Positions 1-64,000 of a stretch of 64,000 nt of DNA are shown in pieces. The notes beneath the pieces are model-generated. The model saw only the letters and a program-made list of their open reading frames with translations. It was not told where the DNA came from and searched no databases. Positions within the stretch are counted from its first letter, which is position 1, and every line of letters starts with the position of its first letter. Source of the DNA: Treponema sp. (GTDB lineage Bacteria; Spirochaetota; Spirochaetia; Treponematales; Breznakiellaceae); contig WRMC01000006.1 of the NCBI GenBank assembly GCA_009777335.1, forward strand, positions 59,473 to 123,472, written 5' to 3'. Made by a program: the position numbers and the translations under genes.

Positions 1-22
1 GAATGTCCAATCACCGATTATC

Positions 23-1276
23 ATGTCAACGATTAAGGGGGACCATGCGGCCAACTATGTGACCGACGATGAGTACATCCGCCTTGGCAGCGATGTCACC
101 CCGGGCCCCCAGGCTCCCTTAAAGAAGAGCCAGGTTCTGGAAAAGGCGGGACCCCGGGAGATGATCTACTTTGCTCCCGCCAATGTCCACGCGGGCATCG
201 TCACCTGCGGGGGTCTCTGTCCGGGGCTCAATGACGTGATCCGGGCCCTGGTCCGTAACCTCTGGTACCGCTACGGGGTCCGCCGGATTTCGGGGATCCA
301 GTTTGGCTACCTGGGCTTCCTTCCGGAACACCAGTACGGGGTAAAACCCCTAAGCCCCGAAAATGTGGACACCATCCACAAGCTGGGGGGAACCCTCCTG
401 GGAAGCGCCCGGGGGGGCGGTCAGGAGACCAGCAAGATTGTGGATACCTTGGAACAACTGAACATGAACATGCTTTTCACCATAGGGGGGGACGGGACCC
501 AAAAGGGAGCCCTAGCGGTGGCAGAAGAAATTGAAAGGCGGAAGCTGAAGATCGCCGTGGTGGGGATCCCCAAGACGGTGGATAATGACTTCATCCTTAT
601 CCAGAAGTCCTTTGGCTTTGATACCGCCGTAGACAAGGCGGTGGAAACCATAGATGCGGCCCATACGGAGGCCATCTCGGCCATCAACGGCATAGGGCTG
701 GTAAAACTCATGGGCCGGGAGGCGGGCTTTATCGCCGTCCATACCGCCCTGGCCAGCCATGATGTCAACTTCGTCCTCATCCCCGAGGTGCCCTTCGACC
801 TGGATGGTCCCAACGGCTTTTTGACCCACCTGGAACAGCGGATGGCCCGGCGGAACCATGCGGTCATCGTGGTAGCCGAAGGGGCCATGCAGGACCAGCT
901 CCAGACCGAAAGGAAGCTGGACGCCGGGGGAAACCTCCGGCTGGCGGATGTGGGAACCTACCTAAGGGACCAGATCAACAAGTACTTTGCGGACAAGAAG
1001 ATCGAGATCAACCTAAAGTACATCGATCCCAGTTACATCATCCGCTCGGCCCCCGCCAACCCTGCGGACTCCATCTACTGTGAGCGCCTGGGGAATGCGG
1101 CGGCCCATGCGGCCATGGCGGGGAAGACCAAGTTAATCATAGGCCTGGTGAACAACGAATTTGCCCACCTGCCGATTAACACGGTGGTGGCCCAGCGCAA
1201 CCTGGTGGACCCGGAAGGGAACCTCTGGCGGGATACCCTGGATGCCACCCTCCAGCCTACGCTCATGGTAAATTAA
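23..1276 (+). CDS. 6-phosphofructokinase, atypical (TP0108-like) group
   Basis: Phosphorylates fructose 6-phosphate to fructose 1,6-bisphosphate in cytosolic glycolysis. The 417-residue protein has the PFK glycine-rich loop [10 protein letters not shown] near residues 61-70, GGDGT at 155-159 and PKTVDND at 183-189. The glycine after GGD is what ATP-using enzymes have, while the lysine in PKTVDND is usual in pyrophosphate-using enzymes. This mix is known from the 'X' group that includes plant, trypanosome and spirochaete enzymes, most of which use ATP. The N-terminal extension of about 55 residues also fits that group. The gene starts 22 bases into the window, so its upstream signals are mostly cut off, and no clear Shine-Dalgarno is visible. 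Phosphofructokinase identity is secure; the phosphoryl donor is inferred. Confidence 0.9.
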
Positions 1277-1354
1277 GCTTTCTTTTTCGAAGAAGCGCTG
1301 TTACTATGGTTACAGATAGGGACGAAAAAAAACGAACAAAATAAGGAGAAGAGA

Positions 1355-2233
1355 ATGAATTTTAAATCTGCAGTGGATACCTACAAGCTGTCCGATGGGA
1401 CCGAAATACCCTGTATAGGTTTCGGCACCTGGCAGACCCCCGACGGAGAGACCGCCGTTAATGCGGTCAAGGCCGCTCTGGAAGCGGGGTACCGGCACAT
1501 AGATGCCGCAGCGGTCTACAACAACGAAACCAGCGTGGGCAAGGCCATCCGGGAAAGCGGCATCCCCCGGAAGGACATTTTTGTGACCAGCAAACTGGCC
1601 AACTCCCGGCGGGGTTACGATTCCACCGTCGAGGGCCTCAACAAGACCCTCAGCGACATGGGCCTCGATTACCTGGACCTCTACCTCATCCATTGGCCCA
1701 ACCCGAAAAACTTCCGGGATAACTGGCAGCACAATAACAGTGAGTCCTGGAGGGCCATGGAAGATCTCGTCAAGGCCGGAAAAATCAAGGCCCTGGGGGT
1801 AAGCAACTTCCACGAACACCACCTGGATGCCCTGATCAAAAACGCCACGATTAAACCCACGGTTAACCAGATCCGCCTCTGCCCCGGTGATACCAAGGAT
1901 GCCATCGTTAAGGCCTCCCGGGACAGGGACATCCTTCTTGAAGCCTACAGCCCCTTTGGAGGAACCGTGGGCGGCATGGGGTCCAACAGCATCCTTAAGG
2001 CCCCCCTGCTCTTGGAGTTGGAGAAGAAGTACTCCAAGTCGTCGGCCCAGATCTCCTTGCGCTGGAGTCTGCAGATGGGCTTCCTGCCCCTGCCCAAGTC
2101 GGTGACCCCCGCCAACATCGTGTCCAATCTGAGTGTCTTCGATTTTGAACTCGCCGAGGAGGACGTAAAGGCCCTGAGTAAGCTGGAAGGCTACCCGGAT
2201 CCCTTCGCCCACCCCGACGAAGCCCCCTTCTAA
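1355..2233 (+). CDS. aldo/keto reductase family oxidoreductase
   Basis: An NADPH-dependent carbonyl reductase of the AKR superfamily, predicted cytosolic (alpha/beta)8 barrel. The catalytic tetrad is visible: D50 and Y55 (RHIDAAAVYNNE), K80 (FVTSKLAN) and H113 (LIHWP). At 292 residues it is full length for the family. The start is supported by an AAGGAGAAGAG stretch just before the ATG. It stands alone after the phosphofructokinase with a 78-base gap and is followed by a good intrinsic terminator, so it is probably a single-gene unit. The substrate cannot be told from sequence; 2,5-diketogluconate reductase-like and general aldehyde reductase roles are both possible. Confidence 0.9.
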   Translation: MNFKSAVDTYKLSDGTEIPCIGFGTWQTPDGETAVNAVKAALEAGYRHIDAAAVYNNETSVGKAIRESGIPRKDIFVTSKLANSRRGYDSTVEGLNKTLSDMGLDYLDLYLIHWPNPKNFRDNWQHNNSESWRAMEDLVKAGKIKALGVSNFHEHHLDALIKNATIKPTVNQIRLCPGDTKDAIVKASRDRDILLEAYSPFGGTVGGMGSNSILKAPLLLELEKKYSKSSAQISLRWSLQMGFLPLPKSVTPANIVSNLSVFDFELAEEDVKALSKLEGYPDPFAHPDEAPF

Positions 2234-2241
2234 GTAAATAG

Positions 2242-2271
2242 GCCCGGGGCTTTAGGCTCCGGGCTTTTTTT
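2242..2271 (+). terminator. intrinsic terminator after the aldo/keto reductase
   Basis: A nine-pair stem (GCCCGGGGC with GCTCCGGGC, one G-T pair), a five-base loop TTTAG, then seven T. It lies 8 bases after the reductase stop codon. The convergent DUF2961 gene ends inside the T run; on that strand no U tract follows the hairpin, so it serves mainly the plus strand. Confidence 0.85.
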
Positions 2272-3376
2272 ATATAACTTCGAGATCGTCCCGGCTCCCC
2301 AGGGGCTCGAAGGGCCTATGGGGTTCCCCCTGGTACCAGTAGGCCACCGAGGAGATATCATCCTGGAGGGCCATGAACCTCCGCTCACTCCTCCATCCTA
2401 TGGCCTGCATGAGGGCCCTAAAATCTTTAGTAAAGCGGATGGGGTCGGTGATGTGGAAGCGGTACATGCTATGACGGTTCCCCACGCTGTTGGGGGGCCG
2501 CTTCTCCCCATACTCTCCCCCGTACATAAGATCCTGGTAACCCATGAAGGGGGCCGAATAATTTTCCTTAAAGCACCAGGCTCCGCCAAAGTAATCTTCG
2601 GTCCCCGTGTGGCAGTAGGAGGGGAACTCCCCGTCCCCGTCTATGAAGGCCTTGAATTCCCCTTCCCCCCACCAGCGGCTGGAGTTCTGCTGCCAGCCCA
2701 TCTGGGTCCCCACATAATGTCCCTCCCCCTCGATGCCGTCTATGATGAGGTAATTCTCCTTGTAGGGGAGGGGATTGGAGCGGCGGAACTTGGCATGGAA
2801 GTAAGCTTCCCTTGGGTCCACCTCCCCCTCTTCCATGGAGATGGCATAGAAGAACTCGACCCTCTCGGGGCTCCGGTTTTCTATGGTCACCTTTGCATGG
2901 CCCCTAAAGGGCATAGGGAGGAAGCAGTTCATTCCCCCCGTGGGGTTGGCATTCATGGGGAGGGAGAGGATCTTCAGGGGCCGGGCAAAGCCGCAGCAGA
3001 AAAAATCCCCCAGGGGGCTCTCGACACTGGGCTCCTCTTCCCCGTCCCAGTAGATTCGGAGGATCAGATCCCGGAAATGGAGATAATTGCAGGTGCACCA
3101 CATATGGGTAAAGCGCCCCGGCCCGCTGATGTCCACAATCCGGGTTTCCTCCCCGGGGGCAAGAAAGATGGCGGGCCGGATCTTCCAGGGGGCCCCCAGG
3201 TCCCGGGCAAACTCACTGGGCCCGGTCCACAGCTGCCCCATCCGGACCACCTCTTCCTGGGGCTCCGATGACTGCCGCGCCATGCCCCCCTTACCCTTCT
3301 CCCCGTAGACGTTCTCCCCGGTGAAGAGTCTTGTTCTGCCCTTACGTAGGGTGCCTAGGGATGATATATCAAACAT
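2270..3376 (-). CDS. DUF2961 / GH172-like glycoside hydrolase
   Basis: A 368-residue protein matching the DUF2961 family, now partly classed as glycoside hydrolase family 172, whose studied members act on difructose dianhydride and on arabinofuranosides. Visible family marks are the HTGTEDYFGGAWCF segment near residues 256-270, the early LGAPWKIRPAIFL stretch and the jelly-roll-like FTHMWCTCNY region. There is no signal peptide, so it should act in the cytoplasm. AGGAG lies 6 bases before the ATG. A short inverted repeat, TATAC-GAATA-GTATA (3413-3427), lies in the upstream gap shared with the divergent unknown gene at 3464 and could be an operator. It converges on the aldo/keto reductase. The family assignment is good; the substrate is unknown. 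Confidence 0.8.
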   Translation of the reverse strand: MFDISSLGTLRKGRTRLFTGENVYGEKGKGGMARQSSEPQEEVVRMGQLWTGPSEFARDLGAPWKIRPAIFLAPGEETRIVDISGPGRFTHMWCTCNYLHFRDLILRIYWDGEEEPSVESPLGDFFCCGFARPLKILSLPMNANPTGGMNCFLPMPFRGHAKVTIENRSPERVEFFYAISMEEGEVDPREAYFHAKFRRSNPLPYKENYLIIDGIEGEGHYVGTQMGWQQNSSRWWGEGEFKAFIDGDGEFPSYCHTGTEDYFGGAWCFKENYSAPFMGYQDLMYGGEYGEKRPPNSVGNRHSMYRFHITDPIRFTKDFRALMQAIGWRSERRFMALQDDISSVAYWYQGEPHRPFEPLGSRDDLEVI

Positions 3377-3463
3377 GGCATACTCCTGTATAGTTGTGGT
3401 TTGTTTTGATTATATACGAATAGTATACCTACCCTAAACACAGAGACGGAAGGGAGGCAGCGG

Positions 3464-4006
3464 ATGGAGTCCAATAGGTTGATCTATGAGAGGCTGGAAC
3501 GAAGGTATAGGCGGCTCTGCCGGGTCCAGAAGGAACTGGAAGACCTGGACCTCAGCCAGGCCCGGGAGGACAAGAAAACCCTGGAAGCCTATGTGCATTC
3601 CCGGATAGATTTTTCCCGGTACCGGAGGATTCCCCTTGAAGACTTTGAGGACTTCTACCTTCCGGGCCTCCAGGACTTTGAGGACCCCTACCTGGTTTCC
3701 GCCTTTGCCCTGGATCGCCGGGAGCTCTCTTCCCTTATAACGAAGAGTTACACCCGTACCGAACCCTGGTACCTTCTTACTATAGAAAGCAACCTGGTCC
3801 TCTCGGTCATGAGAACCCTGGACTGCTCCCTGGACTGGGAACCGCTCGTAGACAAAACCGAAAAAGAAACCCTGGGCCCCTATCTCCATGACTTAGACTT
3901 CACCCATAGTGATGGTGCCATTACTACCCTTAATCTCTCAGACCATGGAGAACTCGTAGCCCACTTCAGGCCTAAAGGTAAGAGCTGGACTGTAGTGGTA
4001 GGATAA
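3464..4006 (+). CDS. conserved hypothetical protein
   Basis: I do not recognise this 180-residue protein. It is hydrophilic, with an Arg/Glu-rich helical N-terminus (RLERRYRRLCRVQKELEDL), a central acidic aromatic stretch (DFEDFYLPGLQDFEDPYL) and no signal peptide or membrane segment. An AAGGGAGG sequence precedes the ATG at a normal distance, and codon use matches the surrounding core genes, so it is probably expressed. It is divergent from the DUF2961 gene and its stop codon lies 10 bases before the first terminal inverted repeat of the repeat complex at 4.0 kb. Confidence 0.6.
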   Translation: MESNRLIYERLERRYRRLCRVQKELEDLDLSQAREDKKTLEAYVHSRIDFSRYRRIPLEDFEDFYLPGLQDFEDPYLVSAFALDRRELSSLITKSYTRTEPWYLLTIESNLVLSVMRTLDCSLDWEPLVDKTEKETLGPYLHDLDFTHSDGAITTLNLSDHGELVAHFRPKGKSWTVVVG

Positions 4007-4016
4007 AATTATCCTA

Positions 4017-4297
4017 GGTTTGATCTCGCCACTAATTGTATAAAACCACATGAGGGGTGGGTGCCGCTCAGGTCTAGGAATTGAGGTGAACCCGCCTACG
4101 GAGCCCCCGGCACCCAGTTTCTTGTATTCTATCATTGCGTTCAGCTTTCCTCGCACATACTGGATGCCGGAGCTTCTCTCATTATCCCATTCTGCTTTTC
4201 CCGAGGTCTCCTCCGGCGGAGAACCCCCAGATATTCCTAGCCCCAAGCAGCCCCCACCCCTCACGTGTTTGATCACCTAGGTGGCGAGATCAAGTCC
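4017..4297. mobile_element. MITE-like element, copy 1
   Basis: About 280 bases bounded by terminal inverted repeats: GGTTTGATCTCGCCAC at the left and GTGGCGAGATCAAGTCC at the right. A second copy with matching ends lies at 36713-37007, and most of the interior is nearly identical between them. Inside the ends a second, imperfect inversion (AGGGGTGGGTGCCGCT against AGCAGCCCCCACCCCT) makes the whole element able to fold. The only open frames inside are short and are not kept across copies. I see no transposase and no clear target-site duplication, so mobilisation in trans is inference. It begins 10 bases after the stop codon of the gene at 3464. Confidence 0.7.
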
Positions 4298-4345
4298 AAC
4301 ACCAAGGGTGTCAGTCACTTTTCTGCTATAGCTTACTTGATATTT

Positions 4346-4401
4346 AAATTGGTACACAAATACCAATTCTTGTTATCAATTTTAGGGTATTTGTACTAAT
4401 T
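4346..4401. repeat. 56-base palindromic repeat, copy 1
   Basis: Starts AAATTGGTACACAAATACC and ends TTTTAGGGTATTTGTACTAA. The two ends are inverted copies of each other (AATTGGTACAAATA type). Two more copies lie in tandem at 35355-35410 and 35417-35472, upstream of a toxin/antitoxin pair. Because this copy is next to neither regulator nor toxin, the unit is a dispersed repeat and not just a local operator. Confidence 0.7.
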
Positions 4402-4410
4402 TCAAAAACC

Positions 4411-4651
4411 CCGGTGACTCACATCTTTGTCAGCAATTTTCATCATTCTTCCTCCCCGATAACACTTGTAGGGTTGATTCTTATAAGGCTCTTCTAAGTC
4501 AAACCACGCATAGTTATCTCAGCTGGAGCAGGAACTTCGTTCCGGGCGAGCCTTTTTTCAGCTCGCCAGGGATGAAGGTTCCTGTCCAGCGTGAGCTGAG
4601 TGTGCTGGGTTGGTCTTAGTCTTAGATATAGGAATGACAAGATCAAACCTA
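4411..4651. repeat. hairpin-rich intergenic repeat module (family A/D)
   Basis: Contains CAGCTGGAGCAGGAAC (4520-4535) and the inverted partner GGTTCCTGTCCAGC (4577-4590), enclosing a smaller perfect stem GGCGAGC/GCTCGCC (4545-4567). The same arms occur at 62751-62766 and 62861-62874. A related version with other arms lies at 37.2 and 40.0 kb. At the far end, 4636-4650 reads GACAAGATCAAACCT, a degraded match to the terminal repeat of the MITE-like element, so the two blocks together (4017-4651) look like one composite unit. No gene is visible in 4007-4719. Confidence 0.6.
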
Positions 4652-4719
4652 GCTTCTTTACAGGTCCCGGTAAAGGGATTAAAATTGGAGCATCTACAGA
4701 TAAAAAGAGAGGTGCCGCA

Positions 4720-5811
4720 ATGGCGAAGAAACTCAAGTATGGAATCATAGGCTGCGGCGGCATCGCCATGCAGAAGCATCTTCCTTCGATAAGTACCCTC
4801 GATGATGCGGAGCCCGTGGCTTTCTGCGATCTTGTGGTCTCCAGGGCCGAAAAAGCCAACCAGGATTTTGGGGGAGGGAAGGGGAAGGTCTTTACGGACT
4901 ATCGGGACCTCTTAAAAGAGGATCTCGATGCGGTCTTCGTTCTTACCCCCAACGATTCCCACAGCGAAATTTCCGTGGCGGCCCTGAATGCCCAAAAACA
5001 TGTGATGTGCGAAAAGCCCATGGCGAAAAGCTATGCCGAAGCCAAGGCCATGCTGGCCGCCAGGGATAAAAACAAAAAACTCCTTACCATAGGCTACCAG
5101 GGACGCTATAGGCCCGACTCTCTCTTCCTTAAACAGGAATGTGAGAAGGGCGCCCTGGGGGAGATTTACTTCGCCAAGGCCATAGCCCTCCGCCGCCGGG
5201 CGGTCCCCACCTGGGGGATTTTCCTCAATGCAGAAAAGCAGGGCGGGGGGCCCCTGATAGACATAGGGACCCACTCCCTGGATCTGGCCCTCTTTATGAT
5301 GAACAACTACGAGCCCCATTATGCGGTGGGGACCACCTACCACAAGCTGAACAAGGACAAGAATACCGGCAATGCCTGGGGGGACTGGGACCCCAAGCTC
5401 TTTACCGCCGAAGACTCGGCCTTTGGCTTCATCGTCATGAAAAACGGGGCCACCATCATGTTGGAATCATCCTGGGCCATGAACATCACCTGGGAAAGGG
5501 AAAACGCCTGCGCCCTGGCGGGGACCAAGGGGGGGGCCGAGATGCTCAAGAACGGGGACCTCCTCTTAAACGGGGTGAAGAACGGGAAGCTCTACAACTT
5601 GAGTCCCCTCCTGGGGGCCGGCGGGGTGGCCTACTATGACGGCCGGAACGATAAGCCAGCGGATGTGGAGGCCCGGGTCTTTAGGGATGCCATACGGGGC
5701 AAGGGGAAGCTCTATGTCCAGGCCGAAGAAGCTCTTGCGGTGACCCGGATCCTCGAGGGGATCTACCGCTCCGCCGCCTCGGGAAAACCCCACTACTTTG
5801 ACGAGGAATAG
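4720..5811 (+). CDS. Gfo/Idh/MocA family oxidoreductase
   Basis: A cytosolic NAD(P)-dependent sugar or inositol dehydrogenase-like enzyme. The Rossmann motif GIIGCGGIA is at residues 8-16, and the family lysine motif CEKPMAK has its EKP at 98-100. A conserved GGGPLIDIGTHSLD segment follows in the C-terminal domain. I start it at the ATG at 4720, after AGAGAGGT, giving 363 residues. The ORF track's longer start at 4600 runs through the repeat module and is not supported. The next gene overlaps its end by 14 bases, so the two are probably cotranscribed. The substrate is unknown. Confidence 0.87.
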   Translation: MAKKLKYGIIGCGGIAMQKHLPSISTLDDAEPVAFCDLVVSRAEKANQDFGGGKGKVFTDYRDLLKEDLDAVFVLTPNDSHSEISVAALNAQKHVMCEKPMAKSYAEAKAMLAARDKNKKLLTIGYQGRYRPDSLFLKQECEKGALGEIYFAKAIALRRRAVPTWGIFLNAEKQGGGPLIDIGTHSLDLALFMMNNYEPHYAVGTTYHKLNKDKNTGNAWGDWDPKLFTAEDSAFGFIVMKNGATIMLESSWAMNITWERENACALAGTKGGAEMLKNGDLLLNGVKNGKLYNLSPLLGAGGVAYYDGRNDKPADVEARVFRDAIRGKGKLYVQAEEALAVTRILEGIYRSAASGKPHYFDEE

Positions 5812-6391
5812 CTTAAGCCTAAAATCAGAATTTGAACGGAAGGGGATCCATGTGCTCATCGCCCTGGTTCCCCCCCTGGCCTCCCTGGATTATGCCTTGA
5901 CGATCCTCCTCCTCATGGGGGGCCTTGTGGTCTACTCCGCCGCCGAGGGGATCCGGTACCTGGGCTTCTCGGTGCCCCTTATCTCGGGGGTAACCTCCCG
6001 GGTCCTCCGGGATAGGGAACGGGGGCACTACGCCCTGGGCCCGGTGACCCTGGGTCTGGGGGCCCTTTTAACCCTCATCCTCTTTCCCTTCCCCATAGCC
6101 CAGGCGGCCCTCCTGGTCCTGGCCTTTGGAGACTCGGCGGCCAGCATAGTCGGAAACCTCTGGGGCCGCCTTCGCCCCCCCTTCCTGGGTGGAAAAAGCC
6201 TGGAGGGTACCCTGGCTGCTACGGCCCTCTCTGCCGCCCTGACCTACTGGGTTCTCGCGGACTGGCGGGCCGCCCTGGTCATGGGTCTGGGGGCCCTCCT
6301 TTCGGACCTCCTCCCCCTGGGGGATTTTGATAACCTGGTCCTGCCCCTCCTATCGGGCCTGGGGGCCTCTCTGCTTATGGGTCTTGCATAA
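5798..6391 (+). CDS. SEC59/dolichol-kinase-like membrane protein
   Basis: A 197-residue integral membrane protein of the CTP-dependent polyprenol/diacylglycerol/phytol kinase group, related to CDP-diglyceride synthetases. Signs are the N-terminal EFERKGIHVLIAL segment, the AFGDSAASIVGNLWG motif and GGKSLEGTLAA near residues 128-138. Hydrophobic segments fill most of the length. The start is a TTG at 5798 inside the end of the upstream oxidoreductase gene; no better start or strong ribosome site is seen. The likely role is phosphorylating a lipid alcohol for envelope lipid or glycan synthesis, but the exact substrate is unknown. Confidence 0.7.
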   Translation: MTRNSLSLKSEFERKGIHVLIALVPPLASLDYALTILLLMGGLVVYSAAEGIRYLGFSVPLISGVTSRVLRDRERGHYALGPVTLGLGALLTLILFPFPIAQAALLVLAFGDSAASIVGNLWGRLRPPFLGGKSLEGTLAATALSAALTYWVLADWRAALVMGLGALLSDLLPLGDFDNLVLPLLSGLGASLLMGLA

Positions 6392-6429
6392 ATTTAAATT
6401 AAACTGGTATACCCTAAGAAGGAGCAGCT

Positions 6430-7428
6430 ATGGACTTCTTAACCAAGACCCTCTCTAAGGCCAAGGCCCGGCAGAAAAAGCTGGTCCTTACGGCGGGGGA
6501 GGAGCCCGAAACCCTCAGGGCCGCCAAGGTCATTCTCACCGAGCGTCTAGCTTCGGAGGTGATCCTTTTGGGCAAGGAATCGGAGATCCATAAGCAGGCG
6601 GCCCATGAGGGGATAGATCATTCGGATATGACGATCATCAACCCCGAACACTCCGACGATTTTGACGACTATGCGGGGGAATACTACGATCTCCGGAAGA
6701 TCCGGGGTCTTACGGAAGAGCAGGCCCAGATCGATATCCTGAGCCCTCTCCGCTGGGGGGCCATGATGGTCCGCATGGGGGATGCCGATGCGGTCATTGC
6801 AGGGGCCAGGGACAATGCGGTGGATGTCTTCTTCGCCGGGCTTTCTATCATAGGGACGGCCCCCAACATCAGAACCGCCTCTTCCTGTACCATAGTCCTC
6901 ACCGAGGACAGCAGCTGGGGGGCCGACGGGGCCTTCATCTTTTCTGACTGTTCCATAGTGCCCAATCCCCTCCCGGACCAGCTATCGGACATAGCCCAGA
7001 GTGCCGCCCAGACCTGCCGGGATCTCTTTGACCATGAGCCGGTGCTGGCATTTATCTCCCACTCCACCCGGGGATCTAAACGGGATAACAAGGACATAGA
7101 AAAGCTCAGGATCTGCATCGAAATGGTTAAATTCCGGGAGCCAAGCCTTCTGGTAGACGGGGAGATGCAGCTGGGGGTGGCCCTTAATCCCGCCGTAACG
7201 GACATTAAACTGCCCGGCAGCCCCGTCCGGGGTAAGGTGAATACCCTGATCTTCCCCAACATAGATACGGGGAACGTGGCCTACCAGACCGCCCGGCTCT
7301 TTGGGAAGGCCGCCATCTTTGGACCCTTCCTTCAGGGTTTTGCCAAACCCATAGGGTATATTCCCCGGGGTTCGGAGCTAAACTCGGCGGTCATTACCTG
7401 CGCCGCCGCCCTGGCCCGGGCAAAGTAG
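6430..7428 (+). CDS. pta: phosphate acetyltransferase
   Basis: Converts acetyl-CoA and phosphate to acetyl phosphate, the first half of acetate production for ATP in fermenters. The 332-residue protein is the compact Pta domain without the long N-terminal extension of the E. coli enzyme. Family segments include ADAVIAGARDNAVD, the SHSTRGSKR region and the C-terminal PNIDTGNVAYQTARLF and GPFLQGFAKP stretches. AGAAGGAG precedes the ATG. No acetate kinase gene lies next to it in this window. It is followed by a 141-base gap holding the promoter for the V-ATPase operon. Confidence 0.93.
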   Translation: MDFLTKTLSKAKARQKKLVLTAGEEPETLRAAKVILTERLASEVILLGKESEIHKQAAHEGIDHSDMTIINPEHSDDFDDYAGEYYDLRKIRGLTEEQAQIDILSPLRWGAMMVRMGDADAVIAGARDNAVDVFFAGLSIIGTAPNIRTASSCTIVLTEDSSWGADGAFIFSDCSIVPNPLPDQLSDIAQSAAQTCRDLFDHEPVLAFISHSTRGSKRDNKDIEKLRICIEMVKFREPSLLVDGEMQLGVALNPAVTDIKLPGSPVRGKVNTLIFPNIDTGNVAYQTARLFGKAAIFGPFLQGFAKPIGYIPRGSELNSAVITCAAALARAK

Positions 7429-7486
7429 GCCCCTCCGCCTGGCCCCCAGTTCCATACGGTTCCCTGTATTTTTATGCAATGGTCCC

Positions 7487-7515
7487 TTGCGTTAATGCTT
7501 TTTTCCTGATACTAT
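7487..7515 (+). promoter_or_regulatory. sigma-70-type promoter for the V-ATPase operon
   Basis: TTGCGT, 17 bases, TACTAT. It ends about 54 bases before the ATG of the E-subunit gene, in the only sizeable gap upstream of the operon, and GAGGAGCC precedes that ATG. Predicted from consensus only. Confidence 0.5.
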
Positions 7516-7569
7516 AGGAGCTGTAGTAAAAAAACCAATAGTCTAACAGTACACAAAATAGAGGAGCCT

Positions 7570-8187
7570 ATGGAAATCCAGCTGCAAGAACTCATCGATA
7601 AGATTAAAAAAGACGGAATTGAAACCGCCTCCGAAGAAGCGGCGAAGCTAAAGCGGGAAGCCGAGGCAGAAGCGGCCAGAATTGTCTCTGCAGCCCAGAA
7701 AGAAGCGGCAGATATAGTGAATCAGGGCCGGGTCGATGCTGATCGGGTGGAAAAAGCCGGAAAGGCAGCCCTGGAACAGGCCTCCCGGAACCTAATTCTG
7801 GCCTTTAGAGGGGAGGTTGACGCCCTTTTAGAGCGTATCGTGGCCCAAGCGGTGGCTTCTTCCTACAAAGAAGACACCCTTAAGGCGGTTTTACCCGAAA
7901 TTTTCAAGGCCTGGGCCCAAAAAGACGGGGTAGAATCCATAGACCTCCTCCTTTCGGAAGATAATCTTAACTCCCTCAAATCCTGGGCCACCGGAGCCCT
8001 CTCGGAGGAGCTAAAGAAGGGGGTGGAGCTTAGATCGGACCGCAATTTAGGGGCAGGGTTTAGAATCGCCAACAAGGACGGCTCGGCCTACTACGATTTC
8101 TCCGCCGAATCGGTGGCGGTCCTCCTTTCAGCCTACCTGAATCCCCAACTGGCGGAGGTTCTTTCGCTCTCCGCAAAGGGAATATAA
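7570..8187 (+). CDS. atpE: V/A-type ATPase subunit E
   Basis: Peripheral stalk subunit that ties the catalytic head to the membrane sector. The 205-residue protein has an Ala/Glu/Lys-rich coiled-coil first half (residues about 10-80, with EAAKLKREAEAEAARI) and a globular second half ending in the NLGAGFRIANKDG type motif usual for subunit E. AGAGGAGCC precedes the ATG. It is the first gene of a tight operon E-DUF2764-A-B-D-I-K-I-K, the order known from Treponema and Borrelia except for the extra I-K. The symbol is the V-ATPase naming, not the F-type c subunit. Confidence 0.88.
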   Translation: MEIQLQELIDKIKKDGIETASEEAAKLKREAEAEAARIVSAAQKEAADIVNQGRVDADRVEKAGKAALEQASRNLILAFRGEVDALLERIVAQAVASSYKEDTLKAVLPEIFKAWAQKDGVESIDLLLSEDNLNSLKSWATGALSEELKKGVELRSDRNLGAGFRIANKDGSAYYDFSAESVAVLLSAYLNPQLAEVLSLSAKGI

Positions 8188-8190
8188 GAG

Positions 8191-8796
8191 GTGGGAGCCT
8201 ACTACTACCTGGGGGCCCAGCTTCCTTACCTGGTCTACGGCCAGGGTCCATCCATGAGCTCCGAAGCTTTCAAGGCCCTGGCCCGGGAGCAGATGAGTTC
8301 CTCCGATGGGGCCCTTCTAGAGGTCTGCACCCTGGATCCGGAACCCCTGGCGGAGGTCCCGGAAGATATGGCCGAAGCAGAAGAGGCGGAACAGCTTCCT
8401 TCCTATGCTAACCTGCCCCCCCGGACCTCCTCTTCCCTCCTTAACTACTGGAGAAAATGGGAAAGACTCCTCAGATTAAACCTGGCCAGGGGCCGGGCCT
8501 TAAAGCTAAAACTGGAGGCCCCCGAGGCCCCCGAATCCCCCCCGGAGATCAGCGCCGCAGTACAGCAGGCCCTAACCATAGAATCCCCCCTGGATGCGGA
8601 ACTCTACCTGGACAAGGCCCGCTGGGATGCCATAGATAGCTTTCTGGGGAACGATATTTTCAGCGAAAACGCCATCTACGGCTATTTATTGAAGCTGCTC
8701 TTAATGGAACGAAGGGCCTCTTTTGACGCCGAACAGGGATACAAGGAATACGAAGGGCTTTATGCCGCCATACTGGGGTCTAAGAACCTCAGTTAG
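8191..8796 (+). CDS. DUF2764 family V-ATPase operon protein
   Basis: A 201-residue protein beginning MGAYYYLGAQLPYL, the hallmark start of DUF2764 proteins. These are found second in spirochaete and chlamydia V-ATPase operons (for example the Borrelia BB0095 slot). A central helical region has LLNYWRKWERLLRLNLARGR and a C-terminal part has DKARWDAIDSFLG. Because these operons lack a recognisable C/d subunit, DUF2764 is suspected to take its place as the link between rotor and head; that is inference. The start is GTG at 8191, three bases after the E-subunit stop codon, so translation is probably coupled. Confidence 0.8.
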   Translation: MGAYYYLGAQLPYLVYGQGPSMSSEAFKALAREQMSSSDGALLEVCTLDPEPLAEVPEDMAEAEEAEQLPSYANLPPRTSSSLLNYWRKWERLLRLNLARGRALKLKLEAPEAPESPPEISAAVQQALTIESPLDAELYLDKARWDAIDSFLGNDIFSENAIYGYLLKLLLMERRASFDAEQGYKEYEGLYAAILGSKNLS

Positions 8797-8837
8797 ATTT
8801 TTTACATTATAGATCGAAAAGTCTATGGAGAAGTAAC

Positions 8838-10598
8838 ATGATCGGAACAAAGGGAAATGTGGTTGCCGTTAACGGCAATATGGTCAGCGTACGGTTTGAC
8901 GGCGCTGTCTCCATGAACGAGGTTGGATACGTCAAGGTCGGAGATCAGCGGCTGAAAAGCGAGGTCATCAGGATCCGGGGCGAGGTATCGCAGCTTCAGG
9001 TGTTCGAGATAACCAAGGGGATCACCGTCGGGGACCAGGTTGAGTTTTCCGGCGACATGCTGGCGGTTGAACTGGGCCCCGGCCTTCTGGGCCAGGTCTA
9101 TGACGGCCTCCAGAACCCCCTGCCCCAGCTGGCCGCCAAGGCCGGCTACTTCCTCGAGAGGGGGGTCTATCTGGACCCCCTTTCAACTGAAAAGGAATGG
9201 GCCTTTAGCCCCTCGGTAGGGGAAGGTCAGGCGGTGGAACGGGGAGACTCCCTGGGAACGGTCCCGGAGGGTTCCTTCCAGCACCGGATCATGGTTCCCT
9301 TCAACCTCTACGGCTCCTATACGGTGGCTTCGATTAAACCCGCCGGGACCTACAGGATCCGGGACACCATTGCGGAACTCCGGGACGACCGGGGCACCAT
9401 AGTACCGGTGACCATGTCCTTTTCCTGGCCGGTCAAACGGCCCATAGACTGCTACGAAGAGAGGCTCATGCCCCGGGAGCCCATGGTTACCCGGGTCCGC
9501 CTGATCGATACCTTCTTCCCCGTGGCCCGGGGGGGAACCTACTGCATCCCCGGTCCCTTTGGAGCCGGTAAGACGGTCCTCCAGCAGATTACCAGCCGTT
9601 TTGCCGACGTGGACATCGTCATCGTGGCGGCCTGCGGTGAGCGGGCCGGGGAGGTGGTCGAAACCCTGAAGGAGTTCCCGGAACTCACCGATGAAAGGAC
9701 CGGCCGCTCCCTGATGGAACGGACCATCATCATCTGTAATACCTCCTCCATGCCCGTGGCCGCCCGGGAAGCCTCGGTCTATACCGCGGTCACCCTGGCC
9801 GAGTACTACCGCCAGATGGGGCTCAACGTCCTCCTCCTGGCGGACTCCACCAGCCGCTGGGCCCAGGCCATGCGGGAAATGTCGGGCCGCCTGGAAGAAA
9901 TCCCCGGCGAAGAGGCCTTTCCGGCCTACCTGGAATCTACCATTGCCAGCTTCTACGAGCGGGCGGGGATTACCCGCCTCAGGGACGGCACCATAGGCTC
10001 GGTTACCATTGGGGGCACCGTAAGCCCCGCGGGCGGTAACTTCGAAGAGCCGGTCACCCAGGCGACCCTTAAGGTAGTCGGGGCCTTCCACGGCCTTTCC
10101 CGGGAGCGCTCGGACGCCCGTAAGTTCCCCGCCATCCATCCCCTGGATTCCTGGTCCAAGTACAAGGGAATCATCGACGAAGAAAAGGTGGCCTATGCCC
10201 ATAACTTCCTTCGCCGGGGCTCCGAGGTGGAGCAGATGATGAAGGTCGTCGGCGAAGAGGGCACCAGCATCGAAGACTATATCATCTACCTCAAGGGTGA
10301 ACTCATAGACTCGGTCTACTTTCAGCAGAACTCCTTTGATGAGGTCGATGCGGCGGTTAAGCCCGAACGGCAGATTTATACCTTTAGCAAGCTCCTCACC
10401 ATTTTGGCTTCCCAGTTTAGCTTCCCCGACAAGAATGAGGCCCGGGTCTGGTTTAACCGGCTCAGGCAGCGCTTCCTGGACTATAACGGTTCGGTGTGGC
10501 AGGACGAAAGGTTTAACACCCTGGAGAAAGAAATCGAAGAGGCTGTTCAGAGCCAGTCCCAGGGCCTCGATAGGACCGCAGAGAAAATTTTGGCATAA
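8838..10598 (+). CDS. atpA: V/A-type ATPase catalytic subunit A
   Basis: Catalytic nucleotide-binding subunit of the head. The 586-residue length is typical. The Walker A loop is GPFGAGKT (about residue 237), preceded by the non-homologous insert that distinguishes V/A-type A subunits. Later come the ADSTSRWAQAMREMSGRLEEIPGEE segment region and the IGSVTIGGTVSPAGGNF stretch. Lies between the DUF2764 gene (gap 41) and atpB (gap 15). Essentially certain as subunit A. Confidence 0.97.
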   Translation: MIGTKGNVVAVNGNMVSVRFDGAVSMNEVGYVKVGDQRLKSEVIRIRGEVSQLQVFEITKGITVGDQVEFSGDMLAVELGPGLLGQVYDGLQNPLPQLAAKAGYFLERGVYLDPLSTEKEWAFSPSVGEGQAVERGDSLGTVPEGSFQHRIMVPFNLYGSYTVASIKPAGTYRIRDTIAELRDDRGTIVPVTMSFSWPVKRPIDCYEERLMPREPMVTRVRLIDTFFPVARGGTYCIPGPFGAGKTVLQQITSRFADVDIVIVAACGERAGEVVETLKEFPELTDERTGRSLMERTIIICNTSSMPVAAREASVYTAVTLAEYYRQMGLNVLLLADSTSRWAQAMREMSGRLEEIPGEEAFPAYLESTIASFYERAGITRLRDGTIGSVTIGGTVSPAGGNFEEPVTQATLKVVGAFHGLSRERSDARKFPAIHPLDSWSKYKGIIDEEKVAYAHNFLRRGSEVEQMMKVVGEEGTSIEDYIIYLKGELIDSVYFQQNSFDEVDAAVKPERQIYTFSKLLTILASQFSFPDKNEARVWFNRLRQRFLDYNGSVWQDERFNTLEKEIEEAVQSQSQGLDRTAEKILA

Positions 10599-10613
10599 GA
10601 AGGGTTAACTAAT

Positions 10614-11912
10614 ATGAAGAAAGTATACAGCAAAATCGAATCTATCACCGGAAGCGTTATCACCGTCCGGGCCGAAGGGGTCCGCTACGGAGACCTGGCA
10701 GAGGTCGACACGGTCTTCGGCACCTCCCTGGCGGAGGTTAACCGTCTCGAGAACGACATGGTCTCCCTCCAGGTCTTCGCCGGGGGCCGGGGTATCTCTA
10801 CCAACGATACGGTCCGCTTCCTGGGCCGTCCCATGGAGGTGCCCTTTTCCGATAACCTCATGGGCCGGGTTTTCTCGGGCTCCGGGTCTCCCCGGGACAA
10901 GGGTCCGGCCCTTCACGACAAGGTGATCCCCATAGGGGGCCCCTCGGTTAACCCCTCCCAGCGCATCATCCCCCGGAACATGATCCGGACCGGTATCCCC
11001 ATGATCGACCTCTTTAACACCCTGGTGGTCTCCCAAAAGCTCCCCATTTTCTCCGTATCCGGGGAACCCTACAACGAGCTTTTGGCCCGGATCGCCATGC
11101 AGGCCGAGGTCGATGTCATCGTCCTGGGGGGCATGGGTCTTAAATACGATGACTACCTCATCTTTAAGGACACCCTGGAAAACGCCGGGGCCCTGGCCCG
11201 GACGGTGATGTTCATGCACACCGCCTCGGACCCCACGGTAGAATGCCTCATGATCCCCGACATGTCCCTGGCGGTGGCGGAGCAGTTCGCCCTTCAGGGC
11301 AAGGACGTGCTGGTCCTCTTGACCGACATGACCAACTTTGCCGACGCCATGAAGGAAATATCGATAATCCAGGAACAGGTTCCCTCTAACCGGGGCTACC
11401 CTGGGGATCTTTACAGCCAGTTAGCCAGCCGCTACGAAAAGGCCGTCGACTTTGAAACCGCCGGTTCCATCACGGTCCTGGCGGTGACCACCATGCCCGG
11501 GGATGACGTGACCCACCCGGTACCGGATAACACGGGCTACATCACCGAGGGCCAGTTCTACCTAAAGAACGGCCGTATCGAACCCTTCGGCTCCCTGTCC
11601 CGTCTTAAGCAGCAGGTCAACGGCAAGACCCGGCCGGATCACCGGGCCCTGATGGACGGGATGATCAAGCTCTACGCCTCCTTTAAGGACACCCTGGAAA
11701 AGAAGGCCATGGGCTTTATCATGACCCACTGGGATGACAAGCTTTTAAAGTACGGCGAGATGTTCGAGGCCCAGATGATGGACCTTTCGGTGAACATCCC
11801 CCTGGAGCGGGCCCTGGACCTGGGCTGGGAAATCCTGGCGGAATGCTTTAGCCCCGAAGAAACGGGCCTAAGGACCGAGTTAATCAGCCGCTTCTGGCCC
11901 AAGAAGGACTAA
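10614..11912 (+). CDS. atpB: V/A-type ATPase subunit B
   Basis: Non-catalytic, regulatory partner of subunit A in the hexameric head. It is 432 residues long. As expected for subunit B it lacks a Walker A loop; the corresponding region reads [15 protein letters not shown]. Family segments include [15 protein letters not shown] and the [19 protein letters not shown] region. A second open frame on the opposite strand is a shadow. An AGGGTT stretch precedes the ATG, and atpD begins one base after the stop. Confidence 0.96.
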
Positions 11913-11913
11913 G

Positions 11914-12555
11914 ATGGCAAAAATAAAACTCACCAAAAATGAGTTAAAGAAACAAAAAGATTCCCTGAGGATGTACGAGCGCTACCTGCCGACCCTGATC
12001 TTGAAGAAGCAGCAGCTCCAGGCCGAAATCAGGACCACCGAGATCCGTTTACGGGAGCTCATGGCCGACAAGGACAACCTGAACGAGATCTTCCGGGTCT
12101 GGATTGGGGTCTTTGCCGAGACCGAGGTCTTTACCCCCGATATACTCACCATCCTGGATATAAAGACCTCCCAGGGGAACATAGCAGGGGTGCCTATTCC
12201 CATCTTCGAGGGGGCCGATTTCGAGATCTCCTCCTACGACCTGGCCCGTAAGCCCCTCTGGCTGGATCTGGCGGTGGAGAAGCTCAAGCAGGTCTTTCTT
12301 CTTGACCTGGAAGCCGAGGTGGTGGAGGAACAGCGCAAGCGGCTGGACCATGAGCTGCGGATCACCACCCAAAGGGTAAACCTCTTCGAGAAAATCAAGA
12401 TCCCCGAGACCAAGGGGAATATCAAGAAGATCCAGGTCTACCTGGGGGATCAGCAGACCGCTGCGGTGGTCCGGGGCAAGATAGCCAAACGGGGCCTGGC
12501 CAAGGCAGCTGCCGCAAGCCAGGCCTCCGCAGCCTCTCAAGCGAGCGGAGCGTAG
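11914..12555 (+). CDS. atpD: V/A-type ATPase subunit D
   Basis: Central rotor shaft inside the AB head. The 213-residue protein has the family start KLTKNELKKQKDSLRMYERYLP and two long antiparallel helices. The C-terminus ends in a low-complexity Ala/Ser/Gln tail (AKAAAASQASAASQASGA), an unusual extension that may be disordered. The start ATG is one base after the atpB stop, with AAGGA inside the atpB end, so the two genes are translationally coupled. The first I-subunit gene follows after four bases. Confidence 0.93.
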   Translation: MAKIKLTKNELKKQKDSLRMYERYLPTLILKKQQLQAEIRTTEIRLRELMADKDNLNEIFRVWIGVFAETEVFTPDILTILDIKTSQGNIAGVPIPIFEGADFEISSYDLARKPLWLDLAVEKLKQVFLLDLEAEVVEEQRKRLDHELRITTQRVNLFEKIKIPETKGNIKKIQVYLGDQQTAAVVRGKIAKRGLAKAAAASQASAASQASGA

Positions 12556-12559
12556 AACT

Positions 12560-14593
12560 TTGATAGTGCCCATGAAACGGGTATCCCTGGTGGTAATGAA
12601 CAAACACCGGGAGGACTCATTGCATAAACTCCGGAATGTGGGGCTCCTCCACCTGGAAGAAAAAAATGTCTCCTCTGAAACCCTTACGGCACTATTAGAA
12701 GAACAGGCCCAGATAGAAAAGGCCAAGGGGATCCTGGAACCCTATAAATCCAGGGCGATCCTACAGAAGATTGATATACTCCATAAGCATGTGGCCCCCC
12801 ATAAGCGGGCCGCCGATGCGGAGGGCGAACTATTCAGCGACGAGGGGGTACCCCTTTCGGCGGATGCTCCCGAACGGCCCGCGGGCCAGCGTTTATCCCT
12901 TTCGGCCCATATTGCGGGGCTCGAAGAGAGGCAGAGGTCCCTCCTGGAGCTGGAGGCTTCGGTGGCCAAGGAACAGGCGAGGATCCAGGGCTGGGGTAAT
13001 TTTAGTCCCCGGGATATCCGCTTTCTGGCCCGGAACGGGGTGCACCTCTACCTTTACGAGTTTGCCCCCGGAGCCTTGCGCTACATTTCTTCCGATGTAT
13101 CCTACCTGGTCATTAATAAAACCAGGGATACGGCCTACATCGTCAGTCTGGGGATGGAGATCCCCGGCGAAACTCCCGTATCTCCGGGGCGCCAGTCCCT
13201 GGAAGAGCTGACCTATCAGCTGCAAGAAATTCGAAAAGAGCTTAGCGAGATCGACAGCCAGTTCCTCTCCCTCTACTTCCGGGATCATGTCCTGGATGGT
13301 GAATTGATCAACGTTATGGAGCGCATCGAATTTGAATCCGCCCATGCGGGCATGGAGTCCCTGGGCTCGGAGATCTTCGGGCCCGTTATATCCTGGGTTA
13401 CCGGTTTTGTCCCTGCCGAAGATGCCCTGCCGGTCAGGCAAGTAGCCGTAGACAACGGCTGGGCCTATGCGATTTCTGATCCCAGCCCCACGGACCTTCC
13501 CCCGACCATTATGCGCAATAAATCCCTGGCCCAGATCATCCAGCCCCTCTTTAGGCTCCTGGGGACCCTTCCGGGCTATTGGGAGTACGACATCAGCATC
13601 TTATACATGCTCTTTTTCTGCATCTTCTTTGCCATGATCTTCGGCGATGGGGGCTACGGGCTGATCTTCTTTGGCGGAACCATAGCCGCATTTTTCATTA
13701 CGAAGCTTAAGACAGGCCGCGTCCCCGATTTGGTAAAGCTGTTTTTTTTCCTTTCGATCTTTACCGTCTTTTGGGGGGCCATCACCGGGGCCTGGTTTGC
13801 GGTGCCCCATGCGAATCTGCCCCCCCTTCTGCGTTCCTTTATCATCCCCCCCTTTAATAACCAGGGGCCCGTGTCCGAGTTTCCGGCCATATTACAACAG
13901 ATTTTTGAGCTCCCGGCGGCGGTGCCCACCGATGAGTTAAAGACCCGCTGGTACATCCAGTTCCTCTGTTTTACCATCGCCCTGGTCCAGTTGATTACCG
14001 CCAGAACCTATCTTTTGGCCAAGCTTCTTCCTTCGCTGGAAGCCTTTGCCCAGGTGGGGATGATCCTCATGATAGGGGGGATCTACTTTTTCGTCCTCTC
14101 TCTCCTCCTGGCCATACCCCTGCCTTCGTTTGTTCTGCCCTTTGTCATTGCCGGGGTGGCCCTCAATTTTATCTTCTCTGAACAGAAGGGGGGAAACTTT
14201 TTTGTTAACATTTCCAAGAGTTTTTCCAACTTCTTCTCGATCTTTTTAAAAGTGGTAAGCTGCTTCTCTGACATTATCAGCTACATCCGGCTCTTTGCGG
14301 TGGGCCTTGCGGGTTCCTTAATTGGCAAAACCGTGAACACCATTGCCCTCTCTTCCGGGGGCATTTCGGAAGGGCTTGCGGGCTTTACCATGGACTTCTT
14401 TTTAAAACTGACCGGTACTGCCCTGATCCTTATCTTTGGGCATCTTTTGAATATATTAATGGGTTCCCTCTCCCTGGTGGTCCATGGGATCAGGCTCAAC
14501 CTTTTGGAGTTTGCAGGGAACCACCTGGGGATGGAATGGTCTGGGTATGATTACAAGCCCTTTGCATTAAAGCATAAAGAAGCAGTTTCATAG
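12560..14593 (+). CDS. atpI: V/A-type ATPase subunit I, first copy
   Basis: Membrane stator subunit (subunit a equivalent) that forms the ion half-channels against the c-ring. At 677 residues, it has a soluble N-terminal half and a C-terminal half with about seven or eight hydrophobic segments starting near residue 345. The essential arginine motif is SYIRLFAVGLAG, with R577. The start is a TTG (MIVPMKRVSLVV), supported by the matching start MVVPMKKIFLLV of the second copy. It is clearly paralogous to the gene at 15066 but 59 residues longer, with extra sequence around residues 60-130 and 390-450. Followed after 10 bases by its own K gene. Confidence 0.92.
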   Translation: MIVPMKRVSLVVMNKHREDSLHKLRNVGLLHLEEKNVSSETLTALLEEQAQIEKAKGILEPYKSRAILQKIDILHKHVAPHKRAADAEGELFSDEGVPLSADAPERPAGQRLSLSAHIAGLEERQRSLLELEASVAKEQARIQGWGNFSPRDIRFLARNGVHLYLYEFAPGALRYISSDVSYLVINKTRDTAYIVSLGMEIPGETPVSPGRQSLEELTYQLQEIRKELSEIDSQFLSLYFRDHVLDGELINVMERIEFESAHAGMESLGSEIFGPVISWVTGFVPAEDALPVRQVAVDNGWAYAISDPSPTDLPPTIMRNKSLAQIIQPLFRLLGTLPGYWEYDISILYMLFFCIFFAMIFGDGGYGLIFFGGTIAAFFITKLKTGRVPDLVKLFFFLSIFTVFWGAITGAWFAVPHANLPPLLRSFIIPPFNNQGPVSEFPAILQQIFELPAAVPTDELKTRWYIQFLCFTIALVQLITARTYLLAKLLPSLEAFAQVGMILMIGGIYFFVLSLLLAIPLPSFVLPFVIAGVALNFIFSEQKGGNFFVNISKSFSNFFSIFLKVVSCFSDIISYIRLFAVGLAGSLIGKTVNTIALSSGGISEGLAGFTMDFFLKLTGTALILIFGHLLNILMGSLSLVVHGIRLNLLEFAGNHLGMEWSGYDYKPFALKHKEAVS

Positions 14594-14603
14594 GGAGATG
14601 TGA

Positions 14604-15041
14604 ATGGAATCAAGAACCTTGGTTGAGTTGGGTTTAACCCTTTGTTTTGGCCTTTCCTCCTTAGGCGCCGTCATTGGGGTTACCGTCAATGCCCCGGCGG
14701 TTATCGGTGCCTGGAAAAAGAGCGCCCTGAACAATAGGCCCGCCCCCTTTATTATGGTCATCTTTGCCGCCACCTGTATGACCAATATTATCTATGGCTA
14801 CATTGCCATGGATGCCATGGCCAACAGCGTCATCATGAGTGATAACTTTATTTTCTTTATGAGCCTGACGGCGGGAATTTGTATAGGGATGAATTCATAC
14901 ATCCAGGCAATGATCTGTGCCAATGCGGCGGATGCCTTTGGCGAAACCGGCAGAAACTTTGGTAACTATATGATGGTAGTCGGCGTGGTCGAAACCTTTG
15001 CACTTTTTATAATGGTCTTTGTAATCCTCATCGCGGGTTAG
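14604..15041 (+). CDS. atpK: V/A-type ATPase subunit K (c-ring), first copy
   Basis: Proteolipid that forms the rotating membrane ring. The 145 residues form four hydrophobic segments, that is two fused hairpins, as in other V/A-type K subunits. The ion-carrying glutamate is E130 (VVGVVETFALF) in segment four. Lining it up with the well-studied Enterococcus hirae ring gives T60, N61, Y64 and Q101 at the other ligand positions; E. hirae and the second copy here have glutamine where this copy has N61. GGGAGATG precedes the ATG. It sits between the two I genes, so I-K forms a repeated pair. Confidence 0.92.
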   Translation: MESRTLVELGLTLCFGLSSLGAVIGVTVNAPAVIGAWKKSALNNRPAPFIMVIFAATCMTNIIYGYIAMDAMANSVIMSDNFIFFMSLTAGICIGMNSYIQAMICANAADAFGETGRNFGNYMMVVGVVETFALFIMVFVILIAG

Positions 15042-15065
15042 AAAGATCCAGATTGGAGTTGGTCT

Positions 15066-16922
15066 ATGGTTGTACCGATGAAAAAAATCTTCCTCCTGGT
15101 TCAGGAAAAATACCAGGATGGGGCCCTTAAACTCCTCAGAAAGATGGGGGTGGTTCACCTGGAAAGGCGGGCCGTCTCTTCCGAGGCCCTGGTAAAGCTT
15201 ACGGCCGAAAAGGCCAAGGCAGACACCGCTCTGCGGATGCTCAGGCTCTACCAGATAGAACCCGAGAAGGGGGCCGTAGCTGCTCCCCGACCGGATAAAA
15301 GGGCCCTTAAAGAGGGCCTCGTGAGCCAGACCCTAAGCCTGGTGGAAGAACGGAAGGTTCTCTTGGATGAACTCCTCAAGCTAAGAAGGGAAAAAAGCCG
15401 CATAGAAGAATGGGGTGACTTTGATCCCAAGGGCTTTGCGGAGATCTTTTCCGGCGCCAAACTAAGCTTCTTCCTCTATAAACTTCCGGCCAAGGCCATG
15501 GAAAAGCTCCCCGAAAGTATCAGTTATATTGCCATAAGTTCTGACAAGAGCTTCCACCGGATTGCAGTCCTTAACGAAGAGATCCCCGGCAGAAGCCCCC
15601 TCTCCATGAGCGACTACTCGGTAGGGGAGATCAATTCCCTCATACAGGGGATCGACGGAAAGATCGCGGCCCTGGAAGACCAGCTTAGGAGTCTCGCCGA
15701 GGACATTCCCCTTTTAGAGAACGAAATCAACATCTGTCTGGAAAACATAGAGTTCGAAACCGCCCGGGCTAAGATGAACTCCCTTGACGATGTCCCCCCC
15801 GAGGCGGCCATCTCCTGGATCACCGGCTTTGTTCCTCAAGAAGACCTGGGGCTCATTAAACGGGGGGCCTCGGAGAACGGCTGGGCCCTCTTGGCTTCCG
15901 ACCCGGGGCCCGAAGATACGCCCCCCACGAAGCTCAAAAACAGCAAGTTTGTAAACTTGTTGAATCCCATCACCGACTTCTTAAACATATCTCCCGGCTA
16001 TGACGAGCCCGATATCTCACCCTGGTTTTTAATCTTTTTAACCATCTTCTTTGGCATGCTCTTCGGCGACGCCGCCTACGGGGCCCTTTTTGTGATCATT
16101 TCGATTATTGGGATTATCAAAACCGCCAAGAAGGGGGTGCCCATAGGGCTTAAACTCCTCCTTCTACTGGGGACCTCAAACCTCATCTGGGGCATCCTCA
16201 CCTGTTCATGGTTTGGCCTGGAGGCCCACCAGGTACCCCTGGCCCTCCAGCAGATTTCCCTGCCCCTGATTTCCAGTGTCACCGCCGCCAGGTCCGAATA
16301 TGACGCAGGGATCGTTCAGCAAAACTTAATGATCATCTGCTTTAGCCTCGCCCTGGTCCACCTTTCCATAGGCCATATCATCGCCATCAGCCGGACCAGG
16401 GGTTTAAAGATCCTCTCAGAGCTGGGGAGCATAGCCATGCTCCTGGGGATGTACGGGGTGGTTCTCTCCCTCATCGCCAGTAATGAGCACCGGCAAATTC
16501 CCCTTCCCATGATCTGTGTCTATCTATTGGCCGGGGGCTTTGTCTTTGTCTTTGTCTTCACCGGCTACCAGGGCAGTATAGGGGCCTCTATCCTGGATGG
16601 CTTTAAGAACATCATCGGAATGATCCTGGGGATCGCCAATGTGTTCTCCGATACCATGTCCTATATCAGGCTCTGGGCTGTGGGGCTCGCTGGGGGTTCC
16701 ATAGCCATGACCGTCACCGGCATGGCTGGACCCATGCTGGGGAGTTTTATCTTCTTTATCTTCGGGGTCATCATCCTGGCCCTGGGACATGGCTTGAATC
16801 TTATCTTGAACCTCCTGGGCGTCCTGGTCCATGGGGTTCGTCTAAACACCCTGGAGTTTTCGGGGCATGTGGGCCTGACCTGGTCGGGCACCGCATACAA
16901 GCCCTTCCAGGAGAAGAATTAG
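15066..16922 (+). CDS. atpI: V/A-type ATPase subunit I, second copy
   Basis: Second stator subunit of the operon, 618 residues. The start ATG at 15066 gives MVVPMKKIFLLVQEKYQDGALKLL, parallel to the first copy. The C-terminal half carries the membrane helices and the arginine motif SYIRLWAVGLAGGS with R535. Sequence similarity with copy one is spread along the whole length but the two are well diverged, so the duplication is not recent. Both copies keep the key arginine and look intact. It is separated from its own K gene by an unusual 113-base gap full of small palindromes. Confidence 0.92.
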   Translation: MVVPMKKIFLLVQEKYQDGALKLLRKMGVVHLERRAVSSEALVKLTAEKAKADTALRMLRLYQIEPEKGAVAAPRPDKRALKEGLVSQTLSLVEERKVLLDELLKLRREKSRIEEWGDFDPKGFAEIFSGAKLSFFLYKLPAKAMEKLPESISYIAISSDKSFHRIAVLNEEIPGRSPLSMSDYSVGEINSLIQGIDGKIAALEDQLRSLAEDIPLLENEINICLENIEFETARAKMNSLDDVPPEAAISWITGFVPQEDLGLIKRGASENGWALLASDPGPEDTPPTKLKNSKFVNLLNPITDFLNISPGYDEPDISPWFLIFLTIFFGMLFGDAAYGALFVIISIIGIIKTAKKGVPIGLKLLLLLGTSNLIWGILTCSWFGLEAHQVPLALQQISLPLISSVTAARSEYDAGIVQQNLMIICFSLALVHLSIGHIIAISRTRGLKILSELGSIAMLLGMYGVVLSLIASNEHRQIPLPMICVYLLAGGFVFVFVFTGYQGSIGASILDGFKNIIGMILGIANVFSDTMSYIRLWAVGLAGGSIAMTVTGMAGPMLGSFIFFIFGVIILALGHGLNLILNLLGVLVHGVRLNTLEFSGHVGLTWSGTAYKPFQEKN

Positions 16923-16993
16923 GTTTGCCCGGCAAACCGGGTCAGCCTGGCTGCCCTGTTTGCTTTGCAAAGCTTATCTAAGCCCCTCGGGGC
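16922..16993 (+). promoter_or_regulatory. run of four palindromes before the second K gene
   Basis: In order: GGTTTGCC-C-GGCAAACC (16922-16938), CAGCC-T-GGCTG (16943-16953), GCTTTGCAAAGC (16962-16973) and GCCCC-TC-GGGGC (16982-16993). The first two are perfect inversions around one base, so as RNA their innermost pairs would open. No T run follows, so they are not ordinary terminators. This is the only long gap between I and K genes in the operon. A role in mRNA processing or stability that would raise expression of the c-ring gene is inference. Confidence 0.5.
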
Positions 16994-17035
16994 CTGGACA
17001 AGCTAGATATATTATCCAAATGAGGAGTGTCTTTT

Positions 17036-17473
17036 ATGAATTTAGGTTTACTTGCATCAGGTCTTGTGTTAGGTGTTTGTGCCATTGGCTCGGCTATCGG
17101 TATCGTAACCGCCAGTCAGGCGGTAATTGGGGCATGGAAGAAATGTTACATCGCCGACCGGCCCGCACCCATGACCATCCTGGCCTTCGGGGGCGCCCCC
17201 TTAACCCAGACCTTCTACGGGTACATACTGGGGCTGCTCTTCATGAAACCCGCCGCCGAAGCGAATCCCGAGATGGGGGGCTTTTACCTCTTCATCGGTA
17301 TCTTCTCCAGCTTGGCCATCGCCGCATCAGCCATTACCCAGGGTATGGTTGGGGCCCGGGGCGCCGACGCGACCGGAGAAACCGGACAGGGTTTTGTTAA
17401 TTACATGATGCTCGCGGGGGTCTGCGAAACCGTTGCTATCTTTGCAATGGTTCTTTCCATGATCAGCCTTTAG
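17036..17473 (+). CDS. atpK: V/A-type ATPase subunit K (c-ring), second copy
   Basis: Proteolipid ring subunit with four hydrophobic segments. I start it at the ATG at 17036 because AGGAG lies 8 bases before it; the tracked GTG at 17027 overlaps that ribosome site. The resulting 145 residues match the first copy in length. The essential glutamate is E131 (LAGVCETVAIF). T57, Q58, Y61 and Q102 fall at the ion-ligand positions, and the Q102-E131 spacing of 29 equals Q110-E139 of the sodium-binding E. hirae ring. This suggests sodium coupling, though the source is family knowledge, not experiment here. The ispG gene follows. Confidence 0.92.
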   Translation: MNLGLLASGLVLGVCAIGSAIGIVTASQAVIGAWKKCYIADRPAPMTILAFGGAPLTQTFYGYILGLLFMKPAAEANPEMGGFYLFIGIFSSLAIAASAITQGMVGARGADATGETGQGFVNYMMLAGVCETVAIFAMVLSMISL

Positions 17474-17499
17474 GCATCCAGAGCAGTAAGGAAGAAAAG

Positions 17500-18603
17500 A
17501 TTCTCAAGATTGGCGGTTTTGCCCATGTACAGCCCGCATACCTTGGAAAGGGTTTGCCGGTGCTTATCCAAACCATGTGGAAGGACCGCCTTTCTTATGA
17601 GGATCTAAAGACCGGTGTATTAGATACCCATATAAAACGTATAAGGGGGCTGCAAGACATGGGCTGCAGCCTCCTGCGTTTTGCGGTTCCCGACATGGAA
17701 GCCGCCGAGGTCCTGGGTAAGCTCTCAGAGGCGGTTACCATGCCCCTGGTGGCGGACATACACTTTGATTACAAAATAGCCCTCCGCTGTCTCGATTTTC
17801 CCATCGCAAAGATACGCATAAACCCCGGCAATATAGGCAATAGCGATCATTCCCGGGCGGTGATCTCCCGGGCCCAGGAAAAGCAAAGGCCCATCCGAAT
17901 AGGGGTCAACGGGGGAAGTCTGCCCCAAGACCTGGCCCAAAAGGCAGAGGGGGGCCAGTTGAGCCTGGCCCTAGCCATGGTAGAAGCGGCGGAACGAGAG
18001 CTGGCCATATTCGATGAGCACTCCTTTAAGGAAGTCCTCCTTTCCATGAAGGCCTCCAACATCAGGGACACCATAGAAGCTAACCGCCTCATGGCCCAGC
18101 GCAGGGACATCCTCCTCCATGTGGGGGTTACCGAGGCGGGACCCCATGTGGCCGGGACGGTCCGAAACACCGCCGCCCTATTGGCCCTCCTAAAAGATGG
18201 CATAGGGGATACCATCCGGGTCTCCCTCTCGGATACCATGGAGCGGGAAGTGATGGCCGGCCGGGAAATTCTTGCCGCCCTGGAGGAACTATACCCGGAT
18301 CTGCCCAGGGAAGGCCGCCCCAGGGGGGTGCAGCTCATTTCCTGCCCCCGCTGCGGCAGAAGCAGTTTTGACACCATCGCCTTTACGGCCCGCTGGGAAA
18401 ACCGCCTCTATGCCATGGCAAAGGATATCACTGTGGCCATCATGGGCTGTGTGGTAAATGGCCCCGGGGAGGGCCGTCATGCTGATTTAGGGATCACCGG
18501 GGCAGGGGAGAAGGTCCTCATCTTCCGCCATGGCCAGGTGGTAAAGACCATAGAGGAAGGGGATGCCGACCGGGTCTTTGCAGAGGAGCTGGACAAGTTC
18601 TAA
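17500..18603 (+). CDS. ispG: 4-hydroxy-3-methylbut-2-enyl diphosphate synthase (IspG), probable ATT start
   Basis: Iron-sulfur enzyme of the non-mevalonate isoprenoid pathway. Family segments include MPLVADIHFDYKIAL, RINPGNIGN and the C-terminal cluster region with SCPRCGR and MGCVVNGPGEG. The ORF track starts at TTG 17554 (MPVLIQTM), but the family's conserved start continues upstream in frame (KIGGFAHVQPAYLGKG). No ATG, GTG or TTG lies in frame upstream of that block. An ATT at 17500 has AAGGA seven bases before it, an ideal ribosome site, so I use it (367 residues). ATC at 17475 is a weaker option. It follows the second K gene by 26 bases, probably in the same transcript. Confidence 0.85.
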   Translation: MLKIGGFAHVQPAYLGKGLPVLIQTMWKDRLSYEDLKTGVLDTHIKRIRGLQDMGCSLLRFAVPDMEAAEVLGKLSEAVTMPLVADIHFDYKIALRCLDFPIAKIRINPGNIGNSDHSRAVISRAQEKQRPIRIGVNGGSLPQDLAQKAEGGQLSLALAMVEAAERELAIFDEHSFKEVLLSMKASNIRDTIEANRLMAQRRDILLHVGVTEAGPHVAGTVRNTAALLALLKDGIGDTIRVSLSDTMEREVMAGREILAALEELYPDLPREGRPRGVQLISCPRCGRSSFDTIAFTARWENRLYAMAKDITVAIMGCVVNGPGEGRHADLGITGAGEKVLIFRHGQVVKTIEEGDADRVFAEELDKF

Positions 18604-18611
18604 GGCCCCGT

Positions 18612-19553
18612 TCACTGAGATCTAATCACCCTGATAATATCTTCCACCATGGCTTCTACTCCAAAACGGGGTTTCCAGCCCAGCTCCCTTTCGGCCCGGC
18701 TGCAGTCTATGGTCCATTCCTTGTAGGCCGAAACGACCGCCATGATATCTTCCACCGGGGTATAGGCAAAGGAGGCTGAGGGGATGAGTTCCTTTACCCG
18801 GCTCACCATCTTCTTCACCACCACGTTCCCCGAGGCAAAGTTGTAGATTCGGGAGGGGGCTGCCGGTGCCTCCATAAGCTTTAGGAGGGCCTCCACCGCA
18901 TCGCGGATGTATACCACCGGGTAGGAGGTATCTTCGCTCACCTCTATGTCATAATGCTCGCCCCGGGCGGCCTTTTCGGGGATCAGGGAGGTAAAGAGGC
19001 TGGCAGAGCCCTGGGCCACCCTATTGGGGCCCGTGACTGCGGCAAAGCGGCCGGCCCGAAAATCCAGGCCCTGACGCCGGGCATAGAGGAGCCCCATCTG
19101 CTCCGCCGACTGCTTGGTGGCCCCATACCAGCCATCGGGCTCCAGGGGCATCTCTTCGGTAATGGGCTGGGGGAGCCCCCGGCCATAGACCCCTATGGTG
19201 CTGGCCAGGATTACCGGCCTCTTTCCGTTCTGAAGGGCCCCCTCGAGGATATTGAAGGTCCCCCCCAGGTTTACCTCTATGGCGAGCCGGGGGTCCCGGT
19301 CGCATCCGGCCGTAAGCATGGCCGCCAGGTGTATGATGGGGTCCTTATTCCCGGAAGCCTTTACCAGGTCCAGGATTTTTGCTGCGTCCCGGATATCACC
19401 CTGGACAAACTCGGCCTTTCCCTTCCAACGGCTCAGGACCTCTTCCTTGGGGGGGTTAAAATCAAAAGCCAGAACTTCCTTTCCCTGCTCGGCCAGGGCG
19501 GTCACCAGGGCCTGTCCTATAAAGCCCCCTGCACCGGTAATAAACACTGCCAT
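18612..19553 (-). CDS. NAD-dependent epimerase/dehydratase
   Basis: A short-chain extended-family sugar nucleotide epimerase-like enzyme, 313 residues, cytosolic. The Rossmann motif TGAGGFIG is at residues 6-13 and the catalytic YGATK has Y143 and K147, with a serine/threonine at ASTIG just before. AAAGGAGG precedes the ATG. The gene is the last of a minus-strand unit: it starts 18 bases after the ABC ATPase gene, so it is probably cotranscribed with the transporter. This hints that the transported compound is a sugar or polyol derivative, but the substrate cannot be named. Confidence 0.82.
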   Translation of the reverse strand: MAVFITGAGGFIGQALVTALAEQGKEVLAFDFNPPKEEVLSRWKGKAEFVQGDIRDAAKILDLVKASGNKDPIIHLAAMLTAGCDRDPRLAIEVNLGGTFNILEGALQNGKRPVILASTIGVYGRGLPQPITEEMPLEPDGWYGATKQSAEQMGLLYARRQGLDFRAGRFAAVTGPNRVAQGSASLFTSLIPEKAARGEHYDIEVSEDTSYPVVYIRDAVEALLKLMEAPAAPSRIYNFASGNVVVKKMVSRVKELIPSASFAYTPVEDIMAVVSAYKEWTIDCSRAERELGWKPRFGVEAMVEDIIRVIRSQ

Positions 19554-19571
19554 ACGGTCCTCCTTTGCAAT

Positions 19572-20636
19572 CTAATTATCGAGCCAAACGGCCTTGGTAA
19601 TTTCCATACCCATGGACTCCCCGGGGTTCCCGGTATAGCTTCCGGGGACGCTCACTCTTAGCATGGTCCCTCCCTTTAGCTGGACCTGGTACTCTGTCTG
19701 GTTCCCATGGTAGAGCTTCCCCGTTATGGTGCCCCGCAGAGCCGAGCCCTCATGGGGCTGTATATGGTGGGAACGGACCGCCAGTAAGCCTTCCTTCCCC
19801 CCCTCCTTATGGGGCACCTTCAGGGTATAGTCCCCTTCTATGGTCACTCGAATCATCCCATCTTGATCTATAGCTTCACTGGACCTGGCGGCGGGGATGA
19901 TATTGGCAGAACCGATAAACTTGGCCACAAAGGAATTTTCCGGGTCCTCATAGAGGTTATAGGGGGTGTCAAATTGAATCAAACTTCCCTGATCCATCAC
20001 CGCCACCTTATCAGACATGGTCATGGCCTCGGTCTGATCATGGGTCACATTGATGATGCTAATCCCCAGCTCCCGCTGGATCTCTTTTATCTCGCTCCGC
20101 ATTTCTTCCCGTAAAGCTGCATCCAGGTTAGAGAGGGGTTCGTCCAGCAAGAGCAGGTCGGGCTTCATGATGAGGGCCCGGGCCAGGGCTACCCTCTGCT
20201 GCTGGCCCCCCGAAAGCTCATGGGCCATACGGTTCTCGTATCCATCCAGGTGGACGGTCTTAAGGGTGGCGCTTACCTTCTCTTTGGTCTCAGCCTTTCC
20301 CATCTTCCGGACCTTTAGGGGGTAGCCCACATTCTCGCTCACATTCATGTGGGGCCAGACCGCATAGGACTGAAAGACCATGCCCACGTCCCGCTCTTCG
20401 GGCATCAGGGGAAAGGCCCGGCTCATGGGGTCCACCAGGACCCGCCCGTTAAGGCTGATACTGCCCCCATCGGGGAGGATAAAGCCCGCGATCATCCGCA
20501 GTAGGGTGGTCTTACCGCAGCCCGAGGGCCCCACCACCGTAAGGAGCTCGCCGTTTTCTACGGTAAGGGAAAGATCCTTTACCGCCTCCACCTTGCCGAA
20601 TCGTTTTGCTACATGGGAGAGGATCAGTTTCCCCAT
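19572..20636 (-). CDS. ABC transporter ATP-binding protein (FbpC/PotA type)
   Basis: ATPase of an importer of the iron/spermidine/phosphonate class. The 354-residue protein has Walker A GPSGCGKTTLLRM (near residue 36), Q-loop MVFQSYAVWPHM, signature LSGGQQQRVALARAL and Walker B LLLLDEPLSNLDA. A C-terminal TOBE-like regulatory domain follows from about residue 240. Its start overlaps the end of the permease gene by 13 bases. It works with the fused permease and the lipoprotein binding protein encoded just upstream. Confidence 0.93.
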   Translation of the reverse strand: MGKLILSHVAKRFGKVEAVKDLSLTVENGELLTVVGPSGCGKTTLLRMIAGFILPDGGSISLNGRVLVDPMSRAFPLMPEERDVGMVFQSYAVWPHMNVSENVGYPLKVRKMGKAETKEKVSATLKTVHLDGYENRMAHELSGGQQQRVALARALIMKPDLLLLDEPLSNLDAALREEMRSEIKEIQRELGISIINVTHDQTEAMTMSDKVAVMDQGSLIQFDTPYNLYEDPENSFVAKFIGSANIIPAARSSEAIDQDGMIRVTIEGDYTLKVPHKEGGKEGLLAVRSHHIQPHEGSALRGTITGKLYHGNQTEYQVQLKGGTMLRVSVPGSYTGNPGESMGMEITKAVWLDN

Positions 20637-22378
20637 AGTGGGTTATTCTCCTTGTTTCTGCCCAGGGATTGGATACACAGATATATCAGTATAACAAGGA
20701 AAATTAAAATAATCGCCAGCGAGGCGGTGCGTAAAATTCTTCCCTCTTCCTGGGCGTTAAACACCACGGTTCCTATGGTTTCGCTCCCCAGGGACCAGAG
20801 AAGGGTCGAGAGGGTAACCTCTGAGATGGTGGGGGCGGCGACCAGAAAAAAGGAGCTAGCCAGGGAGCCCCCCAGAAGGGGGAGGGTGATATCCCCAAAG
20901 GCCCTCAAATGGGCCGCCCCGGAAATCCGGGCCGCCTCCTGCAGGGAGGGGTCTATCTGGCTAATGGCCCCGGAAATATTGTTGTAGCCCAGGTTCATGA
21001 ACCGGGCCATGTAGGCGATAAGGAGGATCCAGATGGTCCCGTAGAGCCGCCAGCCCAGGACAGGGAGGGGCCGGGCAAAGGTAAGGATCATGGCGATTGC
21101 TATGATGGTCCCCGGCAGGGCATAGGGGAGGGTGACCATGGTCTGCATGAACCCTATGCCCCGGACCCCCCGGACTCCCCGGCGGATTGCAATATAGGCC
21201 ACCACCAGGGTTACAAAGGTGATAACCAGGGCGGAGAGGGTCGAGAGAAAAAGGCTGTTCCGAAAGGCCCTGGTGATGTTCGGTATGGCCCCCAGCCCTA
21301 TTATATTTCTCAGGGTGATATTTTCCATCCCAAAGGGAAGACCATAGACCCTGGTAAGGGCGGTCACCAGGGTGGCAATGACGGGAGCACAGGCACTGAT
21401 AAGGAAAAACAAGATCAGTCCCCCCATGATAAGGATCTTGGCGGGGCCCAGCTTGAGGGGCTCGGCGGGGGCGCTCTTCCCGCTGATGACCGCAAACTTA
21501 TTGGTTTGCAAAACCCGGTTATAGAGCCAGAGGCCCACCAGGCCAAAGAGGGATAAAAAGATGGAGTAGGCGGCGGCGATCTGCATGCTGTTGGGCATGT
21601 CGGGCCGGCGGACCAGAAAATAAATCTGGGTGGTCATAAGCCGAATGCGGTTAGGAGCCCCCAGGGCTGCGGCGACCCCAAAGTCGGCCAGGACATACAT
21701 AAAGAGGAGGAGCATCCCACCGATAATCGAAGGGGCCAAAAGGGGGAGGGTGATATCCCTAAAGGTTCTGAAAGGCCCTGCCCCGGAGATTCTGGCCGCC
21801 TCTTCCATGGCTGCGGGGATCCTCCGCATGGTGGGGAGTACCACGATAAAGGGCACCGCATAACGGTAGATGGTCAGCACAAAGACCATGCCGGGGATGG
21901 TATATATATTTACCGGGGCCTGGTCCAAAGAAAAGAGGAACATGAAAAAGCGGTTGAGGTGCCCCACGGGACCCAGCAAGAAGGTCCAGGCTATGGCCCC
22001 GATAAAGGGGGGAATCACGTAGGGCACCAGGAGTAAAAGCTGCCAGGCCCTCTTGCCGGGTATATCGGTCCTTACCACCACCCAGGCCAGGCTTACCCCC
22101 AGGATGGTACCCAGGATGGTGGTGGGGACCACCACCCTGATGGAGTTAAGGATGCTCTGTACTATGGCCCTGTTCTGAAAGACCGCCAGGTAGTTACCCA
22201 GGGTAAAGCTAAAGTGCCGCTGTCCCCCGATAATTTCCAGGGATCTAAAACTGTTTGTAATAAGCACCAGGGAGGGCATGATGACCACAAAGCTTAAGAA
22301 GAGGACGGTCCCCCACCAGATGGCTGAGGGGGCGTAGGAGTAGCTGCGCTTCTTATAGTCCCTGCCCAAAGGAGGCAT
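20624..22378 (-). CDS. ABC transporter permease, two fused MetI-type domains
   Basis: Inner-membrane channel of the importer. At 584 residues it is twice the size of a single permease and holds two coupling (EAA) loops: MEEAARISGAGPFRTFRDI near residue 207 and LQEAARISGAAHLRAFGDI near 490. This fused layout is typical of FbpB-type iron and 2-aminoethylphosphonate systems. About twelve hydrophobic segments are visible. It overlaps the ATPase gene and starts 10 bases after the binding-protein gene. Confidence 0.92.
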   Translation of the reverse strand: MPPLGRDYKKRSYSYAPSAIWWGTVLFLSFVVIMPSLVLITNSFRSLEIIGGQRHFSFTLGNYLAVFQNRAIVQSILNSIRVVVPTTILGTILGVSLAWVVVRTDIPGKRAWQLLLLVPYVIPPFIGAIAWTFLLGPVGHLNRFFMFLFSLDQAPVNIYTIPGMVFVLTIYRYAVPFIVVLPTMRRIPAAMEEAARISGAGPFRTFRDITLPLLAPSIIGGMLLLFMYVLADFGVAAALGAPNRIRLMTTQIYFLVRRPDMPNSMQIAAAYSIFLSLFGLVGLWLYNRVLQTNKFAVISGKSAPAEPLKLGPAKILIMGGLILFFLISACAPVIATLVTALTRVYGLPFGMENITLRNIIGLGAIPNITRAFRNSLFLSTLSALVITFVTLVVAYIAIRRGVRGVRGIGFMQTMVTLPYALPGTIIAIAMILTFARPLPVLGWRLYGTIWILLIAYMARFMNLGYNNISGAISQIDPSLQEAARISGAAHLRAFGDITLPLLGGSLASSFFLVAAPTISEVTLSTLLWSLGSETIGTVVFNAQEEGRILRTASLAIILIFLVILIYLCIQSLGRNKENNPLWGN

Positions 22379-22388
22379 CAGCTATCCC

Positions 22389-23426
22389 TTAGTTACCAAA
22401 TCTCTCTTCGTAGGTACTGCGTATCTGGGGTGACTCCCGGATAAAGAAATCCAGATCGAAGGGCATGGTGACAATCTGGTCCACCGCCGGAGCTCCTGGG
22501 GGCAGGGGTGCTCCGGGCATGACGGGGATATAGCCCTGCCGGGAAAAAAGGGCCTGGGTTTCATCCTTAAAAAAGTGATCCACCAGGGCCTTGGCGGCCG
22601 CTTCCTGCTGGCTCGTCATGTTGTTAACCAGGGCCAGGGGGGTGGGAATCAGGACCGCCCCCGATGCAGGCCATACCACTTCAACGGGGCTCCCCTCGAT
22701 TCGGGCGTTATTGGCCATGAAGTCTACGATGAGCACCGCCGCATATTCCCCTGAGCTTACCTTGGTCTGCAAGACCCCATTGGCCAGCTCCATCTTCATG
22801 TCGTTGGCCTGCATCTCTTCGTAGAAGCGCCAGCCCACCTTGTCGCTGTTCTGTATGTGGGCCACCAGGGCGGTAAAGGCCCCCCCTGAGTAGTTGGGGT
22901 TCGCCATGGCTACCATGCTTCGAAATGCCCCCTGGGTTAAGTCCATCCAGTCCCGGGGGGGGCTCGTGACCATACGGGTATTGTAGGCGATGACGTTATA
23001 GATAAGCCGGACCTCGTGGCCCATGCCATTGTTGTAGGCGTATTGGGGATCTATCCTGGCTGCCGCCGGGGGGCTGTAATGGAGGATGAGCCCCTGGCTG
23101 TCCAGGTTAGACATAAACCCTATGTCGGCGAACCAGATGAGGTTTGCTTCGGTGCCGCCGGTGGCGATCATTTCGGCATTAATCCGGCTGATCACATCCC
23201 CGGTGCCGGAACGGAAAATTTCTACCTCCACCTGGGGGTAGCTTTTTTGAAAATCGGCTATAGCCTCCTGGGCCAGTTCCAGGGGCTCAGAGGTGTAGAG
23301 GGTAAGCCAGGCAGATATGGTTCCCTCCTGGCTTGGGGGGGACCTTCTCTGGCAGCTCCAGAGGAGGGGGAAACAGAGGATTCCCAGGATTATGACGAGT
23401 AAGGGGGCAGGTATCTTTTTATTCAT
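22389..23426 (-). CDS. ABC transporter substrate-binding lipoprotein
   Basis: Periplasmic-side binding protein of the Fe3+/phosphonate/extracellular solute-binding family 1 type, 345 residues. The N-terminus MNKKIPAPLLVIIL leads to the lipobox LLWSC, with lipidated cysteine C25. Typical segments are LYTSEPLELAQEAIADFQKSYPQVEVE and the NPNYSGGAF part near the middle. It is first in the minus-strand operon (binding protein, permease, ATPase, epimerase). The ligand is unknown; iron-type binding proteins usually carry paired tyrosines, and I cannot place those with confidence. Confidence 0.88.
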   Translation of the reverse strand: MNKKIPAPLLVIILGILCFPLLWSCQRRSPPSQEGTISAWLTLYTSEPLELAQEAIADFQKSYPQVEVEIFRSGTGDVISRINAEMIATGGTEANLIWFADIGFMSNLDSQGLILHYSPPAAARIDPQYAYNNGMGHEVRLIYNVIAYNTRMVTSPPRDWMDLTQGAFRSMVAMANPNYSGGAFTALVAHIQNSDKVGWRFYEEMQANDMKMELANGVLQTKVSSGEYAAVLIVDFMANNARIEGSPVEVVWPASGAVLIPTPLALVNNMTSQQEAAAKALVDHFFKDETQALFSRQGYIPVMPGAPLPPGAPAVDQIVTMPFDLDFFIRESPQIRSTYEERFGN

Positions 23427-23563
23427 TTTTTACTCCTTAACGTGCACTGGCCCGCATTCTTCTGTCAATTTGATAGAAATGGCCCATAATTTCAAGACCT
23501 AAGGGGGCCTTGGACTATGGTAAGGGGGCTTTTTTTACGATAATCTAACAAGGAAACCAGAAA

Positions 23564-24694
23564 ATGACGAAGAAACTGATTCTTTTATGCCTATTCTTTT
23601 CGGCCCTCTCCTTTGCCTCTGCCCAATCGGAAATTCCCTGGTGGTTCCGGCTTGAGCAGGGAAAGCAGCTCTTCCGCTCCGGGGCCTATGGGGACGCCCT
23701 CATCGCCTTCGAAGATGCCCGGCAGGGTCGAATCCAGGACTTCGCCCGGATGGAAGATGATATGATCCTCCTCCTGTCCCACCCGGACGTGCGGCTCATA
23801 GGGGATGCCCTGGATATAATAGAAATCTACATCGCTGCCCTCCACGAAACCCGGGCTGCCCGGGCCCTCTCGGAACTCTATCACCGGGTTCCCCGGGATT
23901 CCCTGGGGGGTTCGGTCAACCGGGCCCTGGAAGAGCTGGACCGCCTTAAGGGCTACCCCGAGGCGGAGTTCTGGCTGGGTGAGACCTACTGGGTAGAGGG
24001 AGAACTTTCCCTGGCCCTGCGTCAGTACGAGAAGGCCTATAGGGACCGCTCCCTTTTGGAGATCCCCGAATTTGACGTGGAGATCCTCTACCGCATGGCG
24101 GAGCTTCACCGGGTCCGCCAGGAATACCAGGAGATGGAAATGCGCCTCCGGGAGATCATCAGCGGCACCGGCCCCACCCAGGAAGGGCGGGACATGTTTT
24201 GGGCCGACAACTCCATGATCCAGATCCGGGCCGCCATGCTCAGGCTCATGGAGAATGAGGGGATAGATCGCTTTCTGGTGATCTACCGTTACGAGAACCA
24301 CCTCACCGAAAGGGCCCACCGGCTTTTGGGTTCCTTCTTTTATACCCAGGGCCGCTATACCTCGGCGGTGGAGCACCTCCTCTTTTCCTTCCTAATTCAG
24401 AATACCCTGCTTATTAACCAGGCCCTTTTAGCCGAATTTGATTTTACCTACACCAGCCTGTCAGAGCTCTTTATCTTTATCAATTCCCGGCCGGACCTCA
24501 TGGCCCTCCTGGACCAGATGGAATACTACCGGGTTCTGTCTTATTTGGCCTCCTCCCTCCAGGCCACGGGGCGGACCCGGCCGGCGGCGGAACTCTGGGC
24601 CTTTCTGGCTTCCCGGGCCGATGCGGGGGTCTGGGGAGACCGGGCCCGCCGGAACTCCCTGCCCATAGTCGATGTGCCCATAGAACTGCCCTAG
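23564..24694 (+). CDS. secreted TPR-like protein of unknown function
   Basis: A 376-residue protein with a clear signal peptide (MTKKLILLCLFFSALSFASA) and no lipobox, so it is probably periplasmic. The mature part is helical with degenerate tetratricopeptide-like units, for example QGKQLFRSGAYGDALIAFEDA, AEFWLGETYWVEGELSLALRQYEKA and AHRLLGSFFYTQGRYTSAVEHL. AAGGA lies 9 bases before the ATG. It is divergent from the ABC operon and upstream of the rpsT cluster. Such proteins are common in treponemes and usually serve in protein-protein contacts; nothing more can be said. Confidence 0.65.
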   Translation: MTKKLILLCLFFSALSFASAQSEIPWWFRLEQGKQLFRSGAYGDALIAFEDARQGRIQDFARMEDDMILLLSHPDVRLIGDALDIIEIYIAALHETRAARALSELYHRVPRDSLGGSVNRALEELDRLKGYPEAEFWLGETYWVEGELSLALRQYEKAYRDRSLLEIPEFDVEILYRMAELHRVRQEYQEMEMRLREIISGTGPTQEGRDMFWADNSMIQIRAAMLRLMENEGIDRFLVIYRYENHLTERAHRLLGSFFYTQGRYTSAVEHLLFSFLIQNTLLINQALLAEFDFTYTSLSELFIFINSRPDLMALLDQMEYYRVLSYLASSLQATGRTRPAAELWAFLASRADAGVWGDRARRNSLPIVDVPIELP

Positions 24695-24767
24695 GGTGAG
24701 CTAGCCTCATTGACAGGCTAAACATTTCTATAGTATCCTCAGCCAACGAAACAAGAAGGAGGTTACC

Positions 24768-24938
24768 ATGGGTCAAGCCAGTAAAAACTCGCGGACCGCC
24801 AGTGCTACGCAGAAATTTTTCTGTCCCTGCGGCGGCGAAGTAAAAATGAAAACCCTCTTTGGCAATGGCAAAATAAAAAACCATGCGGAATGCGAAAAAT
24901 GCAAGCGCATGGAACGCCGGCCTTCGGACTTTAGATAG
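24768..24938 (+). CDS. small zinc-ribbon protein (not in ORF track)
   Basis: A 56-residue open frame missed by the track because of its length. AAGAAGGAGGT stands six bases before the ATG, one of the best ribosome sites in the window. The protein carries two cysteine pairs, FFCPCGG and ECEKCKRME, spaced like a four-cysteine zinc ribbon, and is otherwise basic and polar. A TTGACA element lies 53 bases upstream. It precedes rpsT by 28 bases and is probably cotranscribed with it, suggesting a ribosome-related or nucleic-acid-binding role by context only. Confidence 0.75.
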   Translation: MGQASKNSRTASATQKFFCPCGGEVKMKTLFGNGKIKNHAECEKCKRMERRPSDFR

Positions 24939-24966
24939 CAAACAACGATAATCATGGAGGATTCTT

Positions 24967-25257
24967 TTGGCCAAGAAGAAATCATCTGCCGAAAAACGGC
25001 ACCGGCAGAGCGAAGAGCGCAGGCTCAGAAACAAATCGGTTAAGTCATCTGTCAGAACCAGTGTAAAAAAATTCACCGCCCTTGCCCAGAAAGCAAGCCG
25101 CAACCCCAGTGAGTTAGGCGAAACCGAAACTGCCCTCAGGGAAATGATCAAGAAGCTCGATACCGCGGCCCAGAAGGGCATCATTAAAAAGAATACTGCG
25201 GGACGAAAAAAATCCCGGATGCAAAGGCTTTATAATTCCATAAAAATGGCTCAATAG
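24967..25257 (+). CDS. rpsT: 30S ribosomal protein S20
   Basis: Primary-binding protein of the small ribosomal subunit that contacts 16S rRNA. The 96 residues begin MAKKKSSAEKRHRQSEERR and include NKSVKSSVRTSVKKF and the C-terminal GIIKKNTAGRKKSRMQRL signature, which is diagnostic. The start is a TTG with GGAGGA upstream. The final TAG overlaps the GTG of the HU gene by one base (TAGTG), giving tight translational coupling. Confidence 0.95.
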   Translation: MAKKKSSAEKRHRQSEERRLRNKSVKSSVRTSVKKFTALAQKASRNPSELGETETALREMIKKLDTAAQKGIIKKNTAGRKKSRMQRLYNSIKMAQ

Positions 25258-25547
25258 TGGATAAAATCACCAAAGCTGATATAGTCGATGCCATTTATGC
25301 CAAGACTGAGATAGAGCGCAAAGACGTTCGGATGGTGGTGGATTCATTTATAGAGGAACTTAAGTCGGCCCTTATTTCCCGGAAGATCATAGAATTAAGG
25401 GGTTTTGGAACCTTCGAAGTCAGGGTCCGCAAGGGCCGCCAGAGGGCCCGGAACCCCAAGACCGGCGAAACCCTCTCGGTGGATGCCCATGGCATAGCCC
25501 ACTTTAGGGCCGGAAGGGATCTTAAGCAGGATGTCTGGGATCTTTAA
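25257..25547 (+). CDS. HU/IHF-family DNA-binding protein
   Basis: Nucleoid-associated protein that bends DNA as a dimer. At 96 residues with the start MDKITKADIVDAIYAKTEIERKDVRMV region and the arm motif LRGFGTFEVRVRKGRQRARNPKTGE, it is typical of HU/IHF. The start is GTG at 25257, overlapping the rpsT stop. The last 17 bases overlap the start of lnt. HU and IHF alpha/beta cannot be separated here. Confidence 0.92.
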   Translation: MDKITKADIVDAIYAKTEIERKDVRMVVDSFIEELKSALISRKIIELRGFGTFEVRVRKGRQRARNPKTGETLSVDAHGIAHFRAGRDLKQDVWDL

Positions 25548-27153
25548 ACTCCCCGCTCCCTTTAGTAATGCGCTGATGGTCCTTGCCGGGGCCGTCCTTT
25601 TTTCCGCCTCCTTCCCCAACCTGCTTTTTCCCCAGGGGCTCCCCTTTCTGGCTTGGATCGCCTATGTGCCGGTGTTTCTGGTGGTCCGCCGCTCCAGCCT
25701 GGGGGCTTCTTTCTTTTGGGGAGCCCTCTACGGCTATGGGGCCTACTGTCTCTTTAATTACTGGCTCTTTGTCTTTAATCCCCTGGCGGGCCTGGTGGCT
25801 TCCCTCCTCTACCTGGGCTACATGGCCCTTCTCTTCCCCCTCCTACGCCTGGCCCTGATCCTCTTTCCCCGGCGGGGCTATCTTCTTCAATTTCTTTTAT
25901 GGATGGCCTATGAGTATATCCGCACCCTGGGGTTCCTGGGCTACTCCTACGGGGTCACCGGCTATTCCCAGTGGAGCTTTATCCCCCTGATTCAAATTGC
26001 CAGCATCACCGGCGTGTGGGGGGTCTCGGCCCTGGTGGTCTTCCCCTCCGCCTTCCTAGCCTCGGCCCTGGCTGAGGAGGGCTTCTTCCGCCGGGAGAGA
26101 CTCAGCGCCTGTGTATGGGTCCTCCTCCTTGGGGCCTCCCTGGTCTATGGCCTTTTTTTCACCCCCGACTACAGCGGGGCTCCCACCTTTAAGGCGGCCC
26201 TGATACAGCACAATACGGACCCCTGGGAGGCCAATAGGGCCGAAACGCCCCTGATGATATACGAGGCCTATAGGCAGGATCTCCGGGTCCTTCGGCGTCT
26301 CTCCAATGAAGCCCTCCAGGCCCGGCCGGATACGGATCTGGTGGTCTGGTCAGAAACGGCCTTTGTCCCCCGGATCTACTGGCACTCCACTTATAGGACC
26401 GATCCCTCCCTCTGGATGCTGGTCCAGGAACTGTTAGAGTACCTGGCGGTCCAGGAGCATCCCTTTATCATAGGCAACGACGACGGCCGCCGTGATCCGG
26501 TCCTCAACCCCAACCCCGATCAGAACCACATGGTAAATTTTAACGGGGCCCTCCTCTTCGAGGGAGCCGAACTAAGAGAGGACTACCGGAAGATGCATCT
26601 GGTCCCCTTTACCGAGCATTTTCCCTACCAGCACCGCTTTCCCCGGATCTACCAGGCCCTGGTGCAGGCAGACGCCCACTTCTGGGAGAGGGGGACCGAT
26701 TTGACGGTCTTCCAGACCGGGGGGGTCAAGTTTTCCACCCCCATCTGTTTTGAGGACACCTTCGGCTACCTTTCCCGGGACTTTGTCCTCCAGGGGGCCG
26801 AAGTGCTGGTAAACCTCTCCAATGATGTCTGGGCCCAGAGCCTCCCCTCCCAGATGCAGCACCTGGGAATGGCGGTCTTTAGGGCCGTGGAAAACCGCCG
26901 GTCCATGGTCCGCTCTACCTCCTCGGGGCAGAGTGCGGGCATAGACCCCGCAGGGAGGATCCTGAGCATGGCCCCCCCCTTTACGGAGACCTGGATCCTC
27001 GCCGAAGTCCCCGTCGTAAGGGATTCCTATAGTTTTTACACCCTCCATGGGGATTACCTGGGCCGCTCATTTATCTGGGCCGCTTTGCTTATGTTGATTA
27101 GCGGCCTTTTATGGGGTACAATCAAGCATCTCTCATGGAGAAGGAAGGCCTGA
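25531..27153 (+). CDS. lnt: apolipoprotein N-acyltransferase
   Basis: Inner-membrane enzyme that adds the third acyl chain to lipoproteins. The 540-residue protein has about six hydrophobic segments in the first 215 residues and then a nitrilase-like periplasmic domain. The catalytic triad can be placed at E275 (VVWSETAF), K354 (YRKMHLVPFTEHFP) and C406 (TPICFEDTFG). A last membrane helix lies near residue 515. It starts inside the HU gene and ends one base before the response-regulator gene, in one continuous operon. Confidence 0.9.
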   Translation: MSGIFKLPAPFSNALMVLAGAVLFSASFPNLLFPQGLPFLAWIAYVPVFLVVRRSSLGASFFWGALYGYGAYCLFNYWLFVFNPLAGLVASLLYLGYMALLFPLLRLALILFPRRGYLLQFLLWMAYEYIRTLGFLGYSYGVTGYSQWSFIPLIQIASITGVWGVSALVVFPSAFLASALAEEGFFRRERLSACVWVLLLGASLVYGLFFTPDYSGAPTFKAALIQHNTDPWEANRAETPLMIYEAYRQDLRVLRRLSNEALQARPDTDLVVWSETAFVPRIYWHSTYRTDPSLWMLVQELLEYLAVQEHPFIIGNDDGRRDPVLNPNPDQNHMVNFNGALLFEGAELREDYRKMHLVPFTEHFPYQHRFPRIYQALVQADAHFWERGTDLTVFQTGGVKFSTPICFEDTFGYLSRDFVLQGAEVLVNLSNDVWAQSLPSQMQHLGMAVFRAVENRRSMVRSTSSGQSAGIDPAGRILSMAPPFTETWILAEVPVVRDSYSFYTLHGDYLGRSFIWAALLMLISGLLWGTIKHLSWRRKA

Positions 27154-27154
27154 T

Positions 27155-27877
27155 ATGAGCCCTAAAAAGATCCTCATAATCGATGATGAAGAAATTAATC
27201 TTGATTTTTTCGATGTAATGCTGAGCAAACTGGGGTTTACGGTAGAAAAAGCCAGGGATGGAATCGAGGGGATGGAAAAAACCAAGAAGTTTTTCCCCGA
27301 TCTCATCCTTTTGGATAACATTATGCCCCGCATGTCGGGCTGGGAATTTACCAAGGCCATTAAAAAAGATGCCAAGTACAAGGAAATTCCCATCATCATG
27401 CTCTCGGCCCTGGACGATGTAAAGGACAAGGTCACCAGTTTTGAACTGGGCATCGACGACTATATCACCAAGCCCTTTAACTTCTCCGAGGTTCTGGCCC
27501 GGATTCGGGCCGCTTTACGAAACAGCGAACTCTACGCCCAGATCGTGGTAAGGGAGTTCCGCCTGGATCTGGCGGAGGAGCTAAACCGGGATATCAAAAA
27601 CCACCTGATGGCCTTTGTAAAGAGCATAGACGAGCTTGATGCGGCCATTGAAAAGATTGATTTTACCGCCCAGGAGGCAGGGGAGGGGAAGAAGAAATCC
27701 AGCTCCCTTTCGGCCCTCTCAGAAAAATCAAAGAAGGTCCGCAAACAGGTGGCGGAGCTGGACGGGCGCATAGAAAAGACCATGGCCGAATGGGAACGGC
27801 TAAAGAAGGATGAAATTGGCCTTTCCATGCTGGAAACCCAGATGAGCGAAGACTTAAGCCAGGAGCAGACAGGGTGA
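27155..27877 (+). CDS. response regulator with coiled-coil output
   Basis: A CheY-like receiver domain fills residues 1-120: acidic pair D10/D11 (LIIDDEE), phosphate acceptor D54 (ILLDNIMPRMSG) and K106 (YITKPFNF). The remaining 120 residues carry no DNA-binding or enzymatic motif and look like a long coiled coil with a Lys/Ser-rich hinge (GEGKKKSSSLSALSEKSKK). No histidine kinase lies nearby. The gene sits one base after lnt and overlaps the bactofilin gene by four bases, so the output probably works through protein contacts, perhaps on the envelope or cytoskeleton. That is inference. Confidence 0.8.
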   Translation: MSPKKILIIDDEEINLDFFDVMLSKLGFTVEKARDGIEGMEKTKKFFPDLILLDNIMPRMSGWEFTKAIKKDAKYKEIPIIMLSALDDVKDKVTSFELGIDDYITKPFNFSEVLARIRAALRNSELYAQIVVREFRLDLAEELNRDIKNHLMAFVKSIDELDAAIEKIDFTAQEAGEGKKKSSSLSALSEKSKKVRKQVAELDGRIEKTMAEWERLKKDEIGLSMLETQMSEDLSQEQTG

Positions 27878-28299
27878 TTCTAAAAAGCGAGGGTAAAAAA
27901 CGTGAAACCGCTAAGGTGGTGGTTTTTGGCAATACCACGCGGTTTAACGGCCGCCTGAAGTTCAAAGATTCCCTATGCATCCAGGGGACCTTTAAGGGAA
28001 CCATAGATGCCACCGGGGACCTCATCGTCGACAAGGGGGCCGTCGTCGAAGCCGATTCGATCACCGTCAATTCCCTCCTGGTCTATGGTACCGTGGTGGG
28101 GGCCGTCAACGCCCAGGACCGCATCGATATGTACAGCGGTGCGGAGGTCCGGGGGGATCTGAGCGCCGCCCGGCTCCGCATAGCCGACGGGGTCCTCTTC
28201 GAGGGCCAGTGCAGCATGACCGGGGTCAGCAAGGACGTGGAGATCTTCTCCCGGCCCACCGAAGAAATTAAGGCGGAACTCCAGAGGATGAATGCCTAG
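27874..28299 (+). CDS. bactofilin
   Basis: Polymer-forming cytoskeletal protein, 141 residues. The central beta-helix domain reads FNGRLKFKDSLCIQGTFKGTI ... GDLIVDKGAVVEADSITVNSL, the repeating bactofilin pattern, flanked by short charged tails. It starts at a GTG that overlaps the response-regulator stop (GTGA), and its end overlaps the pncC gene by eight bases. In spirochaetes and other bacteria bactofilins help shape cells and place wall enzymes. Identity is firm; the specific role is not known. Confidence 0.9.
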   Translation: MILKSEGKKRETAKVVVFGNTTRFNGRLKFKDSLCIQGTFKGTIDATGDLIVDKGAVVEADSITVNSLLVYGTVVGAVNAQDRIDMYSGAEVRGDLSAARLRIADGVLFEGQCSMTGVSKDVEIFSRPTEEIKAELQRMNA

Positions 28300-28831
28300 G
28301 GAAGAGGAGGCCCACGATGCCTCTTCGTATACAGGACGGGGGCCGGCCCTGGCAGAAAGTCTCTTTCAGCTTTTACTGGAACGGAAGGAACAGCTAGTCC
28401 TGGCCGAATCCCTCAGTGCGGGCCTCGCATCGGATCTCCTGGCCCGGATTCCGGGGGCCTCAGATGTTTTATGGGGCTCCTATGTCTGTTATAGGGCCGA
28501 AGCAAAGATGGCCATGCTGGGCCTCAGCGAAGCCCTTATCCAGGAACATGGAACCGTAAGCTCCCAGGCCGCCGGGGCCATGGCTGCTTCGGCCCTGGAA
28601 AAAAGCGGCGCATCCTGGGCCCTCTCTCTTACGGGCCTCGCGGGCCCCGGGGGGGATGACCGGGGCAACCCCCTGGGGACCCTCTGGATAGGCCTTGCAG
28701 GCCGGGGCAGGATAGGGGAGACCCGGCACTTTCTATGCACCGGCGATCGCCCCGGCATCCGCGAAACCGCCGCTGCCGCCGCCCTGGGGGAGCTCATACA
28801 ATTTATCCAAATTTCTATTGACAGGGTATAA
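28292..28831 (+). CDS. pncC: CinA C-terminal domain / nicotinamide-nucleotide amidohydrolase
   Basis: Predicted to convert nicotinamide mononucleotide to nicotinic acid mononucleotide in pyridine nucleotide recycling. The 179 residues hold only the CinA C-terminal domain: VLAESLSAGLASDLLARIPGASD, then GTVSSQAAGAMA, LTGLAGPGGDDRGNPLGTLW and the GDRPGIRETAA ending. An N-terminal extension of about 25 residues is not conserved. It overlaps the bactofilin gene and is the last gene before the rho promoter. Confidence 0.85.
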   Translation: MPREEEAHDASSYTGRGPALAESLFQLLLERKEQLVLAESLSAGLASDLLARIPGASDVLWGSYVCYRAEAKMAMLGLSEALIQEHGTVSSQAAGAMAASALEKSGASWALSLTGLAGPGGDDRGNPLGTLWIGLAGRGRIGETRHFLCTGDRPGIRETAAAAALGELIQFIQISIDRV

Positions 28832-28847
28832 AAAAAAATCATAGTAT
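28818..28847 (+). promoter_or_regulatory. promoter upstream of rho
   Basis: TTGACA at 28818-28823, 18 bases including an A9 run, then TAGTAT. It overlaps the end of pncC and gives a leader of about 90 bases before rho. Long leaders are usual for rho because of autoregulation; I see no strong structure in it apart from AT-rich sequence. Confidence 0.5.
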
Positions 28848-28944
28848 AGGGTAACGAACTAATGTTTTTCCGGATAATCCTTTCGTTGTCAAAAACAATC
28901 AATCAATGATATGAACGAAACATTCCAAACCAGCGGAGAATTTA

Positions 28945-30579
28945 ATGGCAGTAGTCAGAAGAGGTAAAAAAACAAAGACCCTGGAGCATGATATCATGCC
29001 CGGCGATTATGAGGCCGGGGAGGGGGATATCTATGAGGAGCCTTCCTATACAGAAGAGGACCTGGATGGCCAGGGGGCCAAGACGGTGGTCGTCAAAACC
29101 CGGGGCCGCTACAGCCGGAACCAACAGCATAACGAGGCCCAGGGCCCCAACCTAAACGAGGGCATGCTGGGGGTAGATAAGGGCCAATCCTTTCGGGAAG
29201 CCCCGGTGCCGACCGGCACCCTTCACGCCCTGCCCCGGCTTCCTTCCATGCCCGATATTTACGGCCAGCCCGAACCCCGGCCGGATCAGGATAACGGCAA
29301 ACCCCGTCTTACGATTAACGAACTTAACCGCCTTAACATGGTGGAACTCCGCAATCTGGCGGCAGCCTACGGGTTCGCCCTGGACGACATGGTCACCCTC
29401 AAAAAACAGGAGATCATCTTCTCCCTTTTAAAGGCCCATACCGAAAGGGGGGGCATCATCTATGCCTACGGCTCCCTGGAGATCCTCCCCGATGGATACG
29501 GCTTTCTGCGGAGCCCCCAGAACTCCTACCTTCCCGGCCCCGATGATATCTACATCAGTCCCAGCCAGATTCGGCTCTTTGCCCTAAAAACTGGCGATAC
29601 GGTCTACGGCCAGATCCGCAGCCCCAAGGAGGGGGAACGTTTCTTTGCCATGCTTAGGGTCGAGACGGTAAACTATGATGACCCCACGGTGGCCCAGAAC
29701 CGCATCCCCTTTGACAACCTGACCCCCCTCTATCCGGATGAAAAACTGGATTTGGAAAACACCACCGAGGGGATCAGCGAGCGGATCATCAACCTCTTCT
29801 GTCCCATAGGAAAGGGCCAGAGGGCCCTCATTGTGGCCCCACCCAGGACGGGGAAGACCATCATGATGCAGAAGATCGCCAACGCCATCACCCGCAACCA
29901 CCCGGAAGTCTACCTCATCGTCCTCCTCATAGATGAGCGGCCCGAGGAGGTCACCGACATGGAGCGGACCGTCCGGGCGGAAGTCATCTCCTCCACCTTC
30001 GACGAGCAGGCCACCCGGCATGTACAGGTGACCGAAATGGTCCTCGAAAAGGCCCGCCGCCTGGTGGAGCATAAAAAGGACGTGGTGATCCTCCTGGATT
30101 CCATCACCCGCCTGGCCCGGGCCTATAACCAGACGGTCCCCACCTCGGGGAAGATCCTCTCCGGCGGGGTGGACTCCAATGCCCTCCACAAGCCCAAGCG
30201 CTTTTTCGGGGCCGCCCGGAACATCGAAAGCGGCGGGAGCCTTACCATCATCTCCACGGCCCTCATCGAAACGGGGAGCCGCATGGACGAGGTCATCTTT
30301 GAAGAGTTCAAGGGCACGGGCAACCTGGAAATTAACCTGGACCGGCGCATCTCTGACCGGCGGCTCTTTCCGGCAATTAACATTAAGAAGTCCGGAACCC
30401 GGAAGGAAGAACTGCTCCTTAACGAAGAAGAACTTCAGAAGATCTGGGTCCTCCGCAAGGTTATTAACCCCATGGACGATATCGAGATCATCGAGCTCCT
30501 GGTTGACAGGATGAAGAAATCCAAGAATAATGAAGCCTTCCTGCGTTCCATGAACACCGGTTCGGCTGCAGTAGAGTAG
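28945..30579 (+). CDS. rho: transcription termination factor Rho
   Basis: Hexameric RNA helicase that ends untranslated transcripts. The 544-residue protein has the usual RNA-binding and ATPase parts: [25 protein letters not shown] region, Walker [25 protein letters not shown] and the Q/R-loop segment [21 protein letters not shown]. About 95 extra residues at the N-terminus are acidic and disordered-looking ([14 protein letters not shown]), longer than in E. coli Rho. rpmE follows after 26 bases, a common neighbour. Confidence 0.95.
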
Positions 30580-30605
30580 GGCAGGGCCCTAATGGAGGAA
30601 AAGAC

Positions 30606-30812
30606 GTGAAAGACAAGATACACCCCAAGTACGAAACTGCCAAAATCAGCTGTGCCTGCGGAAACGTCATCGAAAGCCGTTCAACCGTAAAGGACATCAA
30701 GGTAGAAATTTGCTCCACCTGTCATCCCTTTTTCACAGGGAAGCAAAAGCTGGTTGACACCGCCGGCCGGATCGAACGGTTCAGAAAAAAGTACAACATC
30801 AAAGAGACCTAA
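30606..30812 (+). CDS. rpmE: 50S ribosomal protein L31, zinc-binding type
   Basis: Large-subunit protein bridging to the small subunit. The 68 residues begin [20 protein letters not shown] and carry four cysteines (CAC and ICSTCHPF), the zinc-containing form as opposed to the zinc-free paralogue. The start is GTG at 30606 with TGGAGGAAAA upstream. It ends one base before the convergent GH2 gene. Confidence 0.95.
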
Positions 30813-30813
30813 T

Positions 30814-34807
<3,994 letters not shown>

Positions 34808-34913
34808 GTAGGTATGGAAAAATTTTACCCCCTCTTCATACCTTTGTGGTATGCCCAATAGAAAAAAGCTGGTCCCTCAAACCAGGAATCGATGTGGTAT
34901 CCCTGGAGGATCT

Positions 34914-34940
34914 AAAAGACCGGCTCGTTTAGGTCTTTTT
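34914..34940. terminator. terminator between the HAD gene and the XRE gene
   Basis: AAAAGACC, ten-base loop, GGTCTTTTT. Symmetric enough to serve both convergent genes; it overlaps the last codon of the minus-strand regulator. The preceding 105 bases (34808-34913) hold no gene I can support. Confidence 0.65.
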
Positions 34941-35283
34941 AATCATCCTCCCAAAATTCCTTATCCAGTGGTTTCATCTCTTTCAGGACCCCCGTAACCT
35001 CCTCGGTAAGTCTAAGGGCCCGCCGGGCAGCCCTCCTTTGAGCCAGTTCCTTTTCCCTAGCCTTCACTATGGTGGTCTCATTTCCCCCCAATAGGTAGTC
35101 CAGAGTGACCCCCAGGGTGACGGCGATATCATAGGCCATGGTCACTTCGGGTACCCGCTTATGCTTAATCCAGCTGTACAGGGTATTTACCCTTATATTC
35201 AGATAGTTAGCATAATCTTTGAGGCTCATGTTTTGAGCATGGATAAGGGGCCTCGCCCGGGCCCAAAATGTTTCTCCTCTCAT
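34939..35283 (-). CDS. XRE-family transcriptional regulator
   Basis: A 114-residue DNA-binding protein. The helix-turn-helix is at about residues 18-70 (MSLKDYANYLNIRVNTLYSWIKHKRVPEVTM region), followed by the XRE-type YDIAVTLGVTLDYLLGG and a charged helical tail. It is divergent from the toxin/antitoxin pair, and the 178 bases between them hold two tandem palindromic repeats. That makes it a candidate regulator of the pair, or of itself, by context. Confidence 0.8.
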   Translation of the reverse strand: MRGETFWARARPLIHAQNMSLKDYANYLNIRVNTLYSWIKHKRVPEVTMAYDIAVTLGVTLDYLLGGNETTIVKAREKELAQRRAARRALRLTEEVTGVLKEMKPLDKEFWEDD

Positions 35284-35354
35284 ATATCTAATATATAAAA
35301 AATAACAAAAATTGTCAATACCTTTAGTATTCTTCGGTCAAAATGGGAAATTGC

Positions 35355-35472
35355 AAATTGGTACGTAAATACCAATTTGGTTTACACATTTTAGGGTATT
35401 TGTACCAATTCGCCATAAATTGGTACACAAATGCTAATTTTAGCAAAACATTTTAGGGTATTTGTACCAATG
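35355..35472. repeat. two tandem 56-base palindromic repeats
   Basis: Unit one is 35355-35410 and unit two 35417-35472, six bases apart. Each begins AAATTGGTAC and ends with TTTTAGGGTATTTGTACCAA, and the ends are inverted copies of each other. Unit one also has a nested perfect stem AAATTGGTA/TACCAATTT. The end of unit two runs into the TTG start of the toxin-like gene. The third copy lies at 4346-4401, 31 kb away. Confidence 0.75.
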
Positions 35473-35728
35473 TGAGGATGTGCTCATCGAGTTTAAGCAA
35501 TCGGCATTTATCCGGAATATTAGCGAAGAGAACATCCGTCATGCATTTTTGAACCCACATTATGACGGCCCGATTGAAGAAGGCGGCTTAACCAACCGTT
35601 TCCTTAGACTTGGATTTGACTTGAATGGTAATTTACTAGAAATAATGTATAATGAATACGAGGATCGGGTTTGCATATTCCATGTAATGAGGTGTAGAAG
35701 CATATTTTTTCATTTATTAGAGCCTTAA
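35462..35728 (+). CDS. putative type II toxin (BrnT/DUF4258-like)
   Basis: An 88-residue basic/aromatic protein with the pattern IEFKQSAFIRNISEENIRHAFLNP near the start, RLGFDLNGNLLEIMYN in the middle and HVMRCRSIFFHLL at the end. This matches small toxins encoded before a ribbon-helix-helix-type antitoxin. The start is uncertain: TTG 35462 lies inside the palindromic repeat, and GTG 35480 has GAGGA too close. An antitoxin-like gene follows after 15 bases. I base the toxin call on pattern memory and gene order, so it is moderate. Confidence 0.55.
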   Translation: MYQCEDVLIEFKQSAFIRNISEENIRHAFLNPHYDGPIEEGGLTNRFLRLGFDLNGNLLEIMYNEYEDRVCIFHVMRCRSIFFHLLEP

Positions 35729-35743
35729 CAGAAGGAGTAAAGG

Positions 35744-35962
35744 TTGGAAAGGATGACAGAAGAAGAAGCATATGCTCTTGATGAGCATTACACTAATAAT
35801 CCCCCCAAGGTTGACCGGTCAAAAGCTCGCATCCGTATTCCCATGGTGCGAATAGACGGTGCTACAGCTGAATACCTTGCAAAAGAATCAAGGGCTTTAA
35901 ATAAAAAGCCAGAAGAAATTATTAGCGGTTTGGTTTCGGAGAAACTTGCTAAAGCACATTAA
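35744..35962 (+). CDS. putative cognate antitoxin
   Basis: A 72-residue protein with an acidic N-terminus (MTEEEAYALDEHYTNNPP) and a C-terminal segment (VRIDGATAEYLAKESRALNKKPEEIISGLVSEKL) that fits a CopG/BrnA-like DNA-binding or dimerisation fold. GAAGGAG stands six bases before the TTG at 35744; ATG 35753 is the other possible start. Toxin-first order resembles brnTA and higBA modules. Its DNA target could be the palindromic repeats just upstream. Confidence 0.55.
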   Translation: MERMTEEEAYALDEHYTNNPPKVDRSKARIRIPMVRIDGATAEYLAKESRALNKKPEEIISGLVSEKLAKAH

Positions 35963-36008
35963 AATGTTTTACCCGCCGTACCCGCCGTGACTTAGCAAGG
36001 GTTTCCTC

Positions 36009-36713
36009 ATGAAAGCAAAAACAGATAAAAAAATCGAAGGGATGGTGGTGGGGCTCGTCCAGACCAATTGCTGGTTCTACCCCTTGGAAGAGACCCAGGA
36101 CACAGAGAAGGGCCCCTCAGGCGAACAGCCTTGTGTTGTTATTGATCCCGGTGATGAGGCCCCCTTACTCATTAAGCGTTTAGATGAGCTTGGCTGGATA
36201 CCCCGCTATATATTCCTGAGCCATGGACATTTTGACCACCTCTTTGCCCTGCCGGATCTGATCGAGCATTACAACAAATTCCTGGATACGCCGCCCCAGG
36301 TGGGCATACACCGGCTGGATGTTCAGTACCTGGGTAAGGATGCCTATGGGGCCCACCAGGAAAGCGTCAGGGCCGCCACCGGGAGCAGCGCCTATCTGGA
36401 CCCCCTCTGGAAACCCCTCCCCGAGGCGGACCTCATCTTTGAGGAGGGCAGCCAGGCCGGACCCTTTCAGATCCTCCATGTCCCCGGCCATACCCCCGGA
36501 AGCGTCTGTTTTTATGACAGAGAGGGCGGCCTCCTCTTTAGCGGCGATACCCTTTTCCGCATGGGCCGGGGCCGCACCGACCTCCCTGGAGGCAACGAAG
36601 AGCAGCTGCACCAAAGTCTCGCGAGGCTCCTTAGCATGGACAAGGGGACCAAGGTCTACCCCGGGCATGGTGCGGTTACGAGTATAGGTGATGAATTGCA
36701 ATATTATAGGTAG
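36009..36713 (+). CDS. metallo-beta-lactamase-fold hydrolase (glyoxalase II-like)
   Basis: A 234-residue cytosolic metal hydrolase. The metal motif SHGHFDHL is at about residues 75-82, with further ligands in HVPGHTPGSVCFYD and SGDTLFRMGRGRTDLPGG, then YPGHGAVTS near the end. This pattern is usual for hydroxyacylglutathione hydrolase-like proteins; the physiological substrate is unknown. The N-terminal GLVQTNCWFYPL stretch also fits the family. Its TAG stop codon shares its last base with the first base of the second MITE-like element. Confidence 0.85.
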   Translation: MKAKTDKKIEGMVVGLVQTNCWFYPLEETQDTEKGPSGEQPCVVIDPGDEAPLLIKRLDELGWIPRYIFLSHGHFDHLFALPDLIEHYNKFLDTPPQVGIHRLDVQYLGKDAYGAHQESVRAATGSSAYLDPLWKPLPEADLIFEEGSQAGPFQILHVPGHTPGSVCFYDREGGLLFSGDTLFRMGRGRTDLPGGNEEQLHQSLARLLSMDKGTKVYPGHGAVTSIGDELQYYR

Positions 36714-37007
36714 GTTTGATCTCGCCACATACTATATATAACCCCAAGAGGGGTGGGTGCCGCTCAGGTCTAGGAATTGAGATGAACCCGCCTACGGAGC
36801 CCCCGGCACCCAGTTTCTTGTCTTCTATCATTGCGTTCAGCTTCCCTCGCACATACTGGATGCCGGAGATCCCTTCATTATCCTATTCTGCTCTACTCGA
36901 GGTCTCCTACGACGGGGAATTCTGCGCATGTATGCGCCGATATTACCTAGCCCCAAGCAGCCCCCACCCCTCCTAGTGTTTATCCCTTCATGTGGCGAGA
37001 TAAAACC
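36713..37007. mobile_element. MITE-like element, copy 2
   Basis: Ends are GGTTTGATCTCGCCAC and GTGGCGAGATAAAACC, which are inverted copies. About 240 of 295 bases match copy 1 at 4017-4297. The main difference is an insert of about 20 bases near 36920-36941 that contains its own palindrome (GCGCAT-GT-ATGCGC). As with copy 1 it begins right at the end of a gene. No transposase is encoded. Confidence 0.7.
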
Positions 37008-37119
37008 AAATTGCCTGGTGATAAAGCAAATTTACTCAACACTTATGGGTAAGAGATGATTACTGCGTATGGTGATAGCCCAGGATGATGATCACTTCAC
37101 TGGAGCCTTATAGAGCCCA

Positions 37120-37406
37120 GCGCAAAGTGACTGACACCCTTGTTATGCATCATTCAAAATTTTTCTTCCCCCATTTAACTTGGAGGATTGATTATGTAAA
37201 GGCTCTTCTCAATCCAACCGCTCATTGCTTGCTCAGCTGGAGCAAAAAATGCTCCTGGCGGCGACATTGGCAGGAGAATGGTGTTAAATACTGGAACTTA
37301 GGTTAAGGGCTTTCCCTGCCACCGGAGCCGCTAGGGGCATGTTTTTGTCCAGCGGTGAGGGAGTATGGAGGTCTTGGATTAAGGAGGCTGTGGCGAGATC
37401 ACACCT
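37120..37406. repeat. hairpin-rich intergenic repeat module (family B/C)
   Basis: Contains the perfect hairpin GGAGCA-AAAAA-TGCTCC (37239-37255) inside long imperfect arms: GCTCAGCTGGAGCAAAAAATG at the left and CATGTTTTTGTCCAGCGGTGAG (split by loops) at the right, ending 37359. The same module lies at 39950-40180. At 37390-37406 GTGGCGAGATCACACCT repeats the terminal sequence of the MITE-like element, so 36713-37406 is a composite unit like 4017-4651. No gene is visible in 36714-37444. Confidence 0.65.
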
Positions 37407-37444
37407 ACCTCTAGATTATTTAATATAATTCAAGGAAAATTATA

Positions 37445-38011
37445 TTGGAGTTATATATTAAAACCTTCATTGTTTTTTTCATTATCTTCTTTATACCCAT
37501 AGTAGGTATCCCTGCACAGCATGCAGAATCTGGGGTTCTTTATTTTCATGTCATTGATGAAGAGGAGACCCTCGTTTTTAATAATTACTATAACCAAAAT
37601 CCCAGATCGACATTTAATGAAAGAGGTGAATTATTACATCCCAATTTGGTTTCTTCAGAAGTTATTATTCTCCCTGTATTTGAGATGGGTCAACAGAGGA
37701 CCAACGAACATGGGAACCCTGACTTTGTAGCTATTAGAACGGGAATTAGACTGGACAGAAATTTGATACAAGAAGTCAACATGGAAACTCACATATTTTC
37801 TGGAGAACCCCTCATATCATTTACCCTTACTCCCGAGGGTGGGGTGATGTTTTTTAACTATACCATGAGGAATATCGGAGAACTCATGGTTATCGTTTTG
37901 AATAACCAGGTTAGAGTTATTGCCCGTATTATAGCCCCTATACGAGAAGCTGGAATGATTCAAGGTTTTAATGTAGAAGAAGCAATGATGATATATGATC
38001 TTTTAAAATAA
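37445..38011 (+). CDS. secreted protein of unknown function, AT-rich
   Basis: A 188-residue protein I do not recognise. A signal peptide is clear (IKTFIVFFIIFFIPIVGIPA), with no lipobox. The mature part is beta-rich and has no cysteine. The start is a TTG with AAGGA eight bases upstream. Codons are visibly AT-rich (many ATA, TTA, AAT), unlike the GC-rich genes on both sides, which points to separate origin or relaxed selection. It lies between the repeat complex and the repeat-built lipoprotein. Confidence 0.6.
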   Translation: MELYIKTFIVFFIIFFIPIVGIPAQHAESGVLYFHVIDEEETLVFNNYYNQNPRSTFNERGELLHPNLVSSEVIILPVFEMGQQRTNEHGNPDFVAIRTGIRLDRNLIQEVNMETHIFSGEPLISFTLTPEGGVMFFNYTMRNIGELMVIVLNNQVRVIARIIAPIREAGMIQGFNVEEAMMIYDLLK

Positions 38012-38041
38012 AGCATAACCATGTTTTGCCCCAAAATTTGC

Positions 38042-38092
38042 CACAGGCGTTTCCCGCGGCATAGTTTCCTGCGCTATTGGGGTACGCCTGTG
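38042..38092. repeat. intergenic hairpin
   Basis: CACAGGCGT and ACGCCTGTG form a perfect nine-pair stem with a 33-base partly paired loop (GCGG...CTGCGC). It lies between two convergent genes and may slow transcription, but no T run follows it. Confidence 0.45.
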
Positions 38093-38140
38093 TGAGACCT
38101 TATTATACAGTACTATGTACCTTTTTATGCCCGTAAAACC

Positions 38141-39073
38141 TTAATTCCCCGGCGAATAGGCCATTCTGCCGTTTTGGCCTACAGCTACAAACCTGCCGCT
38201 GCCATAGGCGATATTCTGGATACTATTAGTACCAAATCCGCTAGCTCCGGGGGTACCTGGATTTGCGCCGGTTCCATCGCCGCCTGCTATGCCTGTCCAG
38301 CTTATGCCATCTGTAGAATACGCCATTCTGCCATTACCACCTACAGCAACAAACCTGCCGCCACCATAAGCGATGCCATTGATTTGATTTTGTCCAAATC
38401 CACTATCTCCGGGGTCAGTTGGTTCTGCGGTGGCTCCGGTGCCGCCTGCTATGCTTGTCCAGCTTGTGCCATCGGTCGAATACACCATTCTGCCTCCAGC
38501 GCCTACACCAACAAACTTGTTGCCGCCATAGGTGATTCCCAGGATTCGACCTAAACCAAAATCGCTAGTACCGTCTCCAGTACCTCCTGCTATGCCTGTC
38601 CAGCTTGTGCCATCTGCAGAATACGCAATTCTGCCACTTTCACCCACAGCAACAAACTTATTATCGCCATATGCGATTCCCCAGATTTCATTAGTACCAA
38701 ATTCACTATCACCGGGGTTAGCTGGTGCCGCGATGTTTTGAGAGCCGCCTGCTATGCCTGTCCAGCTTAGACCATCTGTAGAATACGCCATTCTGCCCTG
38801 ATAACCTACAGCAACATACCTGCCGCCGCCATAAGCGATTCCTTGGATTTGATTAGTACCAAATTCGCTGGCTCCGGGGGTGGGTGGATTTGGGCCGGTT
38901 CCAGTGCCGCCTGCTATGCCTGTCCAGGTAATGCCGAGGTTATTAGGCTCGCCATTATTATTGTCGTTGTTGTCACCTCCCGTAGGGCTAGAGCAGGCAG
39001 CCAAAGACAAGACTATTGCACTGATGAGGGTGATAAAGCCAAAAAACTTCAATTTTTTTAACACATTTTTCAT
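38141..39073 (-). CDS. lipoprotein with five beta-propeller-like repeats
   Basis: A 310-residue surface or periplasmic lipoprotein: signal peptide with lipobox LSLAAC (C27), then a Gly/Asn linker (GGDNNDNNNGEPNN). Five units of about 46-55 residues follow, each with the pattern SWTGIAGG, a variable Pro/Gly linker, FGTN-I-GIAYGGG+FVAVG, GRMAYSTDG. The DNA is also repetitive. Unit three has a shorter linker and the last unit stops after AYSPGN. The repeat resembles the Asp-box/sialidase-like or RCC1-like propeller units and suggests a binding role. It reads toward the hypothetical gene at 37445. Confidence 0.7.
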   Translation of the reverse strand: MKNVLKKLKFFGFITLISAIVLSLAACSSPTGGDNNDNNNGEPNNLGITWTGIAGGTGTGPNPPTPGASEFGTNQIQGIAYGGGRYVAVGYQGRMAYSTDGLSWTGIAGGSQNIAAPANPGDSEFGTNEIWGIAYGDNKFVAVGESGRIAYSADGTSWTGIAGGTGDGTSDFGLGRILGITYGGNKFVGVGAGGRMVYSTDGTSWTSIAGGTGATAEPTDPGDSGFGQNQINGIAYGGGRFVAVGGNGRMAYSTDGISWTGIAGGDGTGANPGTPGASGFGTNSIQNIAYGSGRFVAVGQNGRMAYSPGN

Positions 39074-39237
39074 AATAACTCCTTTTTACGCAGAAAATAG
39101 ACATTTTTTAAGGAAAATACCTGGCAGTATTTCATTATACAGGTAATAATCTGTGGGTGAGTGTACTTCACCAGTGGATAATTGTCAAGGGTATTGTAGT
39201 GAATAAAATTGAATTTATTAACTGGTGGTATATCGTA

Positions 39238-39618
39238 GTGAAGTCAAGTTTACGGCAAATTTTAGCTCTGAATATTAAGAAACGCAGATATATACTAGGC
39301 CTTTCACAGGCAAAACTGGCCGAAGCCGCTAACATTGCTACAGCTTATGTCGCCATGATTGAACTGGAAAAGAAATTCCCCTCTGTGGATGTCCTGGAAC
39401 GGATTGCCCATGCCTTACAAATAGACCCGCCAGAACTTTTTTCCAAAGCCTGTTATCCATCGGAAGCAGTTAAGGACCTTCACCGGTCTGTGTTAACCGG
39501 CATAGAACAGATTGTAAAAAACCATATCGAAGAATTTGAGGCAAAAGTAAACTCCGGCGATTTTGAAGCCCCACAGAATGAAAAAGATGCACAGACAAAC
39601 CAGAAATCTGGTAAATAA
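39238..39618 (+). CDS. XRE-family regulator
   Basis: The helix-turn-helix lies near the start: RQILALNIKKRRYILGLSQAKLAEAANIATAYVAMIE region, then the XRE-type VDVLERIAHALQIDPPELF. A C-terminal helical and polar tail follows. I use GTG 39238 (126 residues) since the tracked sequence before it (MSVLHQWIIVK) does not look conserved; GTG 39199 is another option. No good ribosome site decides between them. The gene is followed by the family B/C repeats. Confidence 0.7.
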   Translation: MKSSLRQILALNIKKRRYILGLSQAKLAEAANIATAYVAMIELEKKFPSVDVLERIAHALQIDPPELFSKACYPSEAVKDLHRSVLTGIEQIVKNHIEEFEAKVNSGDFEAPQNEKDAQTNQKSGK

Positions 39619-39688
39619 ATCGATACTGCTTCCGGAAGCTGACCTCATTATCCCTTCACTGCTGGTTAAATACATGCCTAATTTACTG

Positions 39689-39912
39689 AACACCCACCAA
39701 GTCCCCTCTCGCTGGTCAGCAAACAATCGCCAGAAGGGAACCTCACTCGTATACACTCGTTCGGTGGGGGTTCCTGTCGGCTCCAGCTGCAGCGAACTCC
39801 TTCATCTAAATAATAAATATATAGCTTATTTGTGCTGCAGAAATCGCCGCCAGGAATTTTTGCAGCACCAGCGTTGAAAGATACGCGTGGTTCGATAGAA
39901 GATGATCATCGA
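39689..39912. repeat. bipartite repeat shared with 62.26-62.47 kb
   Basis: Two blocks identical or nearly so to the region at 62264-62472: a 39-base block (39689-39727) and a 73-base block (39840-39912, two mismatches). The material between the blocks is different in the two places (112 bases here). The 73-base block contains a GTGGTTCGAT stem whose partner is kept by wobble pairing. Open frames that cross it are not kept at 62 kb. Confidence 0.7.
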
Positions 39913-39949
39913 AAATCACCTGCATGGTATAGTTTGACACCTTTGTCGT

Positions 39950-40180
39950 GCATCATTCAAAATTTATCTTCCCCCATCATACTTGTAGGATGGATTATGA
40001 TAGGCTCTTCTCGATCTGCCCGAGCATTGCTTGCTCAGCTGGAGCAAAAAATGCTCCTGGCGACGACATTGGCAGGAAAAAAATGCTATGTATAGTTGGT
40101 TAGGTATAAGGCTTTCCTGCCACAGGAGTCGCTAGGGGCATGTTTTTGTCCAGCGGTGAAGGGATAATGAGGTCTTCGAA
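39950..40180. repeat. hairpin-rich intergenic repeat module, second B/C copy
   Basis: Same order as at 37120-37380: the CATCATTCAAAATTT stretch, CTTCCCCCAT, GGCTCTTCTC, the perfect hairpin GGAGCA-AAAAA-TGCTCC (40041-40057) and the right arm CATGTTTTTGTCCAGCGGTG (40139-40158). It lies directly upstream of icd. No gene is visible in 39619-40230. Confidence 0.65.
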
Positions 40181-40230
40181 TTTAATGTATCAATCATTAT
40201 AATCCTGCTATACTACTCACAGGAGACATC

Positions 40231-41430
40231 ATGCCTAATAAAATAATAATGAAGACCCCCATCGCGGAGCTGGATGGGGATGAGATGACCCGGATCCTTT
40301 GGGGTCTTATTAAAGAGATGCTCATCCTTCCCCGGGTGGATCTAAAAACCGAGTACTTCGATCTGGGGATAGAGAACCGGGAAGCCACCGGGGATCAGGT
40401 GACCCACGATGCCGCCCAGGCCATAGCCCGGCTGGGGGTGGGGGTAAAGTGTGCTACCATCACCAGCAATACCGCCAGGCAGAGGGAGTACAAGCTGAGC
40501 AAGCTGCACCCCAGCCCCAATGCCACCATCAGGGCGGCCCTGGACGGGACGGTCTTTCGCCGGCCCATTAATGTGTCCCGGATAAGACCTACGGTCTCTA
40601 CCTGGAAGGAGCCCATAGTCATAGGCCGCCACGCCTACGGGGACATCTATAGGGGGGCCGAGATGATCATTCCCGGCCCGGGGACGGTGGAGCTGGTCTA
40701 TAGGGATCTTCAGGGCCGGGAAGAGCGGCGCATGGTCGCCGACATGAAGGAGCCGGGGATAGTCATGGGGATCCACAACCTGGATGATTCGATCCGGAAT
40801 TTTGCCCGGGCCTGCTTTCTTTATGCCCTGGATGAAAAGCTTCCCATCTGGTTTGCCGCCAAGGATACGATTTCCCAGACCTACGACGGCCGTTTTAAGG
40901 ATCTCTTCGAAGAGGTCTATCAGCAAGAGTTTAAAGAAAGATGCGACGAGGCGGGCCTCAGTTACTATTACACCCTCATCGATGATGCGGTGGCCCGGGT
41001 GATGAAGCACCAGGGGGGCTTCCTCTGGGCCTGCAAGAACTACGACGGGGACGTAATGAGCGACATGATCGCCAGCGCCGCCGGCAGCCTGGCCATGATG
41101 ACCAGTGTCCTCGTGTCCCCCCAGGGGGTCTTTGAGTACGAGGCGGCCCATGGGACGGTTCAACAGCACTACTACCGCTGGCAAAAGGGCGAAAAGACCA
41201 GCACCAACCCGGTGGCCCTCATCTTCGCCTGGACCGGGGCTCTGGCCAAGCGGGGCGAACTGGACGGGACCCCCGATCTTGTTGCCTTCGCCCGGACCCT
41301 AAGGGATGCTTCACTTTCTACCATAGAGGAGGGGAACATGACGGGGGATCTGGCGAACCTCTCGAATCCCCGGCCAGAGAAGGTTCTTAACTCCTGGGAA
41401 TTCCTCGAAAAGGTTAAAGAAAAGCTCTAG
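40231..41430 (+). CDS. icd: isocitrate dehydrogenase, NADP-dependent (eukaryotic-type)
   Basis: Oxidises isocitrate to 2-oxoglutarate, making NADPH and the precursor for glutamate. The 399-residue length and the segments AELDGDEMTRI, TITSNTARQREYKLSKLHPSPNATIR region, KNYDGDVMSDMIA and EAAHGTVQQHYYRWQKG place it in the homodimeric subfamily typical of eukaryotes and some bacteria. It is not the E. coli type. ACAGGAGACATC precedes the ATG. It stands alone, right after a repeat module, and overlaps the convergent gene by four bases. Confidence 0.93.
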   Translation: MPNKIIMKTPIAELDGDEMTRILWGLIKEMLILPRVDLKTEYFDLGIENREATGDQVTHDAAQAIARLGVGVKCATITSNTARQREYKLSKLHPSPNATIRAALDGTVFRRPINVSRIRPTVSTWKEPIVIGRHAYGDIYRGAEMIIPGPGTVELVYRDLQGREERRMVADMKEPGIVMGIHNLDDSIRNFARACFLYALDEKLPIWFAAKDTISQTYDGRFKDLFEEVYQQEFKERCDEAGLSYYYTLIDDAVARVMKHQGGFLWACKNYDGDVMSDMIASAAGSLAMMTSVLVSPQGVFEYEAAHGTVQQHYYRWQKGEKTSTNPVALIFAWTGALAKRGELDGTPDLVAFARTLRDASLSTIEEGNMTGDLANLSNPRPEKVLNSWEFLEKVKEKL

Positions 41431-42026
41431 GCTCCCAGAGCCTTATGTTTGGGCCGGCGATAGGGGGGCATAAAATAAAGCCTATCCATCTGCCATTCAA
41501 AGGAATAGCTCCGCCCCTTTCCCAGGGGGTGAATCCGAAGAAGGGTCAGGGCGGCGGTCCTAAAGGCGAAGACCGGGGTCTCTGGGCTGCCTGGGGGGGG
41601 ATTAGCTTCATCGGGGCACAGAATAGCCGCAGAGAGGAGGGGAGGGTACTCTAATAAAACGGGACTTCCGCAGATCTCCTTTATGCGAAGGTCCAGGTTT
41701 AAGGCTGGACCAAAGAGGGAGAGACCCTCCCAGGCGGGGGAGGGCAGCTTCAGGCCCAGGGGGCAGCGGACCAAGACCCCGCTCCCTATCCATCCTTCAT
41801 TCATTATGGTAGCTTCCCGGATCTTCTGTGCCAGGGCCTTCAAGTCCCCGGGCCCCAGGGCTTCACCCAGCTGGGCCAGGATGGCTCCGGGGGGAAGGGA
41901 GCGGGCCCCCAAGAGGGCCTGGGAAAAGAGGCTTCGTCTGTAATCCTCCAGGGCCTTGATTGTTTCTTCCTGGGGGACCAAAAAAAGAAAAAGGGCCCCA
42001 TCCGGCTTTATTCCAAGGCTACCCAA
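41427..42026 (-). CDS. conserved hypothetical protein
   Basis: A 199-residue protein that I cannot assign with confidence. The start MGSLGIKPDGALFLFLVPQEE and the end SYSFEWQMDRLYFMPPYR could fit a 2H phosphoesterase or RNA-ligase-like fold, but the paired H-x-T motifs are not visible. No signal peptide. It is divergent from the gene at 42089 and convergent with icd. Confidence 0.5.
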   Translation of the reverse strand: MGSLGIKPDGALFLFLVPQEETIKALEDYRRSLFSQALLGARSLPPGAILAQLGEALGPGDLKALAQKIREATIMNEGWIGSGVLVRCPLGLKLPSPAWEGLSLFGPALNLDLRIKEICGSPVLLEYPPLLSAAILCPDEANPPPGSPETPVFAFRTAALTLLRIHPLGKGRSYSFEWQMDRLYFMPPYRRPKHKALGA

Positions 42027-42088
42027 GGCGGCTTCTCCCTATTATAGTAGTAGTGTGTAATCCGATAATCATTTTATAAGGAAGGGCT

Positions 42089-42868
42089 ATGAAGTATAAG
42101 ACTAAGCTGCTGGTGGATCGCTTCGCATCAATTATTTCAAAGTGGCCCCAGGTGGAATGTATCTCCATCAACGAGGCGGCCCTGCCGGATACCCTGGATC
42201 CCTATTTTGCGGTCATCCTGGATGTGTTCTATAAAGATCAGATTCCCGGCCCCGAGGACAGGCAGAAATTATACGGCAACGACCTGGGGGCCTTCGAGAG
42301 TTCCGGCGGCGGCGCCAAGGATCGCTTCCTGGTGGGAGACATTCCCATCCGCCTGGAGTATAAGTCCATTGCCATGGTGGAAGAACTGGTCTCCATCGCC
42401 GACACCAAGCTCTATTCCCTCTGGCTTATAAAGGACTCGGGGACCTATGGCTTTTACCGTCTCTCCCAGGGGGAGATCATTTACTCCCAAAGTGACTGGA
42501 TCAAGGGCATCCGGGGGCGCTTAAAAAACCTGGGGGAAGAGTTCTGGTTCAACATGAGGAATGCCACTGAATCCAAGATGGAACACTTCCTCAGTGACCT
42601 GGGGGCGGCCTTTATGCAGGAGGATCAGTTCTTCTATTTGACCTCCGCGGCGGGCTTTATCAAGAGCGCCTGCCTCACCCTCTTTTGCATCAATAAGCAT
42701 TTTGAGCCCTCCCATCGGGCCTATTATTCCCAGGTTCTGGCCCTCAAGTCCCTGCCCAATGCCTTCCCGGCTTCGCTGGAAACCTTTTTATCCTCCGACC
42801 CGGAGATGACCATGGAGCGGAAGTTCCACCTGGCCCAGCTCATCGCCAAGGGAATCGTGGCCCTATGA
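42089..42868 (+). CDS. conserved protein, possibly nucleotidyltransferase-like
   Basis: A 259-residue cytosolic protein. The order of features (AALPDTLDPYFAVILDVFYKD, then VGDIPIRLEYKS, then a helical C-terminal half) is reminiscent of DUF4037 or nucleotidyltransferase-fold proteins, with D-x-D-like acidic residues, but this is only a suggestion. AAGGAAGGGC precedes the ATG. It overlaps the next gene by four bases (ATGA), so the pair is cotranslated. Confidence 0.5.
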   Translation: MKYKTKLLVDRFASIISKWPQVECISINEAALPDTLDPYFAVILDVFYKDQIPGPEDRQKLYGNDLGAFESSGGGAKDRFLVGDIPIRLEYKSIAMVEELVSIADTKLYSLWLIKDSGTYGFYRLSQGEIIYSQSDWIKGIRGRLKNLGEEFWFNMRNATESKMEHFLSDLGAAFMQEDQFFYLTSAAGFIKSACLTLFCINKHFEPSHRAYYSQVLALKSLPNAFPASLETFLSSDPEMTMERKFHLAQLIAKGIVAL

Positions 42869-43797
42869 GGTCCCTCTTTCTTGGCTTCATCCTGCTCCTC
42901 TTCCTCCTTCCCGGGGGGGAGCTTTTTACCCAAGACTATCCCCCCATCCTGGCCGACCCGGGGCAGATCCTCTCCTGGCCCCAAAGCAGCTGGCGGGACC
43001 GGCGCTTCGAGGTTTTTTCCTGGGACCGCTACCCGGAGATCCTCATCTTCGACACGGCGGATTTTGAGATCCAGGCGAAGCTCTTTAAGCGCCTGGCTTT
43101 TTTCGTGGAAAAGTCGGGCTTTAGGGGACGGCTGGCCCATGATCACGAGATCGCCCATCTCCACGGCTGGAACGCCCATAACTATAGGGCCGAGGATCTG
43201 GCGAATTTTTTCCAGACCGCCCGGCTGAACGATTTTCCCCTTTTGGAAGAAGAGTGGGAGCTGGAGTACATCCTCTACTCCGCGGGGGTCCTGCGCTGGG
43301 ACGCCCAGCGGGGCATTACCGCCGGCCGTGGGGCGGTCCTGTCCATCTCCCGGGAGGGGAGCCACCAGAGCTTAAGGCCCCGCTTCATGGCCCACGAGGT
43401 CTTCCACGGCCTCTTTTTCATAGACCAGGATTTTAGGAATTTTTCCCAGCGCCGCTGGGAGGCCCTGCCCGATTATGCCCGGACCTTCTTTCTGGGCTGG
43501 TTGAATTTAAGCGCCTACGATATCACCGACGAATACCTGGTGGTGAACGAGTTCATGGGCCATATCCTCCAGTTCCCCCCGGCCAATATTCCCTGGTACT
43601 TTGGGGAGCACCTGCCCAACCAGATGGCCGCCCCCACGGCAGGCTTAAGGTCCATCCTGCCGGCCCGGGAAACCCGCACCCTCGAGGGCCGCCCCTTTTG
43701 GCCCGACCTGGCCGAGACCTTCGCCCGGGAAGCCGATGCCTTTTCCCTCTATGTGACCCAGCGCTGGAACCTCCAGCCCGGACGGCCCTGGCGCTAA
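42865..43797 (+). CDS. secreted metallopeptidase-like protein
   Basis: A 310-residue protein with a signal peptide (MRSLFLGFILLLFLLPGGEL). A zinc-peptidase motif HEVFH is at residues 177-181 (MAHEVFHGLFF), and E229 (VVNEFMGHIL) 48 residues later could be the third ligand, as in gluzincins. The rest is aromatic and charged and matches no family I can name. It is translationally coupled to the unknown gene before it. Peptidase activity is inferred from the motif alone. Confidence 0.6.
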   Translation: MRSLFLGFILLLFLLPGGELFTQDYPPILADPGQILSWPQSSWRDRRFEVFSWDRYPEILIFDTADFEIQAKLFKRLAFFVEKSGFRGRLAHDHEIAHLHGWNAHNYRAEDLANFFQTARLNDFPLLEEEWELEYILYSAGVLRWDAQRGITAGRGAVLSISREGSHQSLRPRFMAHEVFHGLFFIDQDFRNFSQRRWEALPDYARTFFLGWLNLSAYDITDEYLVVNEFMGHILQFPPANIPWYFGEHLPNQMAAPTAGLRSILPARETRTLEGRPFWPDLAETFAREADAFSLYVTQRWNLQPGRPWR

Positions 43798-43840
43798 GCT
43801 CCCCCTAGTTTTGTTTTCTATAATAAGCTACATTCCTCTC

Positions 43841-44467
43841 ATGCACCCCATCTTTACAAACCTGTTGGAACGATACCCCGACCTCTCTTCCTGTGCCGAA
43901 GCAATCACCGGTGCGGCGGAGCTGCTTTTAAAGACCGCCCAGGAGGGGAGGAGCATCCTCATCTGCGGAAACGGGGGCAGTGCCGCCGACGCGGATCATA
44001 TCTGCGGGGAACTGGTAAAAAGCTTCTGCAAGAAGCGGCCCATAGACCCGGAGGTCGCGGCCGAATTAACCCGGCTGGATCCCGAGGGCGCCCAAATTGC
44101 CTCCCGGCTCCAGGGGGGGGTCAGGGCCCTCTCCCTGGCCCAGCATCCGGCCCTTACTACGGCCTTTGGGAACGACGTGGACCCCCACCTGGCCTTTGCC
44201 CAGCAGTGCCATGTCTACGGTCAGAGGGGGGACCTCTTCTGGGGGATCTCCACCTCGGGGAATGCGACAAACGTCTGCGCCGCCGCCCTGGTGGCCCGGG
44301 CCCAGGGACTCAGCGTTTTGGGGATGACGGGCCTTGGGGGGGGAAAGCTCAAGGGCCTCTCGGATGTCTGCATCAATGTGCCCCGTACAGAAACTTACGA
44401 GATTCAGGAGCTCCATCTTCCGGTCTACCATGCCCTCTGCCTTTTTATTGAAGACCGTATCTGGTAA
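43841..44467 (+). CDS. gmhA: sedoheptulose 7-phosphate isomerase-like (SIS domain)
   Basis: A cytosolic sugar phosphate isomerase. The signature GNGGSAADADHICGELV near residue 47 and WGISTSGNATNVCAAALVA near 133 are those of GmhA. I start it at ATG 43841 (MHPIFTNLLERYP), giving 208 residues. The track's TTG start lies on a TATAAT sequence (43819-43824), which is probably the -10 box. In GmhA organisms the product feeds heptose for envelope glycans; treponemes lack ordinary LPS, so the product may go to another glycan. Confidence 0.85.
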   Translation: MHPIFTNLLERYPDLSSCAEAITGAAELLLKTAQEGRSILICGNGGSAADADHICGELVKSFCKKRPIDPEVAAELTRLDPEGAQIASRLQGGVRALSLAQHPALTTAFGNDVDPHLAFAQQCHVYGQRGDLFWGISTSGNATNVCAAALVARAQGLSVLGMTGLGGGKLKGLSDVCINVPRTETYEIQELHLPVYHALCLFIEDRIW

Positions 44468-44488
44468 ACTAGGGCTTTGGAGGAACAG

Positions 44489-47400
44489 GTGTACAAGAGT
44501 GTAGATCCCAAGGTGAGCTTTCCCAAACTGGAAGAAGAGGTCCTGGCCTTCTGGGAAAAAAATCAGACCTTTAAAAAATCCATCGCCATGCGGGAGGGGA
44601 AGGAGGAGTTTGTCTTCTACGACGGCCCCCCCTTTGCCACGGGGCTGCCCCATTTTGGTCATTTTATCCCCAGCACCGTGAAGGACATCATCCCCCGCTA
44701 CCAGACCATGAGGGGGAAAAAGGTTGAACGCCGCTTTGGCTGGGACTGCCACGGCCTCCCCATCGAAAACCTCATCGAACAGGAACTCAACCTTAATTCC
44801 AAAACCGAAATTGAAGCCTACGGCATCGCCGAATTTAACGAGGCCTGCCGGGCCTCGGTGCTCCGCTACGTGGACGAATGGCGGCAGACCATCACCCGCC
44901 TGGGCCGCTGGGTGGACTTCGACAACGATTATAAGACCATGGAAAATGATTACATGGAGAGCATCTGGTGGGTGGTAAAGACCCTCTGGGAAAAGGATCT
45001 TATCTACGAGGGCTACTATGTGCTTCCCTACTGTCCCCGCTGCGCCACGGTTCTTTCTAACCACGAACTCAACCTGGGGGGCTATAAGGATGTCCACGAC
45101 CCCTCAATAACGGTCCGCTTTAAGGTGGCCGAAGGGGCCCTACTGGGAAACCAGGCCTGCCCCCCCTCCACCTACTTCCTGGCCTGGACCACCACCCCCT
45201 GGACCCTCCCCTCCAATTTGGGGCTGGCCCTGGGGCCCGATCTCGATTACGTCCTCTTACTGGACAAGAAGAGCCCCCAGGGGGAACACTACATCCTCTG
45301 CGAAAGCCTCATAGGAAGCTACTATAAAGATGAAAGTGACTATGAAATCCTCTGGAAGGCCCAGGGGAAGGATCTGGCCGGCATAGCCTACGAGCCCCTC
45401 TTCCCTTACTTTGCCCAGCACCGCAGTGAGGGGGCCTTTCGGACCTTTATGGGAGATTATGTCTCCACCGAGAACGGCACGGGGATAGTTCACATCGCTC
45501 CCGGCTTTGGGGAGGATGATGCCCGGGTTCTTAAGGGGACCGGGGTTCCGACCATCTGCCCCGTGGACAGCGAATGCCGCTTTACCGCCGAGGTAGGGGA
45601 CTTCCAGGGTCTCTTCGTCAAGGACGCAGACCGGGCCATCATGGATCACCTCAGGGCCCAGGGGAGCCTGGTAAAGCGGGACCAGATCCTCCACGCCTAT
45701 CCCCATTGCTGGCGATGCGAGAGCCCCCTGATCTACCGGGCGGTGAACTCCTGGTTTGTCCGGGTGGAGGAGATAAAGCAGGATCTGCTGGATGCCAACG
45801 ATCAGATCCACTGGGTGCCGGGCCACATCAAGACCGGCCGCTTTGGCAAGTGGCTCCAGGGGGCCCGGGACTGGGCCATCAGCCGGAACCGTTACTGGGG
45901 GAACCCTCTGCCCATCTGGGTCTGCCCGGACTGCGGAAAAAAGATCTGCATAGGCAGCCGGGATGAACTCAAGGAACTGTCGGGGGTCTACCCCCATGAC
46001 CTCCACAAGCACTTCGTGGACAAGATAACTATCCTCTGTGCCAAGACCGGGGGGAGCTGCGGGGGCACCATGGTCCGGATCGGCGAGGTCCTGGACTGCT
46101 GGTTCGAATCGGGGGCCATGACCTATGCCCAGAATCATTATCCCTTCGAGAACAAAGAATACTTCGAGGATCATTTTCCCGCCGATTTTATCAGCGAGAG
46201 CCTGGATCAGACCCGGGGTTGGTTCTACACCCTCATGGTCCTCTCCACGGCCCTCTTTAAAAAGCCGGCCTTTAAGAACTGCATAGTCAGCGGTATAGTC
46301 CTGGCCTCCGACGGCCGGAAGATGAGCAAAAGCTTAAAAAACTACACCGACCCGGTGGATGTGATAAACACCTATGGGGCCGATGCGGTCCGGCTCTTCC
46401 TGGTCCACTCGCCCCTCCTTAAGGCCGACGATCTTCGCTACAACGATGAGGGGGTGAAGGAAGTCTTAAAGAGCATCCTCCTTCCCCTCTGGAATGCCTA
46501 CAGTTTTTATGTCACCTACGCCAACATAGACGGCATAGAGCCCAAGGCTCCGGAGGACCCATCGAACCCCCTGGACCAGTGGATCCTCTCCCTGGCCGAG
46601 GCCCTGGTGGAACGCTGCAGTACCGCCCTGGACAGCTACGATCTGGCAAAAGCGGTGGACCCCATCGTGGAGTTCATCGACCTCCTCAATAACTGGTACA
46701 TCCGCCGGTCCCGCCGCCGCTTCTGGAAGGCCCTGGGGCCCGAGGGCAGCTCCGACCGGGACAAGGCCGAGGCCTACGACACCCTCTACGATGTGCTGAA
46801 GACCCTTATCATCGTGGCGGCCCCCTTCATGCCCTTCACCACCGAGGCCATCTGGGGAAACCTCCGCAGGGAGGACGAGAGCGAATCGGTCCATCTCTTG
46901 GATTATCCCCAGGTAAGGGCCCAGAGGCGAAACCAGGACCTGGAGTTCCGGATGGCCACGGTGCAGAAGGCGGTCTCCATGGGGCGGGCCCTCCGCTCCC
47001 AGTACAACGTCAAGGGCCGCCAGCCCCTGGAAAGTCTTAGCCTCGTGAGCCCCCAAGGGGAGGAGCGAAGGATCCTCACCGAGATGGAAGACATCATCCG
47101 GGAAGAACTGAACGTAAAGAAGGTCATCTTCCGGGAAAACGAAGAGGACCTGGTGGAGTATGAGGCCAAGGCCAACTTTAGGGTCCTGGGCAAGGAACTG
47201 GGAAAGAACATGAAGGAGGGGGCCGATAAAATCGCCGCCCTCAGCCAGGCTGAGATCAAGGAGATCCTCGCTGGAGCCAGCCTTTCAATTAACCTGGAGG
47301 GGGCTTCGGGGCCCCTGGAAATCACCCTGGAAAAGCTGGACATCCGGCGCATAGAGAAGGCAAACCTCAAGATCCTCAACGAGGGGACCCTGACGGTGGG

Positions 47401-47674
47401 GCTCGACACGGAAATTAGCCCCGAACTCCTCATGGAAGGGGAGGTCCGCGACCTGGTCCGGGGGGTTCAGAACCTCCGCAAGGACCTGGGCCTGGAGGTT
47501 ACCGATAGGATCATCCTTAAGCTCCAGGGCCCCGATAGCTTACGGGCCGCTTGGGAGGCCTTTAAGGACTATGTGGCAGATGAAACCCTCTCTATAGAAA
47601 GTACCTGGGCCCAGGCCGAGGACATGAGGGACCTGGAAGGGGGAGCATGGAGGGTGAAGATTGAAAAGGCCTAG
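44489..47674 (+). CDS. ileS: isoleucyl-tRNA synthetase
   Basis: Charges tRNA-Ile in the cytosol. The 1061-residue protein carries HFGH (H55-H58) and KMSKS at 611-615, with an intact editing insert between them and a long C-terminal part. The length and the DNA-like ending place it in the longer, eukaryote-like clade that is common in spirochaetes. I start it at GTG 44489 (MYKSVDPKVSFPKLEEEVL) because GGAGG lies five bases before it; the TTG at 44477 sits upstream of that site. Confidence 0.96.
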   Translation: MYKSVDPKVSFPKLEEEVLAFWEKNQTFKKSIAMREGKEEFVFYDGPPFATGLPHFGHFIPSTVKDIIPRYQTMRGKKVERRFGWDCHGLPIENLIEQELNLNSKTEIEAYGIAEFNEACRASVLRYVDEWRQTITRLGRWVDFDNDYKTMENDYMESIWWVVKTLWEKDLIYEGYYVLPYCPRCATVLSNHELNLGGYKDVHDPSITVRFKVAEGALLGNQACPPSTYFLAWTTTPWTLPSNLGLALGPDLDYVLLLDKKSPQGEHYILCESLIGSYYKDESDYEILWKAQGKDLAGIAYEPLFPYFAQHRSEGAFRTFMGDYVSTENGTGIVHIAPGFGEDDARVLKGTGVPTICPVDSECRFTAEVGDFQGLFVKDADRAIMDHLRAQGSLVKRDQILHAYPHCWRCESPLIYRAVNSWFVRVEEIKQDLLDANDQIHWVPGHIKTGRFGKWLQGARDWAISRNRYWGNPLPIWVCPDCGKKICIGSRDELKELSGVYPHDLHKHFVDKITILCAKTGGSCGGTMVRIGEVLDCWFESGAMTYAQNHYPFENKEYFEDHFPADFISESLDQTRGWFYTLMVLSTALFKKPAFKNCIVSGIVLASDGRKMSKSLKNYTDPVDVINTYGADAVRLFLVHSPLLKADDLRYNDEGVKEVLKSILLPLWNAYSFYVTYANIDGIEPKAPEDPSNPLDQWILSLAEALVERCSTALDSYDLAKAVDPIVEFIDLLNNWYIRRSRRRFWKALGPEGSSDRDKAEAYDTLYDVLKTLIIVAAPFMPFTTEAIWGNLRREDESESVHLLDYPQVRAQRRNQDLEFRMATVQKAVSMGRALRSQYNVKGRQPLESLSLVSPQGEERRILTEMEDIIREELNVKKVIFRENEEDLVEYEAKANFRVLGKELGKNMKEGADKIAALSQAEIKEILAGASLSINLEGASGPLEITLEKLDIRRIEKANLKILNEGTLTVGLDTEISPELLMEGEVRDLVRGVQNLRKDLGLEVTDRIILKLQGPDSLRAAWEAFKDYVADETLSIESTWAQAEDMRDLEGGAWRVKIEKA

Positions 47675-48575
47675 GATCTGGGGAGCCCTGACGCTCCTCC
47701 TCCTCGCCGCATCCTGCGCCACCACCCCCCGGGGCTCCCTGCATCTTCCTGATGGGGCTCCGGATTTCTCCCTCCTCCCCCCAGGGGCCAATGTATACCT
47801 CTGGGCAGATACCCAAGCCGCCCGGCCCGTCTTGGAGATCCTCTCCCTGGGGGGCCTTAACTCCCGGGATGCGGCCCAGATCCTGGACCGGACCACGGCG
47901 GTCATGGCTGGCTTCTACCCCCCCGGGGGGGAGCAGAGCTTCTACCTGGCAGGGCAGGGTAATTACCCCAGCGGGGGGGCCCGGTTCTCCATGGGCTTAA
48001 GCGGCGACTGGAGCCGCATACGGTCCGCCGCCGGGGGCCGCTACTGGCACTCGGCCTCGGCCAACCTGGGGGTGGCCCTGGGGCCCCATCTGGCCATGGT
48101 AAGCGATGGAGACCCCCTCTCTGTATCTTCCGCCGCCGGGGAGGAGACTCTAGTCCCCCAGGGCTTCGAGGACTTCCGCCGCCCCCTGGCCCTGGCAGGC
48201 TGGCTGGGGAATCCCCTTTCTACCCTCGATTCCTTCATGGCCTTCCTGGGGCTTCCCCTCCAGATCCCGGCCCAGGAGTTCTATTTTGGCCTCGATTCCC
48301 CTTCCCCCTATGAATACGAAATGGTCCTCATGATTAAGGCCGATTCCCCCAGCCAGGCGGGCTCCCTCTTGGCCCTTTTTTCTACCGCCCGGTTCTTCCT
48401 CCTCTCTGCCATGTCCCTCCAGGGTGCTGATACCCCGGTTTTGCCCATCCAGGAGGCGGGGGCCCTCCTCTTTAGCAACCTTCCCCGCCAAGAGGGGGAT
48501 TCCCTCATTCTGCGAACCCCAGCCCTGGACCTGGACCATATAGCTTTACTTTTTTTCCTCTTTTCGTTACAGTAA
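47661..48575 (+). CDS. lipoprotein of unknown function
   Basis: A 304-residue protein with a lipobox LLAASC (C19) after a short charged start. The mature part is beta-rich with many Gly/Ser, such as GGRYWHSASANLGVALGPHLAMVSDG, and a hydrophobic C-terminus. The start is TTG 47661 with AGGG six bases before it; the first 14 bases overlap ileS. I do not recognise a family. Envelope location is the only safe statement. Confidence 0.65.
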   Translation: MKRPRIWGALTLLLLAASCATTPRGSLHLPDGAPDFSLLPPGANVYLWADTQAARPVLEILSLGGLNSRDAAQILDRTTAVMAGFYPPGGEQSFYLAGQGNYPSGGARFSMGLSGDWSRIRSAAGGRYWHSASANLGVALGPHLAMVSDGDPLSVSSAAGEETLVPQGFEDFRRPLALAGWLGNPLSTLDSFMAFLGLPLQIPAQEFYFGLDSPSPYEYEMVLMIKADSPSQAGSLLALFSTARFFLLSAMSLQGADTPVLPIQEAGALLFSNLPRQEGDSLILRTPALDLDHIALLFFLFSLQ

Positions 48576-48607
48576 GATTAGCACCTACATGAAAGAGAGA
48601 GAGGATT

Positions 48608-48889
48608 ATGCCCACCTACGGATACGAATGTAAGAGTTGCAAGCACACCTTTGATGCCTTTCAGAGCATGAAGGATGATCCCCTAACAGAATGCCCCAAG
48701 TGCCACAAGGAACTGCGCCGCCTTATTAACGGGGGCGGAGGGCTCATCTTTAGGGGGGGCGGTTTTTATGTGAACGATAAATCCGGCGGCTCCTCCAAGG
48801 CCGAAGCATCCAAGTCCGAGGGCCCTAAGGCCGAGGCCTGCGGAAGCTGTGCCCAAGCCGAGGCCTGTCCCGCCGCCGTCACCGCCTAG
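48608..48889 (+). CDS. FmdB-family zinc-ribbon protein
   Basis: A 93-residue protein with the family start MPTYGYECKSCKHTFDAFQSM and a second pair TECPKCHKELRRLINGGGG, a four-cysteine zinc ribbon. The C-terminal third is low complexity (Ala/Glu/Gly/Ser-rich) with two further cysteine pairs (ACGSCAQAEACPAA). FmdB-like proteins are proposed regulators, but their function is not settled. GAGAGAGG precedes the ATG. Confidence 0.8.
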   Translation: MPTYGYECKSCKHTFDAFQSMKDDPLTECPKCHKELRRLINGGGGLIFRGGGFYVNDKSGGSSKAEASKSEGPKAEACGSCAQAEACPAAVTA

Positions 48890-48908
48890 GCTCCTTTAAG
48901 GGGGGGAT

Positions 48909-49289
48909 GTGTTTGGTTTATCCAAAAAGAGCCCCGGAAAAGAAGGCCGCTCCTACAAATTTTTATGCGAAAACTGCGGCGCCGATGTCCCCAGGGACGC
49001 CAAGACCTGCCCAAAATGTAAAAGCTCCTTTTCCAATATCCGCTGTCCCTTCTGCGAGTTTGTGGGGGAAGAACAGCTCTTTATAGAGGGCTGCCCCACC
49101 TGCGGTCACCGGATCTCGGGGCTGGGGGAGGATGAGCCGCAAAAACAGGGCCGGCCAGCAAGGACCCCCCGAAAAAGCAGGCAGGCCCACCAGTATACCC
49201 ACGGGCCCCTGCCGCTCTGGGTCTATATCCTGACCACCGCCGCCTTTACGGCCACCCTGGCGGCCCTCTTCCTCCGGCTTATACGCTAG
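48909..49289 (+). CDS. zinc-ribbon membrane protein
   Basis: A 126-residue protein with three cysteine pairs (LCENCGADVP, TCPKCKSSF, RCPFCEF) and a fourth (GCPTCGHR), a basic linker, and one membrane helix at the C-terminus (LPLWVYILTTAAFTATLAALFL). The start is GTG 48909. It probably sits in the inner membrane with the zinc part in the cytoplasm. It follows the FmdB-like gene by 19 bases and converges with the SIS gene. Confidence 0.65.
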   Translation: MFGLSKKSPGKEGRSYKFLCENCGADVPRDAKTCPKCKSSFSNIRCPFCEFVGEEQLFIEGCPTCGHRISGLGEDEPQKQGRPARTPRKSRQAHQYTHGPLPLWVYILTTAAFTATLAALFLRLIR

Positions 49290-49292
49290 GGC

Positions 49293-50357
49293 CTAGACCG
49301 GGACCTTGGTATCCATGTCAGCAAAGATGTCCTTCACCGCACTATGCCGGGCCCTGCCAAAGGCCTCAGGCAGGGTGGCTGAAAGGTACTGCCCCGGCAG
49401 GACCGCCGAAAAGGGGGCATGGTAGTAGGGGTCTTGGGCCTTCAGGTTGAGGATCTTATCCCCCTTAAGGGAATCATCATAGGATATAAGATAGACATTT
49501 TTCGTGGCCCCCCCGGCTATGCGGGAAAGGCGGATCATCCTTTCTGAATCTTCGTCATGGGATAAATAGATGAAAAGGGCGGTCCCCGGATCGAGACAGC
49601 AGACCGGGCCGTGGAGGAACTCCTCAAAATCGTAGGCAGAGGCGGGGTAGCAGAGGGTCTCCAGCTCCTTTAGGGCCGACTCTGAACCGGCGGCAGAGGC
49701 GGGGCCCTTGCCGGTAAAGATATAGTGATTGGCCTCCTTCAGGGCCTCCCTATGACCCAGGAAAAAAGCTGCGCAGCTCTCCTGGTTTTCTTTCATGTAG
49801 CTTATGGACTCCTTAAGGCCCCCCAACTGGGATGCCAGGGCCCCTTCGTCCAGGGTGCCGCTCTTTCGGGCCGCCCCCAGGGCCGCCAGGTAGAGGGCCA
49901 GGACCGTGCCGGTATAGCCCCTGGTTTTGGGCCCCGCGGTTTCGTTGTCCACGTCCAGGACCAGGGGGCAGTCCCCTGCCTGGGCCACCGGGGTCTCGAG
50001 GCTATAGCTAAGGGTAGCCGCCGGAATGCCCTGGCCCTGGAGGCGGGAGATAAGGGCCAGGGTGTTGGTGGACCGGCCTCCCTGGCTTACCGCCAGGGCC
50101 AGGGGCCTCTCTCCATAGAGCCGGCCGCACATGCTGGGGGCCAGGACGCTTACTTCGATGTGCAAGAGGGCTTCGATAAAGTCCCGGGCAGAATTACAGG
50201 CATGGTAGCTGGTGCCGCTCCCTATAAGGTAGATCCGATCCGGTTTATGTTTGGTGTATAAATCGGCGAAGGGCCCCAGGCAAGCCTCCCGGGTTTGAAG
50301 GATCCGCTCCAGGTATTCCCCCTGGCTCAGGTAATAATCGTACATGGTAGCTTCCAT
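49293..50357 (-). CDS. SIS-domain sugar isomerase/deglycase (GlmS-like half)
   Basis: A 354-residue cytosolic protein with two SIS domains, like the isomerase half of GlmS, AgaS or FrlB. Motifs: IYLIGSGTSYHACNSARDFIE near residue 42, AVSQGGRSTNTLALI near 94 and FTGKGPASAAGSESALKELETL in the second domain, with YDFEEFLHGPVC behind it. AGAGGAAG precedes the ATG. It is divergent from the kinase gene at 50467 across a 109-base gap. A role in amino sugar phosphate breakdown fits the sialidase and kinase next door. Confidence 0.85.
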   Translation of the reverse strand: MEATMYDYYLSQGEYLERILQTREACLGPFADLYTKHKPDRIYLIGSGTSYHACNSARDFIEALLHIEVSVLAPSMCGRLYGERPLALAVSQGGRSTNTLALISRLQGQGIPAATLSYSLETPVAQAGDCPLVLDVDNETAGPKTRGYTGTVLALYLAALGAARKSGTLDEGALASQLGGLKESISYMKENQESCAAFFLGHREALKEANHYIFTGKGPASAAGSESALKELETLCYPASAYDFEEFLHGPVCCLDPGTALFIYLSHDEDSERMIRLSRIAGGATKNVYLISYDDSLKGDKILNLKAQDPYYHAPFSAVLPGQYLSATLPEAFGRARHSAVKDIFADMDTKVPV

Positions 50358-50466
50358 AATACTTCCTCTTTATATGGACAAAGGATTTTCAGTATAGTAG
50401 CCTAAAGGGCACTGTCTGTCCACAAAGCCATGTATCGTGGCGGAGGGGTGGAAGCAAAGGACTCCC

Positions 50467-51414
50467 ATGGATTATGTCATAGGCATTGACAGCGGTTCCA
50501 CCAAATACCTAATCAAAGCCCGAAGCCTCGATGGGCAGATCCTGGGCCAGGTCAAAGGCCCCACCGCCAACCACCGGATCATAGGGACCGAAAAGGCTGG
50601 GGAGGCCATCAAGACCATGGTGACAGAGCTCCTCTCTTCCTTTGGGGCTGCCCCCGGGGACTGCCGCTGCCTGGTGGCCGCTGCGGCGGGGATAGATTCT
50701 GAACAGGACCGGGCCGCCGTCCAGGCCCTCTATGGGGTCCTGGGGCTGTCGTGCCCCCTCTTCTGCATGAACGATGCCATGGCGGCCCTCTATGCCGCTA
50801 CCCAGGGCCAGGGGGTCCTCTCCATCAGCGGCACCGGGTCTATCGCCGTGGGGCGCAATAGCCAGGGCCGCATCACCCGCTCCGGGGGCCACCCCACCAG
50901 CATCTTTGGGGATGAGGGCTCCAGCCGCTGGATGGCCCTCATGGCCATGCGCCATGCCTCCCGCTGGATAGATGGGATGGTCCCCCCCTCAGCCTTAACC
51001 GATAAACTCGATTCCTTTTTTGGGGGCCTGGACGCAAATAAGCTTTCCCAGACGGCGGCCCGCTACAAGCAGAGCCCAGTGGAAACAGAACTGGCGGTCC
51101 TGGTGTACGAAGCCGCCAAGGAAGGGGACCAGGGGGCCCTGGAGATAATCCAACAGGGGGCCCGGGAGCTCTTCGACCTGGCACTCTCCTGTGTGCATAA
51201 GCTTTCCCTGGACCAGGACCCCTCATTTAAGTCCGGGGTCTGGGGCTCCGTCTTCGTGGAGAACCATTTTTTTTATGAGACCTATAGGGATCTTTTCCTA
51301 AAAGCCTACCCCCAGTGCCAGGTGGTGTTCCCCCAGGGTGATGCGGCCGACGGGGCCCTCGATCTGGCGGCGGACTACCTGGAAGGCAAGATCCCCTTTA
51401 TCGGCGAATTGTAA
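50467..51414 (+). CDS. BadF/BadG/BcrA-type ATPase, N-acetylglucosamine kinase-like
   Basis: A sugar kinase of the ASKHA fold. The phosphate-1 loop GIDSGSTKYLIKA is at residues 6-18, and the adenosine-side loop SISGTGSIAVGRN lies near 119. I start it at ATG 50467 because AAAGGA lies five bases before it, giving 315 residues; the tracked GTG 50437 adds ten unlikely residues. The BadF group includes eukaryotic-type GlcNAc kinases and glucosamine kinases, which suits this amino-sugar neighbourhood. Confidence 0.82.
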   Translation: MDYVIGIDSGSTKYLIKARSLDGQILGQVKGPTANHRIIGTEKAGEAIKTMVTELLSSFGAAPGDCRCLVAAAAGIDSEQDRAAVQALYGVLGLSCPLFCMNDAMAALYAATQGQGVLSISGTGSIAVGRNSQGRITRSGGHPTSIFGDEGSSRWMALMAMRHASRWIDGMVPPSALTDKLDSFFGGLDANKLSQTAARYKQSPVETELAVLVYEAAKEGDQGALEIIQQGARELFDLALSCVHKLSLDQDPSFKSGVWGSVFVENHFFYETYRDLFLKAYPQCQVVFPQGDAADGALDLAADYLEGKIPFIGEL

Positions 51415-51427
51415 AAGGAGGCTAAGG

Positions 51428-51964
51428 ATGGAATTAAAGGAACATGATGTCTATGTGCTCTATGCGGCGGAAAAGCTTTCGGGGGCCACCCCGGCCCAGC
51501 TTACCCGCTTCCTCTTCGAAAGCGGGATCTTCCAGGGCTTTGACCTGAGCTGGTCCCTGGCCAACCTTAACGAGGCCGGGCACCTGGTCCAGGCCATTTC
51601 GTCTAACGGTATCTGCTACGAGATAACCGACCAGGGTAAGAATGCCTTGGCCCAGGGCCTCTCGGAGGCCGACCAGGGGAAGCTCAAAGAGCTGGACGAA
51701 AAGGGGGCAGAGTTTTCCCGGATCTTCCGCATCGAAGAGGACTACCCGGCCCAGTACACCGAGTCGGCCAATGCCATCGTGCCGGTTTTTCTTTCCATCC
51801 GGGAGGGGGCCAAGATTCTAATGAAGGTCTCCATCATCGTAGAGGACACTGAAACGGCCAGGGATATCACCAAGAACTGGGCCCAGAATGCCCGGGACAC
51901 CTATAAGGCCATATGGGAATCCATAGGCCAGGGGAGACCCTTTCCCTCCTTCACCCCCTACTAG
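51428..51964 (+). CDS. DUF4364 family protein, winged-helix-like
   Basis: A 178-residue protein matching DUF4364: LYAAEKLSGATPAQLTRFLFESG, LSWSLANLNEAGHLVQAI and the YEITDQGKNALAQ winged-helix turn, then a beta-rich C-terminal half. Better known in Clostridia, where its function is not settled. A transcriptional role is inferred from the fold. AAAGGAGG lies seven bases before the ATG at 51428; the longer tracked start runs into the kinase gene. It links the kinase and sialidase genes in one operon. Confidence 0.75.
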   Translation: MELKEHDVYVLYAAEKLSGATPAQLTRFLFESGIFQGFDLSWSLANLNEAGHLVQAISSNGICYEITDQGKNALAQGLSEADQGKLKELDEKGAEFSRIFRIEEDYPAQYTESANAIVPVFLSIREGAKILMKVSIIVEDTETARDITKNWAQNARDTYKAIWESIGQGRPFPSFTPY

Positions 51965-51974
51965 GAGGGCCCCC

Positions 51975-53057
51975 ATGTCAAACTACGAAACCTATCCCCT
52001 TTGGAATCCCCGCCTCCCTTACCCCTCAGAAAACGAAATGCCCTTCCCCCAGGGGATGGGCCACATCCTGGCCCACGACGGCCGGGTGGACATCCTTCCC
52101 TTCCTCCATGATGTGTCCATCGCCGCCTTTGAAGGCCGGATTTATCTGGCCTGGTATAACTCCACCGATGCGGAGATCTGGGGCTCTTCGCTGATCCGGG
52201 GAAGAAGCTCCGCCGACGGGGGAAACAGCTGGTCAGAACCCTATACGGTGGCGGGAAGGATAGATTCATCGGAGGAGCACTTTGTGCCGGTGAACCTTTT
52301 TCCCCGCCGGGGGGTCCTCCACGCCACGGTCACCGAGATGGCGGGGAAAAACATGACCACGGGGCTCCATCTTTTTACCCGGGGGGCCGGCGATAATGAC
52401 TGGACCTTTACAGCCCGGATAGGGGAGGGCTTTATCTGCAACACGGTCCCCCAGCTAATGGACAACGGCAACTACCTGTCCCCGGCCTGGATGCCCATGA
52501 AGCAGGAGACCCCTGCCTTTCCGGCGGCCCTGATCAGCCAGGGGGATGATATCGCCAAACCCTGGCGCTGCCGCTTCTTCTACGACCCCCTCCATCCCCA
52601 GGCAGTGAGGATCCGCTGTCCCGAAACCACCTTCAGCCTCAAGGGCCCCCAGATTACCGCCTATGTCCGGAACGACGAGGGGCCTTCCTATGTCTTTCAA
52701 AGCAATGACTACGCCGAGACCTGGAAGGGGCCCTATATTAACCCCATGACGGTGGGGAACTCCAAGCTCTTTGCGGGGAAGCTCAAGGATGGAAGGAACT
52801 ACCTTATCTATAATGCCGACCGGGGCTACTTTATCCGGACCCTCCTGGTCATGGCCGTCTCGGATCCGGGGGAAGGGCAGTACAGCCGGGTCTACAAGAT
52901 CTTCGAAGATGATTCGGCCGACCTGGGCCGGGGTTCCATCTGGTTTTACCCCACGGCCTGCGAAGAGGAGGGCTTCCTCTATGTGGGCTGTACCCTCCAG
53001 GAACCGGGGAACATACGCAGCGCTGTGGCCGCTAAAATACCCACCTCTTCTTTATAG
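51975..53057 (+). CDS. exo-sialidase-like BNR-repeat glycosidase
   Basis: A 360-residue six-bladed propeller protein of the sialidase superfamily. One clear Asp-box, RSSADGGNSWSEPY, lies near residue 76; other blades are degenerate (VFQSNDYAETWKGPY). There is no signal peptide, unlike classical secreted sialidases, so it acts on imported material or is not a sialidase in the strict sense. It starts 10 bases after the DUF4364 gene and ends against the convergent dehydrogenase gene. Confidence 0.75.
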   Translation: MSNYETYPLWNPRLPYPSENEMPFPQGMGHILAHDGRVDILPFLHDVSIAAFEGRIYLAWYNSTDAEIWGSSLIRGRSSADGGNSWSEPYTVAGRIDSSEEHFVPVNLFPRRGVLHATVTEMAGKNMTTGLHLFTRGAGDNDWTFTARIGEGFICNTVPQLMDNGNYLSPAWMPMKQETPAFPAALISQGDDIAKPWRCRFFYDPLHPQAVRIRCPETTFSLKGPQITAYVRNDEGPSYVFQSNDYAETWKGPYINPMTVGNSKLFAGKLKDGRNYLIYNADRGYFIRTLLVMAVSDPGEGQYSRVYKIFEDDSADLGRGSIWFYPTACEEEGFLYVGCTLQEPGNIRSAVAAKIPTSSL

Positions 53058-53069
53058 AGGCTCTTCCCT

Positions 53070-54026
53070 CTAGGGCCCCGCAACCTGGCTGAGGAGGGGC
53101 TGGGAGGCCCTCCACCGTTTAAGGTTCTCGAACCATACCCCCATGATGGCCCCGTAGACGGCCCCGAACTCCTCGCCCCCCGCCCTATGGGGGGTGATGA
53201 GGGCGTTTTTAATACCCCAAAGGCGGTGTTCCGGCGGCAGGGGCTCCGGGTCCGTCACATACAAACCGGCCCCCCCCAGATGACCCCCTTCCAGGGCTTC
53301 GCAGAGGGCCTCGGTGTCCACCGCCGTCCCCCGGCCCACGTTGAGCAGGAGGCTCCCCTTTTTCATGAGGCCAATCCGCCGGCGGTCAAAGAGGCCCGCC
53401 GACTGGGCATTATTGGGAAGGCAGAGGGCGGTGATATCCATCCGGGGAAGGATCTCGTCCAGATCCTCCAAACCCAAAAGGGCCTTGAGGTAGCCGGGCT
53501 TTTCCCCCTGGGTCCGTTTAATCCCCCAGACCTGGGCTCCCAGGACGGCCATCTTCTGGCCATACTGGCCCCCTATGTCCCCCAGGCCCACCACCAGGAC
53601 CGAAGCCCCGGCGATGATCCCCACGGGACCCGCGTTCTCCCAGACCCGCTGGGCCTGCTGGTCCCGGTAGTGGTGGAGCCTCTTCATGAGGGTAAAGCTC
53701 ATCCCCACCAGGTATTCAGAGATGACCCCCCCAAAGGCCCCCGAGGCGGAACAGAGCTGGGCCCCCTGGGGCAGAAGCCCCGGGACTATATAGGGGTCAT
53801 AACCGGCGGTCCCTAGCTGGAGCCAGGCCAGGTTCTTGCATAGGGCAAGCTCCTGGGGCCGGGGGTTCCCCCAGATGATATGGGCCCTCTGGAGCTCCTC
53901 CTCCTTGGGGGGGGAGTTTTCGCCATACATGATCTCGAAATCCGGAGCCAGGGCTTCAAGCTCCCTCCGGTACTCGGGGAGCATGGTTTTGAGGATGAGG
54001 AGGCTCGGTCTTTCCCCCCTAGCCAT
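53070..54026 (-). CDS. D-isomer-specific 2-hydroxyacid dehydrogenase
   Basis: NAD-dependent reductase/oxidase of 2-hydroxyacids, 318 residues from the ATG at 54026 (MARGERPSLLILKTMLP). The nucleotide-binding motif VVGLGDIGGQYG, the substrate-site LPNNAQSAGLF, NVGRGTAVDTEAL and the late LITPHRAGG histidine are all present. The tracked longer form runs back into the GH9 gene. Its start overlaps the GH9 stop by eight bases (ATGGCTAG), so the two genes are coupled. Confidence 0.87.
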   Translation of the reverse strand: MARGERPSLLILKTMLPEYRRELEALAPDFEIMYGENSPPKEEELQRAHIIWGNPRPQELALCKNLAWLQLGTAGYDPYIVPGLLPQGAQLCSASGAFGGVISEYLVGMSFTLMKRLHHYRDQQAQRVWENAGPVGIIAGASVLVVGLGDIGGQYGQKMAVLGAQVWGIKRTQGEKPGYLKALLGLEDLDEILPRMDITALCLPNNAQSAGLFDRRRIGLMKKGSLLLNVGRGTAVDTEALCEALEGGHLGGAGLYVTDPEPLPPEHRLWGIKNALITPHRAGGEEFGAVYGAIMGVWFENLKRWRASQPLLSQVAGP

Positions 54027-56352
54027 GGATGCCCCTATAGGTCTTGGCGATGCTCCACATGAGCCGGGCGGTGCTGCAGACCCAGATTTCCTTATAGGTG
54101 CAATTATTCTGCATGGGCATATAGGGCTCATCCTCGTCCTCGAAGGTCTGGAAACCCACGGGGACCGAACCCACGGGCATCCCCGCCAGGCCCCCGTAGA
54201 GGGGCGGGTAATCGTAGCCTTCACCGTACATGGTGCTGTAGGCAAAGGGGTTCATCCCCAGGGTGTATTCCAGCTGCCGGACCGCCAGATCGTAGAGGGA
54301 GCGGTCCTTGTAGTACTCCGCCAGGATGAAGACATTCTTGGCCTTGCTCAATAGGGTGGTATGGAAGCCCCTAAACTGGTAGCAGACCGGAAAGCGGCGG
54401 AGGAAGTGGGTCTCGCTCAGCTTAATCCCCTGGTGAAGCTGCCGGTTGTATTCCTCCAGGGTGGGGCTCCCTATGGCCCTGTTCCCCTCGTGGGAGAGGT
54501 TGGCAAACTCGGTGTTGTCTATCTCGTAGACCCCCGAGGGGAGGATATCGTAGGGGGCCATCACATGGGCGGTCTCGGTGATAAAGTCCCGGTAGGCGTC
54601 CACGCATTGCCGCCAGAGGGGGGCTTCTTCGTGCTGGGGAGCATCGGTAAGAAGGAGGATGAAACCTTCCATAAAGAAGTGCTCGTAGCTCCGGTGGTAA
54701 AAGCTGATGGGCCGGGTCTTCTTCCGGTCCTCGAAAAAATAGCCGTGGAGGGGGATGCTAAAATCCTGCCGCCGCTCCAGCTGCTGGCACTGGGAGAGCT
54801 GCCGGGCCCGGTGGGCGGCGGCCTTGAGGAAGCGCTCCTCCCCGGTAACCCGGTAGAGCATGGCGGCGGCGGCACAGCCCAGGGCTATCCGCTCGGACAT
54901 GAGGCTGTTGTCGGTGGAAGACTCCAGGGTCTCTTCCCCAAAGTAAAAATCTTCTATGGCGCACTTGATGCACCAGTCGTAGAACATCTTGTCCCATTCA
55001 TAAAACTTGGCCCCATAAGCACAGGTGTAGGAGGCGGTGTAATTATGAATCGCCGTTTTGAGGGCCTCCCCGGTCATGTCATCCTTGTCCCCCCGAAAGT
55101 TCTTGGTCCATAAGCTCTTGGTCAGGTGGGTGTGGCGGTAGCCGTCCCCAAAGCGGGTCCGCATGGCCCAGTTAAGACCCCAGCGGGCCTCTTCCAGGAC
55201 CCGTTCCGAAAGTTCCGGCTCGCTCTCTTTGGTGGCATCCCCCAGGTCGAGCATGGCCACGATGATGTCGCAGGTCTTGTCTATGGCCTGGGAAAGATCC
55301 GCCGCATCGTGCCAGCCCCCATGGATGGGAAGGGTCCGGCCGTCGGGGTGCTGGCTATAGGTGTCCAGGTGACATTCGATGTGGAGCCCCGGCACCTCAA
55401 AGCCGCAGCGCTCGGCAAAGAAAAAGTTGAGGGTCTTCCAGGCGGCCCCCAGGTAGGCATCGTTCCCAATGGCAAAGAACCCCGAAGAGAGGGGCCCCGC
55501 TTGGATTGTATAAAAGCCCGGAGTCTTAAACTCCGAAAAGTCCAGCTTCTTAAAGCCCTGGTCCAGGGCTTCTGCCTTTCCGCTAAAGACCGTCTTCCCC
55601 CCCGCATCGGCGAGGCTAAAGCTGTCTTCCCTAAGGTTCTGCACCAGGGCCTCTTTTTTGGCCTCCGCCAGATAGCCGCTGTGACAGTAGGCGATGGAAT
55701 CCCGGTTAAGATCCCAGCCCTTGGTTTTTTCCGGCTCCACCACTTCCAGCTTAAAATCGTCGATGTATATGGACATCTCTTCGCTGGCATTCATCAGGGA
55801 GCCGTGGATAAGGGTGTAGAAGTTAAAGCCCGTGGCCTTGTCCCTATAGATGTCGGGGAACTCCCAGATCACCTGGGTCCACTGACCGGGAACCACATCG
55901 GCGTGGTGGAAGCCATCGAAGCGCCCCGGGGCGGGCATGATTTTCTCCCCCTCGTTATGGAATGAGATGATGACAAAGTTCGATGCAAAGCCCGGGGAGT
56001 CCACGTAGGTCCAGAATGAAAGGCGGTTATACTCCCGCAGATCCTCCCCCTCCAGGGGATAAAAGAAGCCCGGCTGGGCATAGGCCCGGTTGGTGGGTTT
56101 TTTCACCCCCGTGGAGGTAGGGGTATCGAGCCTGATGCTCCCCTTGCCGCTATGGCTGTGGGCCAGGTCCAGGTGCAAGGTACCGGGGCCGTTATTGTGG
56201 AGGAAGGGGAACTGCTTTTGGATCTCCATGTCCCGGACCTTCTTTACCGGCTTGGCGGCCCACCGCGGAAAGGCCCCCCCCTTAGGATCCGCTTCCATGG
56301 GCCGCCGGATCATACGGCTCTTCTTCAACTGGTCTTCCAGGGGCTGGTACAT
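54019..56352 (-). CDS. GH9-family glycosidase (endoglucanase-like), cytoplasmic
   Basis: Family 9 glycoside hydrolase, 777 residues from the ATG at 56352 with AAGGAAGG five bases upstream. N-terminal 220 residues form a beta-sandwich domain (LSFWTYVDSPGFASNFVIISF), then a CelD-N-like immunoglobulin domain, then the (alpha/alpha)6 barrel. The barrel begins with the catalytic-base motif GGWHDAADLSQA near residue 345 and ends with TLGMNPFAYSTMYG. The usual GGWYDAGDH reads GGWHDAADL here. There is no signal peptide, so it probably cleaves imported oligosaccharides, possibly aminoglucosides, as some cytosolic GH9 enzymes do. Confidence 0.82.
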   Translation of the reverse strand: MYQPLEDQLKKSRMIRRPMEADPKGGAFPRWAAKPVKKVRDMEIQKQFPFLHNNGPGTLHLDLAHSHSGKGSIRLDTPTSTGVKKPTNRAYAQPGFFYPLEGEDLREYNRLSFWTYVDSPGFASNFVIISFHNEGEKIMPAPGRFDGFHHADVVPGQWTQVIWEFPDIYRDKATGFNFYTLIHGSLMNASEEMSIYIDDFKLEVVEPEKTKGWDLNRDSIAYCHSGYLAEAKKEALVQNLREDSFSLADAGGKTVFSGKAEALDQGFKKLDFSEFKTPGFYTIQAGPLSSGFFAIGNDAYLGAAWKTLNFFFAERCGFEVPGLHIECHLDTYSQHPDGRTLPIHGGWHDAADLSQAIDKTCDIIVAMLDLGDATKESEPELSERVLEEARWGLNWAMRTRFGDGYRHTHLTKSLWTKNFRGDKDDMTGEALKTAIHNYTASYTCAYGAKFYEWDKMFYDWCIKCAIEDFYFGEETLESSTDNSLMSERIALGCAAAAMLYRVTGEERFLKAAAHRARQLSQCQQLERRQDFSIPLHGYFFEDRKKTRPISFYHRSYEHFFMEGFILLLTDAPQHEEAPLWRQCVDAYRDFITETAHVMAPYDILPSGVYEIDNTEFANLSHEGNRAIGSPTLEEYNRQLHQGIKLSETHFLRRFPVCYQFRGFHTTLLSKAKNVFILAEYYKDRSLYDLAVRQLEYTLGMNPFAYSTMYGEGYDYPPLYGGLAGMPVGSVPVGFQTFEDEDEPYMPMQNNCTYKEIWVCSTARLMWSIAKTYRGIHG

Positions 56353-56379
56353 GCTCACCTTCCTTTTTTTTGTTCATTG

Positions 56380-56485
56380 TTAAATGGAAAATCAGTTTCC
56401 ATTTAACTTCCGCTAAAAAATGCACTTTTCAATGCTTTAGTATTGAAAAGTGCAAGTTAAAGGAAGCAAGCAACCGGCTTGCTTC
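56380..56485. promoter_or_regulatory. three consecutive perfect palindromes between GH9 and A2M genes
   Basis: TTAAATGGAAA/TTTCCATTTAA around five bases (56380-56406), TGCACTTTTCAAT/ATTGAAAAGTGCA around eight bases (56421-56454), and GAAGCAAGC/GCTTGCTTC around five bases (56463-56485). All arms are perfect. They lie in the 223-base gap between the divergent GH9 and alpha-2-macroglobulin genes, where no gene ends, so they are not terminators. Operators or mRNA leader structures are both possible. Confidence 0.65.
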
Positions 56486-56575
56486 GTTTAACCATTATAT
56501 GGCTCAAATTTTTTATAGCCAAGGGCCGTTTATAAGCATATACTTATCGTAGACAATTTTCCTTGGAGGAATCAC

Positions 56576-59500
56576 ATGAAGGGGAACAATAATAGATTTT
56601 TCGGCCCCCTGGGGCTATTATTCCTGGCGGCTTTCTTTTTCCTTTCCTGCGGCTCCTCCGCCGGGCCCGACCCAGCCCATGTGGCCGCCCACTCGGCCGG
56701 AATCCTGGGCCGCACCGAGCCCATCCGGATCGAATTTACCCAGCCCCAGGACAGCAGCATAGAGCTTCCCGCCAATGCCTTCAGCCTCCGGCCGGCGGCC
56801 CCGGGGACCCTCTCCTGGCAGAACGATTACACCCTGGTCTTTACCCCCCAGGAGCCCCTGCGGCCCAACCAGCGCTATAGGGCCCGGGTCAACCTTCCCG
56901 AAGTCCCCTCCTTTAGTTTTGAGTTCATGAGCGCCCCTCCCTTGTTTGCAATCCACCTGGACCCCATCCGCATTGGCCCCGAGGATGAGATTACCCTCTC
57001 GGGGGTCCTGCTTTTGGACAGCGATGCGGATCTTACCCGGATCGCCTCGGTCCTTAGCTCCCGGGAGCTGGGGAGCCCCCGGTGGACCCACGAAAACGGG
57101 ACCCACCGCTTTTACTTTGAAGGAATCCAGCGGGGCCAGGTAAGCCGCACCGCCGAACTTAACTGGAACGGCCGGGCCTTAGGGATCTCTGAGCGGGGCT
57201 TTACCACCGTCATGATCCCGGGGGCCGAACACTTTGAACTTCTGGGACTTAACCACGAGAATGGGATCATCGAAGTATCCTTCTCTTCCCCCATCCCCGC
57301 CCATACGGACCTGCGGGGTTTTATCACCCTTTCGGGGAGAAGCGATGTGCGCTACACCCTGGAGGGAAACATCATTCGCATCTACGGAGACAACGCCGGG
57401 GGCTTTAGTCCCGGGACCGAACTGGTCATCCAGGACCTGGAGGATGTCCACGGGAACCGCCTGGCTATTCCGGTTCAGTTTACCGTCTCGGATCGCTGGG
57501 AGCTGCCGGAGATCCGCTTTCCCGGGAGCGGGACCATCCTACCCTCCAGCCAGGGGACCAACCTGGTCCTGGAAACCCGGAATGTCTCGGGGGTCATCGT
57601 CGAGGCCTTTCATATCTACGGGGACAATATGTTCCAGTTCCTTCAGATTAATGCCATGTCGGGAGAACGGGAACTGGACCGGGTAGGGGAGCCCGTCTGG
57701 TCGGCGGCCATAGACTTCCCCTGGGATCCCATGGACCAGAACCGCTGGGTCCGCCGGGGCCTGGACCTAAGCGAACTCAGCCGGGCCCACCCGGGGGGCA
57801 TGTTCAGAATCCGGGTGAGCTTTAGGCCCCGCCATGTCCACTATGAGTGCACCGTGGGCCATGGGGACTTTTCCAACCGGGAGTTCCCCGACGATACCCT
57901 GCCCCCCTACTTTACCGCCGGGGAGCAGAGCTTCTGGAACCAATGGTCCTCCAGCCCCAACTTTAACTGGAGCGAGTGGAACAGCCGCCGCAGTGACCCC
58001 TGCCACCCTGCTTTCTATCACCCCAACTACAACCGGAACGCCGTCATAGGGCGGAATGTCCATATCTCCAACCTGGGGCTATTGGCCCGAAGGACCCTGG
58101 AGGGGGACTGGGCTGTGGTCACCACCAACCTCATTAGTGCCCAGCCTTCGCCCAATACGGAATTCTTTGTCTACAATTTCCAGGGCCGCCTCCTCTATCA
58201 GGGCAGGACCTGGGCCGACGGCATGGCCCGGATCCCCGCCTCCTTGACCGCCGAAATGAGGAGCGGGTCCCGGCTCTTTATCATCGCCCAGAATAATCTG
58301 GGCCGGGCCTACCTGCGCATTAACGATTCTTTGGCCCTGACGGTAAGCCACTTCGATGTGTCCGGGGGCTCCCCCACCTCGGGGCTCCGGGGGCTCATCT
58401 ACGGGGAGCGGGGGGTCTGGCGGCCCGGGGATGATATCTTCCTCACCTTCCTCCTCTCGGATCCCCAGGGGACCCTGCCGGCCAACCACCCGGTCAACTT
58501 CGAGCTCATCGACCCCAGAGGCCGGGAAGTGATCAGCCGCAGCTACAGTTCCTCGGTGGACGGCTTTTATCCCATCAGCGTCTCCACCGCCCCCGATGCA
58601 CCCACCGGCGATTACCTGGCCCGGGTCCGGGTGGGGGGCAGCGTCTTTAGCCGCAGCCTCAAAGTCGAAACGGTGATGCCCAACCGCCTCAAGATGGACC
58701 TGGACTTTGGGGATGCGGGCTTTATTAGGAGCGGCACCCAGGAAGTAAGCCTCGAATCGGAATGGCTCTTTGGGGCCCCCGCCCCGGGCCTCCGGGCCGA
58801 TATCTCGGTGAGCTTTAGGGACGTGGAAACCAGCTTTGCCGACTTCCCCGATTTTTCCTTTAGAGATTTTTCCCGGACCGTCTCTACGGAACGGCAGAAT
58901 GTCTGGGAGGGAACCCTGGACCAAAGCGGCCGGGCGGTCTTTCCCATGCGATTAAACCCCGGGAACAATGTCCCCGGCCGGGTGAGCGTCCAGTTCCTGA
59001 CCCGGGTCTTTGAACCCTCGGGGGTCTTTTCCTCCGAACAGATCAGCATCGATTATTCCCCCTACAGCCGCTACACCGGCATCAGGCTCCCCCGGGGGGA
59101 TGCCGCCCGGGGCATGCTCCTGACCGACATAGACCACACCGCCGAGATCGTGGTGGTCGACGAAGAGGGGGCCCTGGTCCAGGGGAACCTGGAACTGAGC
59201 GCGGCCATCTATAAATTATCCTGGCGCTGGTGGTGGGAGATGGGCTCCGGCGAGGCCGCCGATATCGCCAGCACGCTTTCCCGGAACCCCATAAGCCGGT
59301 CCTCGGTGACCGCCGTCAACGGCCGGGCCTCCTGGAACTTTAGGATCAACTACCCCGACTGGGGCCGCTACATGATCATCGTCCAGGACCGCAACGGGGG
59401 CCATGCGGCAGCCCAGATAGTCTACATAGACTGGCCGGGCTGGGCAGGGAGACCCCAGGAGGGCGGGGCGGGTGCCATGCTCTCCCTCACCACCTCCCAG

Positions 59501-62134
59501 AACAGCTACAGCACCGGGGAAAGGATAGAAGTGAGCTTCCCCTCCAACAGGGAGGCCCAGGCCCTGGTAAGCATAGAGAAGGGGGGCGAGATCATCCGCA
59601 GCGAGTGGATCCAGTGCCAGGAGGGGCAGACCATCTTTGAATTTGCCGCCGAGCCCTCCATGGTCCCCAATGTCTATGTCCATGTGAGCCTCTTCCAGCC
59701 CCATCTTCAAACTCAAAATGATCTTCCCATCCGGCTCTATGGCATCGTACCGGTGATGATCCAGGACCCCATGACGGTCTTGAGCCCCCTCATCCGGGCC
59801 CCCGAGGTCTGGGAGGCCGAGTCGACGGTCTCCTTTACGGTGAGGGAGCAGAACGGAAGGCCCATGGCCTATACGGTGGCGGTGGTGGACGAGGGCCTTT
59901 TGGGCCTTACCCGCCACACCCTCCCCAACCCCCGGAGCACCTTCTTTGCCCGGGAAGCCTCATTTTTAAGAACCTGGGATCTCTTTTCCGAAGTTATCGG
60001 TGCCTATTCGGGGAGGCTCGAAACCCTCCTGGCCATAGGGGGGAGCGACGATATCCCCCTGGATAGCATGAAGGAGACCCAGCGCTTTAGACCCGTGGTG
60101 CGCTTCTTTGGCCCCTTCGAGATAGGGCCCAACCAGGAGAAGACCGAAACCTTTGACCTTCCCCCCTATGTGGGAGCTCTGCGGATCATGGTCCTCGCCG
60201 CATCCTCCAGTGATGAATCCCGGGCCATGGGCTCCCAGCGGGCTTATGGCACCGCCGAAACTTCCGTGAGGGTCACCTCGGACCTCATGGTCTTTGCCAC
60301 CCTTCCCCGGGTCCTTTCTCCCAATGACGAAGTGGAGGTTCCGGTCTTTGTGAACTCCCATGTGGAGGGGAGGCGCAGCGTCCGGGTCCAGCTGGCCCTG
60401 GAAGGGGCGGAAGTTATAGGAAGCAGCGTCCAGGATATTAACTTTGAAGGGGCAGGGGAGCAGATGATCCGCTTTAGGGTCCGGGCCCCGGCAAACCCGG
60501 GGGCCATGGAAGTGAGGGCCCAGGCCAGTTCGGCGGGGCTTAAGACCGCCACTCATGTGACCGAGCTGGAAGTCCGGTCCACCGAAATCCCCGTGACCCT
60601 TTCTGAGTATGTCTTCCTCAACCCCGGAGAGACCTGGGAGGGGATCATCAACTTCCCCGGCCGGGAAGGGACCAACAGCCTCAGCGCCGAGTTCTCCCGG
60701 CTGCCTCCGATTAACCTCGAGTCCCGGCTGGACTTCCTTATCCGCTATCCCCATGGCTGTCTGGAGCAGGTCACCTCGGGACTCTTCCCCCAGCTTTACC
60801 TGGACATGGTCATGGACCTAAGCCCCGAACGGAGGGCCCAGATCCGCACCAATGTCACCGATGGGATAGAGAAGCTCTACGGCTACCAGGTCTCTTCCGG
60901 GGGCTTTGCCTACTGGTCCGGGGAATCGATCCCCCATGACTGGGGAAGTTCCTATGTGGGCCACTTCCTCCTGGAGGCCCGGCGCCTGGGCTATCCGGTC
61001 CGGGACTCGGTAATCCAGGATTGGATCCATTATCAGAGGGATAGGGCCGCGGTCTGGCAGGCCAGGAACACCTCCTTTAGTTATACCGAACAGGCCTATA
61101 GGCTCTTTACGATAGCCCTCGCCGGGGACCCGGACCTGGGGGCCATGAACCGCTTAAGGTCCCACATGGTCCAGCCCGGGCAGGTACCCCTCCAGGCCCA
61201 GTGGCGTCTAGCCACCGCCTACTGGTATGCGGGCCAGCGGGACATAGCCCGAACCATGGCTAGGGCCCTGGACCTGCCCCAGGGGAACTATAGGGAACTT
61301 TCTGCCACCTTTGGTTCCACCCTCAGGGACCGGGCCATGATCCTGGAAACCCTGGTCCTCATGGGGGCCGACCGCTCGGGCCAGGGATTCACCCCCGAGG
61401 AAATCAACCGCACCCGGAGCCTCTTTGAGTCCATCGCATCGGCCCTCTCGGAGAACAACTGGCTTTCTACCCAGGAGACCGCCTATGCCCTGATTGCCAT
61501 CGCCCCCTTCGTGCAAAACAATGCGGGCAGCGGCACCTTGAATGTGGATTATAGTGTAGGCGGCCGAAGCGGCACCAAGAGCTTTAACAGCCCCTCTTCG
61601 GAAGAAGCCTTTGGGGATGCGGCGGGCCTTTCGAGCCCCTACCGCTTTACCAACCGTTCATCTATTCCCGTCTATGTGAAGCTTGTCTCCCGGGGCCTCC
61701 CCGAAGAGGGAAGCGAGCCAGCCCTTTCGGAGGGCCTGGCCCTGAAGGTGGAGTACCGGACCATGGCCGGCCAGGCCTTAGACCCTGCCGCCCTCGTGCC
61801 CGGCCAGGACATGGAAGTGAGGATCACCGTGGGGAACACCCACGGAAATCTGGTAGAAGAGATAGCCCTAGTGGTCCCCGTCCCTGCCTCCTGGGAAATC
61901 ATCAACACCCGGCTGGCCGATGAGGGAACCCGTCCCACCGCCAACTACCGCTACCAGGACATCCGGGACGACCGGGTGATGACCTACTTCAACCTCAACC
62001 GGGGCGCCGAAGTTACCATCAGCTTCATGGTCAACATGACCTACGAAGGCCGCTTCTACCGCCCCGCCATACATGCCTATGCGATGTATGATGAGTCGAT
62101 TAGGGCGCTGATACCGGGGTATAGAGGAGAGTGA
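56576..62134 (+). CDS. alpha-2-macroglobulin family lipoprotein
   Basis: A very large (1852-residue) envelope lipoprotein. The lipobox FFLSC places the lipidated cysteine at C25. The protein has the usual bacterial A2M build: N-terminal MG domains, a bait region, and the thioester domain with PHGCLEQVTSGLFPQLYLD, where C1395, E1397 and Q1398 form the thioester site. Domain-7-like and receptor-binding-like parts follow up to the end. Bacterial A2Ms trap attacking proteases; the thioester type usually pairs with penicillin-binding protein 1C, but no such gene is next to it here. CTTGGAGGAATC precedes the ATG. Confidence 0.92.
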   Translation: MKGNNNRFFGPLGLLFLAAFFFLSCGSSAGPDPAHVAAHSAGILGRTEPIRIEFTQPQDSSIELPANAFSLRPAAPGTLSWQNDYTLVFTPQEPLRPNQRYRARVNLPEVPSFSFEFMSAPPLFAIHLDPIRIGPEDEITLSGVLLLDSDADLTRIASVLSSRELGSPRWTHENGTHRFYFEGIQRGQVSRTAELNWNGRALGISERGFTTVMIPGAEHFELLGLNHENGIIEVSFSSPIPAHTDLRGFITLSGRSDVRYTLEGNIIRIYGDNAGGFSPGTELVIQDLEDVHGNRLAIPVQFTVSDRWELPEIRFPGSGTILPSSQGTNLVLETRNVSGVIVEAFHIYGDNMFQFLQINAMSGERELDRVGEPVWSAAIDFPWDPMDQNRWVRRGLDLSELSRAHPGGMFRIRVSFRPRHVHYECTVGHGDFSNREFPDDTLPPYFTAGEQSFWNQWSSSPNFNWSEWNSRRSDPCHPAFYHPNYNRNAVIGRNVHISNLGLLARRTLEGDWAVVTTNLISAQPSPNTEFFVYNFQGRLLYQGRTWADGMARIPASLTAEMRSGSRLFIIAQNNLGRAYLRINDSLALTVSHFDVSGGSPTSGLRGLIYGERGVWRPGDDIFLTFLLSDPQGTLPANHPVNFELIDPRGREVISRSYSSSVDGFYPISVSTAPDAPTGDYLARVRVGGSVFSRSLKVETVMPNRLKMDLDFGDAGFIRSGTQEVSLESEWLFGAPAPGLRADISVSFRDVETSFADFPDFSFRDFSRTVSTERQNVWEGTLDQSGRAVFPMRLNPGNNVPGRVSVQFLTRVFEPSGVFSSEQISIDYSPYSRYTGIRLPRGDAARGMLLTDIDHTAEIVVVDEEGALVQGNLELSAAIYKLSWRWWWEMGSGEAADIASTLSRNPISRSSVTAVNGRASWNFRINYPDWGRYMIIVQDRNGGHAAAQIVYIDWPGWAGRPQEGGAGAMLSLTTSQNSYSTGERIEVSFPSNREAQALVSIEKGGEIIRSEWIQCQEGQTIFEFAAEPSMVPNVYVHVSLFQPHLQTQNDLPIRLYGIVPVMIQDPMTVLSPLIRAPEVWEAESTVSFTVREQNGRPMAYTVAVVDEGLLGLTRHTLPNPRSTFFAREASFLRTWDLFSEVIGAYSGRLETLLAIGGSDDIPLDSMKETQRFRPVVRFFGPFEIGPNQEKTETFDLPPYVGALRIMVLAASSSDESRAMGSQRAYGTAETSVRVTSDLMVFATLPRVLSPNDEVEVPVFVNSHVEGRRSVRVQLALEGAEVIGSSVQDINFEGAGEQMIRFRVRAPANPGAMEVRAQASSAGLKTATHVTELEVRSTEIPVTLSEYVFLNPGETWEGIINFPGREGTNSLSAEFSRLPPINLESRLDFLIRYPHGCLEQVTSGLFPQLYLDMVMDLSPERRAQIRTNVTDGIEKLYGYQVSSGGFAYWSGESIPHDWGSSYVGHFLLEARRLGYPVRDSVIQDWIHYQRDRAAVWQARNTSFSYTEQAYRLFTIALAGDPDLGAMNRLRSHMVQPGQVPLQAQWRLATAYWYAGQRDIARTMARALDLPQGNYRELSATFGSTLRDRAMILETLVLMGADRSGQGFTPEEINRTRSLFESIASALSENNWLSTQETAYALIAIAPFVQNNAGSGTLNVDYSVGGRSGTKSFNSPSSEEAFGDAAGLSSPYRFTNRSSIPVYVKLVSRGLPEEGSEPALSEGLALKVEYRTMAGQALDPAALVPGQDMEVRITVGNTHGNLVEEIALVVPVPASWEIINTRLADEGTRPTANYRYQDIRDDRVMTYFNLNRGAEVTISFMVNMTYEGRFYRPAIHAYAMYDESIRALIPGYRGE

Positions 62135-62230
62135 TATTGATAATGATGATATTGGTTAACTGAGTGTATCCAGTGCAGGATGGTAAGATAATTGCACCAA
62201 CAGGGCTATTATTAAGACCTACCGCTCAGT

Positions 62231-62251
62231 TCACCGCTGGACAAAAACATG
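62231..62251. repeat. inverted copy of the B/C repeat right arm
   Basis: TCACCGCTGGACAAAAACATG is the reverse complement of the right arm found at 37338-37359 and 40139-40159. It lies at the left of the gene-free region 62135-63057, so that region is assembled from both orientations of the family. Confidence 0.6.
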
Positions 62252-62263
62252 CACAATCGATCA

Positions 62264-62472
62264 AACACCCACCAAGTCCCCTCTCGCTGGTCAGCAAACA
62301 ATCCCCAGCGGCTCAAGCGGCTTGACCACGCAATTTATGAAACTATCGAAGCTTAGGGATTAGTATGGTTTTACTTAAAACAAAGTTGCGTGGTCAACCG
62401 AAATCGCCGCCGGGAATTTTTGCAGCACCAGCGTTGAAAGATACGGGTGGTTCGATAGAAGATGATCATCGA
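62264..62472. repeat. bipartite repeat with nested mini-element
   Basis: The two blocks seen at 39.69 and 39.84 kb recur here (62264-62302 and 62400-62472). Between them lies a 76-base unit (62322-62397) with perfect 12-base terminal inversions TTGACCACGCAA and TTGCGTGGTCAA, which looks like a tiny transposable element inserted in the repeat. The second block folds as GGTGGTTCGAT with ATCGAGAACCACC. Confidence 0.7.
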
Positions 62473-62712
62473 GAACCACCTAAATAATTTAGCCTATGTC
62501 GTACCATCATTGTCCATATAAAAGTGAGTGGGGGAAAGCAGCTGTAGAATGATTACGTGACAGGTGTAATATCGCACCGCTCGGTAAATGATCACCGTTG
62601 GCAGGGCCCTATTTCACCCAGCCCAGGATCTCCTCCCGTCTTCTTCCCCCCCCACCCATGATATGGATGATTACTAAGGTACAGAGGCTCATCTATGCAA
62701 AGGGTTTCTTAT

Positions 62713-62905
62713 GAAAATGCTCTTCTTGAGCTAGCCACGCATTGCTGTCCCAGCTGGAGCAGGAACTTCGTCCATGACGAGCCTCTGGCGGGCAGGAAAA
62801 GCGAGCTTAGGAGTTAAATATTTTAGGGTCAGACCGCCAGCGGAGCTCGGCAGGGATGAAGGTTCCTGTCCAGCCTGAGCTGGAATTGCTGGGTAGGTCT
62901 TAGAT
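62713..62905. repeat. hairpin-rich intergenic repeat module, second A/D copy
   Basis: Carries the arms CAGCTGGAGCAGGAAC (62751-62766) and GGTTCCTGTCCAGC (62861-62874), as at 4520-4590, but with a longer middle. The tail GCTGGGTAGGTCTTAGATTAG also matches the 4.6 kb copy. The stretch 62473-62712 holds no gene or clear repeat; an 8-C run lies at about 62646-62653. Confidence 0.6.
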
Positions 62906-63057
62906 TAGATTAGTCTTCGTAGTAAAGCCATCAGAGTTTGTTTGCTAACCAGCTATATAGATAGATATGTTCTACATTATCTTGAATCGTACATGATCAC
63001 TTCACATTTTAGTCTTCACATAGAGACAAACATACGTTTTCATACTATACTTAACCC

Positions 63058-63867
63058 ATGGAAACCATCAATATTGATATCCTTAGTAACACCCTCTCCT
63101 TCGTATCATCCTCCGAACCGGATCTCCTCCATTGGGGCATCCTTCGGACCGTGGGTGATGTGGACCAGTCTATTCTGGCTTTGGGGCTGGCCCTCTATAG
63201 GGTGAAGACCGAGAAGCTGTATAAGGCCCTGGGGTATAAGAACCTGAGCGCTTATATGGAGGCCCTGGCTCTGGCCCTGGGGAGGGACCGGAGCTGTGTC
63301 TACAAGTGGCTTAAGATAGGGAAGATCTATGTGATCTATCAAAAGGAGCTAAGCCAGATAGGTTTTTCCCATAGAAATGGCCCCACCAAGCTCCCCTACC
63401 TGGAGCGGGCCCTGGAAAGGGGACCACAAAGACAGGTATATGCCTATTTAATGGAGATGAACCAGAGGGATTTTGCCCATTTTGCCAAAACCGGGAGGGC
63501 CAAAGGCCCGGCGGTCCAGGACCATAGGCTGGATGAACTCCTCCATGGGCCCAATAGCCCCTTCAAGGAAGAAAAAGGTAAAGGAGAATCGACTATATTT
63601 TATCAAGAGGCCTGGGCAGTCAGGATGAATAGCACCCTGAGCGCCCGGGTCAAAAGATGGCTCCGGATGTCCATACAACTGGCCTTCAATGCCCTGGACA
63701 GGAAGGGCTCTGTCACCGCGGTCCACCTGGATTCCGAACGGGAACTAAAACTCTTCAATGTTATAGCCCATGAGGCCCGGGCAAAGATGCGGGAAGAGAT
63801 AGCCCAGGAGAAGAAGCTAAGGGCAAGGAGGAAGGCCCTTGAAATGAGTCCCTATTTGAGGCTATAG
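63058..63867 (+). CDS. possible helix-turn-helix protein of unknown function
   Basis: A 269-residue basic, helical protein I cannot assign. The part ALGYKNLSAYMEALALALGRDRSCVYKWLKIGKIYVIY looks like a helix-turn-helix of the kind seen in plasmid partition or replication accessory proteins, and the C-terminus is very basic (KKLRARRKALEM). No signal peptide or membrane segment. No strong ribosome site precedes the ATG. It comes directly after a repeat-mosaic region at the edge of the window, so it may belong to a mobile or accessory segment. Confidence 0.5.
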   Translation: METINIDILSNTLSFVSSSEPDLLHWGILRTVGDVDQSILALGLALYRVKTEKLYKALGYKNLSAYMEALALALGRDRSCVYKWLKIGKIYVIYQKELSQIGFSHRNGPTKLPYLERALERGPQRQVYAYLMEMNQRDFAHFAKTGRAKGPAVQDHRLDELLHGPNSPFKEEKGKGESTIFYQEAWAVRMNSTLSARVKRWLRMSIQLAFNALDRKGSVTAVHLDSERELKLFNVIAHEARAKMREEIAQEKKLRARRKALEMSPYLRL

Positions 63868-63918
63868 TTTTATTGTCCATTTGTGTAATGGATAAAAAAC
63901 TTTAATAAAGAGGTATGT

Positions 63919-64000
63919 ATGAATTTCTTCATTACCCCCCCCCCCACCCCCCCTCCGCTAAACCCCTCCCCCCCCCCCTTACTTCCTTTTTCCCGATCCA
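63919..64000 (+). other. poly-C tracts in the start of an open, proline-coding frame
   Basis: Two runs of 11 C (63935-63945 and 63968-63978) and one of 7 C (63947-63953). An ATG at 63919 with AAGAGG five bases upstream opens a frame that runs to the window end with many prolines. The frame depends on the tract lengths. It may be a phase-variable gene start, or a low-quality sequence end. Confidence 0.35.

Follow-up and report, generated by a model that had tools for sequence, protein, structure and literature searches.

Two Different I-K Cassettes behind a Single Head Gene Set in a V/A-Type ATPase Operon of a Treponema Species

Organisation of the Operon

The window, a 64,000-nucleotide stretch from Treponema sp. 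(assembly GCA_009777335.1), which belongs to a spirochaete lineage of termite guts, and lying within a 123-kb contig, carries a V/A-type ATPase operon in which four intact genes, I1-K1-I2-K2, follow one E-DUF2764-A-B-D set (Table 1). A first-pass annotation, made from the letters alone, had described two I and two K genes in this order behind a single head set, and the open reading frames and the Pfam and NCBIfam models bear this out. E, DUF2764, A, B and D are each present in one copy, upstream of the I-K pairs, and their order is conserved among relatives, while ispG is the usual gene 3' of the I-K cassette in the window's family. Since the standard operon has one I and one K, and two of each occur here, the operon is a variant form. 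Treponema and Borrelia are listed among the bacteria with V-type ATPases (PMC2359735).

Table 1. Genes and features of the ATPase region, in window coordinates.
Feature	Position	Strand	Basis
Subunit E (stalk)	7570..8187	+	NCBIfam NF002424, E 2e-60, 203.9 bits, below cut-off 241
DUF2764 protein, usual in this operon type	8191..8796	+	Pfam PF10962, above cut-off
Subunit A (catalytic)	8838..10598	+	NF003220, 781 bits, above cut-off 470
Subunit B	10614..11912	+	NF002555, 761 bits, above cut-off 431
Subunit D (central shaft)	11914..12555	+	NF002565, 236 bits, above cut-off 189
I1, alpha-type stator subunit, 677 aa, TTG start	12560..14593	+	Pfam V_ATPase_I; alpha clade of I tree
K1, alpha-prime rotor subunit, 145 aa	14604..15041	+	ATP-synt_C / subunit K models; alignment; four-helix model
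I2, beta-type stator subunit, 618 aa	15066..16922	+	Pfam V_ATPase_I; beta clade of I tree
I2-K2 gap with hairpin and Shine-Dalgarno-like GAGGAG	16923..17035	+	Sequence; hairpin from scan
K2, beta rotor subunit, 145 aa from likely start	17036..17473	+	ATP-synt_C / subunit K models; alignment; four-helix model
ispG (gcpE)	17554..18603	+	PF04551, TIGR00612; synteny

All four cassette genes pass the Pfam cut-offs. With the NCBIfam K model (cut-off 127), K2 scores above at 142.9 and K1 slightly below at 123; with the I model (cut-off 799) both I1 (467) and I2 (487) fall below, as in 116 of 117 genomes. The gap between I2 and K2 exceeds all the others in length, and K2 probably starts at ATG 17036 rather than GTG 17027, because its relatives begin with MNLG and the GAGGAG sits immediately upstream. 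GC contents of the cassettes, with a minimum of 0.478 in K1, are near the operon value and give no clear sign of a recent foreign origin. The assembly is a draft of 28 contigs, 77% complete, and within it no additional I or K was found.

Two Old Cassette Lineages

The annotation had read the locus as a tandem duplication of well diverged copies. Divergence is indeed considerable, with 33% identity between I1 and I2, in addition to their difference in length, and 39% between K1 and K2, and the duplication does not stand. I1 falls in an alpha clade and I2 in a beta clade of the I tree, each containing many genera, on branches of 64 and 66 rows with SH-aLRT values of 99 and 100, and the closest kin of I2 beyond the genus are the beta I proteins of genomes G037 and G031. 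The tree therefore places the split not only before the genus, a possibility that the annotation had raised, but before the whole family, and the pairs I1-K1 and I2-K2 represent two old cassette lineages. Among the 91 scored I-K pairs the type of I always equals that of K, 34 I proteins outside both clades being left unscored, and the lack of any mixed pair points to matching of rotor and stator.

Both I proteins retain the arginine motif, YIRL, which begins at residue 575 of I1 and residue 533 of I2; the arginines therefore lie at R577 and R535, as annotated; a second conserved arginine (RLN) is found at residues 645 and 592, respectively.

K1 belongs to alpha-prime, a sublineage with Asn at the position of Gln65. 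A sister relationship between the I1 proteins of G000 and G003 is rejected (AU p 0.0066), that of G003 grouping with G045 and L112, and the K tree, in partial conflict with the I tree, groups the K1 proteins of G000 and G003 with G001 and G002 (SH-aLRT 96). Because branches within alpha-prime are long, no firm history is drawn inside it. The trees were quick searches with SH-aLRT support only, the test of G000/G003 I1 sisterhood excepted, and excluded rows with I below 450 aa, K below 118 aa, A below 400, B below 350 or D below 190.

Alpha-prime records with PMC7024585 host codes derive from humus, soil or litter feeders. Beta is present in some of the same hosts, and an ecological link of alpha-prime to such feeders is only suggestive.

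Constraint, Rates and Recombination

Comparison of two species yielded pN/pS values of 0.38/0.83 for I1, 0.29/0.83 for K1, 0.26/0.81 for I2 and 0.12/0.73 for K2, given in this form rather than as exact dN/dS since saturation of silent sites affects most pairs. With pN far below pS, purifying selection acts on all four genes. The annotation had named the nesting of one pair with pseudogenes in a tree as an outcome that would count against it; a pseudogene pair is rejected on the open frames of both pairs, the conserved arginines and glutamate and the scarcity of amino-acid relative to silent changes. In the I-K-I-K genomes the alpha pair evolves faster than the beta pair (dN 0.54 against 0.33 for I and 0.37 against 0.14 for K), which is also compatible with relaxed constraint. 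Nucleotide identity rises sharply to 83-97% over a tract covering the membrane half of I together with K, against about 60% before it and mostly 65-75% after it, which shows the cassette to recombine as one unit.

Rotor Subunits and Their Ion Sites

Both K proteins keep the ion glutamate, as annotated, at E130 of K1 and E134 of K2 (numbered from the listed GTG start). In the aligned positions of the Enterococcus Na+ rotor NtpK, mapped by motif spacing (T-Q-x-x-Y and Q-29-E) in agreement with the numbering of PMC2359735, K2 has the complete Na+-site set, comprising the side-chain ligands Thr64, Gln65, Gln110 and Glu139 together with Tyr68, and the beta form is probably a Na+ enzyme. In K1, equivalents of Thr64, Tyr68, Gln110 and Glu139 are retained (the last two as Gln101 and Glu130) and Asn61 replaces Gln65, so that the ligand set is incomplete. 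This exchange is fixed: Asn occurs in 12 of 12 alpha-prime K proteins, and Gln in every one of the 121 K proteins of alpha, beta and the outgroup. Loss of the Gln65 ligand has probably changed ion affinity or choice in alpha-prime, and the annotation's suggestion of different ions for the two sets is, at the level of ion handling, plausible. However, K subunits with four helices are tolerant of ligand reshuffling, and predicted Na+ enzymes also show other polar residues at this position (PMC2359735); Asn therefore need not alter the ion.

Structure models of K1 and K2 each have four helices (pLDDT 91 and 92.9). The top fold match of the K2 model is Enterococcus hirae NtpK (2BL2); that of K1 matches eukaryotic proteolipids best. 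Searches of the PDB with single K proteins by phmmer yielded no match, in contrast to a K profile, with which matches were obtained.

Distribution of Cassettes and Their Relation to the Head

A complete I-K-I-K arrangement on one contig occurs in 2 of 195 family genomes, and most genomes carry one cassette type only. A single I and K, taken by the annotation to be the rule in known operons, is thus the usual state, although dual cassettes are found repeatedly in arrangements of other kinds. Either an alpha or a beta type, depending on the genome, fills the position between D and ispG. Another species of the genus, assembled separately (L007/L103), shows the same I-K-I-K order, and in a third record (L092), from a different lineage, the tandem is reversed, beta then alpha. 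Seven genomes, all in one head clade, have both types, and coexistence therefore looks long-lived. Alpha-prime precedes beta in G000 and G003 and beta precedes alpha in MS499-28, while G225, G229, G230 and G232 carry beta in the head operon and an alpha I-K-ispG elsewhere without head genes. G002, which is 97% complete, has alpha-prime alone, so that alpha-prime can serve as the sole sector.

The head genes do not follow this division. Heads of alpha-only and beta-only genomes (18 against 23) do not separate (AU p 5.68e-7), and a larger head tree, with 41 alpha and 32 beta rows, requires 10 or more changes of type. If the ancestor had both types and these were lost differentially, the head tree would demand 9+9 losses and an rpoB tree 16+11; if types were swapped instead, at least 7 and at least 10 changes, respectively, would be needed. 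The rpoB tree omits G036 (broken frame) and G062 (fragment), and the gene was not found in G010, G015, G028, G037 and G054. Its resolution is weak, and shuffled labels give numbers of changes (mean 15.0, minimum 9) not much higher than its 10; we have therefore relied on the head tree. In G000 and G002 no other rotary head was found, the remaining ATP-synt_ab genes being FliI and Rho, and at 77% completeness a second head may be missing from the window's assembly. Additional pairs of ATP-synt_ab genes occur in G003 and in the G225-type genomes, where the extra cassette could therefore serve another head.

A Probable Sharing of One Head by Two Membrane Sectors

The reading that we favour, and consider probable, is that one head is common to two alternative, matched membrane sectors, giving two enzyme forms per cell. 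The locus would encode a single cytoplasmic head (A, B, D, E and DUF2764) of a spirochaete V/A-type ATPase and two alternative sectors, I1-K1 of alpha-prime type and I2-K2 of beta type. Each would act as a unit of matched stator and rotor, and the head would couple to either. Production of both sectors, their use of the same head, the avoidance of mixed sectors and a difference in ions are inferences.

Its most substantial competitor, which we regard as rather unlikely, is a transitional state, in which an incoming or relict cassette lies beside the resident one and one pair is redundant and being lost, the tandem being a snapshot of replacement with no function of its own. The prevalence of single types, the frequent type changes on the head tree, the faster evolution of the alpha pair and the recombination tract would all agree with this, but each pair is intact and remains under constraint across two species with saturated silent sites, and both types have been retained throughout the seven genomes of one head clade. 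Mixing within the sector, whether by a hetero-ring of K1 and K2 or by cross-pairing of I and K, would alter the ion-to-ATP ratio, as for the c subunits of Acetobacterium woodii. K1 and K2 are alike in length and fold and share an operon, and A. woodii and Clostridium aceticum are known to encode c subunits of two kinds within a single operon (PMC7911925). We nevertheless judge it improbable, since K is accompanied here by an entire second I, orphan alpha cassettes likewise retain I as well as K, and none of the 91 pairs is mixed.

A recent tandem duplication of I-K within the species or genus, followed by divergence, could explain why the pairs are neighbours in identical order on one strand; it is very hard to reconcile with the separate many-genera clades of I1 and I2 and with the placement of I2 nearest, outside the genus, to beta I proteins from genomes G037 and G031, and it was rejected on the trees, in which the copies are not each other's nearest kin. 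An artefact of assembly or binning, for which the incomplete draft gives some grounds, is just as improbable and was likewise rejected, given the recurrence of this order in a separately assembled second species and of the reverse order in a third record.

The reading of one head with two sectors can be extended, tentatively and with more doubt than confidence, to termite-gut spirochaetes at large. Their membrane sector might be a swappable cassette, one head being combined either with a canonical Na+ beta sector or with an alpha-prime sector tuned by the change of Gln65 to another ion, affinity or pH, for example that of a strongly alkaline hindgut; the coupling ion would be set by whichever I-K pair is made. 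This bears on the old question of whether the two halves of rotary ATPases, head and membrane sector, are modules that can be separated in evolution and in function. One bacterial family provides a natural series of alpha only, beta only, tandems in two orders and separate loci, throughout which I and K stay matched and one head lineage is kept, and the prediction is that rotor-stator matching is strict and head-membrane matching loose. Moreover, two rotors differing by a fixed ligand change constitute a test pair for ion choice. No description of such an arrangement was found in the literature searched, in which subscription papers were mostly missing.

Comparison with Known Systems

Spirochaete-type V/A-type ATPase operons (E-DUF2764-A-B-D-I-K) have the same genes, order and families as the operon described here; they usually carry one I and one K, in contrast to the two anciently different I-K pairs found here. 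In the yeast V-ATPase the a subunit is the part that differs, and it sorts to organelles. In that enzyme, as proposed here, a single type of head goes with either of two stator subunits, Vph1 or Stv1 (PDB titles 6o7t and 6o7u), whereas the window is bacterial and the entire stator-rotor pair differs. Enterococcus hirae NtpK resembles K2 in fold and in all five site residues, and K1 departs from it at Gln65 and in fold ranking, 2BL2 being only 34th among its matches, which is weak evidence.

Dual-stator flagellar motors of Shewanella and Bacillus employ exchangeable stators on one rotor, some with different ions (PMC9039648). They are non-homologous, and in them the stators are exchanged on a rotor that stays, while in the present case the ring would be exchanged along with the stator, beneath a single head that uses ATP. 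The F-ATPase operons of Acetobacterium woodii and Clostridium aceticum also have two kinds of gene for the ion-carrying subunit; this enzyme is F-type, its c kinds are taken to join in one ring, and a second stator is not described in the available text of PMC7911925, unlike the window with its two I genes.

Organisation of the operon

The operon reads E-DUF2764-A-B-D-I1-K1-I2-K2 followed by ispG, with all operon genes on the plus strand, and these assignments, based on open reading frames and on Pfam and NCBIfam matches, bear out the first-pass annotation of an I-K-I-K array of stator (I) and rotor (K) genes behind one set of head genes. Both copies had also been described as well diverged yet retaining their key residues, and this holds: I1 and I2 share 33% identity along their length, and K1 and K2 share 39%, while two arginines are invariant in both I copies and their aligned relatives, as are a Tyr, a Gln and a Glu in both K copies and theirs. 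AlphaFold predicts a four-helix bundle for both K1 and K2 (pLDDT 91 and 93, respectively), and each model matches V-type proteolipids among solved structures.

The gap between I2 and K2 exceeds the other I-K array gaps in length and carries a hairpin, which may affect translation of K2. The ispG frame is shorter than those of most relatives, which extend to about 360–400 aa. The NCBIfam model NF004429 (PRK05771.2-2) is drawn too narrowly for this order: it matches in 117/117 genomes, and its 799-bit cut-off is passed in 1/117.

Coordinates and gaps of the features discussed
Feature	Location	Observation
I1-K1-I2-K2 array	window 12560-17473	
D-I1 gap		4 bases
I1-K1 gap		10 bases
K1-I2 gap		24 bases
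I2-K2 gap	window 16923-17035	104 bases to the listed K2 start, 113 to the likely K2 start
ispG frame	window 17554-18603	349 aa
Subunit A, alpha-prime-only locus (G045)	L091:5188-6944	broken
Subunit A, alpha-prime-only locus	L128:5310-7067	broken
rpoB (G036)	G036:C1:2326062-2329352	split into several frames

Two old cassette lineages

The material for comparing I and K comprised 117 genomes together with 80 named loci, the best 80 of 520 confirmed in a search with an alpha-I profile. In a tree of 142 I proteins, I1 falls within one clade (alpha, n=59) and I2 within another (beta, n=49); sequences of the outgroup family f3 group with beta, and five records that do not belong to the family (L154-L157 and L166) group with alpha. 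An earlier tree of 81 I proteins, under a site-mixture model, was consistent with this result, as were the K trees, with wider error. Wherever both members of an I-K pair could be typed, the types matched (91/91; 49 alpha-alpha, 42 beta-beta and none mixed) and, therefore, I and K move together as one cassette. Given the matched types and the placement of I1 and I2 in separate multi-member clades, a recent duplication of the pair is ruled out, and the tandem duplication proposed earlier gives way to the juxtaposition of two different lineages.

The membrane part of I, together with K, has been exchanged as a natural cassette between related lineages. Two contigs binned with the congeneric genome G001, C10 (L008) and C178 (L009), show about 60% identity where their overlap begins in I, rising to 83–97% through the membrane half of I and through K, and falling to 65–75% for the most part in ispG, with silent divergences of 0.5 for I, 0.3 for K and 1.5 for ispG. 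C178 may represent a second species within the bin.

The heads do not follow cassette type. Alpha-only and beta-only genomes are interleaved in the A+B+D tree, with at least seven type changes, and a tree constrained to unite the 18 alpha heads is worse by 295.6 log units (AU p 5.68e-7). A larger head tree (109 rows; 41 alpha, 32 beta) requires at least 10 changes compared with 19–29 for shuffled labels and, therefore, cassette types are inherited in patches yet often changed. The rpoB tree (20 alpha, 25 beta), which is poorly resolved, gives the same kind of picture, with at least 10 changes. In G036, a single-contig genome of 4.6 Mb, the broken rpoB points to a low-quality assembly.

All four genes are constrained, and the alpha-prime pair (I1-K1, the alpha sublineage to which K1 belongs) evolves faster than the beta pair. 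Between the window's genome (G000) and its congener G003, the changed amino-acid and silent fractions are 0.38/0.83 for I1, 0.29/0.83 for K1, 0.26/0.81 for I2 and 0.12/0.73 for K2, with 0.07/0.73 and 0.04/0.72 for head subunits A and B. The subunit A breaks at two alpha-prime-only loci, one a frameshift and one an in-frame stop, each lie about 90–100 residues from the start and may reflect sequencing error or real decay.

Genomes carrying both cassettes

The family census covered 195 genomes, 164 of them with K; the 23 counted as having at least two K matches were all looked at, and a complete I-K-I-K on a single contig occurs in 2/195. Within the window's genus, G000 and G003 carry alpha-prime then beta, and in G001 and G002 alpha-prime was found and no other cassette. 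The MS499-28 record (L092) shows the reverse order, beta then alpha. In four genomes of genus g43 (G225, G229, G230 and G232) the head operon holds beta, and an alpha I-K-ispG lies on a separate contig with no head genes within the stretch read; these genomes also contain other ATP-synt_ab pairs. Contig ends carry K-I-K, both alpha-prime, in G202 (L094) and I-K-K in G155. At contig ends in genus g50 (L113, G155:C209; and G158:C119), an I-K pair or a K is accompanied, about 1–1.4 kb away, by a further K gene or K fragment. DUF2764 adjoins I at L047 (G009:C259), L048 (G009:C252) and L263 (G221:C114), contigs that yielded no A, B or D, and this is perhaps a different operon order.

No I or K beyond the window's two pairs was found in G000 (2.16 Mb, 77% complete). 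This genome contains four ATP-synt_ab genes, two of them encoding A and B of the single head found and the others FliI and Rho. The same four occur in G002 (97% complete), where the sole I-K is alpha-prime. Two additional ATP-synt_ab genes in G003 lie together on one contig and, by size and spacing, look F-type.

The ion site of K and the host setting

In the Enterococcus hirae rotor, whose numbering is used here, Na+ is bound by the Leu61 backbone, Thr64, Gln65, Gln110 and Glu139, with Tyr68 below, according to PMC2359735. The spacing in K2 (T60-Q61-x-x-Y64, with Q105 and E134 29 apart) fits this site. Among 149 aligned K proteins, position 65 is Asn in 12/12 alpha-prime sequences (clade SH-aLRT 100) and Gln in 121/121 of the alpha, beta and remaining sequences; genomes with two K matches contributed another 16 sequences, of which 14 carry Gln and two Asn (G219 C106 and G221 C88). 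Position 64 is Thr or Ser, and Tyr68, Gln110 and Glu139 are kept, except for three rows gapped at Glu139. Thus, beta K matches the full E. hirae ligand set, whereas in alpha-prime the Na+-type set is incomplete, differing at Gln65. PMC2359735 also cautions that ligands can be reshuffled in K subunits of the four-helix type and, therefore, Asn65 alone does not fix the ion of alpha-prime. Matches to an rnfC model in 8/8 genomes searched, including G000, fit Na+ energetics but are no proof of them.

The named relatives are metagenome genomes with termite-gut sample codes (G001, Lab288P1bin11; G002, Emb289P1bin105; G003, Th196P3bin120; G045, Emb289P3bin52). In PMC7024585, the hosts with these codes are humus or soil feeders and P1 is highly alkaline. 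Judging from the names of these relatives, the family compared here (f1) is probably the Breznakiellaceae, in which PMC13067680 places most termite-gut spirochaetes.

A proposed shared head with alternative membrane sectors

Most likely, the cell makes a single head alongside two membrane sectors, I1-K1 and I2-K2, and the head would couple to either. Each I-K is argued to form a closed stator-rotor unit because the types match, and mixed rings are accordingly given little weight. Acceptance of both sectors by the head is argued from the loose tie between cassette type and head lineage. That the array is a transitional state of the cassette is unlikely; the seven dual genomes fall within one supported 18-row head clade, shared with alpha-only and beta-only members, which suggests that the dual state was long-lived there, with later losses. 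For a shared head with alternative sectors, the K-site difference, on present sequence comparisons, would be the best candidate reason for retaining both.

Literature searches on the subject, termite spirochaete papers included, yielded no description of one head with two I-K pairs in the parts of the papers covered, and the arrangement appears to be an undescribed form of an otherwise known enzyme. Its proposed alternative sectors are analogous to the a-subunit isoforms of yeast and to dual-stator flagellar motors.
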